Shown here one piece after another: positions 1 to 64,000 of a stretch of 64,000 bases of DNA (position 1 is the first letter of the stretch; every line of letters starts with the position of its first letter). Source of the DNA: Pseudomonadales bacterium (GTDB taxonomy: Bacteria > Pseudomonadota > Gammaproteobacteria > Pseudomonadales > DT-91); assembly GCA_013215055.1 (NCBI GenBank), contig JABSRQ010000013.1, positions 1 through 64,000 of the forward strand, written 5' to 3'. A program made the translations under genes and the position numbers. Below the pieces are notes generated by a model, which had not been told where the DNA came from, ran no database searches, and saw nothing but the letters and a program-made list of their open reading frames with translations.

Positions 1-188
1 TTAAGTAAATAGCCTACACCTACAATCAATGCCAATACCGCAAACAACATAAAAAATAGTTTAAAGATATTTTCAGAACTCATACCCACCGGGGTTAAAT
101 CTGGCATTGCAGTGGCTACTTTTTGCTGCGCCCAAAGTAGCGATGACGGCATGAATAACACGGCAAACATAAATACTTTAATCTTCAT
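1..188 (-). CDS. fliO: Flagellar export protein FliO, N-terminal part (runs off the left edge)
   Basis: The frame opens at an ATG at 188 and stays open to the window edge, giving the first 62 residues. They begin with a signal-like stretch (MKIKVFMFAVLFMPSSLLWA), then a short polar linker, then a hydrophobic segment (FKLFFMLFAVLALIVGVGY), the usual FliO layout of signal sequence plus one membrane helix. An AGGA ribosome site lies about 8 bases before the ATG. FliO helps assemble the FliP/Q/R export gate in the inner membrane. It follows fliN by 25 bp in the fliLMNO operon, so fliPQR are expected beyond the edge. Identification rests on position and topology because FliO sequences are poorly conserved. 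Confidence 0.82.
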   Translation of the reverse strand, partial: MKIKVFMFAVLFMPSSLLWAQQKVATAMPDLTPVGMSSENIFKLFFMLFAVLALIVGVGYLL

Positions 189-213
189 ACCGCAAATCCT
201 GAGTGATGATTTT

Positions 214-567
214 TTAGGAGCCAATTTGTTTAACTCGTTCTGCGGTATCTACAACATCGGTTAAATAAATACCAAATTTTTCATTCACGACAACCACCTC
301 GCCATGGGCAACCAACTTGCCATTAACCATGACATCCAGCGCATCACCGGTTAGGCGATCTAACTCAATGACTGAACCCTGATTAAGTTTTAATAACTCG
401 CCAATAGTGATTTGTGAGCGCCCCACCTCCATGGAAAGTGTGACCTCCAAATCCATGACCAGGTCCAAATTGACATCGCCACTGACTTGCGCACCGGCCG
501 CATCCAATTGTTCCAGTTTGGCTTTCTGTACGGTTTTATCCAACGATTCTGAATTTTCATCAACCAT
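214..567 (-). CDS. fliN: Flagellar motor switch protein FliN
   Basis: This 117-residue protein has the SpoA/FliMN C-terminal domain over roughly residues 35-110. Diagnostic stretches are LVMDLEVTLSMEVGRSQITI, LLKLNQGSVIELDRL and VVVNEKFGIYLTDVV. FliN forms the lower part of the cytoplasmic C ring with FliM, takes part in CheY-P-controlled switching and docks the FliH-FliI export ATPase. The acidic N-terminal 30 residues are variable in the family. An AAGGA ribosome site lies 7 bases before the ATG. It sits 33 bp behind fliM in the same operon. Confidence 0.97.
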   Translation of the reverse strand: MVDENSESLDKTVQKAKLEQLDAAGAQVSGDVNLDLVMDLEVTLSMEVGRSQITIGELLKLNQGSVIELDRLTGDALDVMVNGKLVAHGEVVVVNEKFGIYLTDVVDTAERVKQIGS

Positions 568-600
568 GATCTATTCCTTATCTAACACAATTAATATTTT

Positions 601-1548
601 CTAATGCGGATCAACCAGCCATTGATTCAGCTGTACGGCTTTATGCCCGTTAGATGCGCCAAACTTACCATCCAGGATTGCCGTGCCTCCGGCATGAAGA
701 ATGATATGATCAGGCATCTCAATCGGGATAATATCGCCGGCTTTAAATGCCACCAAGTCTCCAACCCGGACCTTGACATCGGTTAAACGTGCAACCACTT
801 CAAGTTCGGCATCAATAACCCCTTCGGTGAATTTTTTTGACCAGGCCGTGTTCTGTATCGGGTGATCACCCTGCTCAATATTTCTTAAGGGTTCTTTAAT
901 CGGTTCAATACTGCTTAACGGCAGCAACACATGCAGCATGCTTTTTTTCTCATTAATCAAGATTGACATGGTGGTGACAATCAGCATTTCTGCAGGCGCA
1001 AATTCCTTGCTGTATTCGGTGTCATATTCCACTTTATCCACCTGCATATCTAGCGGCACCACATCTTTCCAGGCTTCAGACATCAACACACACATCGCAT
1101 CCATCATCTGCTTAGCCAGGTTCATTTCGGTTATCGAAAATGGCTGATCTTTATCTCTTTCTACCTCGGTGTTGGATGCACCAAAATACAAATTGACTAA
1201 CTGAAAAATTAATTCGGCGGTTAAATTGGTCACAAATAAACCGTGTAAAGGTTTGGCCGAAATATAATTTATGCAGGTGATGATTTCCTGCGTTTGCACA
1301 AAATCATCAAAACTCAACATTTCTACACTTTCTACTTCAACCGCTAATGGGCTGCGAACAAAGTCCTGAAGAAATTCAGATAGATCATCTTGTATATGTT
1401 TGTTGATCACCTCTAACGCAGGCATATAGCGACGAAGGGTGATGTTTTCTCCAGTTAAATTGTAACTGGACATCTCACCCTCATCCGGCTCCGCGTCTTC
1501 TACAGCCTGCAGTGCTTCACGCTCATCGGGGTCTAATACATCACTCAT
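601..1548 (-). CDS. fliM: Flagellar motor switch protein FliM
   Basis: FliM (315 residues) is the middle C-ring protein that binds CheY-P and contacts FliG. An acidic N-terminal segment with the CheY-binding-type start (MSDVLDPDEREAL) is followed by the CheC-like middle domain, including LPLSSIEPIKEPL near residue 215, and a C-terminal SpoA domain (about 245-310) with DVKVRVGDLVAFKAGDIIP. The length is normal for the family. A GGAG ribosome site precedes the ATG. It lies between fliL and fliN with short gaps, so one transcript from the fliL sigma-54 promoter is likely. Confidence 0.97.
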   Translation of the reverse strand: MSDVLDPDEREALQAVEDAEPDEGEMSSYNLTGENITLRRYMPALEVINKHIQDDLSEFLQDFVRSPLAVEVESVEMLSFDDFVQTQEIITCINYISAKPLHGLFVTNLTAELIFQLVNLYFGASNTEVERDKDQPFSITEMNLAKQMMDAMCVLMSEAWKDVVPLDMQVDKVEYDTEYSKEFAPAEMLIVTTMSILINEKKSMLHVLLPLSSIEPIKEPLRNIEQGDHPIQNTAWSKKFTEGVIDAELEVVARLTDVKVRVGDLVAFKAGDIIPIEMPDHIILHAGGTAILDGKFGASNGHKAVQLNQWLVDPH

Positions 1549-1573
1549 GGCAGTCTCCTAACAGCAATTTACT

Positions 1574-2083
1574 TTACTGCATCACAAACTTGGTGAAATA
1601 CACTTCTTCGATACCGCCCTCTCCGGTTTCCCTTTTTAAAATATCATTCACCGCAACACGTACTTCATCACGTAATAACTGCTTACCCTCAGTGTCACTG
1701 ATAGACTCATAATTAGATGAACCTAAAATCATCAATAACGCATCCCGAATCATGGGCTCCAGGCTGTTAACCGCATCAATAACACCTTGATCTCTGGACA
1801 TCACATCCACCTTAACCTGTAAAAAACGCACCGCACCTCGATGCTCGAAGTTAACCACAAACGCCGGTTCCAAGGATTCAAAAATGGCATCTTTCCTTTT
1901 TTTACTGACCTTTTTATTGCCCCCGCCTTCTTCTCCCTCTGCACCTTCTTCACCTTCTTGTCCTTCAGCGCCCTCTTCTCCCTCTGCAGCAGCAGGTTTA
2001 TCTTTACTCATAAAAAAATAGGCTGCACCACCTGCAACACCTAAATTCAACACAACCAACAACACAATAATGACAATTTTCAT
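1574..2083 (-). CDS. fliL: Flagellar basal-body-associated protein FliL
   Basis: FliL is a single-pass inner-membrane protein at the stator-rotor interface. After a short cytoplasmic start comes a membrane helix (MKIVIIVLLVVLNLGVAGG), then a Glu/Gly-rich linker (EGEEGAEGQEGEEGAEGEEG), then the periplasmic FliL domain with LEPAFVVNFE and a C-terminal VYFTKFVMQ, a typical FliL ending. The frame stays open to an ATG at 2128, but a sigma-54 promoter covers 2124-2139 and would start RNA near 2113, so that start cannot be used from it. The ATG at 2083, with GGAAGG just upstream, fits best; the ATG at 2095 is the alternative. Confidence 0.92.
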   Translation of the reverse strand: MKIVIIVLLVVLNLGVAGGAAYFFMSKDKPAAAEGEEGAEGQEGEEGAEGEEGGGNKKVSKKRKDAIFESLEPAFVVNFEHRGAVRFLQVKVDVMSRDQGVIDAVNSLEPMIRDALLMILGSSNYESISDTEGKQLLRDEVRVAVNDILKRETGEGGIEEVYFTKFVMQ

Positions 2084-2123
2084 AGATCCTTCCATTCCTT
2101 CATCAAAGCCTTTCCCATTATTC

Positions 2124-2139
2124 AGCAACAGCTATACCA
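2124..2139 (-). promoter_or_regulatory. Sigma-54 promoter of the fliLMNO operon
   Basis: Read on the minus strand the site is TGGTATAGCTGTTGCT. It has GG and GC exactly ten bases apart and the full TTGC -12 element. It lies about 40 bp upstream of the proposed fliL start at 2083. The -24 box deviates from TGGCAC at three bases, so it may be weaker than the other sites in the window. Confidence 0.7.
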
Positions 2140-2219
2140 ACAAGTAAATATACTTATTATTCATAACGTTAGGCTTCGACAATACGGTTTTAGGTATATC
2201 AGTGATAAAAAAAAACGTC

Positions 2220-2256
2220 AAAAAAAAAGCAACTGACAATTAATTGACAGCTGCTC
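2220..2256 (-). terminator. Rho-independent terminator downstream of fliK
   Basis: On the minus strand a long inverted repeat, GCAGCTGTCAATT against AATTGTCAGTTGC (one mismatch and one G-U pair), is followed by nine T residues. It lies 60 bp after the fliK stop and before the fliL promoter, separating fliK from fliLMNO. Confidence 0.85.
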
Positions 2257-2315
2257 AATGGCACTTCACTTTTTTTTATTATGCTAAAATCAAGATCTAA
2301 TTTAGCCTGTAAACA

Positions 2316-4715
2316 TCAGGCATATGAATCCAATAACTGATCGTCATCCAGCTTATCGGCGTCTTGATCGTCATTTTCTTCCGCTTGCATTTGCGCATCT
2401 TTATCTTCGTCACCCGATTGATCCGCTAACTGCTCATTTAATTGATCGGCAAAAGCTTGTCTACGTTCCTGCTCCTGAGCCGATGGCTGTGATGATTGCT
2501 GCGATGAAGAGGGTGTTGAGGGGTCTTCAACTTTTACCTCAGACAATTGTATGCCCTGCTCTGCAAACAGACTTTGTAATCTTGGCAGCGCCTGTTCTAA
2601 CATATCCCTTGCAGATGCTTTGGCAGCATTGAAAACAATCGAGGCATTATCTTGCTGCATTTGGATATCAATATTCACCACCCCAAGATGCAAGGGTTTT
2701 AAGTGAATCTGCGCCGAAGTCACCCCTTTATCTAACTGCCAAACAATTTGTTGATTAATCGCCTTATGCCAGTTTTTATCCAGGGTATCTATCTGCGTCT
2801 CGGTGCGTATCGCGGCATCTGACGACGTGGCTGCTGGAATTAAGGTATTTTGAGTACCAGCCACAGAGGCTGGATTAGCCACAGCCGCTGCCGCACTATT
2901 TGCATTCGACATCGCTATACCCTGCGATGAAGCCATCGTGGTCTTGTCCAGCAAGGTATCAGACATCACCATTTTTAAAGCAGGCTGATCGCTGCTACCA
3001 TCACTATTTACCAGCTTATTTTCCATCAACAATCGTGAGCGGGTATTGATCTGAGGTTTATCTATGCCCTCTTTATTGACCGCAACAGGGGTGGATTTCA
3101 ACGTATTTAACACCAACTGATTTGCAATTAATGGCGCCAGAGGTTTATCGATCATCACCGAAGGTGGCGTGACCGCAGCCGGTTTAAGCGCGGCCTGATT
3201 AAGCGCTTCGCTGTTATGTCCAGAAGCTAAAGCGGCCGTGTTATTTGCAGGGGTATTGATTAATTCAGGTTTTGTAGACGTGGCATTTAAGCCAGCCATA
3301 GAAAGCCCGGTAGACTTCATAATGACATTCTGCTCACCTTCAGATTTATCCAAAGGTGCGGGTACTAGGGTTTGGGCCGGGGTTTGAGCCGGGGTTTCTT
3401 TTAACCGTACGAAATTTTCGACAGTCTCAGGCGGTGAATCTTGCTGTACAACGGGGCCTGATTTTGTTGATACCTCAGCCGCTGCAGAAACTGCGTTCCC
3501 GGTGAAAACGGTTTTTACCTCAGCTGTAGTCATCGATTTATTTTCTATCACCACGTTGCGGGTATCAGGTAACGAGGTAAGACTCACCTTATCCTTAGCC
3601 ATCGTTGTAAAAACTTTATTTTCTACGCTAGCATCAGTAGCTGGCGATAAAACTTTAGCATCAACACTTGTTTTGTTCTGGTTCACTACAGGTTTATTTT
3701 CTGTCGATAAGCGCGGGCTTTTATCGGTTAAATCCGCTTGATCATTTTGTATAGCGGCGCCTATTTTTTCAGGCTTTGTCTGACTCTTCGCTTGAGTCAC
3801 ACGCTCCATATTTTTGGCTAATGCTTCACGTTCAATATGTGGGCTATCTGCTGTTTTTCCAGCATTCACCGCAGTATCTTTAACAACAATATCTTTAACA
3901 ACAATATCTTTAGCCGAAGAATGGGCTAATGGCATATTAACCTTGGCATCTGCTTGACTCAGCACCGCAGCATCAACGGGTTTATTCACCGCCGTAGATA
4001 TTGTTTTATCAAGGCTATGGCCTACATTTTGGCTGACATTATTTTCATCATTTTTTAGCTTAGCGACATCGGGTTTAATCACCTCGGCAGAGGCGGCTGG
4101 AACATTTAATGATTCAGACATAACGTCCTTTTCAGCGCCATTGTTTGTAATAATCTGCGCATTATCCGCAACCTTGGCATCCAGAACATCACGGTTTATC
4201 ATCGATTCAGAAACCACGGGCTTAGGGCTTCTATTGGGGCTGGCCACCGCGACTTCGCTAGCTTGCGAAAAAACCGCTAAGTCAGCAGAGCTACTTTTTG
4301 ATGGCGGCACAAGCTGGCCTGATTGCGGCAAATCTTGCTCTTTTTCTCCAGGTATTACCTCTGGGCTAAGCTCTGCGGTTTGGCTAAACATTTTCCCGGT
4401 CTTGTCTTTATCGGCACCCGTTAATGGGGATGTTAATAAAGTTTCAAACTCTTCGGGTTTGTTTTCCAGGCCTTTATAAAGCGGATTATCAACACCGGGC
4501 TTTACAATTACAGCCTGTGTCAGTACACCTTTAAATTCAGATAAAACACTATCAAAGCCCTTAATAACGGGGTTTTCAGGATTTTCTGCGGGTATAGATT
4601 CAAGCGACGATTTCTGCATCTGTGGATTATTTTTAACCACCGCCGATAGTGATGTTTTAACACTATTGGTATTATTTCCACCTTCTGTCAACAAGCCTGT
4701 TAAAAATGTATTCAC
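2316..4715 (-). CDS. fliK: Flagellar hook-length control protein FliK
   Basis: FliK is the secreted ruler that sets hook length and switches export specificity from rod/hook to filament substrates. The conserved Flg_hook C-terminal domain is at about residues 670-745 (WQLDKGVTSAQIHLKPLHLG, followed by VNIDIQMQQDNASIVF). An acidic, Gln/Asp-rich tail follows. The first 660 residues are low-complexity, rich in Ala/Ser/Thr/Val/Lys, with a small tandem repeat (KDIVVKDIVVKD). At 799 residues it is much longer than the roughly 400-residue enterobacterial protein. The start is a GTG with AAGAGA upstream; no suitable ATG is nearby. It has its own sigma-54 promoter and terminator. Confidence 0.93.
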   Translation of the reverse strand: MNTFLTGLLTEGGNNTNSVKTSLSAVVKNNPQMQKSSLESIPAENPENPVIKGFDSVLSEFKGVLTQAVIVKPGVDNPLYKGLENKPEEFETLLTSPLTGADKDKTGKMFSQTAELSPEVIPGEKEQDLPQSGQLVPPSKSSSADLAVFSQASEVAVASPNRSPKPVVSESMINRDVLDAKVADNAQIITNNGAEKDVMSESLNVPAASAEVIKPDVAKLKNDENNVSQNVGHSLDKTISTAVNKPVDAAVLSQADAKVNMPLAHSSAKDIVVKDIVVKDTAVNAGKTADSPHIEREALAKNMERVTQAKSQTKPEKIGAAIQNDQADLTDKSPRLSTENKPVVNQNKTSVDAKVLSPATDASVENKVFTTMAKDKVSLTSLPDTRNVVIENKSMTTAEVKTVFTGNAVSAAAEVSTKSGPVVQQDSPPETVENFVRLKETPAQTPAQTLVPAPLDKSEGEQNVIMKSTGLSMAGLNATSTKPELINTPANNTAALASGHNSEALNQAALKPAAVTPPSVMIDKPLAPLIANQLVLNTLKSTPVAVNKEGIDKPQINTRSRLLMENKLVNSDGSSDQPALKMVMSDTLLDKTTMASSQGIAMSNANSAAAAVANPASVAGTQNTLIPAATSSDAAIRTETQIDTLDKNWHKAINQQIVWQLDKGVTSAQIHLKPLHLGVVNIDIQMQQDNASIVFNAAKASARDMLEQALPRLQSLFAEQGIQLSEVKVEDPSTPSSSQQSSQPSAQEQERRQAFADQLNEQLADQSGDEDKDAQMQAEENDDQDADKLDDDQLLDSYA

Positions 4716-4787
4716 GTTATTATTTCTCTTGACTGATGTTATTGACAGAATGTCTTAACGCCCTAGGGCTTTCTATTTAATACATAC

Positions 4788-4803
4788 AGCAATGTTAATG
4801 CCA
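4788..4803 (-). promoter_or_regulatory. Sigma-54 promoter of fliK
   Basis: The minus-strand site TGGCATTAACATTGCT matches the TGGCAY-N5-TTGCW consensus in every fixed position. It lies 73 bp upstream of the fliK GTG, in the gap between fliJ and fliK. The predicted RNA start is close to 4776. Confidence 0.88.
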
Positions 4804-4820
4804 TTGTTTGTCATATGTGA

Positions 4821-5258
4821 TCAAGGCCTGTTGATATGTTGTGATCTATCATCCTGGGTTTTTTGCTCATTTAAAGCCAAACGTTGCAAGACTTTATCTT
4901 CTTCGGTTTTAATCAACTGATCAAAAGCGCCGCTTTTTTGTTTAGTCTGCAACCATTTATGTTTATAGATCTGTACTTCATCCTGCTGTTTTTTTAATTG
5001 CTGCTGCTGGAAGGTAATAGCCGTATTCAATTTTTCCAGAAAAAAACGCTGCTGTTGGATTTGTATAATACTGATAGCCACATTTTCTTGTTTCATGCCG
5101 GCAATAAATTCAGAGCGATAGCTGTAAAGATCTTGCAGCTTTTCATTTAACAATTCATGCTTTTTTTGCTGTTGCACAAACGCTTCTGCCGCACGTTGTT
5201 CAACCAACTCGGCCTGCTGTAATACCGGTTGTAATCGCTGCGCCTTACTTAAAGCCAT
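4821..5258 (-). CDS. fliJ: Flagellar export chaperone/stalk protein FliJ
   Basis: FliJ (145 residues) is an almost entirely helical, Gln/Lys/Glu-rich coiled-coil protein. It inserts into the FliI hexamer and links the ATPase to the export gate. Typical features are the start MALSKAQRLQPVLQQAEL and long heptad stretches such as FQQQQLKKQQDEVQIYKHKW. The length is near the usual 147. A GAGGG ribosome site precedes the ATG, and the gap to fliI is 23 bp. It ends the fliEFGHIJ transcription unit, since fliK has its own promoter. Confidence 0.92.
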   Translation of the reverse strand: MALSKAQRLQPVLQQAELVEQRAAEAFVQQQKKHELLNEKLQDLYSYRSEFIAGMKQENVAISIIQIQQQRFFLEKLNTAITFQQQQLKKQQDEVQIYKHKWLQTKQKSGAFDQLIKTEEDKVLQRLALNEQKTQDDRSQHINRP

Positions 5259-5281
5259 GATTTACACCCTCTGATTTTTAG

Positions 5282-6637
5282 TTACGCCTGATCATTTAAT
5301 AATAGTTCTAACTGCGCCATGCTGCTTTTAAAATCCACCGAGGTAGTAAACGGCTGCTGTAAAAATTCAAGAATTTGTGGCCACTTTTGCATCGCCGTAT
5401 CCACCAATGCATCGGCTCCGGGTTGATACGCACCAATATTAATTAAATCCCGATTACGCTGATAACTGCTATAAAGTTGCTTTAATTGCTGCACCATTTT
5501 CTGATGCCCGGCATCGGTGATTTGGGTAAAGGCACGGCTAATCGATTGCTCAATATCAATCGCCGGATAATGGCCGCTATCGGCCAACTCTCGGGATAAA
5601 ACCACATGGCCATCTAATATCGCCCGAGCTGAATCGACAATCGGGTCAGATTGATCATCCCCTTCGGCCAATACAGTATAAAAAGCGGTGATGGAGCCCT
5701 GTGAACCACTGCCATTACCGGCACGTTCAACCAGCTGTGGCAGTTTTGCAAAAACCGAAGGTGGATAACCTTTGGTGGCCGGTGGTTCACCCACGGCTAA
5801 TGCGATTTCTCGTTGTGCCTGAGCAAAACGGGTTAAAGAATCGATCAGCAATAAAACCTTGAGGCCCTGATCACGAAAATATTCGGCAATACTGGTGGCG
5901 ACCCAGGCACCGCGCAGGCGAATCAAGGGCGGCTGATCGGCCGGAGCTGCCACAACTACCGCACGCGCCATGCCTTCTGCACCCAGGCTTTGTTCGATAA
6001 ATTCTTTTACCTCACGGCCCCGCTCTCCCACTAAACCGACGACGATAATCTCAGCTTCGGTGAAACGTGTCATCATGCCCAGCAACATGGATTTACCCAC
6101 ACCAGAGCCGGCAAACAGCCCCATGCGCTGACCACGGCCCACGGTTAACATCGCATTGATGGCTTTTACCCCCACATCCAAGGGTTCATCAATCGTGTTG
6201 CGTAATAAGGGATTTATAGGTTCTGATATCAACGGCCGGTAGCCCGATATATCCAACGGCCCCAGCCCATCCAGACTACGCCCCGATGCATCGATGACGC
6301 GGCCTAACAATCCAAAACCCACCGGTACCTGAAACTGTTCATTGACCGGACGCACAGCAGCATTGGGGCGTATGCCCTGCATATCGCCGGTAGGCATCAA
6401 TAATAATTTATTTTCACTAAACCCCACCACCTCACATTCCAGCTCACCGCCGTTAATCGTTTCTACATGACAAAAGCTGCCTATAGGTGCATGGCAACCT
6501 TCGGCTTCTAACGTTAAACCCACAACGCGGGTTAATACACCTTGCTTCACCGGTTCTGGAATATACTTAAGCGCCTTTTTTTGACGCTCCAGTTTATCTA
6601 AATACTGTTGTTTTCTCTGTAGTTCTAACGCAATCAT
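5282..6637 (-). CDS. fliI: Flagellum-specific export ATPase FliI
   Basis: FliI (451 residues) is the cytoplasmic hexameric ATPase of the flagellar type III export apparatus. It has the F1-beta-like fold: an N-terminal beta-barrel (about 25-100), Walker [12 protein letters not shown] at 173-183, [11 protein letters not shown] shortly after, and the Walker B strand [29 protein letters not shown] near the C-terminus is also typical. The start codon overlaps the end of fliH by four bases, which suggests translational coupling. Length and motifs are complete, so it should be functional. Confidence 0.98.
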
Positions 6638-7326
6638 GATGACTCTTCTGATTCCGCGGTTGAATCCTTAGCGGCCAAAACATGTTCGTTGATGCGTTTA
6701 ATACGCTGCAATAAACTTTCCTTGATAAACTGATGGCCAGATTGAATATGCACATCACCGCGCTGCATCTGAGCATTAATATGAATCTTCCAATTTTTAC
6801 TATCCGATGATTCATGTTGATAGGTTTTTAACAACGCTGCATCCTCCGCGTTTACATGCAACTGCAATGGCTGATCACTCTCATCAAGTAGCGCAATCGC
6901 CTGTTCAACAATCAAAAAAATAGCCTCAGGTTTACGCTCTAACTCTGACAGGGTCACGGCAGTAACGATGTCACTGATCAGTTCCGCCATCACCAGATGC
7001 ACATCGGCATCAATCATCAACAACGGCGCAGCCATAGCATCCATCAGGGTTTGCATTTGCTGCATTTGCTGCTGACATTGTTGTTCTGCACGCTGATTAC
7101 CCTCAGCCAAGCCTTGCTGAAAAGCTTGATCATACGTTTGCTGGCGTAAATCACTGATCTGCTCTTCGGTGTGGCTTAATAAACTGGCATTTTCAGCATG
7201 CTGCACAACCGGGATTTGCCAGCGTTGCACATCGGGTAATGCTCCGGGCCCTGACCCAGAACCCGTTCCCATGCCAGAGCCATCACCGGTCATTGAAGCC
7301 TCAACAAAGGCATTAGACATATTCAT
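6634..7326 (-). CDS. fliH: Flagellar assembly protein FliH
   Basis: FliH (230 residues) is the peripheral stalk and negative regulator that tethers FliI to FliN in the C ring. A Gly/Ser-rich N-terminus (residues 12-30) and a Gln-rich coiled coil (about 65-100, [19 protein letters not shown]) precede a V-ATPase-E-like C-terminal domain. It overlaps the end of fliG by 14 bp and fliI by 4 bp, a tightly coupled arrangement. The family is poorly conserved in sequence, so the call uses both position and features. Confidence 0.93.
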
Positions 7327-8317
7327 CGCCTTTTTCGCCCAAGGTAATTTCTTCGGCGTCGGCTAATTTAGCCACAACTTCCATAAATTGTTTCTGTGCA
7401 TCTTCTACATCAGAAATTTTAACCGGGCCGCGGGTTTCCATATCTTCTTCTAACATTTCCTTGGCGCGTTTTGAGATATTATTATAAATTTTATTTTTCA
7501 CCGCTTCATCCGCACCTTTTAATGACAGAACTAACACATCATTTGAAGTGTCACGCATAATACGCTGAATGGCTTTATCATCTAACTTGGATAAATCATC
7601 AAAGACAAACATCAGTTCAGATATTTTTTGCGCCAGTTCTTCGTCTTTTTCAGCAATGTATTCCATCAGTAGCTTTTCATTTTCCTTATCCACATTGGAA
7701 ATAATGCGTGATGCGGTTTGTGGGCCATCCAGGGTTAAGGTTTTGGGTGTTTCGGTTGTCAGAAATTGTTTATCCAAAATTCGTTCCAGTTCTTGCAAGG
7801 CCGATTCTGGAATTTCTCCCAGCGTGGAGATACGCATGATGATATCGTTTTGAGAGGCAGGCGGTAATTCAGCCAACACCTTGGCGGATTTTTCCTCATC
7901 CAGATAGGCCAACGTTATCGCTACAATTTGAGGGTGTTCATCCTTAAGCATATCCATAATGGAATCCACATCCATCCACTGCAGTGATTCCAACTCACTG
8001 TCTTCTTCCTCTAACACCTTATCGATCATCACCGGACCACGCCTGCTGCCCAACGCATCATTAAACACACGTTTAAGATATTTAGGCACATTGACACCGA
8101 TGGAATCATCATTGCAGGCATCAAGAAAATCATCTAACACGACATAGGCCGTATCGGTTTCCACCGCCTCTATCGCTGCCATCGCCGCACCTACCGACTC
8201 CACTTCTTTGGCATTTAAATGTTTAAGCATATCGGCAGCCTGAGCTTCACCCAGCGATAATAAAAATATCGCCGCTTTTTCAGGCCCCAACCTTTCTTGT
8301 GCTGCTTCGGCCATCAT
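7313..8317 (-). CDS. fliG: Flagellar motor switch protein FliG
   Basis: FliG (334 residues) is the rotor protein that receives torque from the stator and sits on FliF. All three FliG domains are visible. The N-terminal part contains EKAAIFLLSLGEAQAADML. The middle domain has the EHPQIVAITLAYL motif near residue 125. The C-terminal torque helix region includes MFVFDDLSKLDDKAIQRIMR with its charged residues. Length and motifs are normal. It overlaps fliH at its end and follows fliF by about 45 bp. Confidence 0.98.
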   Translation of the reverse strand: MMAEAAQERLGPEKAAIFLLSLGEAQAADMLKHLNAKEVESVGAAMAAIEAVETDTAYVVLDDFLDACNDDSIGVNVPKYLKRVFNDALGSRRGPVMIDKVLEEEDSELESLQWMDVDSIMDMLKDEHPQIVAITLAYLDEEKSAKVLAELPPASQNDIIMRISTLGEIPESALQELERILDKQFLTTETPKTLTLDGPQTASRIISNVDKENEKLLMEYIAEKDEELAQKISELMFVFDDLSKLDDKAIQRIMRDTSNDVLVLSLKGADEAVKNKIYNNISKRAKEMLEEDMETRGPVKISDVEDAQKQFMEVVAKLADAEEITLGEKGDEYV

Positions 8318-8361
8318 TAACCCCTTTTTATTTCTTGATTAAATATATCTGTTTTTACCCA

Positions 8362-9954
8362 CTAACCAGGTTCACCTTCGGCCACCCAATTTTTCATCAC
8401 CTGAGCGGATTTTTCCGGTTGATCACTCACCGTCGCCTGAGCCAGGCGTAATTTTTCATCAAAAGGCATAGGTGGAATAACTTCTTCTTCAGGTGTTTGT
8501 ACAATACCTTCAATGGCATCCGGATCAGGTTTGGGCTCAGGCTTTTGTAATAGGCCTTTAATCAGCGGGCGAAAAATCGCGAAGATCAGCACTAGAACTA
8601 AGAATGCACCCAGTATTTGTTTTATTGCATCTCTGACCCAGGGTTGATCCCAGAAGGATGTATCATCAACAATTTCTTCTATATCGGGCTGTATAAAGTC
8701 TGCATTCATCACCGTGACTCGGTCACCACGTTGCTCATTAAAACCAACCGCATCTTTAACCAAGTTAGTTAAACGCTGTAATTGTTCTTCTGACATCGCT
8801 ACCGTAGTTGTATTACCTTCGGCATCGGTATTGACTTTATTGGCGACTAAAACGGCCACCGATAAACGGGTTAAATCACCGGCAGGCCGGTTGATATAGC
8901 TGATTCGGCGGCCCACTTCATAATTACGTTTGGTTGAACTGGCATTAAACGCGGTTTTTTCTGCAGCAACATCTGCCTCGGTAGCCGGGGCTACCTCAGG
9001 TGGCTGATTGGCTAACGCGCCGGGAACGCCGCCCTGCCCGCCTTTACCCTGGCGAGTTTCTACGTCCAGTTGTTCGCTGCGCACCACCTGCTCATTAGGG
9101 TTATACGATTCCTGACTCTCCTCGGCAAACGAGAAATTAATATCCGCCGACACCTCGGCCCGCACATTACCTAAACCTAAAACCGGCGCCAATAATTTCT
9201 CTACCCGCTTGATATATTGATCTTCAATTTTGCGGCGATATTCCAACTGCGTATTGGAAATTTGCATACCATCGTCTTCATCTTCAATCGATAACAGCTG
9301 GCCGCGATGATCAACCACGGTAATATTCTCTGGCATCAATTCCGGAATGCTGGACGCTAACAAATTAACAATGGCTTTATTTTGATTTTTAGTCAGTTGA
9401 TAACCGGGGTATAAATGTAAAACTACCGAAGCCGATGTATTACGTTTATCACGCATAAACACCGAATTTTTAGGTATTGCTATATGCACCCGGGATGATT
9501 TTACCGGCTGCAGGCTATTAATCGTGCGGCTCATTTCCGTCTCTAACAGATGATGGTAGCGCCGTGATTCAATAAATTGGCTAACCCCTAAGCCTTCTTC
9601 TTTATTAATCAGCTCAAAACCAACACCACCAGAGCCTGCGGCCTGAAAACCTTCACCAGCCAATTTTATACGCGCTTCATGTAATTGATTATGAGGCACT
9701 AACACCTCGCCGTTTTTAGCATCCAGTTCATAAGCTATATTCATGCCCTCTAACATCTCGGTGATATTGGCTGAATCCGATGCGGAGAGATCAGAATATA
9801 AAACCTGCATACCCGGCTTTTGCGCCCATAAAACAATCGAGACACCCAGGGCGATGCTTAAAGAAATACCCAGTAATAAAAACAGCTGACTCAAACCCGG
9901 TATTTGGTTCACCGCCTCGGTGAAATATTTAATAATGGATGTTTTTTCAGCCAC
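8362..9954 (-). CDS. fliF: Flagellar MS-ring protein FliF
   Basis: FliF (530 residues) forms the MS ring in the inner membrane. An N-terminal membrane helix (LFLLLGISLSIALGVSIVLW, about 22-41) leads to the secretin-like ring-building domains (MQVLYSDLSASDSANITEML and SRRYHHLLETEMSRTI). A second helix (about 438-458, ILGAFLVLVLIFAIF) precedes a cytoplasmic tail that binds FliG. The proline/glycine-rich central stretch (GKGGQGGVPGALANQPPE) is the usual periplasmic loop. It follows fliE by 37 bp. Confidence 0.97.
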   Translation of the reverse strand: MAEKTSIIKYFTEAVNQIPGLSQLFLLLGISLSIALGVSIVLWAQKPGMQVLYSDLSASDSANITEMLEGMNIAYELDAKNGEVLVPHNQLHEARIKLAGEGFQAAGSGGVGFELINKEEGLGVSQFIESRRYHHLLETEMSRTINSLQPVKSSRVHIAIPKNSVFMRDKRNTSASVVLHLYPGYQLTKNQNKAIVNLLASSIPELMPENITVVDHRGQLLSIEDEDDGMQISNTQLEYRRKIEDQYIKRVEKLLAPVLGLGNVRAEVSADINFSFAEESQESYNPNEQVVRSEQLDVETRQGKGGQGGVPGALANQPPEVAPATEADVAAEKTAFNASSTKRNYEVGRRISYINRPAGDLTRLSVAVLVANKVNTDAEGNTTTVAMSEEQLQRLTNLVKDAVGFNEQRGDRVTVMNADFIQPDIEEIVDDTSFWDQPWVRDAIKQILGAFLVLVLIFAIFRPLIKGLLQKPEPKPDPDAIEGIVQTPEEEVIPPMPFDEKLRLAQATVSDQPEKSAQVMKNWVAEGEPG

Positions 9955-9991
9955 CGTTTAACTCCCCCAACAAGATGTTTTGAAACATCAC

Positions 9992-10357
9992 TTAAACCGA
10001 CATACGCATAACTTCGCGGTAGGCATCAACAAATTTATTTCTGACTTCCGTCACCGCCTTAAATGAAACATCGGCTTTTTGCATGGAAACCATCACCTGA
10101 GCCAATGAGATGTTTGGATCTTCCTTGGCAAAAGCTTCTTTCATTTTCATGGAGTCTTTTTGCAGGGCGTTAACACTATCCAGGCTGTCACGAATCAAGG
10201 TCGAAAATTCTACCTGATTCGGATTTTTCAGCTGCTCGGGCGAAGATAATGCAGATGGCTCTGCAATACCGGGAGCCTTGCTGATATCAGATTGTTGACG
10301 TATGGAACGAATCTGCGCCAACACCTGATTAACCTGATTAATGCCCTGGGTTTCCAT
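9992..10357 (-). CDS. fliE: Flagellar hook-basal body protein FliE
   Basis: FliE (121 residues) joins the MS ring to the proximal rod. The conserved C-terminal half contains FSTLIRDSLDSVNALQKDS, then SLAQVMVSMQKADVSFKAVT and NKFVDAYREVMRM, all diagnostic. The start lies only 10 bp behind the flrC stop, and I found no GG-N10-GC site in or near that gap. Transcription therefore probably continues from the sigma-54 promoter upstream of flrC. Confidence 0.97.
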   Translation of the reverse strand: METQGINQVNQVLAQIRSIRQQSDISKAPGIAEPSALSSPEQLKNPNQVEFSTLIRDSLDSVNALQKDSMKMKEAFAKEDPNISLAQVMVSMQKADVSFKAVTEVRNKFVDAYREVMRMSV

Positions 10358-10367
10358 GACCGTAACC

Positions 10368-11786
10368 TTAGCTTTCTAACCGTGTTTCAGAAAAGCTGTG
10401 ACGCATTAACATATTTAGATCGATGCCATCTTCACGCAATCGGGCCATTTTATAGCGTAGGGTTCTTGGACTGATACCTAAGTATTCAGCAGCACGTTTC
10501 TTGGAGCCACAGCCTTCTCTCAATGCGTTGGCAATCAGTTGCTGTTCTTTTTCCTTGAGGCTATCTTCTAACACATGTGCAGAATTATCTTGCTGCTGAC
10601 GTTTTTCCTGTAACGTCACCAGATTACTCACATTCGATAACAGAGGTGTGACAACGGCTGTTACGGTGGCAGCGACCGGCATATGTAAATCATCGACGGT
10701 GATAACATCACCGATCACCAAGACTAAAGCGCGCTGGATTAAATTATCCAGTTCCCGAATATTGCCTGGAAATCTATAGGCCTTTAATGCATTTTTTGCA
10801 TCAAAACTTAAACTCGGTGCATCCAAACCATTAAAATGTTGCTGAATAAAATGCTCTGCTAGCGGCACGATATCTTCTTGGCGCTCCGATAAAGAGGGAA
10901 TATTTAACGGAAATACATTTAAACGATAAAATAAATCTTCCCGGAAGCGACCTTCATTCACTTCTTTTTGCAGGTCCCGGTTACTGGTGGCAATCACCCG
11001 AACATCCAGGACGATGGTTTTTTTACCGCCTAGACGCTCCAGTTCACGCTCTTGCAAGACACGTAAAAGTTTTGCCTGCAACGCCAGTGGCATCTCGGTT
11101 ACCTCATCTAATAATAAGGTGCCACCCTGTGCCTGCTCAAACTTACCGGCATGAGAATTAGTGGCTCCGGTGTAAGCACCTTTTTCATAACCAAATAACA
11201 TTGCCTCTAACATATTCTCTGGAATGGCAGCGCAATTAATGGCAATAAAGGCATTGGCGCAACGTTTGGATTGTTTATGAATGTAGTTGGCAAAAACCTC
11301 TTTACCGACACCCGATGGCCCCATCAACATCACAGACACATCGCAGGCGGCCACTCTTTTTGCCATTTTTTTCAGCTCTTGAGTTTTTGTAGATTCGGCA
11401 ATCACCCCGTCGCGTAAAACTTCGGCAGCAATAAAACGTTCACTGGCCTGGAGTTTTCTGATGCCCTCGGCCGTATACGGTTTAGCTAAACGTAAATAGT
11501 CTTGTTGGTGCGCCGCTAAATGACTATTTTCATGGCCGGCTAACACAATGTTCAAGTGCTTATATTGACTGCTGATCTCATCGGCTAACGTTAAAGCGGT
11601 GTCATCATCAATAAGGCCACCAATAATTACCGAATCCATGGGGTAGGTTTTTAATAAAATGTCGGCATCCCTTTGTGTAACAGCCCAATGGATTGAATAA
11701 GACTTGGCCACTAACTGCTGAACAAGTTTTTCGCCATCTTGCAGGTTTTCTTCAATTAACAATACCGTAGATATTTGCATAATCAT
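10368..11786 (-). CDS. flrC: FlrC/FleR-like sigma-54 activator with a degenerate receiver
   Basis: This 472-residue NtrC-family activator has a receiver-like domain (1-115), an AAA+ domain with Walker A GPSGVGKE (156-163) and the GAYTGA sigma-54 contact loop, and a C-terminal Fis-type helix-turn-helix (KKRAAEYLGISPRTLRYKM). In the flagellar hierarchy FlrC/FleR switches on class III genes. The receiver looks phosphorylation-dead. The acidic pair is E12/E13, the phosphoacceptor position after the third strand is Gly56 (D51-SVII-G56), and only Lys102 of the switch residues remains. No FlrB/FleS histidine kinase gene lies between it and flrA. A strong sigma-54 promoter precedes it, and fliE follows after 10 bp. 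Confidence 0.88.
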   Translation of the reverse strand: MIMQISTVLLIEENLQDGEKLVQQLVAKSYSIHWAVTQRDADILLKTYPMDSVIIGGLIDDDTALTLADEISSQYKHLNIVLAGHENSHLAAHQQDYLRLAKPYTAEGIRKLQASERFIAAEVLRDGVIAESTKTQELKKMAKRVAACDVSVMLMGPSGVGKEVFANYIHKQSKRCANAFIAINCAAIPENMLEAMLFGYEKGAYTGATNSHAGKFEQAQGGTLLLDEVTEMPLALQAKLLRVLQERELERLGGKKTIVLDVRVIATSNRDLQKEVNEGRFREDLFYRLNVFPLNIPSLSERQEDIVPLAEHFIQQHFNGLDAPSLSFDAKNALKAYRFPGNIRELDNLIQRALVLVIGDVITVDDLHMPVAATVTAVVTPLLSNVSNLVTLQEKRQQQDNSAHVLEDSLKEKEQQLIANALREGCGSKKRAAEYLGISPRTLRYKMARLREDGIDLNMLMRHSFSETRLES

Positions 11787-11873
11787 GTCTTTCTTATCGA
11801 AAGCCCCTTTGGTTTAACAGCGGCTGGAATCTGGCGATCACAGCGGGAATATCGCCGCCTTTGAACTTGATTT

Positions 11874-11889
11874 TGCAAAGCCTATGCCA
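11874..11889 (-). promoter_or_regulatory. Sigma-54 promoter of flrC-fliEFGHIJ
   Basis: The minus-strand site TGGCATAGGCTTTGCA is a full consensus match (TGGCAY at -24, TTGCA at -12). It lies 88 bp upstream of the flrC start and is expected to be driven by the FlrA-like activator encoded next door. Confidence 0.9.
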
Positions 11890-12011
11890 ACTAAATTTAG
11901 CCCATAATTTCAAAGACTTAAGATTTCAGTGGCATTTTTTTGGCAATATTTAAACGAAGAGGCAAGAACAAAATGATAAGCATGACGATATTTTGGCTGA
12001 TATTTATAGGC

Positions 12012-12033
12012 AAAAAAAAACGCCTTTCGGCGC
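12012..12033 (-). terminator. Rho-independent terminator of flrA
   Basis: On the minus strand a CGCC-GAAA-GGCG hairpin, with an outer G-U pair, runs into nine T residues. It lies 26 bp beyond the flrA stop, so flrA and flrC are separate transcription units. The 11787-12058 gap otherwise holds the flrC promoter and no gene I can support. Confidence 0.85.
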
Positions 12034-12058
12034 TATTCATTATGAAGGTTCAAATACA

Positions 12059-13198
12059 TCAATGTGTACCAGAAGATGCCAGTTTGGCATCGGTGGCTTC
12101 AATTTTACGAATTTTTTCAACCAATGTAGTTCTGCGCATATTTAATAACTGCGCAGCTTTGGATACCACTCCGCCGGTTTTATCTAAGGCCTGATCAATA
12201 TAATGACGTTCAACATTGGCTACATGTTGCTTTAAATCGATGCCCTTTTCGGGTAAATCGGTAAAATCTTCAAGCGCCTTATTCTTAACATCCAGGACCG
12301 GGACATTAGCATTATCTAAGGCAGGTGATTTTGTCGTAAATAGCTCTGCTTGAGCATTATTGGCAGACTCCATTATCACATCGCCACCGATATCAAAACC
12401 TATACGGTATTTTTCCGGCAAATCTTTTAAATGAATATAACCTGCGGGATTGGTGATGGTTAAACGCTCAATCAAGTTCGATAACTCACGAATATTTCCT
12501 ATCCATGCCGACTGCCCTAAGGCGGTAATCGCCTGATCAGAGAAGTGTAGAGCATCGTGGCCCTGCATCGTCATCTTGGCGATCAAGTGATCTAACAATT
12601 CAGGTATATCTTCAATATGTTCTCTTAAGGCGGGTAATTCTATTGGGTAGACATTGATACGAAAATATAAATCCTGGCGAAATGTGCCCTCATCGATCAT
12701 CTGTTCCAAATTTCTATGTGTGGCCGTGATAATACGCACATCACAATCCATGGAGTGATTACTGCCGACTCTATCAAACTTTCGTTCCTGTAAAACGCGT
12801 AACAGTTTAACCTGCATAGGCAGGCTCATATCACCAATCTCATCCAGAAAAAGTGTGCCGCCTTCGGCCATTTCAAAACGCCCCTTACGGGTAGCAATAG
12901 CGCCGGTAAACGCGCCTTTTTCATGGCCAAACATCTCACTTTCGAGTAATTCTGCCGGAATAGCCCCGCAGTTAACCGGGATAAAAGGTTTATTGGCCCT
13001 ATCGGAGGCATCATGGATTTGCCTGGCCACCACTTCCTTACCCGAACCAGACTCACCGGTTAGCAAGACGGTTGTACTATGGCAGGCGACCATATCCACC
13101 ATCGATTTGATATTTTCGACAATCGCCGAATGCCCAATCAAACCTTTATAACTGGCGACCTGAGCCTGTGAGACATTCATATTCTGATTATTATGCAT
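12059..13198 (-). CDS. flrA: Short FlrA/FleQ-like sigma-54 activator lacking the N-terminal domain
   Basis: This 379-residue master-regulator candidate begins almost directly with the AAA+ domain: YKGLIGHSA at residue 17, Walker A GESGSGKE at 48-55, GAFTGA at 95-100. It ends with a FleQ-type helix-turn-helix region ([20 protein letters not shown]). FleQ/FlrA proteins normally carry an extra 130-140-residue N-terminal domain. Here an in-frame TAA a few codons upstream of the ATG excludes a longer start, and the upstream gene is unrelated. At the c-di-GMP site known from FleQ, the LFRS arginine position holds Lys18, so ligand response is uncertain. The AAA+ sequence is otherwise intact. Confidence 0.87.
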
Positions 13199-13279
13199 AA
13201 AGTTTCTACTTCGCAGCCCTGGGGCTGATGTTTAATCCATTAATACGCTATTTAAAAAATTCCATTCAGAGCTGAAAAC

Positions 13280-13831
13280 TTACAAACCTCTGGCACCTGC
13301 AATTTCACGCCGGTGTTGGCGGAAAATATACTTCTCAAAAGCATCGTTCATCACATCATTGATGCCCTGAAAACGTAAACACAGCTGCTGATCATTCAGT
13401 CTCTCAACCAACACCGAAAAAACAATCGGATCACTGACCATCGGGTGTAAATACAAATGCAAGGTGCCTTGCTGATATTGGCAAATGTTTAACACATCCG
13501 ATGCAAACGTGGCCCCATGAGCCGAAAGTTTTAATGCCACTTCCTCAGGGAAATCGTTATTTTCACGCATCAGCTTATTCATCATCAATAACAAGAGATC
13601 CACCTTCATCTCTACCCGCTTCACCTCTTGAAAGATCGCCTCATCATCCTCATCACTATCACTGCGATGGCCTTCGAGTATGCTGATCATATTAAGCAGA
13701 TGTTGATTTTTAGCATTAACATCAATCAACTCGGAGGCTGACAATGGCGCATTTAAGGCCTCAAACGCTACAGGTATGCGGCGGCTATATATAAAACTTT
13801 CACCTAAGGGGCTTTCATCAATCGTATGCAT
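13280..13831 (-). CDS. PilZ-like domain protein upstream of flrA
   Basis: This 183-residue cytoplasmic protein resembles an atypical PilZ family found beside flagellar regulators. It has an N-terminal region with SRRIPVAFEAL, a central helix (VEMKVDLLLLMMNKLMREN), a PilZ-like core starting at LKLSAHGATF, and the ending FEKYIFRQHRREIAGARG, which I recall as characteristic of this group. The canonical RxxxR plus D/NxSxxG pair is not clearly present; only SxxG is seen, so c-di-GMP binding is uncertain. The ATG at 13831 is preferred over an in-frame TTG at 13837. No ribosome site is visible. It lies 81 bp before flrA on the same strand. Confidence 0.68.
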   Translation of the reverse strand: MHTIDESPLGESFIYSRRIPVAFEALNAPLSASELIDVNAKNQHLLNMISILEGHRSDSDEDDEAIFQEVKRVEMKVDLLLLMMNKLMRENNDFPEEVALKLSAHGATFASDVLNICQYQQGTLHLYLHPMVSDPIVFSVLVERLNDQQLCLRFQGINDVMNDAFEKYIFRQHRREIAGARGL

Positions 13832-13837
13832 GTACAA

Positions 13838-13865
13838 AATTTAGTTCATGTCTGGGGAGTGTCAA
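13838..13865 (-). promoter_or_regulatory. Possible sigma-70 promoter of the PilZ-like gene
   Basis: On the minus strand TTGACA and TAAATT are separated by 16 bp. The predicted RNA start would fall at about the ATG at 13831, implying a leaderless message. That would agree with the missing ribosome site. It is a single-sequence match only. The remaining gap to fliT is AT-rich with nothing else recognisable. Confidence 0.4.
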
Positions 13866-13995
13866 GAAACGGTGATTTACTTAAACTATACTTTTTCTAC
13901 AAAATAGGAATAAGGCATTGTTTTTTATAAACTTAATTTTTTATTTATTTTTAATTAATTATAAAAACGCTGCTTTATAGTCAATTTCATTCTAA

Positions 13996-14313
13996 TTACA
14001 TGGGCCTATGATTCATGTATTCACCAATATTTTGACGTTTCTTTTGAAACTGCTGATAATCCGCAGATAGAATCGCCCGCTGTTCTTCAACCAGTTGTTT
14101 TATCTGCGCATCGCAGTCCAGCATTTTTTGTATGCTATCTGAAAGCTCTTGCACCGATAATGCTTCACTCACCACACTGTCTTGACCAAAAAACTCTCGT
14201 AACAGCACATTACGTTGCTGTTGAATATCTAAGGCTTTCTGCCAATCATGGTTTTGTGCCTGACTTAAAGCCTGATGACTCAATTCCAGCAAATGCGCCA
14301 GTGTTGCAGCCAT
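13996..14313 (-). CDS. fliT: FliT-like flagellar chaperone
   Basis: This 105-residue all-helical protein has the position and features of FliT, the export chaperone of the cap protein FliD. Its start overlaps the fliS stop (TAATG), as in many fliD-fliS-fliT operons. Visible features are an N-terminal helix (LLELSHQALSQAQNHDWQKAL), a middle LREFFGQD and a charged C-terminal helix. FliT families diverge strongly, so context carries weight. Confidence 0.8.
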   Translation of the reverse strand: MAATLAHLLELSHQALSQAQNHDWQKALDIQQQRNVLLREFFGQDSVVSEALSVQELSDSIQKMLDCDAQIKQLVEEQRAILSADYQQFQKKRQNIGEYMNHRPM

Positions 14314-14729
14314 TATATTTCAGCCTTCTTGGGATTTTTAAATTCTTCCGGCACCGCACGCCAGGCATCGGAGATTTCTTCTAATAAGCTAACCACTTCA
14401 GACATGATAGCCACATCGCTATTCAAATTGGCCAATAATAATCGGCGCGACATATAATCGTATAGGTTTTCCAGATTGCGGGTAATCTCATGATCCACCG
14501 AGGTATCCAGGCTCATGCGCAGGCCATCGATAATTTTTGAAGTTTTATTAATCGCCTTGGCCTTTTCAGCCACCTCTCCTCGCCCCGCATGCGCCTTGGC
14601 CAAATTTAAATTTTCGATAGCGCCATCAAATAACATCTGAATCAATTGATGTGGGCTGGCATATTCGATGGCTGATTGTTTACCAATTTGATTATAAGCA
14701 TTGATACCGCGGTTATATCCCATCGCCAT
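14313..14729 (-). CDS. fliS: Flagellin export chaperone FliS
   Basis: FliS (138 residues) binds the C-terminal helix of flagellin, preventing early polymerisation and guiding export. Conserved parts are the start GYNRGINAYNQIGKQSAI, the helix ASPHQLIQMLFDGAIENL, and the stretch NLENLYDYMSRRLLLANL. It lies 53 bp behind fliD and overlaps fliT by one base. Length and motifs are typical. Confidence 0.97.
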   Translation of the reverse strand: MAMGYNRGINAYNQIGKQSAIEYASPHQLIQMLFDGAIENLNLAKAHAGRGEVAEKAKAINKTSKIIDGLRMSLDTSVDHEITRNLENLYDYMSRRLLLANLNSDVAIMSEVVSLLEEISDAWRAVPEEFKNPKKAEI

Positions 14730-14782
14730 AGTCGTCTCTCCGTTGTCAATATTAGCTATAAAACATTCACTGTAAAAAAGGG

Positions 14783-16249
14783 TTATTTTTTATAATTGAT
14801 GATGGCCGAAACCCCTTGCAGAGCCGTATTTAAAAAGTCGCCTGAAGAGGATAACTCGGCGACCAAGGCATCCATAGCAAAAAACTGAGCCTGATATCGC
14901 GCCTCAACCGATTCCATACGTCGATTTAACGCCTCAAAATCTGTATTCACTCTTTCGATGCTGGATTTAAAGCCGTCTTCTCTAAGATCTAATACACCAT
15001 CAGATTTAAGAAAAGGATCGAGTATATTAATGATGTTTTTCGCCAAACCTTCATCACCCGAAAATAAGCTGCCTATGGCATCAAAATCATCATCTAATAA
15101 CTCAGTTAATTTCTCATTATCCACTTCCAGCTCGCCTGTTTCGTAATCGCTGGTTATACCCAACTCTGCCAAGGTATCTATATTTTTACTGACCGCAGCT
15201 TCGATAACCGAATTTATCTCGCTTCTAATCCGTGTACTAATCATCCTAACGGTAGAATCACCTTGCAATAGACCTGAGCTTTTGGTTTCTGCATCATAAC
15301 TGGTCAGGGCATTGATATTGCCCACCAATGCGTTATAACTGGAAACAAATCTATTGATGGCATTTTTAGTCGCCGTTTTATCTAACGCCACCGTCAATTC
15401 ATGTTTTGTGCCTACGTCGTTAGTATCTTTAAGCGTTAACGTTACCCCTTGAATAATCCCTTCGATGGTTAAATCCGAAGAAGATTTAATAAAACCATCT
15501 ACATCGACCTTGGAATCAGCCGCCCTTGTTTTTTCAGCCATAGGATTAGGAATTAAAAAATCACCGGTGACAGGATCTCGTGCTAGAGTGGGGTCAAAAG
15601 CCAAGCCCAATAAACCGTCTCCGGCATCAGCTGTTACCGCTACGGTAATTTCATTAATCACTCCGGTTTCATTGGAGCTTAAAACCAAATGGCTGCCGTT
15701 ATCATCCTCAACAATCGTTGCAGTTACACCCACATTGTCTTCGGCATTATTAATAGCATCACGTATCGCCTCAACCGTGTTTCCAGCTTTTGTACCACCA
15801 TCGCCATCATCAATGGTCGCAAGGATATCCACGCTGAAAGTCTCACCATCAACAGTAAAATCCAGTGTGCCTATGCCGATGGCTGTTTCATTATCCGTAT
15901 AGGTAGCGGAAGCAATTTTATGATGTTGTGCCAAGGCGAGAACTTCAACATCATACTTCCCAGGGGCTGCCGTGTTATCGCCGGAAACAGAAAAGAAATC
16001 CTTACCGTCGCCTGCGATGCTAAAATTACGTTTTTGAAATACTTCAATATCTTTTAATGCTTCGAGACTTGTATTAAAGCTATCGAGGCTTGAACGTAAA
16101 CTGCCAAAAGCCGACAACTGGGCTTGATTAGAAGTAGCTTCACGTGTTAATGCATCCGCTCTAGGGGCTCTTTCAGCGGCAACCAACGATGCGACAATAC
16201 CGTTAATATCCAAGCCAGAACCTAAACCTGCAGACGATATACTTGGCAT
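14783..16249 (-). CDS. fliD: Filament cap protein FliD
   Basis: FliD (488 residues) forms the cap under which flagellin polymerises. The N-terminal FliD_N domain begins SSAGLGSGLDINGIVASLVA. The C-terminal FliD_C domain includes RFVSSYNALVGNINALTSYD and STVRMISTRIRSEINSV, and it ends with the usual helical D0 segment (YQAQFFAMDALVAELSSSG). The central variable part is Asp/Thr-rich. A sigma-54 promoter lies 100 bp upstream, making fliD-fliS-fliT a unit separate from flaG. Confidence 0.97.
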   Translation of the reverse strand: MPSISSAGLGSGLDINGIVASLVAAERAPRADALTREATSNQAQLSAFGSLRSSLDSFNTSLEALKDIEVFQKRNFSIAGDGKDFFSVSGDNTAAPGKYDVEVLALAQHHKIASATYTDNETAIGIGTLDFTVDGETFSVDILATIDDGDGGTKAGNTVEAIRDAINNAEDNVGVTATIVEDDNGSHLVLSSNETGVINEITVAVTADAGDGLLGLAFDPTLARDPVTGDFLIPNPMAEKTRAADSKVDVDGFIKSSSDLTIEGIIQGVTLTLKDTNDVGTKHELTVALDKTATKNAINRFVSSYNALVGNINALTSYDAETKSSGLLQGDSTVRMISTRIRSEINSVIEAAVSKNIDTLAELGITSDYETGELEVDNEKLTELLDDDFDAIGSLFSGDEGLAKNIINILDPFLKSDGVLDLREDGFKSSIERVNTDFEALNRRMESVEARYQAQFFAMDALVAELSSSGDFLNTALQGVSAIINYKK

Positions 16250-16348
16250 TTTCCCTCCTGTCGTTTACGACTTATCATTCTTTTAATTATAGACAAAACA
16301 TCATTATTTGAACCACTACACACGAAAACTCTAATCTTTCTTATCGTT

Positions 16349-16364
16349 TGCAGTTTTTATGCCA
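16349..16364 (-). promoter_or_regulatory. Sigma-54 promoter of fliDST
   Basis: The minus-strand site TGGCATAAAAACTGCA has a perfect -24 box and correct GG-N10-GC spacing; the -12 element is CTGCA rather than TTGCA. It lies between the flaG stop and fliD, 100 bp before the fliD ATG. Confidence 0.85.
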
Positions 16365-16374
16365 TTACAGAATA

Positions 16375-16782
16375 TTAAGCCAGGGTATCAATTAACTCAG
16401 TCAAACCATCTTCAAGATTACTGGCAATTTTCAACGCTAACTCTGTGGGGATTTGTCGGATGACTTCACCCGTTTCAGAATGAATAACCTTTAAGACCGG
16501 TTGATTCGAACTTTTATCGATATCAAAACTCAAGTCGCGTTGACGTTCTTGCAACTGCTGATTTAATAGCTGCATTTTATCTTCCAACGAGCTTATATCA
16601 AATTCGGGTTTTTCTGATTTCTCAATAGATGGCACGGTCAGATTTTCGGCCGTCGACTCTTCGCCTGGTAGCGGCAGCATTGTGCCGCTTCTATCCACCT
16701 TTTGATCCGCTGCCAAAACGGTGTGTGCAGCCGCGGGGGTTTGACGATTTGATGATCCTATCACGTTGGAGTCCATATCCAT
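16375..16782 (-). CDS. flaG: FlaG family protein
   Basis: This 135-residue protein has the FlaG domain in its C-terminal half: LSFDIDKSSNQPVLKVIHSE, then GEVIRQIPTELALKIASNL. The first 60 residues are variable. FlaG proteins sit between flagellin and fliD in polar-flagellum clusters and influence filament length in several species; the biochemical role is not settled. A TCCT-complement ribosome site (AGGAGAT on the coding strand) precedes the ATG. It follows fliC and probably shares some read-through. Confidence 0.94.
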   Translation of the reverse strand: MDMDSNVIGSSNRQTPAAAHTVLAADQKVDRSGTMLPLPGEESTAENLTVPSIEKSEKPEFDISSLEDKMQLLNQQLQERQRDLSFDIDKSSNQPVLKVIHSETGEVIRQIPTELALKIASNLEDGLTELIDTLA

Positions 16783-16824
16783 CTCCTCTGTGTTGTACTC
16801 AGTTGATTATTTTGCACAGAAACA

Positions 16825-16849
16825 GGGTGAAGAGCCTAGCCCTTCACCC
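16825..16849 (-). terminator. Hairpin downstream of fliC, probable terminator
   Basis: A perfect 8-bp inverted repeat (GGGTGAAG / CTTCACCC, 9-base loop) lies 46 bp after the fliC stop. The following minus-strand bases are only moderately T-rich, so it may be a partial terminator or an RNA-stabilising hairpin between fliC and flaG. Confidence 0.6.
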
Positions 16850-16894
16850 CAACCCTTGACGAATAAACGGGCTATCATTATTCGCCTTGTTGAT

Positions 16895-18340
16895 TTAACC
16901 CAGCAGACCCAGTACCGATTGTGGTAGCTGATTCGCCTGCGACAAGATTGATACACCGGCTTGTTGCAGAATCTGCGCCTTGGTCAACTTGGCGGTTTCA
17001 GAAGCGAAATCCGCATCTTCAATCCGGCCTCGGGAAGCGGTTAAGTTTTCCGAGATGGTCTGTAAGTTAACGATGGTGGATTCGAAACGGTTTTGCACCG
17101 CACCAAACTCTGATCGTAAGGTACTGATGGTGGTCAAAGCCGCATCGACACGTAAGATGGTGTTTTCCGAGTTGGCCACCGATTTAACATCGACGCTATC
17201 CAAAGTCACCGCATCCAACACATAGGTTTGTCCGAGCAAACCCGCCTCAGCTGGCGAATTACCCGCCACCGTTAAGGCTTCGGTGGCCCGCAAGGTGATA
17301 GTACCTTTGGTCAACGTGTCGACGCCAGTTGCTGCGCCAAACTCGGCTGTCACCCCGACGAAGGTTTCATTGGTCGTGATATCACGTCCATCCTCTGCGG
17401 TCAGGGTTAATACCTGGCCCACTAACGACGCCGTCACACCGGTTTGATCGGCTACGGCATTAATACCATCGAGCATTTCTGCTTCCGTTAAAGATGAACC
17501 CGTGCCAGAAGCAATATCGATGGCACCAAACACATCGATACCATTAATAGTCAAGGCATAAGCACCCGTGGTGGTTGCGGACTGAGCAATACCACCGGTC
17601 GTTAGGGTAGTAAGTACAGCGGTCGTTGCATCAATAGTCACACCACTCAAGCCCGAGGCTGAGATGGCTGCTGCCTTGGAAAAGGCACTGGAGTCCGTTT
17701 GCCCAACCTCCGTACCGACAACCGAAGCACCAACAGTGATGATATCATTGCTGCCCACCTGTAGCGTTAAGTCACCCGAAGCCAGCGCAGTGGCCGTCAC
17801 CGTAGTACCGTTAGCGGTGGATATTTGGCCGATCTGATTGGCTCTGACACCGGTATCCAGACCGACGGTAATGGTTTCACCGACGTTGGCACCGACCTGG
17901 AACTGGGCATTACCAAATGAGCCGTCGAGAATTTTCTGGCCGTTAAATGAGGTCTGTGACGCGATACGTGTGACTTCCGCCAAACGTTGTTGCACCTCCT
18001 GATCCAGTGCCGCTCTGTCTGACGCGGAGTTGGTGGCGTTAGCCGATTGCACCGACAGCTCACGAATACGCTGTAAGTTATTGGTAAGCTCGGCGAGGGC
18101 GGACTCACCGGTTTGCGCCAGCGAGATACCATCGGAAGCGTTTCGCACCGCCTGATCCAGGCCGCGAATCTGCGTGGTGAAGCGTGTGGCGATTGCCAAA
18201 CCCGCCGCATCATCCTTGGCGCTGTTAACACGAATACCGGTTGATAGACGTTGCATTGCTTCTCGTAATGAACCCTGTGACTTATCCAAGTTACGCTGTG
18301 CGTTCAAAGATGTCACATTGGTATTGATAACCATTGGCAT
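16895..18340 (-). CDS. fliC: Flagellin
   Basis: This is the only flagellin gene in the window (481 residues). The conserved N-terminal D0/D1 region begins VINTNVTSLNAQRNLDKSQG and continues with STGIRVNSAKDDAAGLAIA. The C-terminal D1/D0 region has LQTISENLTASRGRIEDADF and ends NQLPQSVLGLLG. The central 200 residues (about 185-385) are Thr/Ser/Ala-rich and variable, the usual site of O-glycosylation, and modification genes lie directly upstream. A near-perfect sigma-28 promoter and a GGAGA ribosome site precede it, so it is a late, FlgM-gated gene. Confidence 0.97.
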   Translation of the reverse strand: MPMVINTNVTSLNAQRNLDKSQGSLREAMQRLSTGIRVNSAKDDAAGLAIATRFTTQIRGLDQAVRNASDGISLAQTGESALAELTNNLQRIRELSVQSANATNSASDRAALDQEVQQRLAEVTRIASQTSFNGQKILDGSFGNAQFQVGANVGETITVGLDTGVRANQIGQISTANGTTVTATALASGDLTLQVGSNDIITVGASVVGTEVGQTDSSAFSKAAAISASGLSGVTIDATTAVLTTLTTGGIAQSATTTGAYALTINGIDVFGAIDIASGTGSSLTEAEMLDGINAVADQTGVTASLVGQVLTLTAEDGRDITTNETFVGVTAEFGAATGVDTLTKGTITLRATEALTVAGNSPAEAGLLGQTYVLDAVTLDSVDVKSVANSENTILRVDAALTTISTLRSEFGAVQNRFESTIVNLQTISENLTASRGRIEDADFASETAKLTKAQILQQAGVSILSQANQLPQSVLGLLG

Positions 18341-18423
18341 AATAGTATCTCCAGTGTTCTATTATTGATTCGTTTAAACTGTAGCGTGTCACTTTTATTT
18401 GCGATAAACGCCGTTAATTAAGG

Positions 18424-18450
18424 TTATCGACGCTTGCAGGAATAACTTTA
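18424..18450 (-). promoter_or_regulatory. Sigma-28 (FliA) promoter of fliC
   Basis: On the minus strand TAAAGTTA, an 11-base spacer, then GTCGATAA, against the consensus TAAAGTTT-N11-GCCGATAA. It ends 84 bp upstream of the flagellin ATG. Confidence 0.92.
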
Positions 18451-18693
18451 GAAAAAATTGAAGTTTTATTTAAGAAAGAAGAAACAACTGATAAAAACAA
18501 AATTAGGTTATAAAAAATAAGAGTTAATATGCGTTTTAAACATAAATGCCACAATCAACATAACACCCTCGTAGAAGCATAGCTGATTCTGGTGCGATTA
18601 GTGGCGAAGGTAGCGAGAAGGATATGCGCGTGGGAAATCAAGCACAGCTACGTTGACTTTACGCTATTAACTTTAACTACCTATAAAGGCTGG
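18451..18693 (-). other. Non-coding gap downstream of the glycosyltransferase gene
   Basis: Together with the fliC leader this makes a 353-bp interval without a gene. I see no open frame with a plausible start, no clear hairpin plus T-run and no RNA gene signature. It probably contains only the 3' untranslated end of the upstream gene. Confidence 0.5.
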
Positions 18694-21426
18694 CTAAGGT
18701 TGTTGAGAGAGGCTCTGTAACTGTATAGGCTTTGCTGCAAGCAATGCCTCAATATCAGTCTCATTCTCCAGCTCGGTAATGCGTTCAGACAATCGTTGCT
18801 GAAGATTATTTTCATCAGGCGTGAATTGATTAGCTTTATGCAATAATTTTAATAGCGATTCTTGCAGGATAGTTTCAGGCGCGATGAATAACACCGGTTT
18901 AGCAAGGGCAATACAGGCGAGGTAAGTAGGAATTTCTCCCGTTAATATAACAGAAGCCCTATCTAACGTGCTTAGCCAATCGGCCTCTGTCCAGGCAATC
19001 GATAACTGCATGCTTTTATCAAAAAATGGGACCATAGCCTGAGAAAAACCCACGTCTTTTTCTGCCAGCTTTGTACTGGCACCTATTAATAGCTTTATGC
19101 TGTAGCCTCGTTCAGTTAATTGTTCAGACAATGCGCCCAATGCCATAAAAACAGGCTCTGACCAATATTCTGCCCCGCTAACAACCAGCTGTTTTTTATT
19201 ATTTGCGTCTTCATCATGTGAGTAAAGTTGGTGAATAAAATTCGGTAACAAAAAGACATCTTGTAACGGCTGAGACACTACCGTATCCAGAGTAATTAAA
19301 CCTGCTGTTATTGTGTCAATATATTGATACAGTTCATCGTAATCGCGTGTTTTTGCAACACACTGAAAGGCATTGATAAATTGCACCGACTTATTGAATT
19401 TTATCTGGCAGACATATGCCAAATACATTAACGGCAGGAAAGTCTCTTTTGTCGATAAAGAATCCGACTCTAGATGAATATAGATTTTTCCTGCCAAACG
19501 AATCTTCTCTATCAATGGTGCATATTGCCGACAAAACGTAGAAAAAATACTTTCACTTTTAAAGGACAGCCAAGTTTGAGGGACATATTTTTTATCCTGC
19601 AAATCTCGTAAGGCATAAATGGGCACGGAAACTACAGCCTGCCATTGCTGACGTAAGGCTGAATGAATCGCTAGACTGGCGCAAACTGAGCCCATATGTT
19701 CCCAGCTGCAAGCATCATTCAGCAACAAGGAAAAATCCAATTTCCGCCAATCAGAAACGGCTATTGTCGCATTTGTCCCGAGTTCATCTTCGACGCTATA
19801 GGCATGATTAATTAACCTAGAACTCACTAACGATTTATTTTTTTCCTGCTCATCAATGAAATCAGGCAAATCATAAGCCATATTTTTTAATACTTGAGCA
19901 AGGCCCGTTTTCCCCACTTTTTCTGCTCTATATAATGTTGCCGAAGCATACCAAACACTACTGCGTTGACGTTGCCACCACCAATTAGTACCTCTTGCCA
20001 ATACAAGCCATACAGGTGTACCTATTGGCCCAGAAAAATGGGCGGTGGAATTATCTACGGTGATGACCAAATCCAGACAAGCAATAAAGGCCATAACATC
20101 ATCCAGATCGCCCATAGGATCTAAGCCATCAATGCGATGTAGTGTTTTTGCTGTTTTATGCTGGAATTCATTAATTTCTCGTTCGTGATCACCGTATTGA
20201 AGATTAATGATATTGACATCATTTTGTTCAAATAACGGTAACCAATACGATAGAGCAATAGAACGTATATTGCTCTCACTGCCCTCTTTACCTCCACGCC
20301 ATGAAATTCCTATATTGATATTATGTGGCAATGCGGCTAATTGTGATTGCCAAGCGTTAAGCAAAGAAGGATTAACGGATAAATAGGACCCTTTCTGAGG
20401 AAAGTCATCTTGTTTATGGCGATAAAACCGTGGCAGCTCGGACAAGAAAATTCGGCAATCAATATTCCCCATATCTTTTGTCCAGAAAAACTCTAGAGAC
20501 TCTGCTCTAGCTATAACCTCTAAACGTGGAAAAGAACGTTGAAATATTGCTTGTAAACGTGGGGAGCATTCTAAAATAACTGACTCGGCCTCATTTAATA
20601 CGTCTGTTAAGCAGGAGGAAAACATGGTTTCATCCCCCACCCCCTGATCGGCATTAACCAAGATACGCTTGCCTTTTAGTGATGAACCATCCCACTTAGG
20701 AAAAGGGATAAGACGAACAGGATTGTATTCTAAAAATTCATCCGCCAAAAACCCCCAGCGGTATTCATCCCAGCCACCCTTAAAGTCATTACAAATAAGA
20801 TACAGATGTGAGCGTTTTAAACGCACAGAATAATTAAAAGGCTGTTCCAGCAATAATTGTTCGAAGAACTCTAATGCCATCTCATGTTGCCCTTCTATAT
20901 TATGCAATGTGCCCATATTCATCAGGCCAATATGGGAATGTGGATTAATCTTCAAAGCATGTTCGGATGCCTTTTTAGCCGCAACAAAATCACCTTTATC
21001 CTGATATATCACACCGATATTCTCAAAGGCGTTGACATAATCTGGTTGTAATTTAATCGCTTTTTGATAGTTTTTTAAAGCCAGATCAACCCGCTTATTC
21101 TCCTGCTGTATTTTCCCCAAGTTGTAATAATAAATGGCGATACTGGCATCGATGGCGATGGCTTTTTTAATGAGTTCATAGGCTTTTTCTGTTTGATCGA
21201 GTTCATGGGCGATCAAACCTAATAAATGCCAGGAGTCAGCATGGTTTTTATTATTGGATAAAACCATTTCATACAGCGGCACGGCATCTTGATAATTACC
21301 CTGTTTATGCAGCGTAAGCGCATGCGTAAACACCTGTTTAATATCTGCCGCTAGAGAGGCATTAACAACGGGGACTGTGCTTTTTTTATTTTTCTGTTTT
21401 TTAAGTTTTTTGTTGCGTCTAGCCAT
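18694..21426 (-). CDS. TPR-glycosyltransferase, probable flagellin O-glycosyltransferase
   Basis: This 910-residue soluble protein starts with a very basic tail (ARRNKKLKKQKNKKS). TPR repeats cover about 30-225 (WHLLGLIAHELDQTEKAYEL, YYNLGKIQQENKRVDLALKN and two to three more). A GT9/GT41-like catalytic region follows: GISWRGG at 373-379 and VDNSTAHFSGPIGTPVW at 457-473, the nucleotide-sugar side of the fold. Residues 540-910 form a further region that looks like a second, divergent glycosyltransferase-type unit, which I cannot assign. Proteins of this kind next to flagellin modify Ser/Thr of the filament before export. It ends a block of sugar-activation genes transcribed toward fliC. Confidence 0.82.
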   Translation of the reverse strand: MARRNKKLKKQKNKKSTVPVVNASLAADIKQVFTHALTLHKQGNYQDAVPLYEMVLSNNKNHADSWHLLGLIAHELDQTEKAYELIKKAIAIDASIAIYYYNLGKIQQENKRVDLALKNYQKAIKLQPDYVNAFENIGVIYQDKGDFVAAKKASEHALKINPHSHIGLMNMGTLHNIEGQHEMALEFFEQLLLEQPFNYSVRLKRSHLYLICNDFKGGWDEYRWGFLADEFLEYNPVRLIPFPKWDGSSLKGKRILVNADQGVGDETMFSSCLTDVLNEAESVILECSPRLQAIFQRSFPRLEVIARAESLEFFWTKDMGNIDCRIFLSELPRFYRHKQDDFPQKGSYLSVNPSLLNAWQSQLAALPHNINIGISWRGGKEGSESNIRSIALSYWLPLFEQNDVNIINLQYGDHEREINEFQHKTAKTLHRIDGLDPMGDLDDVMAFIACLDLVITVDNSTAHFSGPIGTPVWLVLARGTNWWWQRQRSSVWYASATLYRAEKVGKTGLAQVLKNMAYDLPDFIDEQEKNKSLVSSRLINHAYSVEDELGTNATIAVSDWRKLDFSLLLNDACSWEHMGSVCASLAIHSALRQQWQAVVSVPIYALRDLQDKKYVPQTWLSFKSESIFSTFCRQYAPLIEKIRLAGKIYIHLESDSLSTKETFLPLMYLAYVCQIKFNKSVQFINAFQCVAKTRDYDELYQYIDTITAGLITLDTVVSQPLQDVFLLPNFIHQLYSHDEDANNKKQLVVSGAEYWSEPVFMALGALSEQLTERGYSIKLLIGASTKLAEKDVGFSQAMVPFFDKSMQLSIAWTEADWLSTLDRASVILTGEIPTYLACIALAKPVLFIAPETILQESLLKLLHKANQFTPDENNLQQRLSERITELENETDIEALLAAKPIQLQSLSQQP

Positions 21427-21470
21427 CTTGATTCCATGTCCATCTCATGCTGCTTTGAAGCCCCTCTCTA

Positions 21471-22271
21471 TCAATGCTTGACAGAATGACCAGGCTCTCT
21501 TGTCTTATCTTTCATCGCCTCAAAGGCTAACAGCTCGCCAAGCGCATGGCTTTTCAGGTAGCTCTCAACTTTAGTAATATCGCTGGGGATATCGACCGCT
21601 ATAGAATCAACCTCTGTGGCCTGCATCTTAATTTTAAAATCCAAATCGACAAATCGCAGCAGCTCTATATCTTCGACTATCTCGTTCTGGGTCTTTTCGC
21701 CCTTTGCAAAAATCTTGAGCGCTTTTTTGGTAAAACCATAAACCGGTATTTGCTGCTTAAAGATAGAATCCGCATGACCATTTGAAAAAGGAATAGGTAA
21801 GCGGGACATATACATTGTTTCATCCCGCTCATTCACAACTACCTTGATGATTAACGGGCTGTTTATTTCCGTCTCATCCGTAATCACTTTGTATAAGTTA
21901 TAAACTTCGTATTGATGATCCGTTTTTTCATATAAACTTACCAATTGTTCGATACATTCAGGATCGATAATGGGCTCATCACCTTGAATATTGACATAGA
22001 AATCATAATCATAACTCTGAGAGACCTCGACCAATCTATCCGTACCTGTTAAACACGTTGAAGAGGTCATGGTCACCGGGATATTTTCTTGTTCACAGTA
22101 GTTAAATATTCTTGCATCATCCGTTGCAACTAAAATCTGGTTAAGCCTGTTAGATTTTACGGCCTGTAAATAGGTACGCTTGATCATCGGAATGCCATCG
22201 ATCAAAGCTAATGGCTTTCCTGGAAAGCGGCTGGATTCATATCTTGCTGGTATAACACCCAAAATTTTCAT
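21471..22271 (-). CDS. KdsB-like CMP-sugar cytidylyltransferase
   Basis: This 266-residue enzyme belongs to the 3-deoxy-manno-octulosonate cytidylyltransferase family: VIPARYESSRFPGKPLALI at the N-terminus, QILVATDDARI, then YVNIQGDEPIIDP and EDIELLRFVD. Such enzymes transfer CMP from CTP to a 3-deoxy-2-ulosonic acid. The setting inside a flagellin-modification block, with a C-terminal extension (about 245-266) beyond the usual 248 residues, argues for a dedicated paralogue acting on an unusual sugar acid rather than the housekeeping LPS enzyme. Substrate is not deducible from sequence. It follows the SDR gene by 30 bp. Confidence 0.8.
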   Translation of the reverse strand: MKILGVIPARYESSRFPGKPLALIDGIPMIKRTYLQAVKSNRLNQILVATDDARIFNYCEQENIPVTMTSSTCLTGTDRLVEVSQSYDYDFYVNIQGDEPIIDPECIEQLVSLYEKTDHQYEVYNLYKVITDETEINSPLIIKVVVNERDETMYMSRLPIPFSNGHADSIFKQQIPVYGFTKKALKIFAKGEKTQNEIVEDIELLRFVDLDFKIKMQATEVDSIAVDIPSDITKVESYLKSHALGELLAFEAMKDKTREPGHSVKH

Positions 22272-22301
22272 ACTCTCTCCTTTTTAAATAGCCAGCACCC
22301 T

Positions 22302-23063
22302 CTACCAGGCACTCCAACCACCATCCACGGTCATCACCTCGCCCGTCATATAGTTAGACATCGAAGATGCTAAAAATAAACTGGCATTCGCAATATCTTT
22401 AGCGCTGCCCCATTTTTCACTGGGAATGCGGCTTAATGTAAAATCATAGAGTTCTTTATTTTCTTTAAATTTTTCCGCATAGGAGGTTTCACAAAAACCT
22501 GGCGCTAATACATTCACCTGAATATTATATTTAGCCCATTCCAATGCTAAGGATTTACTTAAGCTGATAATGGCGCCTTTAGATGCACCATAAGCACATA
22601 AACCAGGCAATCCCAATGTGCCTACCACAGAGGCCATATTAATAATCTTGCCTTGTTGCCGCTTTACCATGTGACGCCCCACCTCCTGGCAAAAAATGAA
22701 GGTACTGCCAGCATTAACATCTAATACATGTTTCCATTCATCATAGCTAATCTCTAAAAAGCTTTTTCTGAAACGAATACCGGCATTATTAAATAGCACA
22801 TCGATCTGCCCATACTTAGTCATCACCTCGGCTACAAAATCTCTAACGGTGTTTTCATCAGACACATCACCTGCTCGCCAAAGTATATGGCTATCTGGCA
22901 GACCTAACTCAGAAGAGAGCTTTATCAAGTCACTTTTGGTGCGGCTAATAAGCGCCAACTTGGCCCCCTGCGCGGCGAATTGTTTCGCCGTTTCATAACC
23001 AAAACCCTTACCTGCACCGGTAATAATACAAACCTTATCCTGTAACCCCAACACATCCATCAC
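22302..23063 (-). CDS. Short-chain dehydrogenase/reductase of the sugar cluster
   Basis: A classical 253-residue SDR: the Rossmann motif TGAGKGFGYETAKQFAAQG at the N-terminus, NNAGIR, the catalytic Ser in INMASVVGTLG, YGASKG (Tyr-x-x-x-Lys), and the ending YMTGEVMTVDGGW. It should oxidise or reduce a hydroxyl/keto group with NAD(P). It lies 3 bp after the cyclase gene, so the two are almost certainly cotranscribed and probably act in sequence on a cyclised or keto sugar. FabG-like resemblance alone is not a reason to assign fatty-acid synthesis. Confidence 0.83.
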   Translation of the reverse strand: MMDVLGLQDKVCIITGAGKGFGYETAKQFAAQGAKLALISRTKSDLIKLSSELGLPDSHILWRAGDVSDENTVRDFVAEVMTKYGQIDVLFNNAGIRFRKSFLEISYDEWKHVLDVNAGSTFIFCQEVGRHMVKRQQGKIINMASVVGTLGLPGLCAYGASKGAIISLSKSLALEWAKYNIQVNVLAPGFCETSYAEKFKENKELYDFTLSRIPSEKWGSAKDIANASLFLASSMSNYMTGEVMTVDGGWSAW

Positions 23064-23066
23064 TGG

Positions 23067-24197
23067 CTAATCCTTAATAATATGATCAAACGCTTTTTCA
23101 ATGAGTTCAAAAGGCACATCGCTATGAATAGAAGCGGTGCCTACTTTTCCCGATAGAATCAAACGGATTTTATTATCCAAACGTTTTTTATCTTTATTGA
23201 TATTTTTCAAACAAGCCGATAATAACGTCTCTCTTTTAAAACCCATCTGCCTAGCGCTGACATCGACGGGCAAACCATAAGCCTGAAACAATGTTTTAAA
23301 CGCATCATAGACATGTTGTGGAACATCTAAATAATGTGTGGCTATATAGGCTACGGCCATAATGCCGATGGAAACTCCCTCGCCATGGCGTAACTGTTCT
23401 TCATGATGTCGCACCGTCGATATTTCTACCGCATGGCCTAAGGTATGGCCATAATTGAGCAATAGACGTTGACCCGCCTCATGCACATCGCCGGTGACAT
23501 GTTTTATTTTTATCGCTATGGTTTTCGTCACAAACTCAAGTACGTGATCATGAGAACGGGCTAAAATCTCATCTTTGTTGTTCTGCAAATAACGATAAAA
23601 TTTTTCATCACTGATAATGGCACATTTAATCACCTCGGCTAGCCCCGAGCGATAATCTCTATCTGACAGCGTATTGATAAAATCAAAGTCAATAATATTT
23701 TTTATCGGATGGTAATAGTTGCCGATGCCATTAATGGTATGCCTGAAGTTAACTGCCGTTTTACCACCGATACTGCTATCGATCATCGCCATTAAAGACG
23801 TAGGCACATGTACCAATTTCATGCCTCTCAACCATGTGGAAGCCACAAATCCACCTAAATCACCAATCACTCCACCACCGATGGTGATTAACAGGGAATC
23901 TTTGGCAAAATTATTTTCCTCTAAAATACTGTAGACCTTGAGTGCCTCATAAATGGTTTTGTTCGCCTTACCTGCATCCATAGCAAAGACATGTACATTG
24001 TAATCATGCGATTCAAAAAGCACTTTTATTTTTTCAGCCACGGTATCGACAAAAAACTGATCGGTGACAATAAGCACATTGGTATTATTGGTTTTTTCTC
24101 TGACAAATATAATTTTGTCAGAAATAATATTTTTTCCGATATAGATGGGATAACTTTCCCCATCAAATTCTGCAATTATTTTTTTATACAGTCCCAT
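23067..24197 (-). CDS. Dehydroquinate-synthase-like sugar phosphate cyclase
   Basis: This 376-residue protein has the DHQ synthase fold: NAD-binding GGGVIGDLGGF at 107-117, MIDSSIGGKTAVN at about 138-150, GLAEVIK at 185-191 (Glu188) and NYGHTLGHAVE at 248-258. His251 and His271 are the probable other metal ligands. The family includes AroB and the sugar-7-phosphate cyclases (EEVS, DDGS and 2-deoxy-scyllo-inosose synthases). Location between an SDR and a NeuA-like gene suggests a cyclitol or carbasugar pathway rather than aromatic amino acid synthesis. A housekeeping aroB would normally sit by aroK. The actual substrate is unknown. Confidence 0.8.
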   Translation of the reverse strand: MGLYKKIIAEFDGESYPIYIGKNIISDKIIFVREKTNNTNVLIVTDQFFVDTVAEKIKVLFESHDYNVHVFAMDAGKANKTIYEALKVYSILEENNFAKDSLLITIGGGVIGDLGGFVASTWLRGMKLVHVPTSLMAMIDSSIGGKTAVNFRHTINGIGNYYHPIKNIIDFDFINTLSDRDYRSGLAEVIKCAIISDEKFYRYLQNNKDEILARSHDHVLEFVTKTIAIKIKHVTGDVHEAGQRLLLNYGHTLGHAVEISTVRHHEEQLRHGEGVSIGIMAVAYIATHYLDVPQHVYDAFKTLFQAYGLPVDVSARQMGFKRETLLSACLKNINKDKKRLDNKIRLILSGKVGTASIHSDVPFELIEKAFDHIIKD

Positions 24198-24222
24198 ATT
24201 CGACGTCGCCTTATAACTCGCT

Positions 24223-24900
24223 TTAAAACGCAGAGTACATGCCAGAGTTCACAATCAACTCTGCCATTTCGAAATCTTCACTATCATTGATTTCATGCCC
24301 TTCAAAATGATTGATACATTTAATATAAGGATTTTCACCCACTCGTTTTCTGTTTTTTAAATAAGATTGCCTAGAAAAGACATACAAAGAGGACTGCTCA
24401 AAAATAACCGGTTTTAATGTTTCTAGTTTGGGTGTTGGTTCAAGCAAAGAATAATTAAGCGGCTTACCATCAAACCAACTTAATTTTTTATATTCATAGG
24501 CAGTAAATGCCGAATCGAATTCGCCGGAGACCACCTTTTTAATGCATTCATCCAGTGTATTCAGACGTAAAAAAGGGCTGTTAGGATGCAACATAACTAT
24601 CACATCGGCATCTGAAACCTGGAGAAACTCATCGATAATATCTTCAATGGTGATATCGTTTGCATCTAAAAATTCAGGACGTATAAGCAGCTCTGCAGAA
24701 AAATCATCGTCGGTATATTGCAACACCTTATCGTCAGAAACGTAGAGACAGCAGTGATCGATGCAAGCGGACATTTGCAATAAGCTAAGGCTATAATTGA
24801 TTAAATAACGCCCCCCTAACATCTTCAGGTTTTTATGATCATCTCGTCCAGACGACAACTGATACTCTAGCCAGTAGGGGATAACACCAACAACGTTCAT
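24223..24900 (-). CDS. Divergent NeuA-like cytidylyltransferase
   Basis: This 225-residue protein aligns with acylneuraminate (CMP-sialic acid synthetase-type) cytidylyltransferases in overall pattern: HKNLKMLGGRYLINYSL, VMLHPNSPFLRLNTLDECI, SSLYVFSRQSYL and a late INDSEDFEMAELI. The N-terminal P-loop-like signature, usually IPARGGSKGIP, is replaced by IPYWLEYQLSSGRDD, so the CTP-binding loop has diverged. It may use a different nucleotide or substrate. It is the first gene of the modification block behind flgL, and it begins the chain cytidylyltransferase, cyclase, SDR, second cytidylyltransferase, glycosyltransferase. Confidence 0.72.
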   Translation of the reverse strand: MNVVGVIPYWLEYQLSSGRDDHKNLKMLGGRYLINYSLSLLQMSACIDHCCLYVSDDKVLQYTDDDFSAELLIRPEFLDANDITIEDIIDEFLQVSDADVIVMLHPNSPFLRLNTLDECIKKVVSGEFDSAFTAYEYKKLSWFDGKPLNYSLLEPTPKLETLKPVIFEQSSLYVFSRQSYLKNRKRVGENPYIKCINHFEGHEINDSEDFEMAELIVNSGMYSAF

Positions 24901-24945
24901 ATCACATTCCTTATCAAGTAGATTCCAATACCGTTTTCAGGCCTC

Positions 24946-26163
24946 TTACAGAAAGTTAAACACCGTTAAATCTTTCATTTGCACAAAGGTTTTCTGAGCC
25001 GCTTCCAGGCTTGTCATATGCAGGGAAAACTCACTGATCGCCTTGGCCAGATCCACATTGACAATATTTGACACCAGATCTTCCATCAGAATCTTAGTGC
25101 CAAAATTAACATCTCGCTGAGACTCAATCACATTCAATTTTGCCCCCATGCTGGTGCGTATATCACTTAAATTATCCAGCGCTCTATCCAGGCCGGAGAG
25201 GTTATGATTGATATCGTTAATCTGCACAATTTTTTGTGCATCGGTGACGATGCTCAGTTCCAAGGCCGTAGCCATGCCGTCAATCGTCGAAAATATCGAT
25301 TCATAACGGCTGGCATTGATATCGAAGCTATCACCGTTCTGAGGTATGCCGGTGAAGCTGACTCGAATGCCCTGGAAATCGATATCCTGATCTTCTTGGT
25401 AGGGAACAGGAGGCAGGGCTATACCCGTAGCAACATCAACAATTTCATAATCAAAACCGGAGGGGGCTCCTAATACCGTCGTAAGGATATTGATGCGATA
25501 ATCCTGTTTGTCATACGAGCCTGGATCCAGCAACACCCCCTCTGATATCACTGCCTGGCCGGCATTGGTATTACTGGCAAAGGTCGCAAAGGTGCCATTA
25601 CCATCAGGAATTTTCATAAAGACTTCACTGCCAGGGCTGCCATCTTCGATGGTACGCTGCTGGCCTATTTGTAAGCGGCGCTGACCATCATCACCGTTAT
25701 AAACAAACGTGCCTGCCGTTTGAGAAAACGGCGGTTGGCTATTTTGAAACCCACCAAAAAGATAGTTATCGGCACCGTCCCGACTATTGGCGAGTTGAAA
25801 TAAGTTATCCAGGTTTTCACGCATTTCCCTGGCAATAAACGTGCGGGTTTCATGATTCTGACTCGCATTAGCCGCCTGTATGGCTAACACCCTGATATTT
25901 TGTAAAATATCTTGTGCTGCTCCCATAAGACTTTCTGTTAACGCCAAGCGCCCTTCGGCTTTATCAATATTTTTATCAAAATCAGCCGTTTCCTCAATAA
26001 TTTTATTCAGACGCATGGCCTCAACGGTACCCAGAGGATCATCCGCCGGATCGATGATGCGTTTACCGGTGCTGATCTGTTGCTGGGTATGTGAGACCTT
26101 GGCAAACTGATCCATGATGGCATTGAGGTTCAGTTGATGAAGCTGATTACTGGATATTCTCAT
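24946..26163 (-). CDS. flgL: Hook-filament junction protein FlgL
   Basis: FlgL (405 residues) is the second junction protein between hook and filament. The flagellin-like N-terminus reads MRISSNQLHQLNLNAIMDQF with QQISTGKRIIDPADDPLGTV. The C-terminus has DLVSNIVNVDLAKAISEFSL and ends QMKDLTVFNFL. It follows flgK by 14 bp and ends the flg operon before the sugar genes, which start 45 bp later. Confidence 0.96.
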   Translation of the reverse strand: MRISSNQLHQLNLNAIMDQFAKVSHTQQQISTGKRIIDPADDPLGTVEAMRLNKIIEETADFDKNIDKAEGRLALTESLMGAAQDILQNIRVLAIQAANASQNHETRTFIAREMRENLDNLFQLANSRDGADNYLFGGFQNSQPPFSQTAGTFVYNGDDGQRRLQIGQQRTIEDGSPGSEVFMKIPDGNGTFATFASNTNAGQAVISEGVLLDPGSYDKQDYRINILTTVLGAPSGFDYEIVDVATGIALPPVPYQEDQDIDFQGIRVSFTGIPQNGDSFDINASRYESIFSTIDGMATALELSIVTDAQKIVQINDINHNLSGLDRALDNLSDIRTSMGAKLNVIESQRDVNFGTKILMEDLVSNIVNVDLAKAISEFSLHMTSLEAAQKTFVQMKDLTVFNFL

Positions 26164-26177
26164 TTTTTCACCTTTAT

Positions 26178-28079
26178 TTAACGCACCGCATTCATTAAAT
26201 CATCAAACAACTCGTCGGCAATGGAAGCCACCTGCGCCGCCGCCTGATAAGCTTGCTTGTAACGCGTCAGGTTCATGGCCTCTTCATCCAGGTTGACACC
26301 GGAGACGGATTCTCGCTGGCCCTGTAATTGGCGAAACAGGCTCTGTTGTGCGGTAAAACTTAAATCGGCACGGCGGGTTAATGTGGCAACTTCGCCAGTG
26401 AGCGTATTAACGCTGTCGTTGATACTGATAGCCCCATTTTGATACAGGCCAAAATCATCAAAATTAGCCAGTTTCAGTGCGTTGCGGTTATCGCCCAGGC
26501 CGCCGGTATTTTTCTCAATTGTGAATTGATCGCCGGTTTCAGGCACACCGGATATCTGCATCTCCCAACCATTAATCTGGATATTATCCCCAGATATCCA
26601 GGGAATATCAGGCAGTGCACCATTAATCCGATAATTATTGCCATCGATAAAGTCAATCGTCACCGTCGGCATCAGAGGATCAAACGCTGCAAAAGAGAAA
26701 ATTTCTGCCTGTGTCGCGATGGCCGTGCCTTTATTATTCAAATTCTCTTGCGTGCGCATAGGCGCAGCACCGGCAAGTTCATTAACATTACTGATGGCCA
26801 CCGAGATGTTTTTTGCAGCATCATAGGTGGGGCGAATTAAAAAACTGTCTCCATTCACAGCCGCCGCAGGTAGTACAACGATAGATAAACCATCGGCGGT
26901 AAACGGCGATAAAGCCGTACCAGCACCTGCCATAGGCACCACGGTATTGGTATCCAGATTAAGCAGTTGGTAGGCACCTGCTACAAAATTCAGCGAATAT
27001 TCACTGGCATCCATCAAAGCTAAATCGGTAATCGTTACCGCAGGGTTATCTGTGCCGGTATTACTGTTTTTAGGCAAGGCCACAGGTGCTGCCAGGGTAA
27101 ACAAATCGCCACCTAAATTGCCATTGGCATCCAGGCCCTCGTTATGCACCGCATTCATGCCTATCACCACAGCCGTAGCAATCTTGCCTAAGGAGGTATA
27201 GGTGGCATCCAGCACATCACGGCGCATATTTATTAACCCGCCAAGTTCTCCGCCGGAGATGGTATGAGTAACATCCTGGCTAAATAAACCCGAGGGATCT
27301 ACGGCTGAGATTTCCAACCTTGTTGGATCATAGTCATTCAACGTAATGGCAAGCTCGGTGGCTCCTGTGCCTAGAACCAAGGCTTGACCACCTGGCAGAT
27401 AAATATTAATCATGCTGCCGTCCACTAGCGTTTGCAGCCCCACCAGGGCCGATAATTTATGCACGGCCAAATCACGTTTATCCAATAAGTCATTGGATGA
27501 CGTACCTCTTTCAAGATCGGATATTCTCAGCAACTGCTCATTCAAAGCCGCAATCTCACCGGCTAGCGCGTTCACTTCGGAGATCGATTCAGTCATCTGT
27601 TGATTCACTTCTCCGGCGATTTGTGAAATTTGCCCCTCTATTGCATCAAAGCGGTCTACCAAGGTATTAGCCGACGATAAAACCATTAAACGGGTGGAGG
27701 AATTGGAGGGGTCATCGGCAAAATCATTGATGCTAGAGAAGAAGTTATTCATCATCGGGCTGATGCCAAAGTCATCATCGGATATAAAGTGACTGATACG
27801 CCCGGCTAGATCGGAAAAGGTTTCCGAGGATTTTAATGAAGACTGTGAAACATTAAGTTGGGATGAAATGAAGTCATTAACGTTTCTCTCTATGCCAAAT
27901 ACTTTGACACCGGTGCCCAGGCTACCAAATTGTGGGGAAAGTTCCATGGTGGAACTCAGCAACACCGTTTGACGGCTATAACCTTCCGTTGTGGCATTCG
28001 CGACATTATGGCTGACCACGGCCAAGGCCTGCTGATAAGCATTTAATGCGGAAAAACTGTTAGAAATCAAATTACTCAT
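26178..28079 (-). CDS. flgK: Hook-associated protein FlgK
   Basis: FlgK (633 residues) is the first junction protein. Diagnostic parts are the start LISNSFSALNAYQQALAVVS followed by HNVANATTEGYSRQTV, NDFADDPSNSSTRLMVLSSA, and the C-terminal VNLDEEAMNLTRYKQAYQAA. The central variable domain is long, which accounts for a size above the enterobacterial 547. It lies 41 bp behind flgJ in the flgB-L series. Confidence 0.97.
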   Translation of the reverse strand: MSNLISNSFSALNAYQQALAVVSHNVANATTEGYSRQTVLLSSTMELSPQFGSLGTGVKVFGIERNVNDFISSQLNVSQSSLKSSETFSDLAGRISHFISDDDFGISPMMNNFFSSINDFADDPSNSSTRLMVLSSANTLVDRFDAIEGQISQIAGEVNQQMTESISEVNALAGEIAALNEQLLRISDLERGTSSNDLLDKRDLAVHKLSALVGLQTLVDGSMINIYLPGGQALVLGTGATELAITLNDYDPTRLEISAVDPSGLFSQDVTHTISGGELGGLINMRRDVLDATYTSLGKIATAVVIGMNAVHNEGLDANGNLGGDLFTLAAPVALPKNSNTGTDNPAVTITDLALMDASEYSLNFVAGAYQLLNLDTNTVVPMAGAGTALSPFTADGLSIVVLPAAAVNGDSFLIRPTYDAAKNISVAISNVNELAGAAPMRTQENLNNKGTAIATQAEIFSFAAFDPLMPTVTIDFIDGNNYRINGALPDIPWISGDNIQINGWEMQISGVPETGDQFTIEKNTGGLGDNRNALKLANFDDFGLYQNGAISINDSVNTLTGEVATLTRRADLSFTAQQSLFRQLQGQRESVSGVNLDEEAMNLTRYKQAYQAAAQVASIADELFDDLMNAVR

Positions 28080-28120
28080 GTTGTTACCCAGTCACCGATG
28101 CCTGTAAACATCACAGTCAT

Positions 28121-29038
28121 CTACGGGCTGACCCTTATAGTATTATCGTCCTGGTTTAATAAATCTTGAGGTTGTAAAGCCGCAATTTTTTCCTGAAAGT
28201 GCGGATTATTCATAATGCTTGTGATTTTATCTGCATATTGGGGATCGGTTGCATAACCCTGTTGCTGTAGTTTTTGCACATAGTTTTCTGGTTCCGAGCC
28301 GGGTAATTCGGCATAACGTTTATTGGTTAAAATAAACTCGGCATAATCATCGAAGCTTTTTTCGGTTGAATCATAGGCTCTGAAATCATCATTCACGGTC
28401 TGTAAAAAACGGCCATTAAACTCTTGGGTTTTCTGAGCACTGGATTGGCCCTTCCAGCTATCATCGGCCTTGATGCCAAAATAATTGTGGTTGAATTTCC
28501 CCGCTGCATGTTGGCCTATATGCTGGCCCCAGCCGGTCTCTAACGCCGATTGAGCAATCAATATTTCCGGCTTGATATTCAATTTATCGGCCGCATTTTT
28601 TGCAGCGCTCCAGACTTTGTCAACATAGGACTCTATTTTTTCAGCTACCGTTTTAGTTTTTTCAACGTCAGTAGCCTTCACTGTTGTCAAACCCAAACCT
28701 GTAGATTCAATACTCACTGTTTTATCAGGCTGCTCATTCATTTGTGTACTCAGCTGTTTCACTATCATATCGGCAAAGCCTAATTGACCCGTTTTTGCCA
28801 ATGTATTGGCTATTTCCTTGTCATACATTTCCTGGTAAAACTTGGTTTGTTCACTGCCAAATACTTCATCACCCACGCTTGATGCACGCATGGTTTTAAA
28901 TAACATCTGGATAAATTGCGCCTCAAACAACTGGGCGGTTTCCTTCAACGCCTCGGGCGATTGATTGCGTGCCGCATTCTTCAGGCTGCTCAAGTTTGAG
29001 AATGCATGACTGGTATCGATAGGCGGTGTGCTAAGCAT
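28121..29038 (-). CDS. flgJ: Peptidoglycan hydrolase/rod cap FlgJ
   Basis: A dual-domain FlgJ (305 residues). The N-terminal rod-capping domain (about 30-105) includes ETAQLFEAQFIQMLFKTMR and FYQEMYDKEIANTLAKTGQ. The C-terminal glucosaminidase domain (about 145-290) includes LIAQSALETGWGQH with the presumed catalytic Glu and NYFGIKADDSWKGQ. It locally opens the murein so that the rod can pass. It starts 2 bp after flgI. Confidence 0.96.
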   Translation of the reverse strand: MLSTPPIDTSHAFSNLSSLKNAARNQSPEALKETAQLFEAQFIQMLFKTMRASSVGDEVFGSEQTKFYQEMYDKEIANTLAKTGQLGFADMIVKQLSTQMNEQPDKTVSIESTGLGLTTVKATDVEKTKTVAEKIESYVDKVWSAAKNAADKLNIKPEILIAQSALETGWGQHIGQHAAGKFNHNYFGIKADDSWKGQSSAQKTQEFNGRFLQTVNDDFRAYDSTEKSFDDYAEFILTNKRYAELPGSEPENYVQKLQQQGYATDPQYADKITSIMNNPHFQEKIAALQPQDLLNQDDNTIRVSP

Positions 29039-29040
29039 GA

Positions 29041-30150
29041 TTAAATTACCAATAACTCGGCTCTAAGCGCACCGACCTTGGCTAACGCTTCGAGAATGGC
29101 AACTAAATCGCCCGGTGATGCACCTACACGATTAACGGTATTCACAAGATCCTGCAGCGTCACGCCCTCTTTAATCATCCACATGCGGGCATTGTCTTCA
29201 CCGGCCTGTACAACGGACTGCGTCGTAATCGCCGTCTGCCCATCATTTAAGATGCCGCCGGGCTGGCTCACCGAGACATTTTCACTGATACTCACGATTA
29301 AGGATCCATGTGCCACCGCCGCCGGCATGACCCTGACATTGGCACCAATCACCACCGTGCCTGTGCGTGAATTGATAATAACCTTGGCCGCGGCTTCACC
29401 TAATTCCACCCGTAAGTTTTCTACCACCGCGATAAATGAAACCTTCTTGCCCCGGTCTCGTGGGGCTCTGACATTGATGGTGGTGGCATCGATGGCATAG
29501 GCTGACTCAGCACCAAAGGTCTCATCCAATACCGTCATCAGATTCTGAGCGGTGGTAAAATCAGGATCGTGTAAATACAGGGTGATAAAATCTTTATCGG
29601 TTAATACCGTGGGCGATTCTCTTTCCACCGTGGCACCGTTGGGGATTCTACCGGCACTGGGAATATTCACCGTGATGCTGGAACCATCGCCACCTTTGGC
29701 TCCAAAGCCGCCAACAATAAGCTCACCCTGCGCCAGCGCATAGACCTGGCCATCGGCACCGAGTAATGGTGACATCAGCAACGCGCCGCCACGTAAGCTA
29801 TCCGCATTACCGATGGAGGAGACCGTGACATCGATTTTTTGCCCGGGTTTGGCAAACGCCGGTAATGTGGCATGTATCGTCACGGCCGCCACATTGTTTA
29901 ACTGCGGATTGGCGTTTTCAGGGATTTTGATACCATAGCGAGATAACATGTTTTGTATGCTTTGCATGGTAAACGGGGTTTGTGTGGTCTGATCACCGGT
30001 GCCATTTAAACCCACCACAATGCCATAACCGGATAATTGGTTTTCCCGCACCCCTGCGACCATGGCGATATCTTTTATACGTTCGGCCCACAGCTCTACC
30101 GGCAGCATTAACAGAACAATGGAAAAGCCTCTAAGGATATTTTTATACAT
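29041..30150 (-). CDS. flgI: Flagellar P-ring protein FlgI
   Basis: FlgI (369 residues from the chosen start) forms the periplasmic P ring around the rod. A Sec signal peptide ([22 protein letters not shown]) precedes mature [20 protein letters not shown] and the conserved [19 protein letters not shown]. The ending [19 protein letters not shown] is typical. The frame stays open 4 codons further upstream, but the ATG at 30150 gives a clean signal peptide and has a GGGGTGGG ribosome site. It follows the flgH stop by about 11 bp. Confidence 0.96.
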
Positions 30151-30161
30151 AACCCACCCCA

Positions 30162-30848
30162 CTAAAATGGCGAAAAGATCGATTGAAAGAAACGGCCAAA
30201 CCAGCCCATGGTATTGGCATCGGCTAACACCCCTTCGGCACTATAGGTAATCGAAGCCGATGCAATTTTCCATGACAAAATCGAGTTATCGGTTTCAATA
30301 TCTGCAGGGCGCACGATGCCCTTAACCTTGACAAACTCCTTACCCTGATTGATCGTCAACCATTTTTCACCGGCGATCACCAACGTGCCATTGGGCAAGA
30401 CTCTTTTAACCACTACCGAGATACTGCCACGTAGGCTATTACTCTGTTCACTGGAACCACTGCCATCGAAACTCTGCTCACTCTCCAATGAATTCTCCAA
30501 TATAGACAGGCCCTTATGTGTCACACCCTTGCCAAAAATTGTTGGGTTGGGCACCTCTAACCCGTGTGATTTGCTGGTTGCGGTACTGGATTTTTTTGAG
30601 GCATCCATACGCTCTTCCAGGCGTACGATAATGATGTCGCCGACTTGGCGTGCGCGCCTGTCATCAAACAACGACATGGTCCAACCTGAACCATAAATAG
30701 AGCCATAGGAATTGGGGATAGGCGTAATCTCGGGAATATCGTATTCCACCTGCTCTTCCTCAAAATCGGGTTGGCTGGAACAGGCCTGCAATAAAAACAG
30801 GGCGATAAGGCTTACACTAAAAAACACTGCATCATGTAGGATTTTCAT
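30162..30848 (-). CDS. flgH: Flagellar L-ring lipoprotein FlgH
   Basis: FlgH (228 residues) forms the outer-membrane L ring. The lipoprotein signal ends in the lipobox LLQAC with Cys23. Diagnostic stretches are [39 protein letters not shown] and the C-terminal [20 protein letters not shown]. The length is normal. It lies 29 bp behind flgG. Confidence 0.97.
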
Positions 30849-30877
30849 GCTTAACCTCCGCTTATTGTTAGAGTGAG

Positions 30878-31663
30878 TTATAGATTCTGATTGATATACG
30901 ACATCATCTGATCGCTGGTTGAGATGGCTTTGGTATTCATCTCATAGGCCCGCTGGGTCTCAATCATATTGACCATTTCCTCTACAACATTCACGTTAGA
31001 GGCTTCCAGGGAACCTTGAATCAAGCCACCAAAGCCATTGGCCGATGGTGTACCTGCCGTTGGTGAACCGCTTGAAGCGGATTCTAAAAACATATTTTCA
31101 CCGGCAGGTTCCAGCCCCGCGGGATTGGCGAAATCGGCCAATAAAATGGAACCTACCTGTGAAGGTGTTGATACGCCGGGGATTCTTACCGAAACAACCC
31201 CGTCTTTACCGATGGTGACCGATTGCGCATTGGCAGGTATGGTAATATTCGGCTGTAATGGGTTGCCACTGGCGGTGACCATGGTGCCGTTTGCATCCAT
31301 ATTAAAGCTACCATCTCGGCTATAACCCACCTGGCCGTTAGGGGTCAGAATCTGGAAAAAACCCCGGCCCTGAATGGCGATATCCAGCTGGCCTTCGGTT
31401 TGATTAAACCCGCCCTGCACATGCATCTTCGACGTAGCCACCATGCGTACACCGGTGCCCAAATGCAGGCCCGTGGCTGAGCGTGTTTGCTGAGAACTCT
31501 GGCCGCCGGTTTGGCGTATATTCTGATACAGCAGATCTTCAAATGAGGCCTTATCGCGTTTAAAGCCGGTGGTATTGGCATTCGCCAGGTTATTCGCCAC
31601 CACCTGCATACGAATCTGCTGTGCATCCAAACCTGTTTTTGCAGCCCATAACGATGGATTCAT
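30878..31663 (-). CDS. flgG: Distal rod protein FlgG
   Basis: FlgG (261 residues) builds the distal rod. Its start, SLWAAKTGLDAQQIRMQVVA then NNLANANTTGFKRDKASFED, and its end, NVNVVEEMVNMIETQRAYEM then NTKAISTSDQMMSYINQNL, are near-consensus. The size matches the usual 260. It lies between flgF and flgH with short gaps. Confidence 0.98.
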   Translation of the reverse strand: MNPSLWAAKTGLDAQQIRMQVVANNLANANTTGFKRDKASFEDLLYQNIRQTGGQSSQQTRSATGLHLGTGVRMVATSKMHVQGGFNQTEGQLDIAIQGRGFFQILTPNGQVGYSRDGSFNMDANGTMVTASGNPLQPNITIPANAQSVTIGKDGVVSVRIPGVSTPSQVGSILLADFANPAGLEPAGENMFLESASSGSPTAGTPSANGFGGLIQGSLEASNVNVVEEMVNMIETQRAYEMNTKAISTSDQMMSYINQNL

Positions 31664-31703
31664 AAATCACCTATTTCTCTATGCATTTTTCTGTGTGGCT
31701 AAA

Positions 31704-32444
31704 TTATTCAGCACGTAATAATTTTTCTGAGGCCTGGGCCATTTCCTGGGTTTTATCCATCAACTTGATCTGTAACTCAAACTGTCTGGCCAGCTGAATC
31801 ATTGTCACCATGGCCTCGGTGCCGTTTACGTTGGAGGATTCCAGAGCACCCGATACCAGCTGCACATTGGCAGAGGCTTCACGTTCAAGCCCATCGTTAG
31901 TTTTGAATAAACCCGTTTTATCTTTGCGTAATTCATTATTATCCAGCTCCACCAGTTTTATTCTGTCTACCGAGGCCGTTACGGCCGAGCTCTGCCCCTT
32001 GGGGACTATGGATACCGTGCCATCGGAACCTATGCTAATGCTACTGTACTCCGGTACCGCAACCGGGCCTGAATCACCCAAAACCAGATGCCCCGCCGCG
32101 GTTTCTAACAATCCCGACAAACCCACTTGTAGATCTCCGCGCCGGGTATAAGCCTCGGAACCATCCGGGGCCTGCACTGCAATCCAGCCATTGCCTCTGA
32201 TCGCAACATCCAAGGTATTACCCGTGGTATTTACCGCCCCAGGCGTCATATTACTGGCGATGCCATAAACCAGAACATTGGCACGGCTGTTATGGCCGGA
32301 GCCTGCAATCTGTGCTTCTCTGGCGGCGGTGAAATCCTGCCGGAAGCCAGTGGTACTGACGTTAGCCAGATTATGCGAATTCAAGGCCTGCGCCTGCATG
32401 GTTTGTTTCGCCGCCGTCATGCCGATATATAAGGCTTTATCCAT
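31704..32444 (-). CDS. flgF: Proximal rod protein FlgF
   Basis: FlgF (246 residues) is a rod protein with the shared N- and C-terminal motifs: MTAAKQTMQAQALNSHNLAN followed by STTGFRQDF at the start, and SNVNGTEAMVTMIQLARQFE near the end. The size matches the family (about 250). It lies 45 bp behind flgE. Confidence 0.97.
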   Translation of the reverse strand: MDKALYIGMTAAKQTMQAQALNSHNLANVSTTGFRQDFTAAREAQIAGSGHNSRANVLVYGIASNMTPGAVNTTGNTLDVAIRGNGWIAVQAPDGSEAYTRRGDLQVGLSGLLETAAGHLVLGDSGPVAVPEYSSISIGSDGTVSIVPKGQSSAVTASVDRIKLVELDNNELRKDKTGLFKTNDGLEREASANVQLVSGALESSNVNGTEAMVTMIQLARQFELQIKLMDKTQEMAQASEKLLRAE

Positions 32445-32489
32445 GGGTCAGACCTCGTTTATTCACCTATTTAATCATCATCACGCTAC

Positions 32490-33848
32490 TTAACGTAGAT
32501 TGATGATTCGCTCCTGTACTTCATCCAATTTGGAGATAACCTGAGCGTTAGCCTCAAACGAACGCTGAGCCACAATCATATTGACCAACTCTTCGGTTAA
32601 ATCGATATTCGAACTCTCCAAGGCCCCTGATTCAATCAGGCCAAAATCGGAGGTACCCGCCTCACCGGTTCTTGGCACACCGGCAGCAAAGTTTTCGGCC
32701 CAGGAGGTATTCGCCACCTGCGTCAGCCCACCTGAATTGGGAAACTGGGTTAATACAATTTTACCCAAAGGATCCAGCTGACCATTACTGAATCTGGCCG
32801 AGATAACCCCTAGGTTGTCCACCGCAATACCGGTTAAACGCCCTGTGGCATAACCATCCTGGCCTATGCTGTTGATGGCATAATCCCCACCAAATTGGGT
32901 TGAGACAGAAAAATCTAACGTGAACGTTAAATCGGCTGCACCGCCACCCACCGCTATGGTGGTATATTCAATTTGTCCAGTAGTGAGCGGGGCTGCAGCG
33001 GCTGGTGTGACGAGGATACCGCTGTTATTAAACTGGATAATGGTAGGTGAAGGGAATGGAATAGTAGTAGTACCAACAGCATTACCTGCTGCAACATCAA
33101 AAGCAAGAGCACGAGCAACAGCAGTAGCATCAGTAGCAGCATCAGAATCCAGAGAGATATCTTGGCCATCTACAAAGGTCCATTGATCCCATTGATTATC
33201 AATAGCGACACCGGTAACTGGATCTGAACTCTGCACAAAATAATTGGTGACATTATGGGTCTGCCCAAATGAATCAAAGACCGTATAGGAAGCTGATTGG
33301 TTATACATGGCCGAGGTCACGGCCGTGGGATCAAAAGCCAATACAGGAACGGTGGCTTCCGACGGCAGATTAACCCCAACATCGATTTCCGTGGTTGCAT
33401 TGGGTGGACTCGCCGTGGTTAATACCTGGATGTCCGTTAATGTACCCGACGCAAATCCGCCTGTGGCCAAAGGCGGGGAGACTTGCAAACGCTGGCCACC
33501 TTCATTCACCGCAAAACCATCTTTATCTAACGTAAATGCACCTGCTCGTGTATAGGTGATACCTTCCGATCCCCCCATGGTAAAGAAACCTTCACCGGAA
33601 ACCGCCAGATCCAGTGCACCATTGGTGATGGATAGACCACCCTGACTGAAGTCCTGGGCTACATTGGAAAATTTAACCCCTGAACCTATGGCCGTACTAC
33701 CCAGGTTTGAACCTGCCGGTTGCAGGCGTTCAAACTCGGCTCTGGAGCCTTTAAAACCTACGGTATTGGCGTTGGCTATATTATGTGAGATAACGGACAA
33801 ATGTCCCGAGGCGGCGTTTAAGCCTGATAATGCGGTTTCAAAACTCAT
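32490..33848 (-). CDS. flgE: Flagellar hook protein FlgE
   Basis: FlgE (452 residues) is the hook subunit. The N-terminus (SFETALSGLNAASGHLSVIS then HNIANANTVGFKGSRAEFE) and C-terminus (SNIDLTEELVNMIVAQRSFE then ANAQVISKLDEVQERIINLR) are diagnostic. The middle (about 150-330) is the variable surface domain; a run of Ala/Val/Asp codons around 33050-33150 is low-complexity but in frame. It follows flgD by 40 bp. Confidence 0.97.
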   Translation of the reverse strand: MSFETALSGLNAASGHLSVISHNIANANTVGFKGSRAEFERLQPAGSNLGSTAIGSGVKFSNVAQDFSQGGLSITNGALDLAVSGEGFFTMGGSEGITYTRAGAFTLDKDGFAVNEGGQRLQVSPPLATGGFASGTLTDIQVLTTASPPNATTEIDVGVNLPSEATVPVLAFDPTAVTSAMYNQSASYTVFDSFGQTHNVTNYFVQSSDPVTGVAIDNQWDQWTFVDGQDISLDSDAATDATAVARALAFDVAAGNAVGTTTIPFPSPTIIQFNNSGILVTPAAAAPLTTGQIEYTTIAVGGGAADLTFTLDFSVSTQFGGDYAINSIGQDGYATGRLTGIAVDNLGVISARFSNGQLDPLGKIVLTQFPNSGGLTQVANTSWAENFAAGVPRTGEAGTSDFGLIESGALESSNIDLTEELVNMIVAQRSFEANAQVISKLDEVQERIINLR

Positions 33849-33888
33849 AGTTTTCTCCAGTTAAACTTTTATTTTCGTTTTACTGCCA

Positions 33889-34569
33889 TTAGTTAGTTGC
33901 TGATATTTCACGAACAGAATCCAACGGGATAAATCCTACCCCCTGAACTTCTAACAACGGGTTACTCGCTCCTGAATCCAGGCTGACGCTGCTTATCCCC
34001 CCCCTTATAAAGGTCGCTGCGACCTCATGGCCCTCTCCATTAAAAAATGTGGCGCTTATATCGTAGTTTCCACGAGGGATTTCCCCGCCTTCACTGTTTG
34101 TGCCACCCCAGGAAAAATCGACTAGACCAGGGCCTACATTATTCATCGTGATCGTATCGATAGTGGCACCACTGGCACCCGTAATGGTTATTTTCATCGT
34201 ATCCGAGTGCATGGGCAGCTCAATACTTCCATTGATGTCATCGCCCTGATAATCCACGGTATCTGATGCGACCAACGCGCCCTTACCCACCAAGGATGAA
34301 GCCTCTAATACTCGGCTGGATTTCATACCGGAGACCATGGATTCCAGCGATTTTTGCATATCACCTATGCCCTCAACCGTGGAGAACTGCGCCATCTGCG
34401 CCAAAAAATCACCACTGCCGTTCTCGGCAAACGGATCTTGATTTTGAAACTGGCTTAACATCAGTTTGATAAAATCATCCTGGGCCAGATTTTGTTTTTG
34501 ATCTTCTTCTGAGGTGACCTTCTTGGAATAACCCAATACATCTGCGGCACTGTGACTATCGACTTGCAT
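33889..34569 (-). CDS. flgD: Hook assembly scaffold FlgD
   Basis: FlgD (226 residues) caps the growing hook. The N-terminal FlgD motif NLAQDDFIKLMLSQFQNQDP is followed by FLAQMAQFSTVEGIGDMQKS. The C-terminal part has the FlgD Ig-like/Tudor region (about 105-215, FSWGGTNSEGGEIPRGNYDI). Size and order are standard. It follows flgC by 34 bp. Confidence 0.97.
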   Translation of the reverse strand: MQVDSHSAADVLGYSKKVTSEEDQKQNLAQDDFIKLMLSQFQNQDPFAENGSGDFLAQMAQFSTVEGIGDMQKSLESMVSGMKSSRVLEASSLVGKGALVASDTVDYQGDDINGSIELPMHSDTMKITITGASGATIDTITMNNVGPGLVDFSWGGTNSEGGEIPRGNYDISATFFNGEGHEVAATFIRGGISSVSLDSGASNPLLEVQGVGFIPLDSVREISATN

Positions 34570-34603
34570 AATGACCTACCTTTCTATTCTGTGTTGTAGC
34601 CGG

Positions 34604-35038
34604 TTACGATTGGCCCAGCTGCAGGGTTTTTATCATCAACGATTTGGATGCACTGAATAATTCAACATTGCTTTGATACGCGCGGGTTGCCGACATCATA
34701 TCGGCCATCTCTTCTACCGTATCCACATTCGAATAAAACACATTGCCATCGGCATTGGCTAACGGGTGATTCGGTTCATAACGCACCGGAATAGCCGCCA
34801 TGCTTTCGGTGACCGAATCCACATTCACCTTAAAAGACGCCTGACCCCGACCTTCAAAATAACCTTGCTGCTCTTGCATTAACAAGGTTGAAAAAATCGG
34901 TTTCTTGGCGCGGTAGGCTTCAGCCTCGGTAGCTGCAGCACTGTCGGCATTAGCCAAGTTGCTGGCCACCGTATTTAAGCGCACGGATTGTGCATTCATG
35001 CCGGATGCGGCAATATCAAAAACACTGAATAGAGCCAT
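34604..35038 (-). CDS. flgC: Proximal rod protein FlgC
   Basis: FlgC (144 residues): FDIAASGMNAQSVRLNTVAS then NLANADSA at the start, and YSNVDTVEEMADMMSATRAY then QSNVELFSASKSLMIKTLQL at the end. The start overlaps the flgB stop by one base, indicating coupled translation. Confidence 0.97.
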   Translation of the reverse strand: MALFSVFDIAASGMNAQSVRLNTVASNLANADSAAATEAEAYRAKKPIFSTLLMQEQQGYFEGRGQASFKVNVDSVTESMAAIPVRYEPNHPLANADGNVFYSNVDTVEEMADMMSATRAYQSNVELFSASKSLMIKTLQLGQS

Positions 35039-35436
35039 TAGCCAGCCCCTCCTCTAATTGCCGCTTTTAAACCGGAAAATGCGCCATTCACAAACATCAG
35101 AGCGGCCTGATGACGGATATTATTTTTGGCAAACTCGGCCTGTTCCATATGCATCTCTACCGTATTGCCATCCAGGCTGGGTTGATGCGGCATACGAAAC
35201 AGCATCTCTACTGATTTATTAATATCGCTGCTGATCTGCCAATCGGTTTGATTTTGTCTTTGGCGCTGCTGTGAAGACATCGCATTATCCAGGGCCTGGG
35301 TAAAATTAAAATCTCTGGCTTTATACATGGGGGTATCGGCATTAACGATATTTGATGCCAGCACCTCGGTGCGTTTTTCACGCAGGTAGAGTGCTTGTTC
35401 GTGCACTCCCAGGGCTTTATCAAATGAGATCGTCAT
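35038..35436 (-). CDS. flgB: Proximal rod protein FlgB
   Basis: FlgB (132 residues) is the first gene of the flgB-L operon. Motifs are ALGVHEQALYLREKRTEVLA, SNIVNADTPMYKARDFNFTQ and the C-terminal MHMEQAEFAKNNIRHQAALM. A strong sigma-54 promoter lies 120 bp upstream, so the whole flgBCDEFGHIJKL series probably reads from it. Confidence 0.97.
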   Translation of the reverse strand: MTISFDKALGVHEQALYLREKRTEVLASNIVNADTPMYKARDFNFTQALDNAMSSQQRQRQNQTDWQISSDINKSVEMLFRMPHQPSLDGNTVEMHMEQAEFAKNNIRHQAALMFVNGAFSGLKAAIRGGAG

Positions 35437-35555
35437 ATTTCAATACCTATAAATAAAATGGTAAAATCGCTAAAGTTTTTATTTAAGTGGTCGATAAAAT
35501 AACTATTCGGTTCAATCCACTTTTGTCAGCTTTTTGTCATCTTCGCTTGTAACCT

Positions 35556-35571
35556 CGCAATGGCTGTGCCA
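35556..35571 (-). promoter_or_regulatory. Sigma-54 promoter of flgBCDEFGHIJKL
   Basis: The minus-strand site TGGCACAGCCATTGCG has the full TGGCAC -24 and TTGC -12 boxes with correct spacing. It lies just outside the duplicated segment that begins at 35593. Confidence 0.9.
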
Positions 35572-35592
35572 ACAAAAAATATTATTTATTAT

Positions 35593-36036
35593 TCATAGAC
35601 TTATATTTTCCTTGTTTTAAAAACGTCAATTTTTTGAGAAATCCCATGCCGCTATGCGGCAATAAAATGGCTAGAAAAAGTATGCCTTTCCGGTGGCATG
35701 TTCTATGCATACTCTCTTTATAAAGGTCTAATAAACTTTTACATGACAATTAAATGACGATCAAAGATGGAGTCAAAGGTGAGAACATGAAAAGAGTAGC
35801 CACGCTCTTTATTGTTTTTTTAATACGGTTACCGAGCAATATAAACGCCGCTGAATATCAGTCGATAGAAAGCATTACCTCGGCAGCCAGAGTCCAGGTG
35901 AAATCTCAGACCCGACTTATGCCTTATCAAAGTCTGGAAATTTCTTCGGTACAAATAGATCCACGCCTGCATCTACAACAATGCCAACACAAGTTGCAAA
36001 CCTTCAGCCCTGCTTATCAACGTAAAGAGCGCAGGA
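35593..36036 (+). repeat. 444-bp direct repeat, left copy (flgA promoter plus 5' half of flgA)
   Basis: This segment matches 49920-50363 in the same orientation without net length change. By eye about 11% of positions differ. It covers the upstream region beginning TCATAGACTTATATTTTCC, a GCCGC-TAT-GCGGC hairpin, a sigma-54 promoter and the first part of flgA. The match fades at CGTAAAG(A/G). The two copies enclose the giant-protein insertion. Confidence 0.93.
35694..35709 (+). promoter_or_regulatory. Sigma-54 promoter in front of the truncated flgA copy
   Basis: TGGCATGTTCTATGCA keeps the -24 box and GG-N10-GC spacing, with one base different from the intact copy at 50021. It should still fire, sending a transcript through truncated flgA and the pseudogene behind it. 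Confidence 0.78.
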
Positions 36037-36041
36037 GCTAG
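35787..36041 (+). pseudogene. Truncated flgA copy
   Basis: An ATG at 35787 with an AAAGGTGAG ribosome site opens an 84-codon frame that matches the first part of the intact FlgA. It keeps the signal peptide (MKRVATLFIVFLIRLPSNINA), EYQSIESITSAARV and SFSP-like region QTFSPAYQRK. After about residue 80 the similarity ends and TAG follows at 36039. The whole SAF and C-terminal chaperone region is lost, so it cannot replace FlgA. Protein differences from the intact copy are numerous (roughly one in six residues), which fits relaxed selection since duplication. Confidence 0.9.
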
Positions 36042-36531
36042 ATCGAAAACTGCAGGCGGTAAACCTGCTTGATTTGAGTGTGACCGCCCCAAGAAAAAAA
36101 TTGAAACCTGAAGCCTACAGTGAAAGTAATGAGACACGAAAAGTGTCATTTTCGGAGCGTGAGGTTAAGACATTACTCGCGCACAACACCGACCTTGCGA
36201 ACAAACTAGCCATCGACTTTTCACACGATCTCGCCAGTGTTACTTGGCTGCTACCAATCGCCCCCTAGTTCCCTGTTCTTGGGGGGGGAAACCCTCAAAC
36301 TCACGGCAGGTCTGGAGCTTGCTTTCAAAGCAGAGCGTCCCGTCGTAAAGCTACGCGGCATTAGTGTATGGGGGCCCCCTACCAAACGCATGGCTGGGAT
36401 ACAAAAAGAATATTGATCTGGTCACTGAATTTTGATCTGAAGGGGGTTTCTGGAGCGGCTTCTCTGACGGCATCGAACAACTAGTTATCGAAGAGGGTCG
36501 TCATCAAATTAAAACGGTGATAAGTGTTTAG
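36034..36531 (+). pseudogene. Degenerate, 5'-truncated conserved hypothetical gene
   Basis: Read with corrections, the plus strand gives one continuous protein. It runs from ELDRKLQAVNLLDLSV through SFSEREVKTLLAHNTDLANK, LAIDFSHDLASV, then LGGETLKLTAGLELAFKAER, PVVKLRGISVWG, PLPNAWLGYKKNIDLVTEF, and GGFWSGFSDGIEQLVIEEGR before TAG at 36529. Lesions are an in-frame TAG at 36266, an extra base in an eight-G run near 36285, a further frameshift at the G/C run near 36375 and a damaged stretch near 36430. The phrase series resembles a conserved gammaproteobacterial protein family of unknown function that I recall. Its 5' end is missing where it meets truncated flgA. The 36532-36665 gap beyond holds nothing I recognise. 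Confidence 0.8.
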
Positions 36532-36665
36532 ATAAGGCAAGCGAGCGAACCTATAGCGTACTACTTATCTTTTGCTTAGCTATATCGTAAACGTCTGGCT
36601 AAGAGCACCTAGTTTCAAAGTGGCTCGGTAATTTGGGACGCTACAACTGGCTAGCACCGTGTTTT

Positions 36666-36872
36666 TTATTTCTGCTTCAGTATCATTTGTCCGCTACTGA
36701 TTCCTGCGGTGTCTATGTCGACAGTCTCTCCATTGCTGACTCGTCGAATATCAACATTTTCTAAACTGACGGAAAATGTTTTATCGGTCGATGACTTAGA
36801 ACCTCCCCAGTCACAGGACGCGAGCATCAATACTGAAAAACCTAGTGTCACAATTCTAGTCGCATTATTCAT
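36666..36872 (-). CDS. Small lipoprotein behind the giant protein gene
   Basis: This 68-residue protein has a lipoprotein signal (RIVTLGFSVLMLASC) with the lipobox LASC and Cys20. The mature part is only about 48 residues (SVSLENVDIRRVSNGETVDI and so on), ending in two basic residues. Asp at +2 after the Cys (CDWGG) is the classical inner-membrane retention signal in enterobacteria. A GTG at 36887 is an alternative start. It begins 25 bp after the giant gene's stop on the same strand, so the two are probably cotranscribed. No family is recognised; an anchor or partner for the giant protein is an inference. Confidence 0.65.
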   Translation of the reverse strand: MNNATRIVTLGFSVLMLASCDWGGSKSSTDKTFSVSLENVDIRRVSNGETVDIDTAGISSGQMILKQK

Positions 36873-36897
36873 AACTTTATTTCTCACACTCTCAATA

Positions 36898-39800
36898 TTA
36901 GAATTGGTAGGTCACCAAAAAGTTTGTATCACCCATCGTTAGTTGGTACGGCTGAGATAGGCTAAATGTTAGCTCACCATTATCGCTAAGGTAATTTCCG
37001 GTCGCGATGCGTTCCGAGTCTTCCGCAATGCCATTATTATTAGCATCTCGATATAGTGAGACATTACCTATATCAGTCGTTTCATTGATTGAACCTGAAG
37101 CATTGATGGTCAATTCGTGAACCTGAGCATCGGTTGAATCGCTGGTGATATAAAAACTAAAGACCACTACTTCACCGTCGCCTCTCGAAAAAACGGTGTC
37201 GTCAAGTTCATTGTTTGAAGCTGAAACAATGGGCTCGGGAATAATCTGTACAGCAACGCCACCTGGATCAACTATTTTGCCATTTGCTTCATTGTCTGCA
37301 TCGTTAGCTCCGCCGTCCTCAATGGTGAGTTCAACACAAAAGTGTCCTTCATTGAGCCCAGGAAGGTATGAAGCGTCACCGGGTGATGGACACACACCGG
37401 CTTCTCCAGCGGTTGAATAGAGTTGGTTATTGGCGTCAATCGCAAAATCCTGCCAGCCGTTAGTTGGATTTAGCTTACGATAAGAGGCATCCGCTGGAAT
37501 CGCCTGATGAAGCGGAATGACCAGCTGCACGCTACTACCTACTGGCGAGACATGACGAATTTCAAAATCAAATAATCCGCCGACGTTGCTAAAGTCTGCA
37601 TCGTTGCCGTATTCCATAAACAGATCACTATTGGATAAGGTTGTAGCGCTGACCAGTGCGCCGCCATCGGCATCAATCAATGCAACCGAACCCAATGACA
37701 ATGACAGGCCGTGTTCAACTTGCATTAGGTAACTATGATCATTTTCGCTGGCGCTTCCTACCAGCTGCTGCAACCAGTTTGAGCCTTCGAACTGGTCAAG
37801 GTAATCAGCAATACCGTCAAAATCCGAATCTTGATGGCCCTCAGCCAGATCACTGATGCCATCGCCATCTGAATCTAAATTGGCGGAAAGAGTAGGATAG
37901 CTTTGGATAACTCTCAGATTGAGAGTCGCGCTGACAGTTTCACTCGGAAAACCGTCGTCCGTAACGCTCACTTCGACAGTGTAAACGCCGATACTCACAT
38001 TCGCAGGATCAAAAGTCAGTGTCATCGGATTGTTATCGCTGTCCGCCAGTAAATTATTCGTCGCGCTCCAGTCAAATACGTGTGAGTCGGCTGGGTTTAA
38101 ATCGTCGACTGCTACGCTAATCGTCACCGGACCCTCGGCGGCACTAACGGTCGTTACCGGTAGGCTATTTTGCTCTGCGCTCAGGGTTAAGCGGGGCGCA
38201 ATATTGGCTTCGGTAATGGTCAGTAGATGTTGCGCGTTTACGCCCATCACCGCATTGACCGGATCGGTTAAAGTGACGATGAGTTGCTCATCACCTTCAA
38301 CGATCTGATCGTCGACTATCTGTAGCACAATCTCAGCTTTAACGCCTTCTTCGATAATAACCGTTCCCGCTAGTTCGGAGGATTGTTCGGTGACATTCGA
38401 GTCGTTAGAAAGTGCATAATCCGCCAAGTCGACCGTACCGCTAATACTATACGGAATCAGTACAGGGTAGACCGGCGCATTGCCAGATAAAGTTATACTC
38501 ACCGTAACCAGGTTGTCTTCGCTGCTGATTTGAGTTTTGCTCAACATAACCTGAGGATTAATATGAATCGTCTGAGTTGCAATAGCCCGGTTGCCCGCTG
38601 AATCCTCGGCTAACCAGTTAACCAGATGATGTCCAGGTGGCAAGTGGGTACTACTCAGATTAACTACCGCTACGTTACCGTCGACATTATCGCTAGCGCT
38701 GATATTAGTCGTCGGAACAGCTGTTAACGGACCGCGCGAATCAAGCGTGATGTCTGTGGTTAAGCTGATCACCGGTGATTCGGTATCGGTGGCGCTGAGA
38801 TATTCATTCAGATTCGTCACGCCATCATTATCCGCGTCCAGATCGGCATCGGCAGGATCGTTTGGATTGAGGCCGTGATCAACTTCCCAACCATCGGGCA
38901 TATCGTCATCGTCGCTATCGGCATTATTTGGATCAGTCTGAGCCACGTACTCTTCACGGTTAGTCAAACCATCGTTATCCAGATCTTCCATCGCATCGCT
39001 GGCATTTTGCGGATCCAGTCCGAATTCAATTTCCCACACATCGGGCAATCCATCGGCGTCGCTATCGGCGCTGTCACTCATTGCGGAAGTCACGAAACTG
39101 ACAATTTCGCTGGTGATGGTTTCTCCCAGCAGGTTGAAGGCCGTCACCTGCGCATAATAAATAGTCGCCGGATCAAGTTTCGCCAGATTGACTTGATGAT
39201 TGATGTCAGCATCGATGTTGGCTTCTTTATCCAACAATTCATCAACGCTTCGACCATAGCTCACCTGGCCAAACGCGCTAAGCGAATTAGTCCACTGAAT
39301 CTCGGCAGAGTCTGTTGAAATAAAGTTGATGGTTGGCTGCGCGGCAAAATTGGGTACCAGTAAATTATTGACACTGGCCGAGTTAAAGTTGATCGCCGGG
39401 AATTGCGTCTGGTTGGCGTCTATATCGGCTAACACATAGCGTACTTCGTAATCGCTGTTGGGGGTTAATCCGTGGAGCACAAACAGATGCGATTGCTTTT
39501 CTTCTAATGCACCCACTGCCAACCAACTTGTGGTTCCAACAAGTCGATACTCAACCAATGCCACTGATAATTCATCAGTCAATAGCTTCAGCGTCGCTAC
39601 TTCGCCAAAACCTTCAAGCACTGGCATCGCTGTGGTGACTGGCGGGGTGGTGTCAGCTTCGGCTGCGTTAGCACTTGTCACTACATCACCATTGATAAGC
39701 TGACTGGCGGTAAAACCATGATGATCGGTGGAAAAGGCGGTACAGACATAAGTGGTATTGGCTTGTAAGCCGGTCAATGTCAGGATGTGCTTTTTGGTTC

Positions 39801-42800
39801 GTTTAGCGTTGCTCACTTCCAGCGTACTCGATGTGCTGGCGCACACCAAACGGGCATCGGCATTGACATCGGTGACCCAGTAAACCGTTAATCTATTGTC
39901 GGTCAGCTTTTTAATTTCGACCTCCGACATAAAGTGTGGATTGCCCTGATGGCCTCTCACTTTAGTGCGGAATGACATGATTTCGCTCATCGCCAGATTG
40001 CCTTCTGCATCGGATGTCTGTACCTGGAAATAATAAATCGTATCGGGCTGCAAACCGGTTACCGGCAGATTATGGAAAGTTTTTAATCCATTTTTGCTTT
40101 CGATTTGATCCAGCGCATTGGCTGAAGTACCGATCACCAGACGCGTAGTAGCCGGTTCACTGGAATCCCATCGGATCACCACGCTTTGATGGGTGATATT
40201 CTGGATCAAGGGGCTACCGATAATAATAGGCGCGGTGGTGTCAGGCGTTGCCAAAGTGGTAAAGCTGATCGGCTGGCTAATCGTCGGCCCATTACCGTGC
40301 GCATCTGTTGATGAAACCGTTAAGGTGTAAGTAGTTTCAGGCGTGAGATCGGCTAATGGCATCGAATGCAGCTTGACTAAACTATCGTCACTGACCACGT
40401 GGTAACGCTCGGCGTCATTGTAGGAGACGCCACTGGTGGAGGCTTCATCGGTGGTCCAGATAACCGTTGCGTGGGTATCGGAAATATCGATCACCATCGG
40501 GATCAGTTGAATCACCGGCGCTGTTACATCGGGTGCGGGTAAAGTGGTGACAATGAGCGGTTGACTCACGGTCGGTCCGTTACCTTGCGCGTCGGTCACT
40601 TCGGCGACCACCGTATAAGCGGTATTCGGCGTTAAACCATCAATCACCAGTTGGTGGCATAGCGCCAATGTAGGCAGCGAAAATAAAGTGCTATCCACCG
40701 TTATAAATCCAGCCACCGGCTCATCGGCACACAATGACAGGGTGAATTGCTCATGCGTGATATTGGACGCGAGCGGACCTTCGAGTATTAACGGCGCTCG
40801 ATAATCCGGGGTAGCCAGAGTCGTAAAGCTGGCACTCAAGGTGTCGCTGGCTCTGTCATCTTTATCTACGGAATGTACGTCTGCGAGATAAAGCGTTTCC
40901 GCATCAAGATCAGTCAAGACGACGCTGTGATGGGTGGTTAACGGCGAAGTCTGATAACGACGTCCATTTGATAAATCAACCACACTGGTACCAGGTTTAT
41001 CGCTTAGCCATTCAACCACGGCAGAGTGATCGGTGATATGTTTCACAAAAGGCCCTGCAATTATTTCCGGCACGGCAAAATCGCTGTGAATTAGCCAGAT
41101 ATCTTCGCTGGTTTCCTGCGAGATAGAGTGGCTCACATTGGTGATCGCAAAACCTGAAAGTGCAGGCGGATTAACTGAAATATCGGTTACTTGATGGGTA
41201 AATAGGCCAAAAGCAAACGTACCATTGCTAGCTGTAACCGCATTGCTGTTGGCGCCATCACCACTGTTTTCCATATAATAGCTAATCGAGTTTTCCGAAT
41301 AGGCGTGATCAATTCTCAATTTGACGCCGGGAACGATGACACCGTTGGCATCCATAGCTTTACCGGATAAAACTGACATCGGCAGTATCACATCAATTGA
41401 CGTATTGGCGAAGACGCTAATATTTTTAGGCTGGTAATATACCGCAGCAAAATCTGGCACCGGATAAGTTGTTACTACATCTGTACCGTCAACTTGATTC
41501 ACCGGTTGTAGATAGGGCCTCAATTGGTAGTTACCCGCTGCCACTTTAAATTCGAAATAACCATTGGCGTCGGTCAGCACCGGCGCATCGGCCAGTTGAC
41601 GATTGCTCTGGTTGTGCACCGTGACCATCGTATTGTCTATAGCATTGCTTTGTTCATCTTTCAGGTAACCCGATAGTGTGAATGGCTGAGTCAAGACAAA
41701 AGTATCGGTGGTATCACCAGTGATTAAATAATCGTTGATGAGTGTGGCGCTAACCACTTTGTTACTGAGTGGCGGAACAAAATTAATATCGGTCGCCTGA
41801 TCGGTAAATATCGCCAATGAAAACTCGCCATTAGCATCGGTTTTTGCAAGACTCACTAGCGATTTCCCCTGACTCTCCAGATAATAACCCGTATCACCGT
41901 TTCCATTCGGTTTATGCGCGATATGGCTGATAGTCACTCGAGTATCTGCAATCGGCGAGCCGTTTGCATCGGTGGTGGTGCCGCTTAAAACAGCCATTGG
42001 TAAGACTACATCCTGTAGCGTCGCCCCAGCGACTACGACATCTTCTTCAGCGTATAAAACCGTCGCAAAATCAGGCAGTGGATAAACCGGTCTCTGGCCT
42101 TCGCCGCGTCCAAATGGATTTAGCTGGGGTTTAATTTTATAGCTGCCGGTTTCAACCTGAAATTGGAATAAGCCATTGGCGTCGGTGTAAACCGCCTGCC
42201 CCACTTGATCGCCGCTGTCCTGCTGATGCAAGCTCACTTTAGTGTTATCAATCGGGCGCCCCTGAGTATCTTGTAATACACCAGAAAGAGAAACACCTTC
42301 TACCAAAGTAAACGTTTCACTAGCGTCAGCTGCCAGGCTGTAATCACTGATAGTGGTGACGGCCAAATCAATTCTGTTTGCCGGCGGCGTTAATAGAATA
42401 TCCACCGTTTGATCGGTAAACAGGGCAAATTCAAAGTCGCCATTAGCATCGGAAAGCGCGTTACTTGCTGCGTTGGTGGCATAGTTTTCAAGGTAGTAAT
42501 CCTGGGTTGTGGTTGAGAACTGATGACGGATCGCTAGTCCTACACCTGCAACGGGGTTACCCAGGTTATCCAGCGTTTGACCAGACAGTAATGCAAACGG
42601 CAAGGTGACATCTAAAGTTGTGTCTGCGCTCAATTGAATGTTTTGCGGGCCGTGGAAAATGGCGGCATAATCGGGCACCGGATAAGCCGGAATGATTGGC
42701 CCTGTATCTGGATTAATAGCTGCCGGGTTAAAAACATCCACCAGTGGTCGTAACTTATAGGTTCCCGGCGCAACTGAAAACTCAAAATAACCGAGCGTAT

Positions 42801-45800
42801 TGGTACGAACACTATTGCCCACCTGATTGCCGGTGGTTTGCTGGTGTAGACTGACCTGGATGTTGTCAATCACACGCCCCTGGCTATCTTTAAGATAACC
42901 GGACAGCTTTAACGCATCACCAATCAACGTAATTAAATGGACTACGTCGCGATCTGCAAGGCTAATTGGTTGCAGGGTAGGACTACTTAACCCACTACTA
43001 GCCGGTGGGGTAACGCCGATAAAATAGCCACCGGCGAGCATATTTTCGAACAAATAGGCACCATCAGCAGGCGTGGTGACCGAATCTAAAAATTGTTTCT
43101 GGTTGTTGTAAATGGCCACTTCTGCGCCTGTAACAGGAATACCTTCACCGCTAATAATTCCGCTCAGGCTGATGCCTACGGGCACTACCGGTGGCGGCGT
43201 TATAATTTCTGGAACATCACACGCATCGCCGATGCCGTTATTGTCTCGGTCGGCTTGATCGGTATTGGGGATCAGCGGGCAATTATCGATATCGTCCAGT
43301 ATGCCGTCATTATCAAAATCATTATCCGGAACTAATGGTGTGTCACACGCATCGCCTATGCCATCATTGTCAGTATCCAGTTGGTCGGGATTAGCATTCA
43401 CTGGGCAATTGTCGACGTCATTTAAAATGCCGTCTTTATCAAAGTCGTTGTCGATCACATCGGGCGTATCACAGGCATCGCCTGCGCCGTCATTATCGCT
43501 ATCGAGTTGATCTGGATTAGGCGTTAATGGGCAATTGTCCACCTCATTTAAAACACCGTCATTGTCAAAATCATTGTCAAAATGAAGCGTGGTGAAGTTG
43601 ATGATTTCACTGGTGGTTTTTTCGCCGAGAATATTAAACGCATCAACCTGCAGGTAATAAACGGTATTGGCATCCAGGTTGTGCAGAGTGAGGCTATGGT
43701 CGCTGACGTAAGAATTATCCGCACGGTGGTTGACTAAATTAGTGGCTACTTTACCGTAACGAATATTGCCGCTAGATGGCTGCAAAGTTCTCCAGCTAAC
43801 GGTAGCACTGTGTTCACCAATGTTGCTGATAACCGGTTGCAAAGTAAATATGCAATCAGGGATCGCCTCTGGCGCAACTGTACTAAAATTACCCCCTGGG
43901 CATTGTGTGCTATTACCGGCGATATCGGTCAGGGTGACCTGTTGTTCGTACTCCGTTTCAGGCAGTAATCCGGTTAACAACAGTGCGTCCTGAGTGGCTA
44001 GGTTGAGCGTGCCGTTTTGCAACCAGTCGGCGCTATTAAGCTGGCGATAATTGACTGCCGCGGTGGTCAGTTCATTTGAGCCCCAGCTAATTTGCGCGGA
44101 ATCGACAAAACCGGTCACGGAAGGCTCTGGGGTACACACTGGCGCTTCGGTATCGGGTATATCTGCCGTTGTGCCTCTTAGTGGCGCGCTGACGATATTA
44201 CCGTTGATATCTGATGAATAGACTCTACAGGAATAAATTGTGCTGGCATCTAAACCCGTCAGCGTTAGCAGGTGTGATGTAACTCGCTGTGGATCACTAA
44301 TTTCGAAAGTAATTTTCTCAACCGGTGGTGGTGGTGTGGGTATCGTGGGTATCTCAGTATCACCATCGAATTCGACATTAAGCAATAAATTGGGTGAACC
44401 ATTTAAGCTGCTGATTTTATTTGCAATCGCATATCCCTTAAGGCTGAATGTGACCTCGGCGGGGCTTGCATCGGGATGTGCCTGTAAATATAGCGCGATC
44501 GCGCCCGCTACATGGGGTGCTGCCATCGATGTACCGCTAATGGTATTGGTGCCGCCGTTACTCCAGGTGGAAGTAATACCTGAACCTGGGGCAAATATAT
44601 CTATGCATGAGCCCCAGTTGGAAAAGCCGGAACGGCTATCGGCTGAAGTTGACGAGGCAACGGTAATGGCCGCTGGGACTTTGTTAGGTGAGCCAGAGCA
44701 GGCGTTAATATTTGAATTACCCGCTGCAACCGCAAATGTAATGCCAGCGTTAATCGCTCTATTGACGGCGGCGTCAAGCGCGGCAGAGTTGCCTCCACCC
44801 AGGCTCATATTAGCGACCGCAGGAAATTTGGCATTAGCGGTTACCCAATCGATACCCGCGATCACACCAGAACTGGTACCTGAGCCGCTACAGCTTAGAA
44901 CTCTTATTGCAGTGAGTGTTACATTTTTCGCTACACCCCAGGTAGTGCCACCAACGGTGCCAGCCACATGTGTGCCGTGTCCATTACAATCGGAGGCGTC
45001 AGCATCGTTATCGATGAAATCCCAACCACTGACGGCGCGTCCGCCAAAATCGCTATGGGAGGTGAGTATGCCGGTATCGATGATATAAGCATTAACACCA
45101 CTACCGTCCAGCGCGTAGTTGAAATCATTGTTGAGCGGTAAGTCTGCCTGGTCGATGCGATCCAGGCCCCAGGTCGCACCATTTTGAGTCGCAGTAGCAT
45201 GCATAATCTGGTCTTGCTCTATCAGCAAAATACGCGGATCTTGGCGTAGTGTGTGTAACTGTGCGGCATTCATTTTAAGCACAAAGCCCGGAACGCCATT
45301 TGAATAGTGGCGTAAAGTTTTGCCTTTGACTTTGCGGGAAATTTCACCCGCCAAGGCTCTAACAGAAGTCTTGCGTTGAGCGCGGGAATGTCTTGCTGAT
45401 AGTCCGTTTGTCGAAACGCTGGTTTGTTCTTTCAGTAGAACGATATATTGATCGGCTATCGATTGAGTAGGCGCAACCGAATAAAATGGTGCCAATTGGG
45501 CGGTAGCTGAAAAAGAGTCACCCGAAAAAGCGTCTGCTGTGCCTTGACTGCCTTGCTCTGCTTCACACACCAGGCGACTATCGGCATCAAGATTGGTCTG
45601 CCAACTGACAGTGAGTGAATTGGTGCTGGCATTTTCGACATCAGGCCCTGCGATAATGCTAAACGTTACCGGTATTGTTCCTGGTTTAAGCGTCTTAAAT
45701 GACAGCACATCGCTGGTGACTGTATTGCCGGCAAGATCAGCCGATTCGACTCGGAAAAAATAGATTGTATCCGCCGACAGGTTGAAGACAGGTACACGGT

Positions 45801-48800
45801 GTTCGGTGTCAAATCCAGTAAGGCTAAATGTTTGATCAAGCGCATTATCGGCTAGCCCCAATAAAACCCGATGTGAAGCTGATTCATTGGTTGTCCACAG
45901 AATATCAGCGCTGTTAGTGGTAATATTTTCAACAAAAGGGCCGGCGATTATTTGTGGCGCGGAGGTATCGGGCAGAGCCAAAGTGGTGAACTCAACTGGC
46001 GCAGAAATACTCGGCCCATTGCCAGCGGCATCGGTGGATGAGGCGGTCAAAGTATAAGTGGTACTGGCGCTCAATCCGCTTAAGTACATGGTGTGAGTGG
46101 TCACCAGCGCTTCGTCTGCTAGCGAATTGTCGCTGCTGCCATCGGAATAGGAGACGCCGCTGGTCGACGCTTCATTGGTGGTCCAAGACACAATCGCGGT
46201 TGATTGGCTAATGTCGGTAACGATCGGTCCTGTTATCTCCGGTGGTGATATATCCAGATCAAATAGTGTGGTCACGGTTAATGGTTCGCTGGTTACAGGA
46301 CCATTGCTGGCAATATCGCTGATTGCGACAACCACGGTGTATTGGGTACGCGGCGTTAGACCGGTGACGACAAACTGATGACATATAGCAGCGCTGTCTA
46401 AAGTGAAATCAGTAGTAAGCAAAGTGCCAGTGGTATCGACGGTAATAATCGCGGTGACCGGCTCGTCGGCGCAAAATGAAACGGTGAATTTGTCGTAGTC
46501 AATCGAACTGATGGTTGGCCCGCTGACAAAGCTAGGTAAAGTCGAGTCGGGTAGAGTCAGGGTTCTAAAATTAGCCGGTAACGGCGTAGACGTTAAGCCA
46601 TTGCCATCGGTAGCGGAAACCATAGTAGCGTAGTCGGTATCGGGGGTTAATCCGGTTAACAAGACTGAATGAGATGTCGTTAACGGATCCAGGGTAAAAG
46701 TAGCACCACCGGCAATGACTACCGTACTGTTGGAGGCTTTATCAGTCTCCCACTCGATCACTGCTGACATATCAGTTATGTTTTTTACTAAGGGGCCTGA
46801 AATAATTTTTGGCGGCGCTAAATCTACCGGTGGAATTGGGTCTGTGGTAAAACTAATAGTGTCACTACTGGTCATCACACCTTTAGAATTGAATGCGTCT
46901 ACTTGTAAAAAATAAGTGGTTTCGGCTTGCAGATTATTTAAAACAACCGCATGAGAAGCTTTAAAATCAGAGTCCGATTCAACGTCATCCATTGTGCTGT
47001 CTGTCAGACCAAAGCGAACCTGGCCGAGGGATACGCGCTCGGTTGACCAATTAACCGTGGCGGTAAAATGTCCAATATCGGTAACAAAGGGCTGGATTGA
47101 AAAAACCGGTGCGGGCAGTTCTGGTGAAGGTTCTTCAGGCGTAGTAGCTTCTGGGCCGGAATTAAATTCACCCGAGGCACAATCGGCACTATTGCCGACG
47201 GCATCGGTCAGGCTGACTTGATGCTCATAATCAGTATCGGGTGACAGTCCGGTTAATAGCCCAAAACCTGTTTTGGTTAATGTTGAGTGACTGGTTTTCA
47301 ACCACTGACTAGCCCCTTTTTCGCGGTAGTTAACTGTTGCGGTGGCCAACTCATCACTTTGCCAGCTAATTTCGGCAAAATTAACAAAACCTTGCGCGAT
47401 TGGTGGCGCGATACACTGCGGTGGGGTCGAATCAACTTCCTCGGTGGTTAATGCACCGAACATTATGCTGGCGACCTTGCCTGAAATATCCGTTGAATAA
47501 ATCACACAACGATAACCGGTATTAAACTCTAAACCGATCAGCGTAATAATGTGATTTTTGCTGAGTTCAATTTTATTGACTTCACTGCTGCCGTTGGTCG
47601 ACTCACAGATCAAACGACTATCGGCATACAGGTTGGTTCTCCAACTTACAGTAATGCTGTTGCCGGTTAATCTTTCGATCACAGCTTGTGAAATGATTTC
47701 CAGGACGCTAGACGATCCCGCTGTACGGGTAGTGAATGATGTGACGTTACCGCTTGTTTTATTAGCAGCGAGATCGCTAGATTCGACCGCAAAATAATAG
47801 GTGATTGCTGGTAAGAGGTTGGTGAGGGCTAAGTGATGTGAAGTTGAGAAACCGGGAGATGTTTCTACCCGACTAAGGTTATTGGCCGCTGTGCCGATAA
47901 AAACAACGGTGGATGAAGATTCATCGGTTTGCCAGCTTATCATCGCACTCGTATTTGAGATATCTTCCACTAACGCGCGGCCAATCAATAATGGCGCAGC
48001 GGTATCGGGTGCTGATCTAGTTACAAACTGGCTTGCTTGAGGCTGGGTTGCACTATTGCCAGAAGCATCTTTTGATGTAACCGTTAAATGATAAGTTGTA
48101 CTCGCCGCTAAACCCGTGATTTGGGCTGAGTGCTCGGTGACCAGAGTGGTATCGTTCTGCACTCGATAATGAGTACCGTTATTAAATGAAATGCCGCTGC
48201 TAGTGGGTTCATTTGTGGTCCACCTTACTACTGCAGCAGCGTCAGATATATCGGTAATAGTAGGACCCGCGGTAATTAACGGTGGATTCAGATCGGCTGC
48301 GGCCAGTGTTTTCACGCTAGTGACCAGACTTGCTGTTGGGCCGTTGCCGGCGATGTCGGTAATCTGCGCTGAAACGGCATACGACTGATTAGAATTGAGA
48401 TTGCTAATAGTCAGCTCATGGCAACTAGCAAGCTCATTGAGTAAGTAATCAACATTATCGACAACAAACGTCCCGCTGACCGGTTCATTAGCACAAAAGG
48501 CCATTGTGATTTGAGTTTCAGCAATGGCGGTTATTGTTAGCGGTTGAATAAACTGAGGGGCTAAAGAATCTGCATTGCTCGCGGTCGTAAATGTAGCGCT
48601 TGCCGTTGTTGAGCTATTATTGTATTCGTCAGTCGTATTAACCTGAACGCTGTAATTTGTGCCTGGAGCTAGATCTGTAATCACTACGCTGTGTTGGGTT
48701 TTCAGTTGATCATAGGTAAATGTCTCACCGCCGATTAGTTGAGTCACACTGGTCACAGGCTCATCGGTTTGCCATTCAATCACGGCCGTATGGTCGGTAA

Positions 48801-49560
48801 TATTCGTTACATAAGGCCCTGCAATAATTTTTGGATTCAACTGGTCAACAAGCATTAATTCCTGATCAAGATTATGGCTGCTGTTAATAGCATAATTTGA
48901 ACGTACAAAAGCACCAAAGCCGCTTGCAACAGGTGGTGTATAGGTAATGTTGTACAAACAGTTGGGGCTACCCGAAGCGATGCAGGTGTTTGTAGAAAAT
49001 AGCAACATAACATAGTTGCCATCAATATCGGTGCGAACACTGCCGTTATCATGGGTTAAACTTTGTTGTGATAGTTCCAGTAGCGGGCCTTGCTCGGGGC
49101 CAGCCCAGCTGATGTTGGTTGCAATATCGACATTGGCAATGGGGCTGTTATTACTATCAACCACTTTTCCGGACAAAACCACAAAATCAAACTGGGAATC
49201 ACGGATTGTATCGGTGATAACCACAAAATCTTCAGTACTAATGATAGTATCAGGCGCGCCTACTAGGGAAACATCTGACGCATTAAAATAAGAAAGAAGT
49301 ATAAAATTGCCCGGCGAGACTGTCCACGCATAGGCGCCATCAGCGCCGACCTTTATGATATCGCCAACCTGAATAAAACTACCGTTTTGTAATACTTGAA
49401 TAAGCCTTGCATTAGCGCCTTCTATTGGATTGCCCAGCTGGTCTTTGACCACGCCGCTGAGATTTTCAGCTTGAAGCGCAAAAGAAAAAATCGAAAATAG
49501 GAAGGCGAGGACAATCGCTGAGATCCTGGCTTTAATAAAAGCCAATAGTCTTATAATCAT
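36898..49560 (-). CDS. Giant secreted FN3-repeat protein with a nested subtilisin-like protease
   Basis: The 4220-residue protein has a signal peptide (about 1-31) and an N-terminal carboxypeptidase-regulatory-like module. Three copies of a seven-module FN3 cassette follow at about 245-905, 915-1990 and 2829-3495. In copy two, a complete S8 protease with I9 propeptide occupies about 1341-1746 inside the fifth FN3 module; the triad is Asp1495, His1528, Ser1678 ([20 protein letters not shown]). Three thrombospondin-3 calcium repeats lie at about 1990-2115, carboxypeptidase-regulatory-like repeats at 2120-2835, EF-hand-like DxDxDG repeats at 3495-3600, a Calx-beta domain near 3672-3790 and a choice-of-anchor-U-like end at 3935-4220. 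The last residue is Phe. It is likely a surface adhesin/protease. The start has a GGAGAG ribosome site, and the leader holds a riboswitch-like element. Confidence 0.9.
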
Positions 49561-49649
49561 GCAGTCTCTCCAAAGAGAAGAAATTTTTGATTTTAACGAA
49601 CTAAGGACAACCGCTAGGACAAAACAAGATCGCGTAGTTAACTATTATA

Positions 49650-49748
49650 GCTTGTTCTGGCAACCCCGCCGTCATAGGTGAAAAATTCACCCTTAGACCG
49701 GTAGCTTTTCGGACCTGGTCTTTCAATCCAGGCAGCCCCAATTTAAGC
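49650..49748 (-). promoter_or_regulatory. Cyclic-di-GMP-I (GEMM) riboswitch candidate in the giant gene's leader
   Basis: Read on the minus strand the element has the GEMM layout. Outer helix P1 pairs GCUU..UUGG with CCAG..AAGC. P2 is CCUGG/CCAGG closed by a GAAA-type loop (AUUGAAAGA). Then comes GAAAAGCUACCGGUCUAA, close to the family's GCAAAGCC.CCGGCCUAA core. P3 has CCG/CGG and an inner GGGUGA/UCACC stem. The GGCGGGGUUGCC end matches the conserved GCGGGGUUACC-type segment. It starts about 4 nt after the predicted RNA start and ends 90 nt before the ATG. A CUUGUU at 49623-49628 can pair with AACAAG of the P1 3' strand, a possible expression platform. Confidence 0.85.
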
Positions 49749-49758
49749 AAAAAAGAAA

Positions 49759-49787
49759 ATTAAAATTTCACATTTTAACCCTGTAAA
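49759..49787 (-). promoter_or_regulatory. Sigma-70 promoter of the giant protein gene
   Basis: On the minus strand TTTACA and TTTAAT are separated by 17 bp. The RNA would start near 49752, at the 5' edge of the riboswitch. The rest of the 49561-50113 interval holds the riboswitch, a GGCTTA/TAAGCC palindrome at about 49901-49913 and the right direct repeat with the flgA promoter; no gene is seen. Confidence 0.65.
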
Positions 49788-49919
49788 ACTAATTGCTATA
49801 TAACATTGAAGTCTGATAAACGGTGCACCAGTGTCTGGGGAAACTAGTACAGCTTCCTCGTAACTAATTGTAATAATAAGTACAATTGAAAATTATAGGG
49901 GCTTAATAAGCCTTATACC

Positions 49920-50363
49920 TCATAGACTTATATTTTCCTTGTTTTAAAAACGTCAAATTTTTGAGAAATCCCATGCCGCTATGCGGCAATAAAATGGCTC
50001 GCCAAAGTAAGTCTTTCCGGTGGCATGTTCTGTGCATACTCCCTTAATAAAGACCTAATACTCTTTTATACGACAATTAAATGACGGTCAAAGATAAGGT
50101 CAAAGGTGAGATAATGAAAAAAGTAGCCACGTTCTTTGTTGTTTTTTTAATGGTATTGCCAAGCACTATAAACGCCGGTGAATACCAGTCGATAGAAAGC
50201 ATTACCTCGGCAGCCAGAGTCCATGTGAAAACTCAAACCCGACTTATGCCTTATCAAAGCCTGGAAATAACGGCGGTACAGATTGATCCACGCTTGCATT
50301 TACGCCAATGCCAACATAAATTACAAACCTTCAGCCCGACTTATCAACGTAAAGGTAGGCAGA
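49920..50363 (+). repeat. 444-bp direct repeat, right copy (promoter and 5' end of intact flgA)
   Basis: Matches 35593-36036 in the same orientation without net indels. It runs from TCATAGACTTATATTTTCC through the sigma-54 promoter into codon about 83 of flgA. This copy continues into a complete flgA gene. No inverted ends, integrase or tRNA accompany either copy. Confidence 0.93.
50021..50036 (+). promoter_or_regulatory. Sigma-54 promoter of flgA
   Basis: TGGCATGTTCTGTGCA has a perfect -24 box and GG-N10-GC spacing. It lies 77 bp before the flgA ATG at 50114. Confidence 0.83.
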
Positions 50364-50815
50364 CAACCGTAGGTGTTAGCTGTAACTTACCCAAGGCCTG
50401 GAAAATTTATGTGCCGGTACAGGTGCTATTAAAAACCCCGGTGCTAGTCACTAGCCGACAATTAAACCCGGGCGACATCATCACTGAAGATGATATCAAT
50501 ACCCAACAGCAGTCGGTTTCGCATTTGAACTACGGTTATTACGATCGAGCCCATAAAATCCTGGGCCAGCACGTCAAAAGAATGATCAGTGCAGGCACGG
50601 TCTTAACCCCGCAGATGTTAAAAGCTGCACAGCTTATTAAACGTGGACAAATGATTACCATCTCCGCCAGATTAGGAGGTATCAATATCTCAGCCCAGGG
50701 TAAGGCGCTGATGGACGGTGCTTCAGGGGATACGATACGGGTTAAAAACACCACGTCAGGAAAAATTATCGAAGGTAGAGTAGAAAAAAATGGCACGGTT
50801 TTGATCAATATTTGA
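50114..50815 (+). CDS. flgA: P-ring assembly chaperone FlgA
   Basis: FlgA (233 residues) is the periplasmic chaperone for FlgI polymerisation. A Sec signal (MKKVATFFVVFLMVLPSTINA) is followed by the N-terminal domain and the SAF region (about 110-170, VLVTSRQLNPGDIITEDDIN). The conserved C-terminal part is KRGQMITISARLGGINISAQ, GKALMDGASGDTIRVKN and an ending VLINI. The frame is open to an ATG at 50081, but the ATG at 50114 has the AAAGGTGAG ribosome site and a proper signal peptide. It is divergent from flgB only across the 14-kb insertion. Distant relatives have flgA directly beside flgB. Confidence 0.95.
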   Translation: MKKVATFFVVFLMVLPSTINAGEYQSIESITSAARVHVKTQTRLMPYQSLEITAVQIDPRLHLRQCQHKLQTFSPTYQRKGRQTTVGVSCNLPKAWKIYVPVQVLLKTPVLVTSRQLNPGDIITEDDINTQQQSVSHLNYGYYDRAHKILGQHVKRMISAGTVLTPQMLKAAQLIKRGQMITISARLGGINISAQGKALMDGASGDTIRVKNTTSGKIIEGRVEKNGTVLINI

Positions 50816-50843
50816 GAAAAACTAAAAAAATTAAAAAAATTAC

Positions 50844-50870
50844 TAAAGATTTTTCAACTCATGCCGATAT
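50844..50870 (+). promoter_or_regulatory. Sigma-28 (FliA) promoter of flgMN
   Basis: TAAAGATT, an 11-base spacer, then GCCGATAT, a near-perfect FliA site. It lies 39 bp before the flgM ATG, in the gap after flgA. It allows late-phase boosting of flgM and flgN. Confidence 0.9.
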
Positions 50871-50908
50871 GAAAGCTACAGGCTGATTTTTTATGGAGAC
50901 GTAAGACA

Positions 50909-51205
50909 ATGAATAGAATAGACGGGCCCGGTTTTGGCCATAATAAACCTCAGGTATCACGAAGTAGTGATTCATCCGGAAGCGCTAGCAGTACCAAAAG
51001 TAGTGCTGGCAGCGAAAGTAGCACGGCGGCAACATCCGCCAGCAGCATAGCTACGTTTAGCCAGGTGATTAATTCTGCCAATAGTCAACCTGAAATCGAT
51101 GTTGAGAATGTGGCCAGAATCAAGCAAGCCATAGCCCAGGGCGATTACCATATAGACCCTGAACGTGTGGCCAAAGCGTTTAGTGAGTTAGAAGGGTTTC
51201 TCTAA
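50909..51205 (+). CDS. flgM: Anti-sigma-28 factor FlgM
   Basis: FlgM (98 residues) binds FliA until it is exported through the finished hook. A Ser-rich, unstructured N-terminus (about 18-48) precedes the sigma-binding C-terminal half with IDVENVARIKQAIAQGDYHI then DPERVAKAFSELEGFL, which is diagnostic. A GGAG ribosome site precedes the ATG. It is followed by flgN after 9 bp. Confidence 0.96.
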   Translation: MNRIDGPGFGHNKPQVSRSSDSSGSASSTKSSAGSESSTAATSASSIATFSQVINSANSQPEIDVENVARIKQAIAQGDYHIDPERVAKAFSELEGFL

Positions 51206-51214
51206 GGGATTTTC

Positions 51215-51649
51215 ATGAAAAATTCAGCCGCTATAATCAGTAAAGATGCGCAGGATTGTTTACAACATCTGGAATCACTGCATACCATCTTAGAAAAAGA
51301 ACAGGCTTTATTACAGGCCAATAAGTTGGAACAGCTGGATGCTATTACCGGTGAAAAAAGCCAGCTACTGACACAGATTGAACAGCTGAAAACTCAGGTG
51401 CTTGCCCCACAAGCGCAAGATATAAATGCGTTGATTAAAGATAAAATTTTGGCCTTGGCCAAGAAATGCAAACTTTTAAACGAAAGCAATAATGCCATCA
51501 TTCAAATACAGCAGCAGTTTATTCAACAAAAAATCCAAGTTTTATTTGGTTATGAAAAAGAACCAAGCGTAAGTTATGCCGATGCGGTCATGTCACAACC
51601 TCGCCCACAGTCATTATCTACCGCCAATAACATCATTGGTAAAGCTTAA
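51215..51649 (+). CDS. flgN: FlgK/FlgL export chaperone FlgN
   Basis: FlgN (144 residues) is a helical chaperone for the junction proteins FlgK and FlgL. The features are CLQHLESLHTILEKEQALLQ, then LEQLDAITGEKSQLLTQIEQ, and LLNESNNAIIQIQQQFIQQK, as in FlgN domains. An AAGGG ribosome site precedes the ATG. Its end overlaps the stop of the convergent GGDEF-EAL gene by 4 bp. Confidence 0.93.
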   Translation: MKNSAAIISKDAQDCLQHLESLHTILEKEQALLQANKLEQLDAITGEKSQLLTQIEQLKTQVLAPQAQDINALIKDKILALAKKCKLLNESNNAIIQIQQQFIQQKIQVLFGYEKEPSVSYADAVMSQPRPQSLSTANNIIGKA

Positions 51650-54144
51650 ACCTTATTTTTTCTACTCGGTAGCAATGCCGCAGGGTTTTCAGCATTGTCT
51701 TTTAAAAACCCAATGATAGTTTCCAGCGCTTCGGGCCTTTTATATAAATAACCCTGTCCATATTTACACTCTATACCCTGTAAAAAAATCTGTTGATCTA
51801 CCGTCTCTATGCCCTCGGCTACAACCTCAAGATTAAGTTTATGTGCCATAGCAGCAATTGCGGAGGTAATGGCAACATCTTGCTGATTTTGTGGAGTGTC
51901 TTTAATAAAGCTGCGATCAATCTTCAATACATTCACCGGCAGCTCTTTTAAATAACTTAATGATGAATAACCGGTACCAAAATCATCGATGGCTAAATCA
52001 AAACCAATTTTTTGCAATTTTTGTAATAATAAACATTGCTGATCCAGATCTTCCATCAAGGTATTTTCGGTAATTTCCAGCTCCAGCTTTTCAGCTTTAA
52101 TGCCATTTTTATCCATCACCGCCAGTAGTTTATTCACCAGGTTGGCATCTTTAAATTGTTTGGCCGAGATATTAATCGCAATACGAATATGCTCTAACCC
52201 ACAAGCCTGTAATAGCTTTAACGATAAACAGGCCATCTCAAATAACTGTGGCCCCAGCTCTACAATCTTGCCACTTTCTTCCAACATATCGATAAATTCA
52301 AAAGGGGCTAACAAGCCTTTCTCTGGGTGAATCCAGCGTAATAAGGCTTCCATCATCACCACCTTGCCGGTTTTTAAATCGATAATAGGTTGGTAATACA
52401 ATCTAAATTGTTTTTCCTGAATCGCCAGATTGATTTCTTTTTCCAGCAGCAGCGATTTCTGGATTTTTTCATGCATATCCTGATCAAAAAAATGATAACG
52501 ATTTTTTCCCTCCTGCTTAGCCGAATACATCGCAATATCGGCACAGCGCATCAAATCTGTCACGTTATCCGCTTGTTTGGGGCCAATCGCAATGCCCATA
52601 CTGGGTGTTACGGCCATGGCGCTATTATTCACCAGGTATATCGATTTTTTAAAACTCTGCAGGATTTTATCCATCACGGTAACAATATTGACCTGGTTGC
52701 CAATATTATTCAAAATCAACGTAAACTCATCCCCGCCTAAACGTGCAACCGTATCGCTGGGCCTGACATTGTGCCGCAGACATTTAGCCACGGAAATTAA
52801 TAACTCATCTCCGACATCGTGGCCCAGGCTATCATTCACCCATTTAAAATTATCCAAGTCGATAAATACAATCGCAAAAATCGTGTGGTTTAATTGTGCA
52901 TCGGCTAAGGCCATCGCCAAATCATCGGTAAATTTACGCCTATTAGCCAAGCCGGTTAAAACATCATACAGCGCCATATTTTCCAGCTCATCGGTGCGGC
53001 TGCCAATCTCGGTTTCCATTTGCTCTAATTGATAGGATAACGCAATAGCCGTCTCTTCGAATATATCCAATTCATCGTAGGTCGCCTTAACTTTATGTTG
53101 ATCACCTATCGTTTGACGCACCTGCTTAAAACCACTTTTAGCCAATAATGGTAATAACTCAGCCTGCAAGATAATCCGTTGCATCGGTTGGCGTAAAACC
53201 AGAAACAGAGAAACCAACGCAAGCAATAAACCCAAACAAAAAGTGATCACCGCGACCATCAAATTATTACTGATGCTATTTTCTTGTTCGGTAATATCGG
53301 TCATCAAGATCATAAAGTTACTGGATCTTTTGATATCGTCCTTAACCGGTATCGCATAAAAATAAATATATTTATCCTCAATTTTTAAGTGTCGCCCTTG
53401 AGTAAGAAAATCATCAAATGAAATACTTTTACTTAACGCTAATAATTGTTGCTGGTAATCATTTTCACTGGTAACGCCGGCTAAAAAATAATCCCAGATA
53501 CGTAGCGTCTTCTTTTCAAGGCTGGGAATTCGGTCACGTAATAGCGCGATACCAATGTCGTAATCTTGACTAAATTGCACAATAAAGCCATCCAGCGTGG
53601 TTGATATAACCAAGACTCGACTGCTGTTATCCGCCATAAAAATAGGCTGAGCCGCATAAATTCGACATTGCTGCTGGCAGCTGATTAACGTTTTAGGGCT
53701 GGATGCCTGATCCACGTCTTTAACCAAATAATTTAGATCCGCATTTTTAATAAACCCACCCCAATGCAATATTTCATCACTGTCGGTATGGTGTAAAGAT
53801 ATGCTCTCCAGGCCTAGGTCAAACTGCAGGTTCTCCCAGTTATTATCCATAAATTCGATAAGAATATTTTCTTGTAAGCCAATATCAAAGTTTTTATTGG
53901 CGGTAAGCGCCAAGGTTGAGGTTAAACGTAATAAGTTTTTCTTGGCCTGCTGTAATAATGCCGACATATTTTGTTCGGTCGCATGGCTTAGCTGTAATTC
54001 AAGAGAGGCTTGAATATAGCGATAACCAAAAAACAACAGGCATAAATTGATGCTCAATAACACCGTGGAAAACAAGATAAGCGTTTTCCATTTCAGGCTT
54101 AAAAATCGGCGATTTTTCTTATGGGTAGGTGATGCCATCATCAT
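51646..54144 (-). CDS. Membrane GGDEF-EAL protein (c-di-GMP turnover)
   Basis: This 832-residue inner-membrane protein has a first helix at about 20-43, a periplasmic sensor region (about 45-285), a second helix (about 294-318), a linker coiled coil, then GGDEF (motif GGDEF at 470-474, preceded by DVLTGLANRR) and EAL (EALLRW from 599). The EAL domain keeps DDFGTGYSSLSYLKELPVNV then LKIDRSFIKD. Both signatures are intact, so it could make or degrade c-di-GMP; the net direction is not deducible. Three ATGs in a row begin it; the first is used here. No terminator separates it from flgN. It may tune the riboswitch and motility, but this is inference. Confidence 0.92.
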   Translation of the reverse strand: MMMASPTHKKNRRFLSLKWKTLILFSTVLLSINLCLLFFGYRYIQASLELQLSHATEQNMSALLQQAKKNLLRLTSTLALTANKNFDIGLQENILIEFMDNNWENLQFDLGLESISLHHTDSDEILHWGGFIKNADLNYLVKDVDQASSPKTLISCQQQCRIYAAQPIFMADNSSRVLVISTTLDGFIVQFSQDYDIGIALLRDRIPSLEKKTLRIWDYFLAGVTSENDYQQQLLALSKSISFDDFLTQGRHLKIEDKYIYFYAIPVKDDIKRSSNFMILMTDITEQENSISNNLMVAVITFCLGLLLALVSLFLVLRQPMQRIILQAELLPLLAKSGFKQVRQTIGDQHKVKATYDELDIFEETAIALSYQLEQMETEIGSRTDELENMALYDVLTGLANRRKFTDDLAMALADAQLNHTIFAIVFIDLDNFKWVNDSLGHDVGDELLISVAKCLRHNVRPSDTVARLGGDEFTLILNNIGNQVNIVTVMDKILQSFKKSIYLVNNSAMAVTPSMGIAIGPKQADNVTDLMRCADIAMYSAKQEGKNRYHFFDQDMHEKIQKSLLLEKEINLAIQEKQFRLYYQPIIDLKTGKVVMMEALLRWIHPEKGLLAPFEFIDMLEESGKIVELGPQLFEMACLSLKLLQACGLEHIRIAINISAKQFKDANLVNKLLAVMDKNGIKAEKLELEITENTLMEDLDQQCLLLQKLQKIGFDLAIDDFGTGYSSLSYLKELPVNVLKIDRSFIKDTPQNQQDVAITSAIAAMAHKLNLEVVAEGIETVDQQIFLQGIECKYGQGYLYKRPEALETIIGFLKDNAENPAALLPSRKNKV

Positions 54145-54300
54145 TTACGTTGCCAAATCCTTGCGTTATAAACACGCCCCAGGTCGTCGGCTACCTTTGA
54201 GACAGCTGCAATTTATTAAGCTTAGTCTATATAAGGTACTTCTGTGAGAGATGGAAAAATCGAGTGTTAGAAGCAGGTTGAACAATAATATATGTGTTCT

Positions 54301-54324
54301 GCGGGCCTAATGAATTTAGGCCGC
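54301..54324 (-). terminator. Hairpin downstream of the TPR gene
   Basis: A GGCCTAA/TTAGGCC inverted repeat flanked by GC pairs lies 15 bp after the TPR gene stop. No T-run follows, so intrinsic termination is uncertain; it may instead protect the 3' end. Confidence 0.45.
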
Positions 54325-54338
54325 GGAGGTGATGCGAT

Positions 54339-55664
54339 TTAAGCTTTTAAATAGATCTTAATTTCTTTTTGACGTTGAATTTCAGTTTCCATATAGTTCA
54401 GCCACTGATTTGCCAGCTTATGTAAGCGCAGCTGCGCCTCTTTATTAGCGGTGTTGCTAATCACTTGATTAAAGGCTTTACGGGCTAATGTATATTTCTG
54501 CGCATGAAATAACGCCTGGCCTAATAAGAATCTAGCTTCATAGGGACGTTTAATACCGCCTTTCTTTAAGGCTTTTTTCGCCGTAGCAGCCGCATTTTTA
54601 TATTGATAATTATTCATATAAAGATACGCCAAACGGATGCCGGGCTCGCCCTCTTTAGATAATTGGGCCGCCTGTGCCAGGCGCGGCAAGGCTTTTTTAA
54701 TCTCTTTGGCTCTGCGCCAATAGTCACCGGTACGCTCCAGATTTTTAGCCGATTCTTCTATCAATTCATCACTAAAACCTTTTTCCATAACCTTGGCCGC
54801 TTTATAAGGCATATCATAGGCTGATAACATTTGTGCCAGCGCCACCAAATAACTTTCTTTATCTAACATGCCTTGTATATAGGCGGTTTCCAAGACGTAG
54901 AGACGTTTCTTATCCTGATCCAGTTCGCCGTAAACACCTACCAGGCTCAGCCAATACGCTTTCTTGGGCCAGCGATTAACCAAGACCTCCAAAGCGTTAA
55001 CCTGATTTTTATAATCTTTTTTCTCAGCATAAATATACTGCAGCAAGGTATACCAGTTCTCTTTAGGCTGTTTACCCTTTTGTTTGGCTAAGGAAAAAGC
55101 CTTTTTTAACTTAGGTAACGCTTTATCAAGTTTACCTTGCTGCAAATACCCCTGAGCCAATAACACATAGGCATCGGGGGAGGGTTTTTCGGCAATATTA
55201 AACCAGGACTCCAGCGTTTTAACCGCCTTATCCACATTATCGGTTGCAAAATAAAGTTGAGCCAATGCATATTTGGTAGAGGCAGCCATGCCAATAAATA
55301 AATCCGGCTGCTGCAAGACTTTTTCAAAACTTCTGATCGCCTGCGGGTATTTATCCTGAGCTAAATAAACATAGGCATAGAAATTATAGAGTTGTGCTAG
55401 CTCGTGCGGTTTTAGCGCTGATCGTCCTTTACGCTGTTTTAAAGCATCAAGAATTTTTAAGGCTTGGGCATAATCGCCCGCCTCTTGTTTTTCCTGTGCT
55501 TTGGCTAATTTTTCATAAACTTTAGCGCGCAAAGCCTTGGTTTGTTTTTTCTTATATTGTGATTTTTCAGCCGCCATCACCGATGTTGAAAAAACCGGAT
55601 TAAAGCATAAACCCAGCATCAAAAAACAGGCAATAAACAGAGGGCTTAAGATAGAATTTTTCAT
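54339..55664 (-). CDS. Periplasmic TPR protein of the TonB locus
   Basis: This 441-residue protein has a signal peptide (SPLFIACFLMLGLCFNPVFS) and a Lys-rich start, then tandem TPR-like repeats across the whole length (for example AQLYNFYAYVYLAQDKYPQA, then ALAQLYFATDNVDKAVKTLE and YVLLAQGYLQQGKLDKALPK). The open frame extends to 55715, but that start falls within tonB and lacks a signal; the ATG at 55664 is chosen. Such TPR proteins close ExbB-ExbD-TonB-DUF3450 operons in marine gammaproteobacteria. They are thought to help the TonB2-type system, without a proven mechanism. Confidence 0.87.
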   Translation of the reverse strand: MKNSILSPLFIACFLMLGLCFNPVFSTSVMAAEKSQYKKKQTKALRAKVYEKLAKAQEKQEAGDYAQALKILDALKQRKGRSALKPHELAQLYNFYAYVYLAQDKYPQAIRSFEKVLQQPDLFIGMAASTKYALAQLYFATDNVDKAVKTLESWFNIAEKPSPDAYVLLAQGYLQQGKLDKALPKLKKAFSLAKQKGKQPKENWYTLLQYIYAEKKDYKNQVNALEVLVNRWPKKAYWLSLVGVYGELDQDKKRLYVLETAYIQGMLDKESYLVALAQMLSAYDMPYKAAKVMEKGFSDELIEESAKNLERTGDYWRRAKEIKKALPRLAQAAQLSKEGEPGIRLAYLYMNNYQYKNAAATAKKALKKGGIKRPYEARFLLGQALFHAQKYTLARKAFNQVISNTANKEAQLRLHKLANQWLNYMETEIQRQKEIKIYLKA

Positions 55665-55677
55665 TAGCAGATTCGCC

Positions 55678-56283
55678 TTATTCCGCCAAACGGTAAGTAA
55701 ATTTATTGCGCACACCGGGCACTTCTATCGCGATACCATCTTCGATGCGGGGTTTGTATTTAAACTTAGCCGCAGCCTTAATCGATGCCCGTTCAAATAC
55801 ACCTTTGGGGGAACAATCCAGCGCCTTTGTATCTTTAGTAGCCCCGGTTTTGGTCACCGTATACATAACAATGCAATAACCCTCAATGCCACGAGAAAGC
55901 GCCCTGCGTGGATATTGAGCCTGCACCTTCACCATCGGTAAATACTCACCATCGCTGGCTGAAAGACCGGGGCCTTTGGCAAAGTTTAAATCGGCCGCTA
56001 GAGACGGATTAACATTTACCGCATCGGTATTAACATCGATATCCTGTAAATCCTGCGGCTGCAATTCCGGTGGCTGCTCTTCGGCATCCTCGGGTTTATC
56101 CGGTTTACGTTCGGCCAATTGCGTATCAATCTGGGTTTCACCCATTTGAATATCGGCAATTTTCCGGGTTTTCTTTTCATCGAGTGTAATATCGTTATGA
56201 ATCAACTGCTGCATCACTAACAACAGTGCAGAGGTGACAATAAGCGCTAAAAAAGCCGCAATGGTGAATCGAATTATTTTCAT
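55678..56283 (-). CDS. TonB family protein
   Basis: This 201-residue TonB-like protein has an N-terminal membrane helix (about 6-26), a short Pro/Glu-rich spacer (DKPEDAEEQPPELQPQDLQD) and the C-terminal TonB domain (about 110-198) with YPRRALSRGIEGYCIVMYTV and CSPKGVFERASIKAAAKFKY. The spacer is much shorter than in E. coli TonB, as in TonB2-type proteins. It lies 11 bp behind exbD. Confidence 0.93.
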   Translation of the reverse strand: MKIIRFTIAAFLALIVTSALLLVMQQLIHNDITLDEKKTRKIADIQMGETQIDTQLAERKPDKPEDAEEQPPELQPQDLQDIDVNTDAVNVNPSLAADLNFAKGPGLSASDGEYLPMVKVQAQYPRRALSRGIEGYCIVMYTVTKTGATKDTKALDCSPKGVFERASIKAAAKFKYKPRIEDGIAIEVPGVRNKFTYRLAE

Positions 56284-56294
56284 GGTTTTGTCAC

Positions 56295-56702
56295 TTACTC
56301 AGTTGTTGCCAATGAGATCTCTGTTACACCCGCTTGCTTGGCAGCATCTATGACTAAAGCCACTTTATCGGCGGTAGATTTGGCATCCGCTTGAATAACA
56401 ACCCCCCCTTTGGGATTTTCAGCCCTGAGTTTTTCGATTTGAGCACGAATCTGATGCTCCTTTAATAAGGTTTTATCCATCCATATTTCATTATTTTCGG
56501 AGATCGCAATGAGAATATTCTGATTAACTATCGCCTCTCCCGTTAACGCAATAGGCCTGTTGACGTCTATGCCGGGTTCTTTAATAAACGTGGCGGTGAC
56601 AATAAAAAAGATCAGCATGATAAACACCACATCTAACATGGGGGTTAAATCAATTTCACCAGAAGGTTCCTGAGTCTTGGGTAAATGGGCTCTGCGCATC
56701 AA
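56295..56702 (-). CDS. exbD: ExbD-like proton-channel protein
   Basis: ExbD (135 residues): an N-terminal cytoplasmic start, one membrane helix (DLTPMLDVVFIMLIFFIVTA with the proton-path Asp) and a periplasmic domain with GGVVIQADAKSTADKVALVI. It pairs with the ExbB-like channel upstream (27 bp gap). Confidence 0.95.
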   Translation of the reverse strand: MMRRAHLPKTQEPSGEIDLTPMLDVVFIMLIFFIVTATFIKEPGIDVNRPIALTGEAIVNQNILIAISENNEIWMDKTLLKEHQIRAQIEKLRAENPKGGVVIQADAKSTADKVALVIDAAKQAGVTEISLATTE

Positions 56703-56729
56703 TAAACCTGTTTAATAAGCCTGATCAGA

Positions 56730-57239
56730 TTAATGATCAAGGGTCATATGATCTTCCAATAATAAACTTTCACGTTCAACAACACGGGTCAAAAACATAT
56801 TGGCAAACACCCCGGATAACGCGGCAACCATACCTGCCATGGTAGGTATCGTGGCTTTTGATACACCACCTGCCATAGCCTTGGCTTCGCCACCCCCGGT
56901 AACCGCCATAATATTAAAGACTTCAATCATGCCCCATACCGTACCTAACAATCCAAACAACGGGCATAACGCCACCATCGTTCTGATCATCGGCATATTT
57001 TGATTAATCGACAAACGCACTTCAGAAATCAGCTTGGCCCGTACTTTTTTGGCATGCCAAGATTGACGCTCGTCACGTGCCTCCCAACGTTCAATCGCGT
57101 TATTGATATCCGATTTAAGCTCGGTTAAAAAATAATAGATACGTTCAAAAATCAGTGTCCACATCAAAAATGTTAGCGCAGCGATCAGGTATAAGACCTC
57201 ACCACCGGCATTCATAAACTGAGAGATTTGCTCAAGCAT
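56730..57239 (-). CDS. exbB: ExbB-like proton-channel protein
   Basis: This 169-residue protein has the three-helix ExbB/TolQ core: a first helix (LYLIAALTFLMWTLIFERIY), then LCPLFGLLGTVWGMIEVFNI and ATIPTMAGMVAALSGVFANM. It starts 3 bp after the longer MotA/TolQ gene. Two different ExbB-type subunits in one operon is typical of this TonB2-like arrangement. Confidence 0.94.
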   Translation of the reverse strand: MLEQISQFMNAGGEVLYLIAALTFLMWTLIFERIYYFLTELKSDINNAIERWEARDERQSWHAKKVRAKLISEVRLSINQNMPMIRTMVALCPLFGLLGTVWGMIEVFNIMAVTGGGEAKAMAGGVSKATIPTMAGMVAALSGVFANMFLTRVVERESLLLEDHMTLDH

Positions 57240-57242
57240 GGC

Positions 57243-58616
57243 TTAGCCTTCCTGATGCTCGGCAACAATACCTGCCGCCTGCTCTTCCAATACATGGATA
57301 ATATGCTTGCTACGTCCAGCCACAATGGTATGCATCAGCACGGTAGGAATCGCCACTATCAACCCCAACACAGTGGTGATTAAGGCCGAAGAAATACCAC
57401 CAGCCATCGCTTTCGGATCCCCTGCGCCATAAATAGTAATCGCCTGAAACGTTAAAATCATACCGGTTACCGTACCTAACAAACCTAATAGGGGCGCTAC
57501 AGCTGCGATAATTTTCAGGATCGCTTCATAACTGGTTAATGCCGGCAGCTCTTTTAAAATCGCTTCATTCATTTTCAGTTCAAGCGTTTCAACATCGGCT
57601 TTTGTATTTTTCTGGGCCGCCAGTAAGACACGCCCCAGAGGATTTTTTTCATCGGCTGTGGTACTTTTAAGTTGAGCATTCACTCTAGCGCCAACAGTTC
57701 CCAATACAATTAAACGCCAGACCGCCAATACCATAGCCACTACACCGACTGCCGTGATCACATAACCGACTAAACCACCTTGATGCCAGCGTTCTATAAT
57801 TGTTGGGCTATCAATTAATGCGGCTAATAAACTGCCCCCCGTTGGCCCGGTAGGATCAATACCTACTTTTTGATAAGCCGTAGCACCCGTTGCCAAATCA
57901 GCTGCCGCAGACGTATATTTACCTTCAGGTTGTCTGGCTAACACAGACAATGAGCCGTCTTTAAATTGCATATATTCGCCATCAGACGTCAGCATATTAA
58001 ATACCCCCACACGTATAACTTGTTCCTGCTGGGTACCTGAAGAACGGGCAACATCGGCAGTAAATCTAACGACCTTACCCTGTTCAGTCATTTCACGCTG
58101 CATTTCAAACCATAGACGTTCGATTTGTTCAATGCTGGGTAACTCGGTGCCGGAGCTGGTCGTATCTATAAGCTCTTTTATAGCTTTCTCTCTATTTGGA
58201 TAATGCAGGCTGATCATCGAAGTTTCCATATTCGAACGCACATCACCGGCGGTGCTGGTGATATGGCCAAATAATTCACCCAGGCTACCCATACGTTCCT
58301 TCAGGCGTTTTTCTGCATCGGCTAAGTCGGCATCATTTTCTTCAAACTTGGCTTCTAAACCTTTACTGATTTTTTCCTGTTTTTTCTGCTGAAGTATCAT
58401 CACATTCAGCATTTGTTGCTGTTGATTTTTACTCGCTATAAACTTTTTCTCACGCGCCTTATTTTCTTTGTTTTCCTGAATACGGCCAGATTCCACTTTT
58501 CTTAATAACTCATCCAAATTCTTGGCAGCTTCCGCACTTACCACAAGCGGGCTGAAAAAAGAAAAGCAGACGAAGGTAAATACTATAGCTGCCGAGGATT
58601 TTGCGAAAAAATTCAT
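57243..58616 (-). CDS. MotA/TolQ/ExbB family protein with periplasmic N-terminus
   Basis: This 457-residue protein starts with a signal (FVCFSFFSPLVVSAEA), a periplasmic coiled-coil region (about 30-260, rich in Lys/Glu/Gln) and a C-terminal TolQ/ExbB channel domain (about 285-450): YVITAVGVVAMVLAVWRLIV, LGLLGTVTGMILTFQAIT and SALITTVLGLIVAIPTVLMH. The extended N-terminus separates it from plain ExbB. It overlaps the DUF3450 stop by four bases, suggesting coupled synthesis. Confidence 0.92.
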   Translation of the reverse strand: MNFFAKSSAAIVFTFVCFSFFSPLVVSAEAAKNLDELLRKVESGRIQENKENKAREKKFIASKNQQQQMLNVMILQQKKQEKISKGLEAKFEENDADLADAEKRLKERMGSLGELFGHITSTAGDVRSNMETSMISLHYPNREKAIKELIDTTSSGTELPSIEQIERLWFEMQREMTEQGKVVRFTADVARSSGTQQEQVIRVGVFNMLTSDGEYMQFKDGSLSVLARQPEGKYTSAAADLATGATAYQKVGIDPTGPTGGSLLAALIDSPTIIERWHQGGLVGYVITAVGVVAMVLAVWRLIVLGTVGARVNAQLKSTTADEKNPLGRVLLAAQKNTKADVETLELKMNEAILKELPALTSYEAILKIIAAVAPLLGLLGTVTGMILTFQAITIYGAGDPKAMAGGISSALITTVLGLIVAIPTVLMHTIVAGRSKHIIHVLEEQAAGIVAEHQEG

Positions 58617-59389
58617 TTCAGTGCCTCCGGTGCAGCAATCGGTAACTCGAGCATATTGATATTAGCCTGCTTATTAGCAATACGTGTGCCTCTGCGAACC
58701 GCATCACGATATTGCGATGATTCTAACGCTATATACTGGCCTGCTTTTTTATCCCACATGCCGGTATGTTGTAAGTCGGCTGTTTGATACATTAAAGCAA
58801 TACGGCCCACACGAAACATCGTCACATCACGTTCAACACCATCAATGGTGACTTTATCGCCATAGGTATCAATTTTACGCCCGTATTCATTTTCGATTTT
58901 ATAAGCTTCTAACAGCTGGCGAAACTTCTCGGCTACCGACAGTTCGGGTCTATCTAAATTGGCACGTAGAAACTGAATACGCTTAGTGCGCTCTTCCTGA
59001 TGAAATGGCATATCTAACGCAATAAATTGTTCCAATGAAGCGATCATGCGCTCTATCAGCGGCGTAATCTGACGCTGAATAACTTGCACATCGGCGATCG
59101 ATTTTTCAATATTATGTAAACGCTGCTGCTGTTTATCAATTTGAATCGCAAGTTTGGTGTTATAAACTTTTAAATCATCAACCAACTTGCCGGTTTGACG
59201 ATATTCGCTGAGTAAATCAACTTTTCTCTCATCTAAGCTGTCGATCTTTTTCTGAGATTTTTGCGCAGCCATGGTTTTTTTGGCATTGGCATTATTCACA
59301 TCATTTAATGATGCGGCCTGTACCGTCACCGCAGAAAAACAGGCATTTATTGCCAGCGCCACAGCCAACTTTCTAGCAGGATATTTCAT
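58613..59389 (-). CDS. DUF3450 family periplasmic protein
   Basis: This 258-residue protein has a signal peptide (LAVALAINACFSAVTVQA) and then a long coiled coil (about 30-110, IQKxx-type heptads, VYNTKLAIQIDKQQQRLHNI). The DUF3450 core includes RIQFLRANLDRPELSVAEKF, RQLLEAYKIENEYG and a final RGTRIANKQ. The open frame reaches 59446 inside folA; the ATG at 59389 with AAGG and a clean signal is chosen. It is the first gene of the TonB2-like operon; function is unknown. Confidence 0.9.
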   Translation of the reverse strand: MKYPARKLAVALAINACFSAVTVQAASLNDVNNANAKKTMAAQKSQKKIDSLDERKVDLLSEYRQTGKLVDDLKVYNTKLAIQIDKQQQRLHNIEKSIADVQVIQRQITPLIERMIASLEQFIALDMPFHQEERTKRIQFLRANLDRPELSVAEKFRQLLEAYKIENEYGRKIDTYGDKVTIDGVERDVTMFRVGRIALMYQTADLQHTGMWDKKAGQYIALESSQYRDAVRRGTRIANKQANINMLELPIAAPEALK

Positions 59390-59435
59390 AAGAAAACCTT
59401 TTCTTCTATCCAGTTTTATATTTTTTCTGTCTAAC

Positions 59436-59939
59436 TTATTTTTCATAGACGCAGAATGAATAATCGTAGGGGTTGCTGCCGGAAGCCAGATGCTTTTGTT
59501 CCGATTTCAACGTCCATTCACCCACATCAAATCCGGTGAATGAAGCATCACCTTCTACATCACCATGTACTCTTGTTAAATAAAGGCGATTAGCCAAAGG
59601 CATGGCCGCCTTATAAATTTGTTCACCACCGATAATCATCACTTCGCTGGCCTCTTCTATCAAACAAACCGCTTCAGCAATCTCTATCGCCTGCTCAAGA
59701 CTGGTCGCATGTTTAACACCTACCGGTAATTCTAAGCCTTCCTGACGACTAATAACGATATTAGTACGCCCTGGTAAAGCTCGGCCTATGGATTCAAACG
59801 TTTTGCGCCCCATAACTATAGGCTTGGCCATCGTCGTTTGCTTAAAATAACGTAAATCTTCCGGTAGATACCAGGGTAATTGATTATTACGCCCAATAAC
59901 GCCGTTTTCTGCCATCGCAACAATAATAGCAATATCCAT
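59436..59939 (-). CDS. folA: Dihydrofolate reductase
   Basis: DHFR (167 residues) reduces dihydrofolate to tetrahydrofolate with NADPH. Features are VAMAENGVIGRNNQLPWYLP, the catalytic acid Asp28 (YLPEDLRYF), GRKTFESIGRALPGR and EVMIIGGEQIYKAAM. Length and motifs are complete. It follows thyA by 31 bp; thyA makes the dihydrofolate that FolA recycles. Confidence 0.98.
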   Translation of the reverse strand: MDIAIIVAMAENGVIGRNNQLPWYLPEDLRYFKQTTMAKPIVMGRKTFESIGRALPGRTNIVISRQEGLELPVGVKHATSLEQAIEIAEAVCLIEEASEVMIIGGEQIYKAAMPLANRLYLTRVHGDVEGDASFTGFDVGEWTLKSEQKHLASGSNPYDYSFCVYEK

Positions 59940-59970
59940 AAAACTGATCTCTTATTTAGCTGAGCTTATA

Positions 59971-60804
59971 TTAAACAGCGACTGGCGCTTTAATACCGGG
60001 ATGCGGATCATAACCCTCAATTTCAAAATCTTCAAAGCTGTAATCATATATAGAAGCAGGCTTAGACTTGATCTTCAATTGCGGTAAATCCCGGGTTTCA
60101 CGACTGAGCTGCAGATTCACTTGTTCCATATGGTTAGCATAGATATGACTATCGCCGGTAGTGATAATGATTTCACCTAAGTCCAGATCACATTGCTGTG
60201 CCAGCATATGAGTTAATAACGCCAGACTTGCGGTGTTATACGGCAGGCCTAACAAGGAATCTGAGCTGCGAATATACAGTTGAGCAGAGAGTTTATTATC
60301 CGCCACATAAAATTGATACAGTAGATGACAAGGTGGCAGAGCCATCTTGCCCTGTTTGACGTTTTCTTGCGGGCTTAAGGTTTCATCGGGAAGGAATTCT
60401 ACATTCCAGCCATGAAATAAAATCCTACGGCTATCGGGTTTGTTTTTTAAACAATCCACCACATAGTCAATTTGATTGATGGTTTTCCCATCTTTGGTTG
60501 GCCATGCAGTCCATTGTTTGCCGTAAATGGGGCCTAGGTCGCCATCTTCTAACGCCCATTCATTCCAGATATTGACGCCGTTTTCATTTAACCATTTATT
60601 ATTGGTATCGCCGTTTAAAAACCAAATCAGTTCATTGGCAATGCTTTTAAAATGCAGCTTTTTTGTGGTTAATAACGGAAAACCTTTGTTGAGATCATGG
60701 CGGAACTGGCGGCCAAAAACCGAGATCGTACCGGTGCCGGTTCTATCGCCTTTTACCGTGCCATTTTCAAGAATGTCTTCAAGTAGTTCCAAATACTGTT
60801 TCAT
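59971..60804 (-). CDS. thyA: Thymidylate synthase
   Basis: ThyA (277 residues) methylates dUMP to dTMP with methylene-tetrahydrofolate. The nucleophile is Cys159 in [14 protein letters not shown]. Also seen are [20 protein letters not shown] at the N-terminus and the C-terminal [18 protein letters not shown] with KAPVAV ending. It lies 15 bp behind lgt. Confidence 0.98.
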
Positions 60805-60819
60805 AGTTTATTCCGTCAA

Positions 60820-61641
60820 TTATTTCTTAATCGCTTTATATTGATGAGATAAAGGCTCACCACGTCGATAAGCCCAGGCCATCACTATTACACCAATTAA
60901 AATCATTGGTAGGGATAAAATTTGCCCACGCGACATCCAGTCAAACAAATCAAAACCGATATGCGAATCTGGCTGGCGCACAAACTCTACCAGGAAGCGG
61001 AAAAAACCATAACCGATAATAAATAACGCGCCGGTTGCCCACTGCGGCCGGGGTTTACGCGCAAACCAGTAAATAATCAGGAATAAAACCAGACCTTCTA
61101 ACACCGCCTCATAAAGCTGTGAAGCATGACGTGGTAAACCTGAAGCATCTTTAGGAAACACCATCCCCCATGGACCGTCGGTAGGTCTGCCCCAGAGTTC
61201 CTGGCCGATAAAATTACCCATGCGGCCAAAAAACAACCCCATAGGCACGGCTAACGCTAACATATCAAACATAGCGCCAATCTGAATCTTATACTTTTTA
61301 CAATATAGAGCTAATGCAATCACGACCCCGATAAAGCCGCCGTGAAAAGACATACCGCCTTCCCAAACCCGGATGATGGATGCGGGATTATTAAGAAAGT
61401 TTTCAAAACCATAAAAAAACACATAGCCAAAGCGACCACCAAGAATAACCCCCATGGCGCCATAAAAAATAATGTCATCCACCTGTTCTGCCTGAAAAGG
61501 AGCCAGACCTTTCTTGGCTTTAAACTTCAGAATCCAATACGCAAACATAAATGCGCAAAGATACATCACCCCATACCAGTGAATTTGAGCAAAACCCAAG
61601 TCCAAAGCCACCGGGTCTATATTTGGGTGTTGAATCATCAC
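60820..61641 (-). CDS. lgt: Prolipoprotein diacylglyceryl transferase
   Basis: Lgt (273 residues) attaches diacylglycerol to the lipobox Cys in the inner membrane. It is polytopic, with HGGFIGVVIALALYCKK, the signature GRMGNFIGQELWGRPTDGPW and HASQLYEAVLEGLVLF. Its start overlaps the stop of the TSUP gene by four bases. It would process FlgH and the small lipoprotein of this window. Confidence 0.97.
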   Translation of the reverse strand: MMIQHPNIDPVALDLGFAQIHWYGVMYLCAFMFAYWILKFKAKKGLAPFQAEQVDDIIFYGAMGVILGGRFGYVFFYGFENFLNNPASIIRVWEGGMSFHGGFIGVVIALALYCKKYKIQIGAMFDMLALAVPMGLFFGRMGNFIGQELWGRPTDGPWGMVFPKDASGLPRHASQLYEAVLEGLVLFLIIYWFARKPRPQWATGALFIIGYGFFRFLVEFVRQPDSHIGFDLFDWMSRGQILSLPMILIGVIVMAWAYRRGEPLSHQYKAIKK

Positions 61642-62450
61642 AGTATTCCTAAAGATTTAAAAATCATCGATTGGCCAATAATAACAAGAAATATCGCAAA
61701 GATACGCTTTAAGGTTGTGGCCTTAAGCTTTTTCGCCAGCGTTGCGCCAAGCTTTGCAAAAGGTGCGGCCATGGCGGCAATGCCAATAAAAGCGGGCAGG
61801 TAAATAAAACCTAAACTCCAATCTGGCGTAGCCGTATCCCCCCAGCCCGCCACGATATTACCGATAGCCCCTGCGATTGCGATAGGCATGCCACAGGCAG
61901 CTGCGGTAGCTACCGCTTTTTGCATGGGGGTAGAAAAAAAACTTAAAAAAGGCACGTTTAATGACCCGCCTCCAATACCAAATAACGCAGAAACCCAGCC
62001 TGAGAAAAATCCAAAGCCCGTTAGGCCTATTTTTGCAGGCAGAGCACGTTCACCTTTTGGCATTACATTAAACCCCATCTGCACCGCAATCAACGATAAA
62101 AAACAGCCCATAATCAACTGTAATAACGGCCCTGGAATATTCACCACGGTATAAACACCCACCATCACGCCGAACACCAAACCCGGTGCCATGGACTTCA
62201 CCACCGGCCATAAAACAAAACCATTTTTATGATGGCTAGACACCGAACTTATCGATGTCACACAGATAATCGCCAACGATGTGCCCACCGCCATATGTGT
62301 TAGAACCAATGTCGGCATACCCTGCATTGCAAAAGCATAAATCAGCGCAGGCACGATAATCACCCCACCTCCGACACCAAATAAACCGGCCACTAAACCT
62401 GCTATTGCGCCGACTGCCAGATATAATGCCAAAACCGTTAACATAATCAC
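61638..62450 (-). CDS. TSUP (TauE/SafE) family membrane permease
   Basis: This 270-residue protein has about eight membrane helices. Signatures are GLVAGLFGVGGGVIIVPALI near the start and SGWVSALFGIGGGSLNVPFL at the middle, the duplicated TauE/SafE motif. These export sulfite-like or organosulfonate anions in some species; the substrate here is unknown. The first ATG or the one two codons later may be used. It overlaps lgt. Confidence 0.92.
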   Translation of the reverse strand: MIMLTVLALYLAVGAIAGLVAGLFGVGGGVIIVPALIYAFAMQGMPTLVLTHMAVGTSLAIICVTSISSVSSHHKNGFVLWPVVKSMAPGLVFGVMVGVYTVVNIPGPLLQLIMGCFLSLIAVQMGFNVMPKGERALPAKIGLTGFGFFSGWVSALFGIGGGSLNVPFLSFFSTPMQKAVATAAACGMPIAIAGAIGNIVAGWGDTATPDWSLGFIYLPAFIGIAAMAAPFAKLGATLAKKLKATTLKRIFAIFLVIIGQSMIFKSLGIL

Positions 62451-62530
62451 CTCAAATTGGGGCCTGAGGGTAGCATATTGCTCTTCAGCCGCCTATTCTT
62501 GAGCCTTGCAACTTTAACTGATTGTCCACC

Positions 62531-63292
62531 ATGTGTTTGATTTTCATTGCCATAGATTCTCACCCTGATTACCCGGTTATTATTGCCGCTAATCGGGATG
62601 AATTTTATCAACGCCCTACTGAATCTGCACACTTCTGGCCTGCAAGCGAACTATTGGCCGGTAAAGATACACAGGCAGGTGGAACCTGGTTAGGTATTAA
62701 TCGACAAGGGCAGTTTGCAGCGGTTACCAACTTTCGAGAAACAGAGACTCAAACCTACAATTCCAGCCGCGGTGAACTACCCTGCCTGTTTTTAAATCAG
62801 CGCAGTCAGGCAAATTTTGAACAACATCTGCAAAAACAGTCACCACACTACGCCGGTTTTAACTGCCTGTTTGGCCAACTGGGTGTTAAACCGCAACTCA
62901 GCTATTTTAGCAATCGGCAAAATAAGCTTATACCGCTAAGCAAGGGCCTCTATGGTTTGAGCAATGCATTGTTAGACAGCAACTGGTTTAAGATAGAACA
63001 AGGCAAAGAGAATATAAATACCTTGTTAAACCAAGATTTTAACCATGAAGAGTGGTTTAATTTTCTTAAAGATCAGGTTAAAGCCAGCGATAACAATTTA
63101 CCCGATACCGGTATCGCAATAGAGACCGAGCGTTTATTATCCTCACGTTTTATTCATTCTCCCGATTATGGCACCCGCTGCAGTACATTGATTACGGTAG
63201 ACAAAAAAGCCAGAGTGCAGTTTTGTGAACGCAGCTATGATGAACATGCCCAGGCTGTGGCAACCCATTTTTTTGATTTTCCTATTAACTAA
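62531..63292 (+). CDS. NRDE (TANGO2-like) family protein
   Basis: This 253-residue soluble protein carries the family signature AANRDEFYQRPTESAHFW near residue 23, then GGTWLGINRQGQFAAVTNFR. The frame extends to a TTG at 62522, but MCLIFIA, starting at the ATG at 62531, is the family N-terminus with Cys2, a possible Ntn-type nucleophile. Late parts include YGTRCSTLITVDK. Its molecular function is not established; heme handling has been proposed for animal relatives. Divergent from the TSUP gene. Confidence 0.9.
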   Translation: MCLIFIAIDSHPDYPVIIAANRDEFYQRPTESAHFWPASELLAGKDTQAGGTWLGINRQGQFAAVTNFRETETQTYNSSRGELPCLFLNQRSQANFEQHLQKQSPHYAGFNCLFGQLGVKPQLSYFSNRQNKLIPLSKGLYGLSNALLDSNWFKIEQGKENINTLLNQDFNHEEWFNFLKDQVKASDNNLPDTGIAIETERLLSSRFIHSPDYGTRCSTLITVDKKARVQFCERSYDEHAQAVATHFFDFPIN

Positions 63293-63310
63293 AGCTTACG
63301 ATTTAACGCT

Positions 63311-63709
63311 ATGCCTATAACAATAAAATGCTTATACCAACCACAAGTGCTAATGAGCGCAAGATTTTCGCTACTGGCCTACACCGCATTAATTATCTAT
63401 TTAAGTTTGATGCCTATTGGCAAAGAGATGCCAGTACAGATTTGGGATAAAGCCGCTCATGCATTGGTCTATATGGGTTTTACCTTTATCGCCGCGTTTT
63501 GCACCCAGAACTTGCGGTATTTTATGCTCTATTTAATTGGCTTTATAGTCTTTGGCGTAGGCATAGAAATCGCCCAGGGGCTCACCGCTTATCGATCTTT
63601 TTCCTATCTGGATATGGTGGCCAATAGCAGCGGCATTGGCATTGGCATTGTGCTTTTATTTACTGTAAACAAACTGATATCACTGCCAGCGTTCAATACA
63701 CAGGCCTAA
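63311..63709 (+). CDS. VanZ-like membrane protein
   Basis: This 132-residue protein has four predicted membrane helices, with the VanZ-type WDKAAHALVYMGFTFIAAF and VGIEIAQGLTAYRSFSYLDM followed by VANSSGIGIG. It is named for similarity to VanZ (teicoplanin resistance), but the role of these chromosomal relatives is unknown. An ATG at 63353 is an alternative start. It lies 18 bp behind the NRDE gene. Confidence 0.85.
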   Translation: MPITIKCLYQPQVLMSARFSLLAYTALIIYLSLMPIGKEMPVQIWDKAAHALVYMGFTFIAAFCTQNLRYFMLYLIGFIVFGVGIEIAQGLTAYRSFSYLDMVANSSGIGIGIVLLFTVNKLISLPAFNTQA

Positions 63710-63734
63710 CAAGATACTTTGCAGATACAAAAAA

Positions 63735-63751
63735 CCCGCTATGTTAGCGGG
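63735..63751. terminator. Bidirectional intrinsic terminator
   Basis: A CCCGCTA-TGT-TAGCGGG hairpin is flanked by an A-run on the left and a T-run on the right. It can end transcripts from both the VanZ-like gene and the converging oxygenase gene. Confidence 0.92.
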
Positions 63752-63779
63752 TTTTTTTAAACGTTATGCAATGGGCTAA

Positions 63780-64000
63780 TTAAGAAGCACCATCCCAATC
63801 GGCGTAGAACTGCTTATACCACTTACGGAATTTAGCAATCGGGCCATCACCGTCACACAATACAGGTAGTGGGCGGTAGATCTTGTTTTCCCAGATAGGC
63901 TTATCTTCATTTAACTGCTTGCAGATATCCTTAATGATCGCCTTGTTAACACCGGCTTTCATCATATTCTCTTCAGATTTAGGCTGCTTGAAGCCAAAAC
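63780..64000 (-). CDS. Rieske-type oxygenase, C-terminal end (runs off the right edge)
   Basis: The frame is open from the window edge (FGFKQPKSEENMMKAGVNKA) to TAA at 63780, about 73 residues. The stretch IWENKIYRPLPVLCDGDGPI followed by a RKWYKQFY-type end resembles the C-terminus of KshA/cholesterol-desaturase-like Rieske oxygenases as I recall them. The Rieske cluster and iron site would be outside the window, so this rests on one short motif. The product would be a non-heme iron monooxygenase component. Confidence 0.5.
   Translation of the reverse strand, partial: FGFKQPKSEENMMKAGVNKAIIKDICKQLNEDKPIWENKIYRPLPVLCDGDGPIAKFRKWYKQFYADWDGAS

Follow-up and report, generated by a model that had tools for sequence, protein, structure and literature searches.

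Four known riboswitches, three of them of the c-di-GMP-I (GEMM-I) class, provide a basis for judging the element reported here. The type example of the Rfam family RF01051 is Vc2 of Vibrio cholerae, and a second element from the same gammaproteobacterium, Vc1, resides upstream of gbpA, whose product is a secreted attachment protein (PMC4744006). In Bacillus thuringiensis, the Bc2 element precedes the collagen adhesion gene cap and serves as an ON switch for this adhesin by means of an anti-terminator (PMC4933901). The element associated with pilM in Geobacter metallireducens forms a terminator and an aptamer that exclude each other, wherein the terminator sequesters the C nucleotide that pairs with the ligand (PMC9262584).

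The candidate described here is located in a 64,000-nt stretch of DNA (hereafter called the window), where it occupies the 5′ leader of a gene for a giant secreted protein (Table 1). Like Vc2, it matches the family model over its full length and exhibits the P2/P3 architecture, a GAAA loop, and nucleotides G20, A47, and C92 (Vc2 numbering), but it differs from Vc2 in that its G21–C46 pocket pair is broken by the replacement of C46 with A. The resemblance to Bc2 lies in the placement of a c-di-GMP-I element before a surface adhesin gene and in a predicted ON logic whereby ligand would prevent formation of a terminator. However, the two organisms are distant, Bc2 has been experimentally tested whereas the window element is known from its sequence, and the predicted window terminator is the weaker of the two. 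As with pilM, the terminator and aptamer folds are mutually exclusive and the terminator would take bases at the ligand-pairing C. The pilM element senses cGAMP, whereas the window element retains G20, and therefore c-di-GMP is its expected ligand. Vc1 is likewise a GEMM-I element before a secreted attachment protein in a gammaproteobacterium, although it has no apparent terminator and its target protein is unrelated. We found no reports of such switches in this group of marine bacteria.

On balance we lean, with somewhat better than even confidence, toward a c-di-GMP-I ON riboswitch that would control the giant adhesin/protease gene through competition between a terminator-like hairpin and P1, and whose affinity has probably been lowered by loss of the G21–C46 pair. 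What the sequences show directly is the aptamer with its conservation, the identity of the gene it precedes, the disrupted pocket pair, and pairings that exclude each other; ligand binding, termination, the direction of control, and the affinity shift are predictions.

Table 1. Positions of the riboswitch candidate, its target gene, and surrounding features in the window.
Feature	Position	Strand	Basis or remark
Downstream copy of 435-bp repeat, adjoins flgB	35593..36027		Repeat comparison
Gene for 4,220-aa secreted protein	36898..49560	-	fn3-type, CarboxypepD_reg, and TSP3 repeats, I9-S8 subtilase, C-terminal choice-of-anchor U domain
Shine-Dalgarno GGAG (49571-49568) inside local hairpin UUUCUUCUCUUUGGAGAGA	49565..49583	-	Fold
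Alternative terminator-like hairpin, CAGAACAAG (49659-49651) / CUUGUUUUG (49628-49620)	49620..49659	-	9-bp helix p = 0.004; hairpin energy p = 0.048
c-di-GMP-I (GEMM-I) aptamer, full length (model 1-87)	49656..49747	-	RF01051, 42.1 bits
C92 (49660, ligand-pairing) and C93 (49659, P1 apex; first base of alternative hairpin)	49659..49660	-	Model alignment
A replacing C46, breaks G21-C46 pocket pair; A47 (49708) intact	49709	-	Model alignment
G20 (49737) and G21 (49736), Vc2 numbering, 5′ side of pocket	49736..49737	-	Alignment to model and 44 other aptamers
Lower P1 5′ strand GCUU, pairs with AAGC (49653-49650)	49745..49748	-	Duplex prediction
Possible sigma-70 promoter: TTTACA (49787-49782), 17-nt spacer, TTTAAT (49764-49759)	49759..49787	-	Read from sequence; weak
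Perfect inverted repeat TTAAAAT-GTGAA-ATTTTAA, overlaps possible promoter	49760..49778	-	Symmetric two-sided change in paralogue
Upstream copy of 435-bp repeat	49920..50354		88% identical to 35593-36027
dCache-GGDEF-EAL protein, possible c-di-GMP enzyme	51646..54144	-	Pfam EAL 2e-70, GGDEF 8.8e-47

The first-pass annotation had assigned the leader to the c-di-GMP-I class and predicted that a GEMM-I covariance model would produce a hit on the minus strand at 49650–49748. When we compared the whole window with the covariance models of all families, exactly one Rfam match exceeded its curated cut-off, namely RF01051 on that strand (42.1 bits versus a gathering cut-off of 35, E = 7.3e-5). The E value was 9.2e-7 in a search of 801 bases and 2.0e-6 in a search of the organism's own genome (7.19 Mb), in which the match is one of four above the cut-off. 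The parts of the architecture named at first pass were found, namely P2 and the GAAA loop that caps it, the CCGGUCUAA core, and GGCGGGGUUGCC. Standard pairs occupy all seven positions of P2 and all six of the P3 tip, the loop is of the GNRA type, and the alignment to the family model contains a single non-standard pair among those modelled. The three nucleotides shared with Vc2 that contact the ligand (G20, A47, and C92) are all kept; the numbering of C92 and C93 follows PMC3764141.

A scan of 84,980 species genomes revealed two near-full-length relatives of the giant protein, one in Aliikangiella marina and one in the Kangiellaceae MAG OB12. Both genes are preceded by the aptamer (54.4 and 57.6 bits, respectively), with 102 nt in A. 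marina and 71 nt in OB12 separating it from the ATG. The corresponding distance in the window is 95 nt, close to the 90 nt given by the annotation. Both the c-di-GMP-I assignment and the target gene are borne out, and the orthologues retain the aptamer before the same gene. The orthologue neighborhoods differ from each other and from that of the window (A. marina has an amidohydrolase gene there and OB12 has genes for type III secretion), which indicates that the switch stays with the gene and not with the locus. A shared flgA–flgB site for the orthologues was rejected, as neither has a flagellar or GGDEF-EAL neighbor. Because of the score, the whole-genome E value, and the conservation upstream of the orthologous gene, a chance match was also rejected. 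By its score, architecture, and ligand-contact residues, the window element is a genuine member of the c-di-GMP-I family.

Searches for RF01051 in four genomes of the same genus and one of the same family yielded no match. The N-terminal region of the giant gene is missing from these genomes as well, and therefore this outcome says nothing against the element. A search of 391 genomes of the order for further orthologues recovered only distant domain relatives. Consequently, the comparison of expression platforms rests on four leaders, namely those of the window, A. marina, OB12, and a paralogue (79% identity over 240 aa) located at one end of a different contig in this genome. An alignment of these four reveals that the aptamer is the best-conserved stretch of the leader and that the invariant columns cluster there. 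The paralogue itself (L025 1–1109), at its contig end, is near an IS-like transposase.

The three other c-di-GMP-I elements of the genome precede genes for proteins of 1,055, 807, and 1,041 aa that carry either HYR/Glucodextran_B domains or reprolysin-like and cadherin domains. The window element therefore fits a set associated with genes for large, probably extracellular, proteins. One of these sister elements (L002 1501–1594, contig C425), located upstream of a reprolysin/cadherin protein, has A in place of G20. A G20A change can favor cGAMP. It occurs in six of the 45 aptamers that we compared, however, so the change is not special to this element and was dropped as a sign of a cGAMP switch.

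The target protein has a signal-like N-terminus, many fibronectin-type III and carboxypeptidase-regulatory-like domains, thrombospondin-3 repeats, an I9 propeptide, a subtilase domain (PF00082, 3.4e-39) in which the motifs IDTG, HGTH, and GTSMA are all present, and a C-terminus that matches the choice-of-anchor U domain. From this domain architecture, we infer that the protein is an adhesin. The subtilase is present in the A. marina protein and absent from that of OB12. Both orthologous proteins (L005 21557–22456; L006 14213–15112) end in a glycine-rich, hydrophobic, and basic tail resembling a GlyGly-CTERM anchor. The window protein (36898–37800) has no such tail, and a short lipoprotein-like frame comes after it.

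The gene and its leader sit between flgA and flgB and are flanked by 435-bp direct repeats that share 88% identity and contain the first 95 codons of flgA together with the flgA–flgB intergenic region. The region homologous to the paralogue starts at 49898, immediately inward of the upstream repeat. Given this start point and the flanking repeats, the riboswitch and gene seem to have come in as a single ~13.9-kb unit, as if inserted along with a duplication. A sigma-54-type promoter sequence (TGGCAC-N5-TTGC, 35555–35575) is found upstream of flgB and is absent from the upstream repeat copy. The GGDEF-EAL gene that the annotation had placed nearby is indeed there (Table 1).

A sigma-70 promoter had likewise been proposed just in front of the aptamer. 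The sequence TTTACA-17-TTTAAT can be read at this place and would position the transcription start just before the lower P1 strand, but a consensus promoter scan reported no sigma-70 site, because the scan demands an A that is missing from the second hexamer. The inverted repeat that overlaps this possible promoter reads TTCAAAT-GTGAA-ATTTGAA in the paralogue (L025 1310–1328), meaning that both sides have changed at a symmetric position. The pattern occurs at only two places in the genome, the window and the paralogue, and its reversed control at none. The repeat is likely an operator, that is, the binding site of a regulator, and it is a fair conjecture that control by a protein is superimposed here on the riboswitch.

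We examined the leaders for structures that could convert ligand binding into gene control. Starting at C93, which adjoins the ligand-pairing C92, the window RNA can form a 9-bp helix (CAGAACAAG/CUUGUUUUG) with a 22-nt loop, and this hairpin excludes lower P1. The competing partner noted at first pass, AACAAG (49656–49651) with CUUGUU (49628–49623) exactly 22 nt further on, is part of this helix, whose full length extends the mutually exclusive 3′ strand to nine pairs. P1 as drawn in the annotation stood less well. It can be assembled from GCUU/AAGC plus a short upper part, but its duplex energy is no better than that of shuffled flanks (p = 0.68). The same lower P1 pairing is available in the paralogue, with UUUGC/GCAAA in A. 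marina and UUACU/AGUGA in OB12 at the equivalent place, and in none of the four leaders does this helix surpass shuffled flanks (p = 0.23–0.68).

A helix as long as that of the window within 2 nt of C93 arises in 0.4% of dinucleotide shuffles (p = 0.004), and helices from C93 measure 8 bp in the paralogue (p = 0.08), 7 bp in A. marina (p = 0.08), and 7 bp in OB12 (p = 0.04), where these tests were run after the pattern was seen and the window and paralogue are not independent. The hairpin arms are the same in the paralogue apart from the last pair, and analogous hairpins are present in both orthologues, with an unremarkable energy in OB12 (p = 0.45). Forced-fold energies place the hairpin ahead of the P1-extended fold by 3.1–5.3 kcal/mol in the absence of ligand in all four leaders, a difference that could be reversed by a tightly bound ligand. 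The window hairpin has an A/U-rich stem and is followed by a poor U-tract (UUUUGUCC). A long U run is located directly 3′ of the paralogue hairpin, and the A. marina hairpin has a GC-richer core that is followed by CUUUUUGUU. The latter two are plausible intrinsic terminators, and that of the window is weaker.

The proposed ON switch would operate as follows. Without ligand, the strand that begins at C93 and lies 3′ of the aptamer would pair with CUUGUUUUG to form the terminator-like hairpin, thereby dismantling P1 and the edge of the pocket and leaving little full-length message. When c-di-GMP is high, the ligand would hold P1 and lower P1 together, the hairpin would be blocked, and transcription would enter the gene, such that the surface protein would be made when cells settle. 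The ON direction can reasonably be inferred from the mutually exclusive design in four leaders, the calculated energies, and precedent.

A working c-di-GMP-I switch might instead act on translation initiation, transcript stability, or Rho, or might give an OFF response, and the Shine-Dalgarno sequence within its local hairpin (Table 1) could then be the regulated site. The paralogue carries an identical Shine-Dalgarno hairpin, and Vc1-gbpA is responsive to c-di-GMP although neither a terminator nor an anti-Shine-Dalgarno sequence is visible in it (PMC4744006). Nevertheless, we judge another output of this kind to be rather improbable. The Shine-Dalgarno hairpin is absent from both orthologues, on which ground its sequestration was rejected as a conserved output, and no pairing was found between it and the switching strand, whereas the hairpin from C93 recurs in all four leaders.

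The deviating core base that the annotation had pointed out (GAAAAG where GCAAAG is expected) proved to be the A at 49709, which corresponds to position 46 and leaves G21 opposite A46. The observation extends further than the single base, as it breaks a pair that the paralogue in the same genome has lost by another substitution. G21–C46 is a highly conserved pair beside the ligand that lies outside the formal family definition. Positions 21 and 46 form a Watson–Crick pair in 43 of 45 aptamers (G–C in 42, C–G in one), and the exceptions are the window (G–A) and the paralogue (A–C); C46 itself is likewise present in 43 of the 45. Note that this set, 40 members of which come from other genomes, consists mostly of high-scoring hits, and therefore rare variants may be under-sampled. 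In one aptamer (L015 1501–1575), both pocket-stem pairs are swapped (21–46 to C–G and 22–45 to U–A), which supports their Watson–Crick character.

C46 is among the ligand-binding nucleotides (PMC7288161) and among the key residues in simulations (PMC9049102), and so binding by the window copy may be much weaker. Loss of the pair would probably lower affinity and shift the response to higher c-di-GMP. The altered position lies in the pocket (PMC9049102, PMC7288161), which raises the prospect that ligand selectivity has shifted, for instance to cGAMP or a different cyclic dinucleotide. We consider such a change very improbable, since G20 and C92, the nucleotides that contact both guanines and that are changed to alter specificity, are unaltered here.

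The same broken pair could be a mark of decay. According to this explanation, both copies lost G21–C46 independently after gene duplication and the U-tract of the window eroded, leaving the gene to be expressed without c-di-GMP control, perhaps via the operator-like repeat. The two copies in this genome are the only ones of the 45 aptamers in which pair 21–46 is broken, and the U-tract of the window is weak. The paralogue leader holds a weakened RF01051 copy (27.8 bits, below the cut-off) that retains five of seven P2 pairs and four of six P3-tip pairs; the automatic alignment shifts its 3′ end by one base, which makes the call at position 92 unreliable. Furthermore, the window and paralogue are 87.1% identical in the aptamer and 88.1% identical in the coding sequence. 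The aptamer has therefore diverged as fast as the coding sequence, and no stronger constraint on the leader is visible within the species. Substitutions between the two copies are spread nearly evenly over codon positions (31/21/34), which suggests weak or diversifying selection on the N-terminal region.

Despite these points, we regard decay of the window element as unlikely. Under unconstrained drift, damage to the helices would be expected as well, which is what the paralogue displays, but the window keeps every P2 and P3-tip pair along with G20, A47, and C92. One of these pairs, 5–15 in P2, differs from A. marina on both sides, being G–C in the window, A–U in A. marina, and U–G in OB12, and thus pairing has been kept through change. 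For these reasons, we think that selection still maintains the window copy as a folded aptamer, whose affinity is probably reduced, and that the aptamer of the paralogue is probably failing. More tentatively, and with considerable doubt, both giant-gene copies might be natural pocket variants in which G21–C46 was lost by different changes (G–A and A–C), which would set the response to a higher c-di-GMP level and leave the window aptamer otherwise intact.

If the favored ON riboswitch is correct, it would tie the messenger that underlies the swim-to-stick decision to a very large surface protein, one that includes a protease domain and whose gene is inserted between flagellar ones. For the riboswitch family, the natural C46A change sits in an otherwise intact aptamer, C46 is retained by the orthologues, and the paralogue has lost the partner base instead. 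These RNAs form a series, already at hand, in which the contribution of the pocket pair to affinity could be measured.
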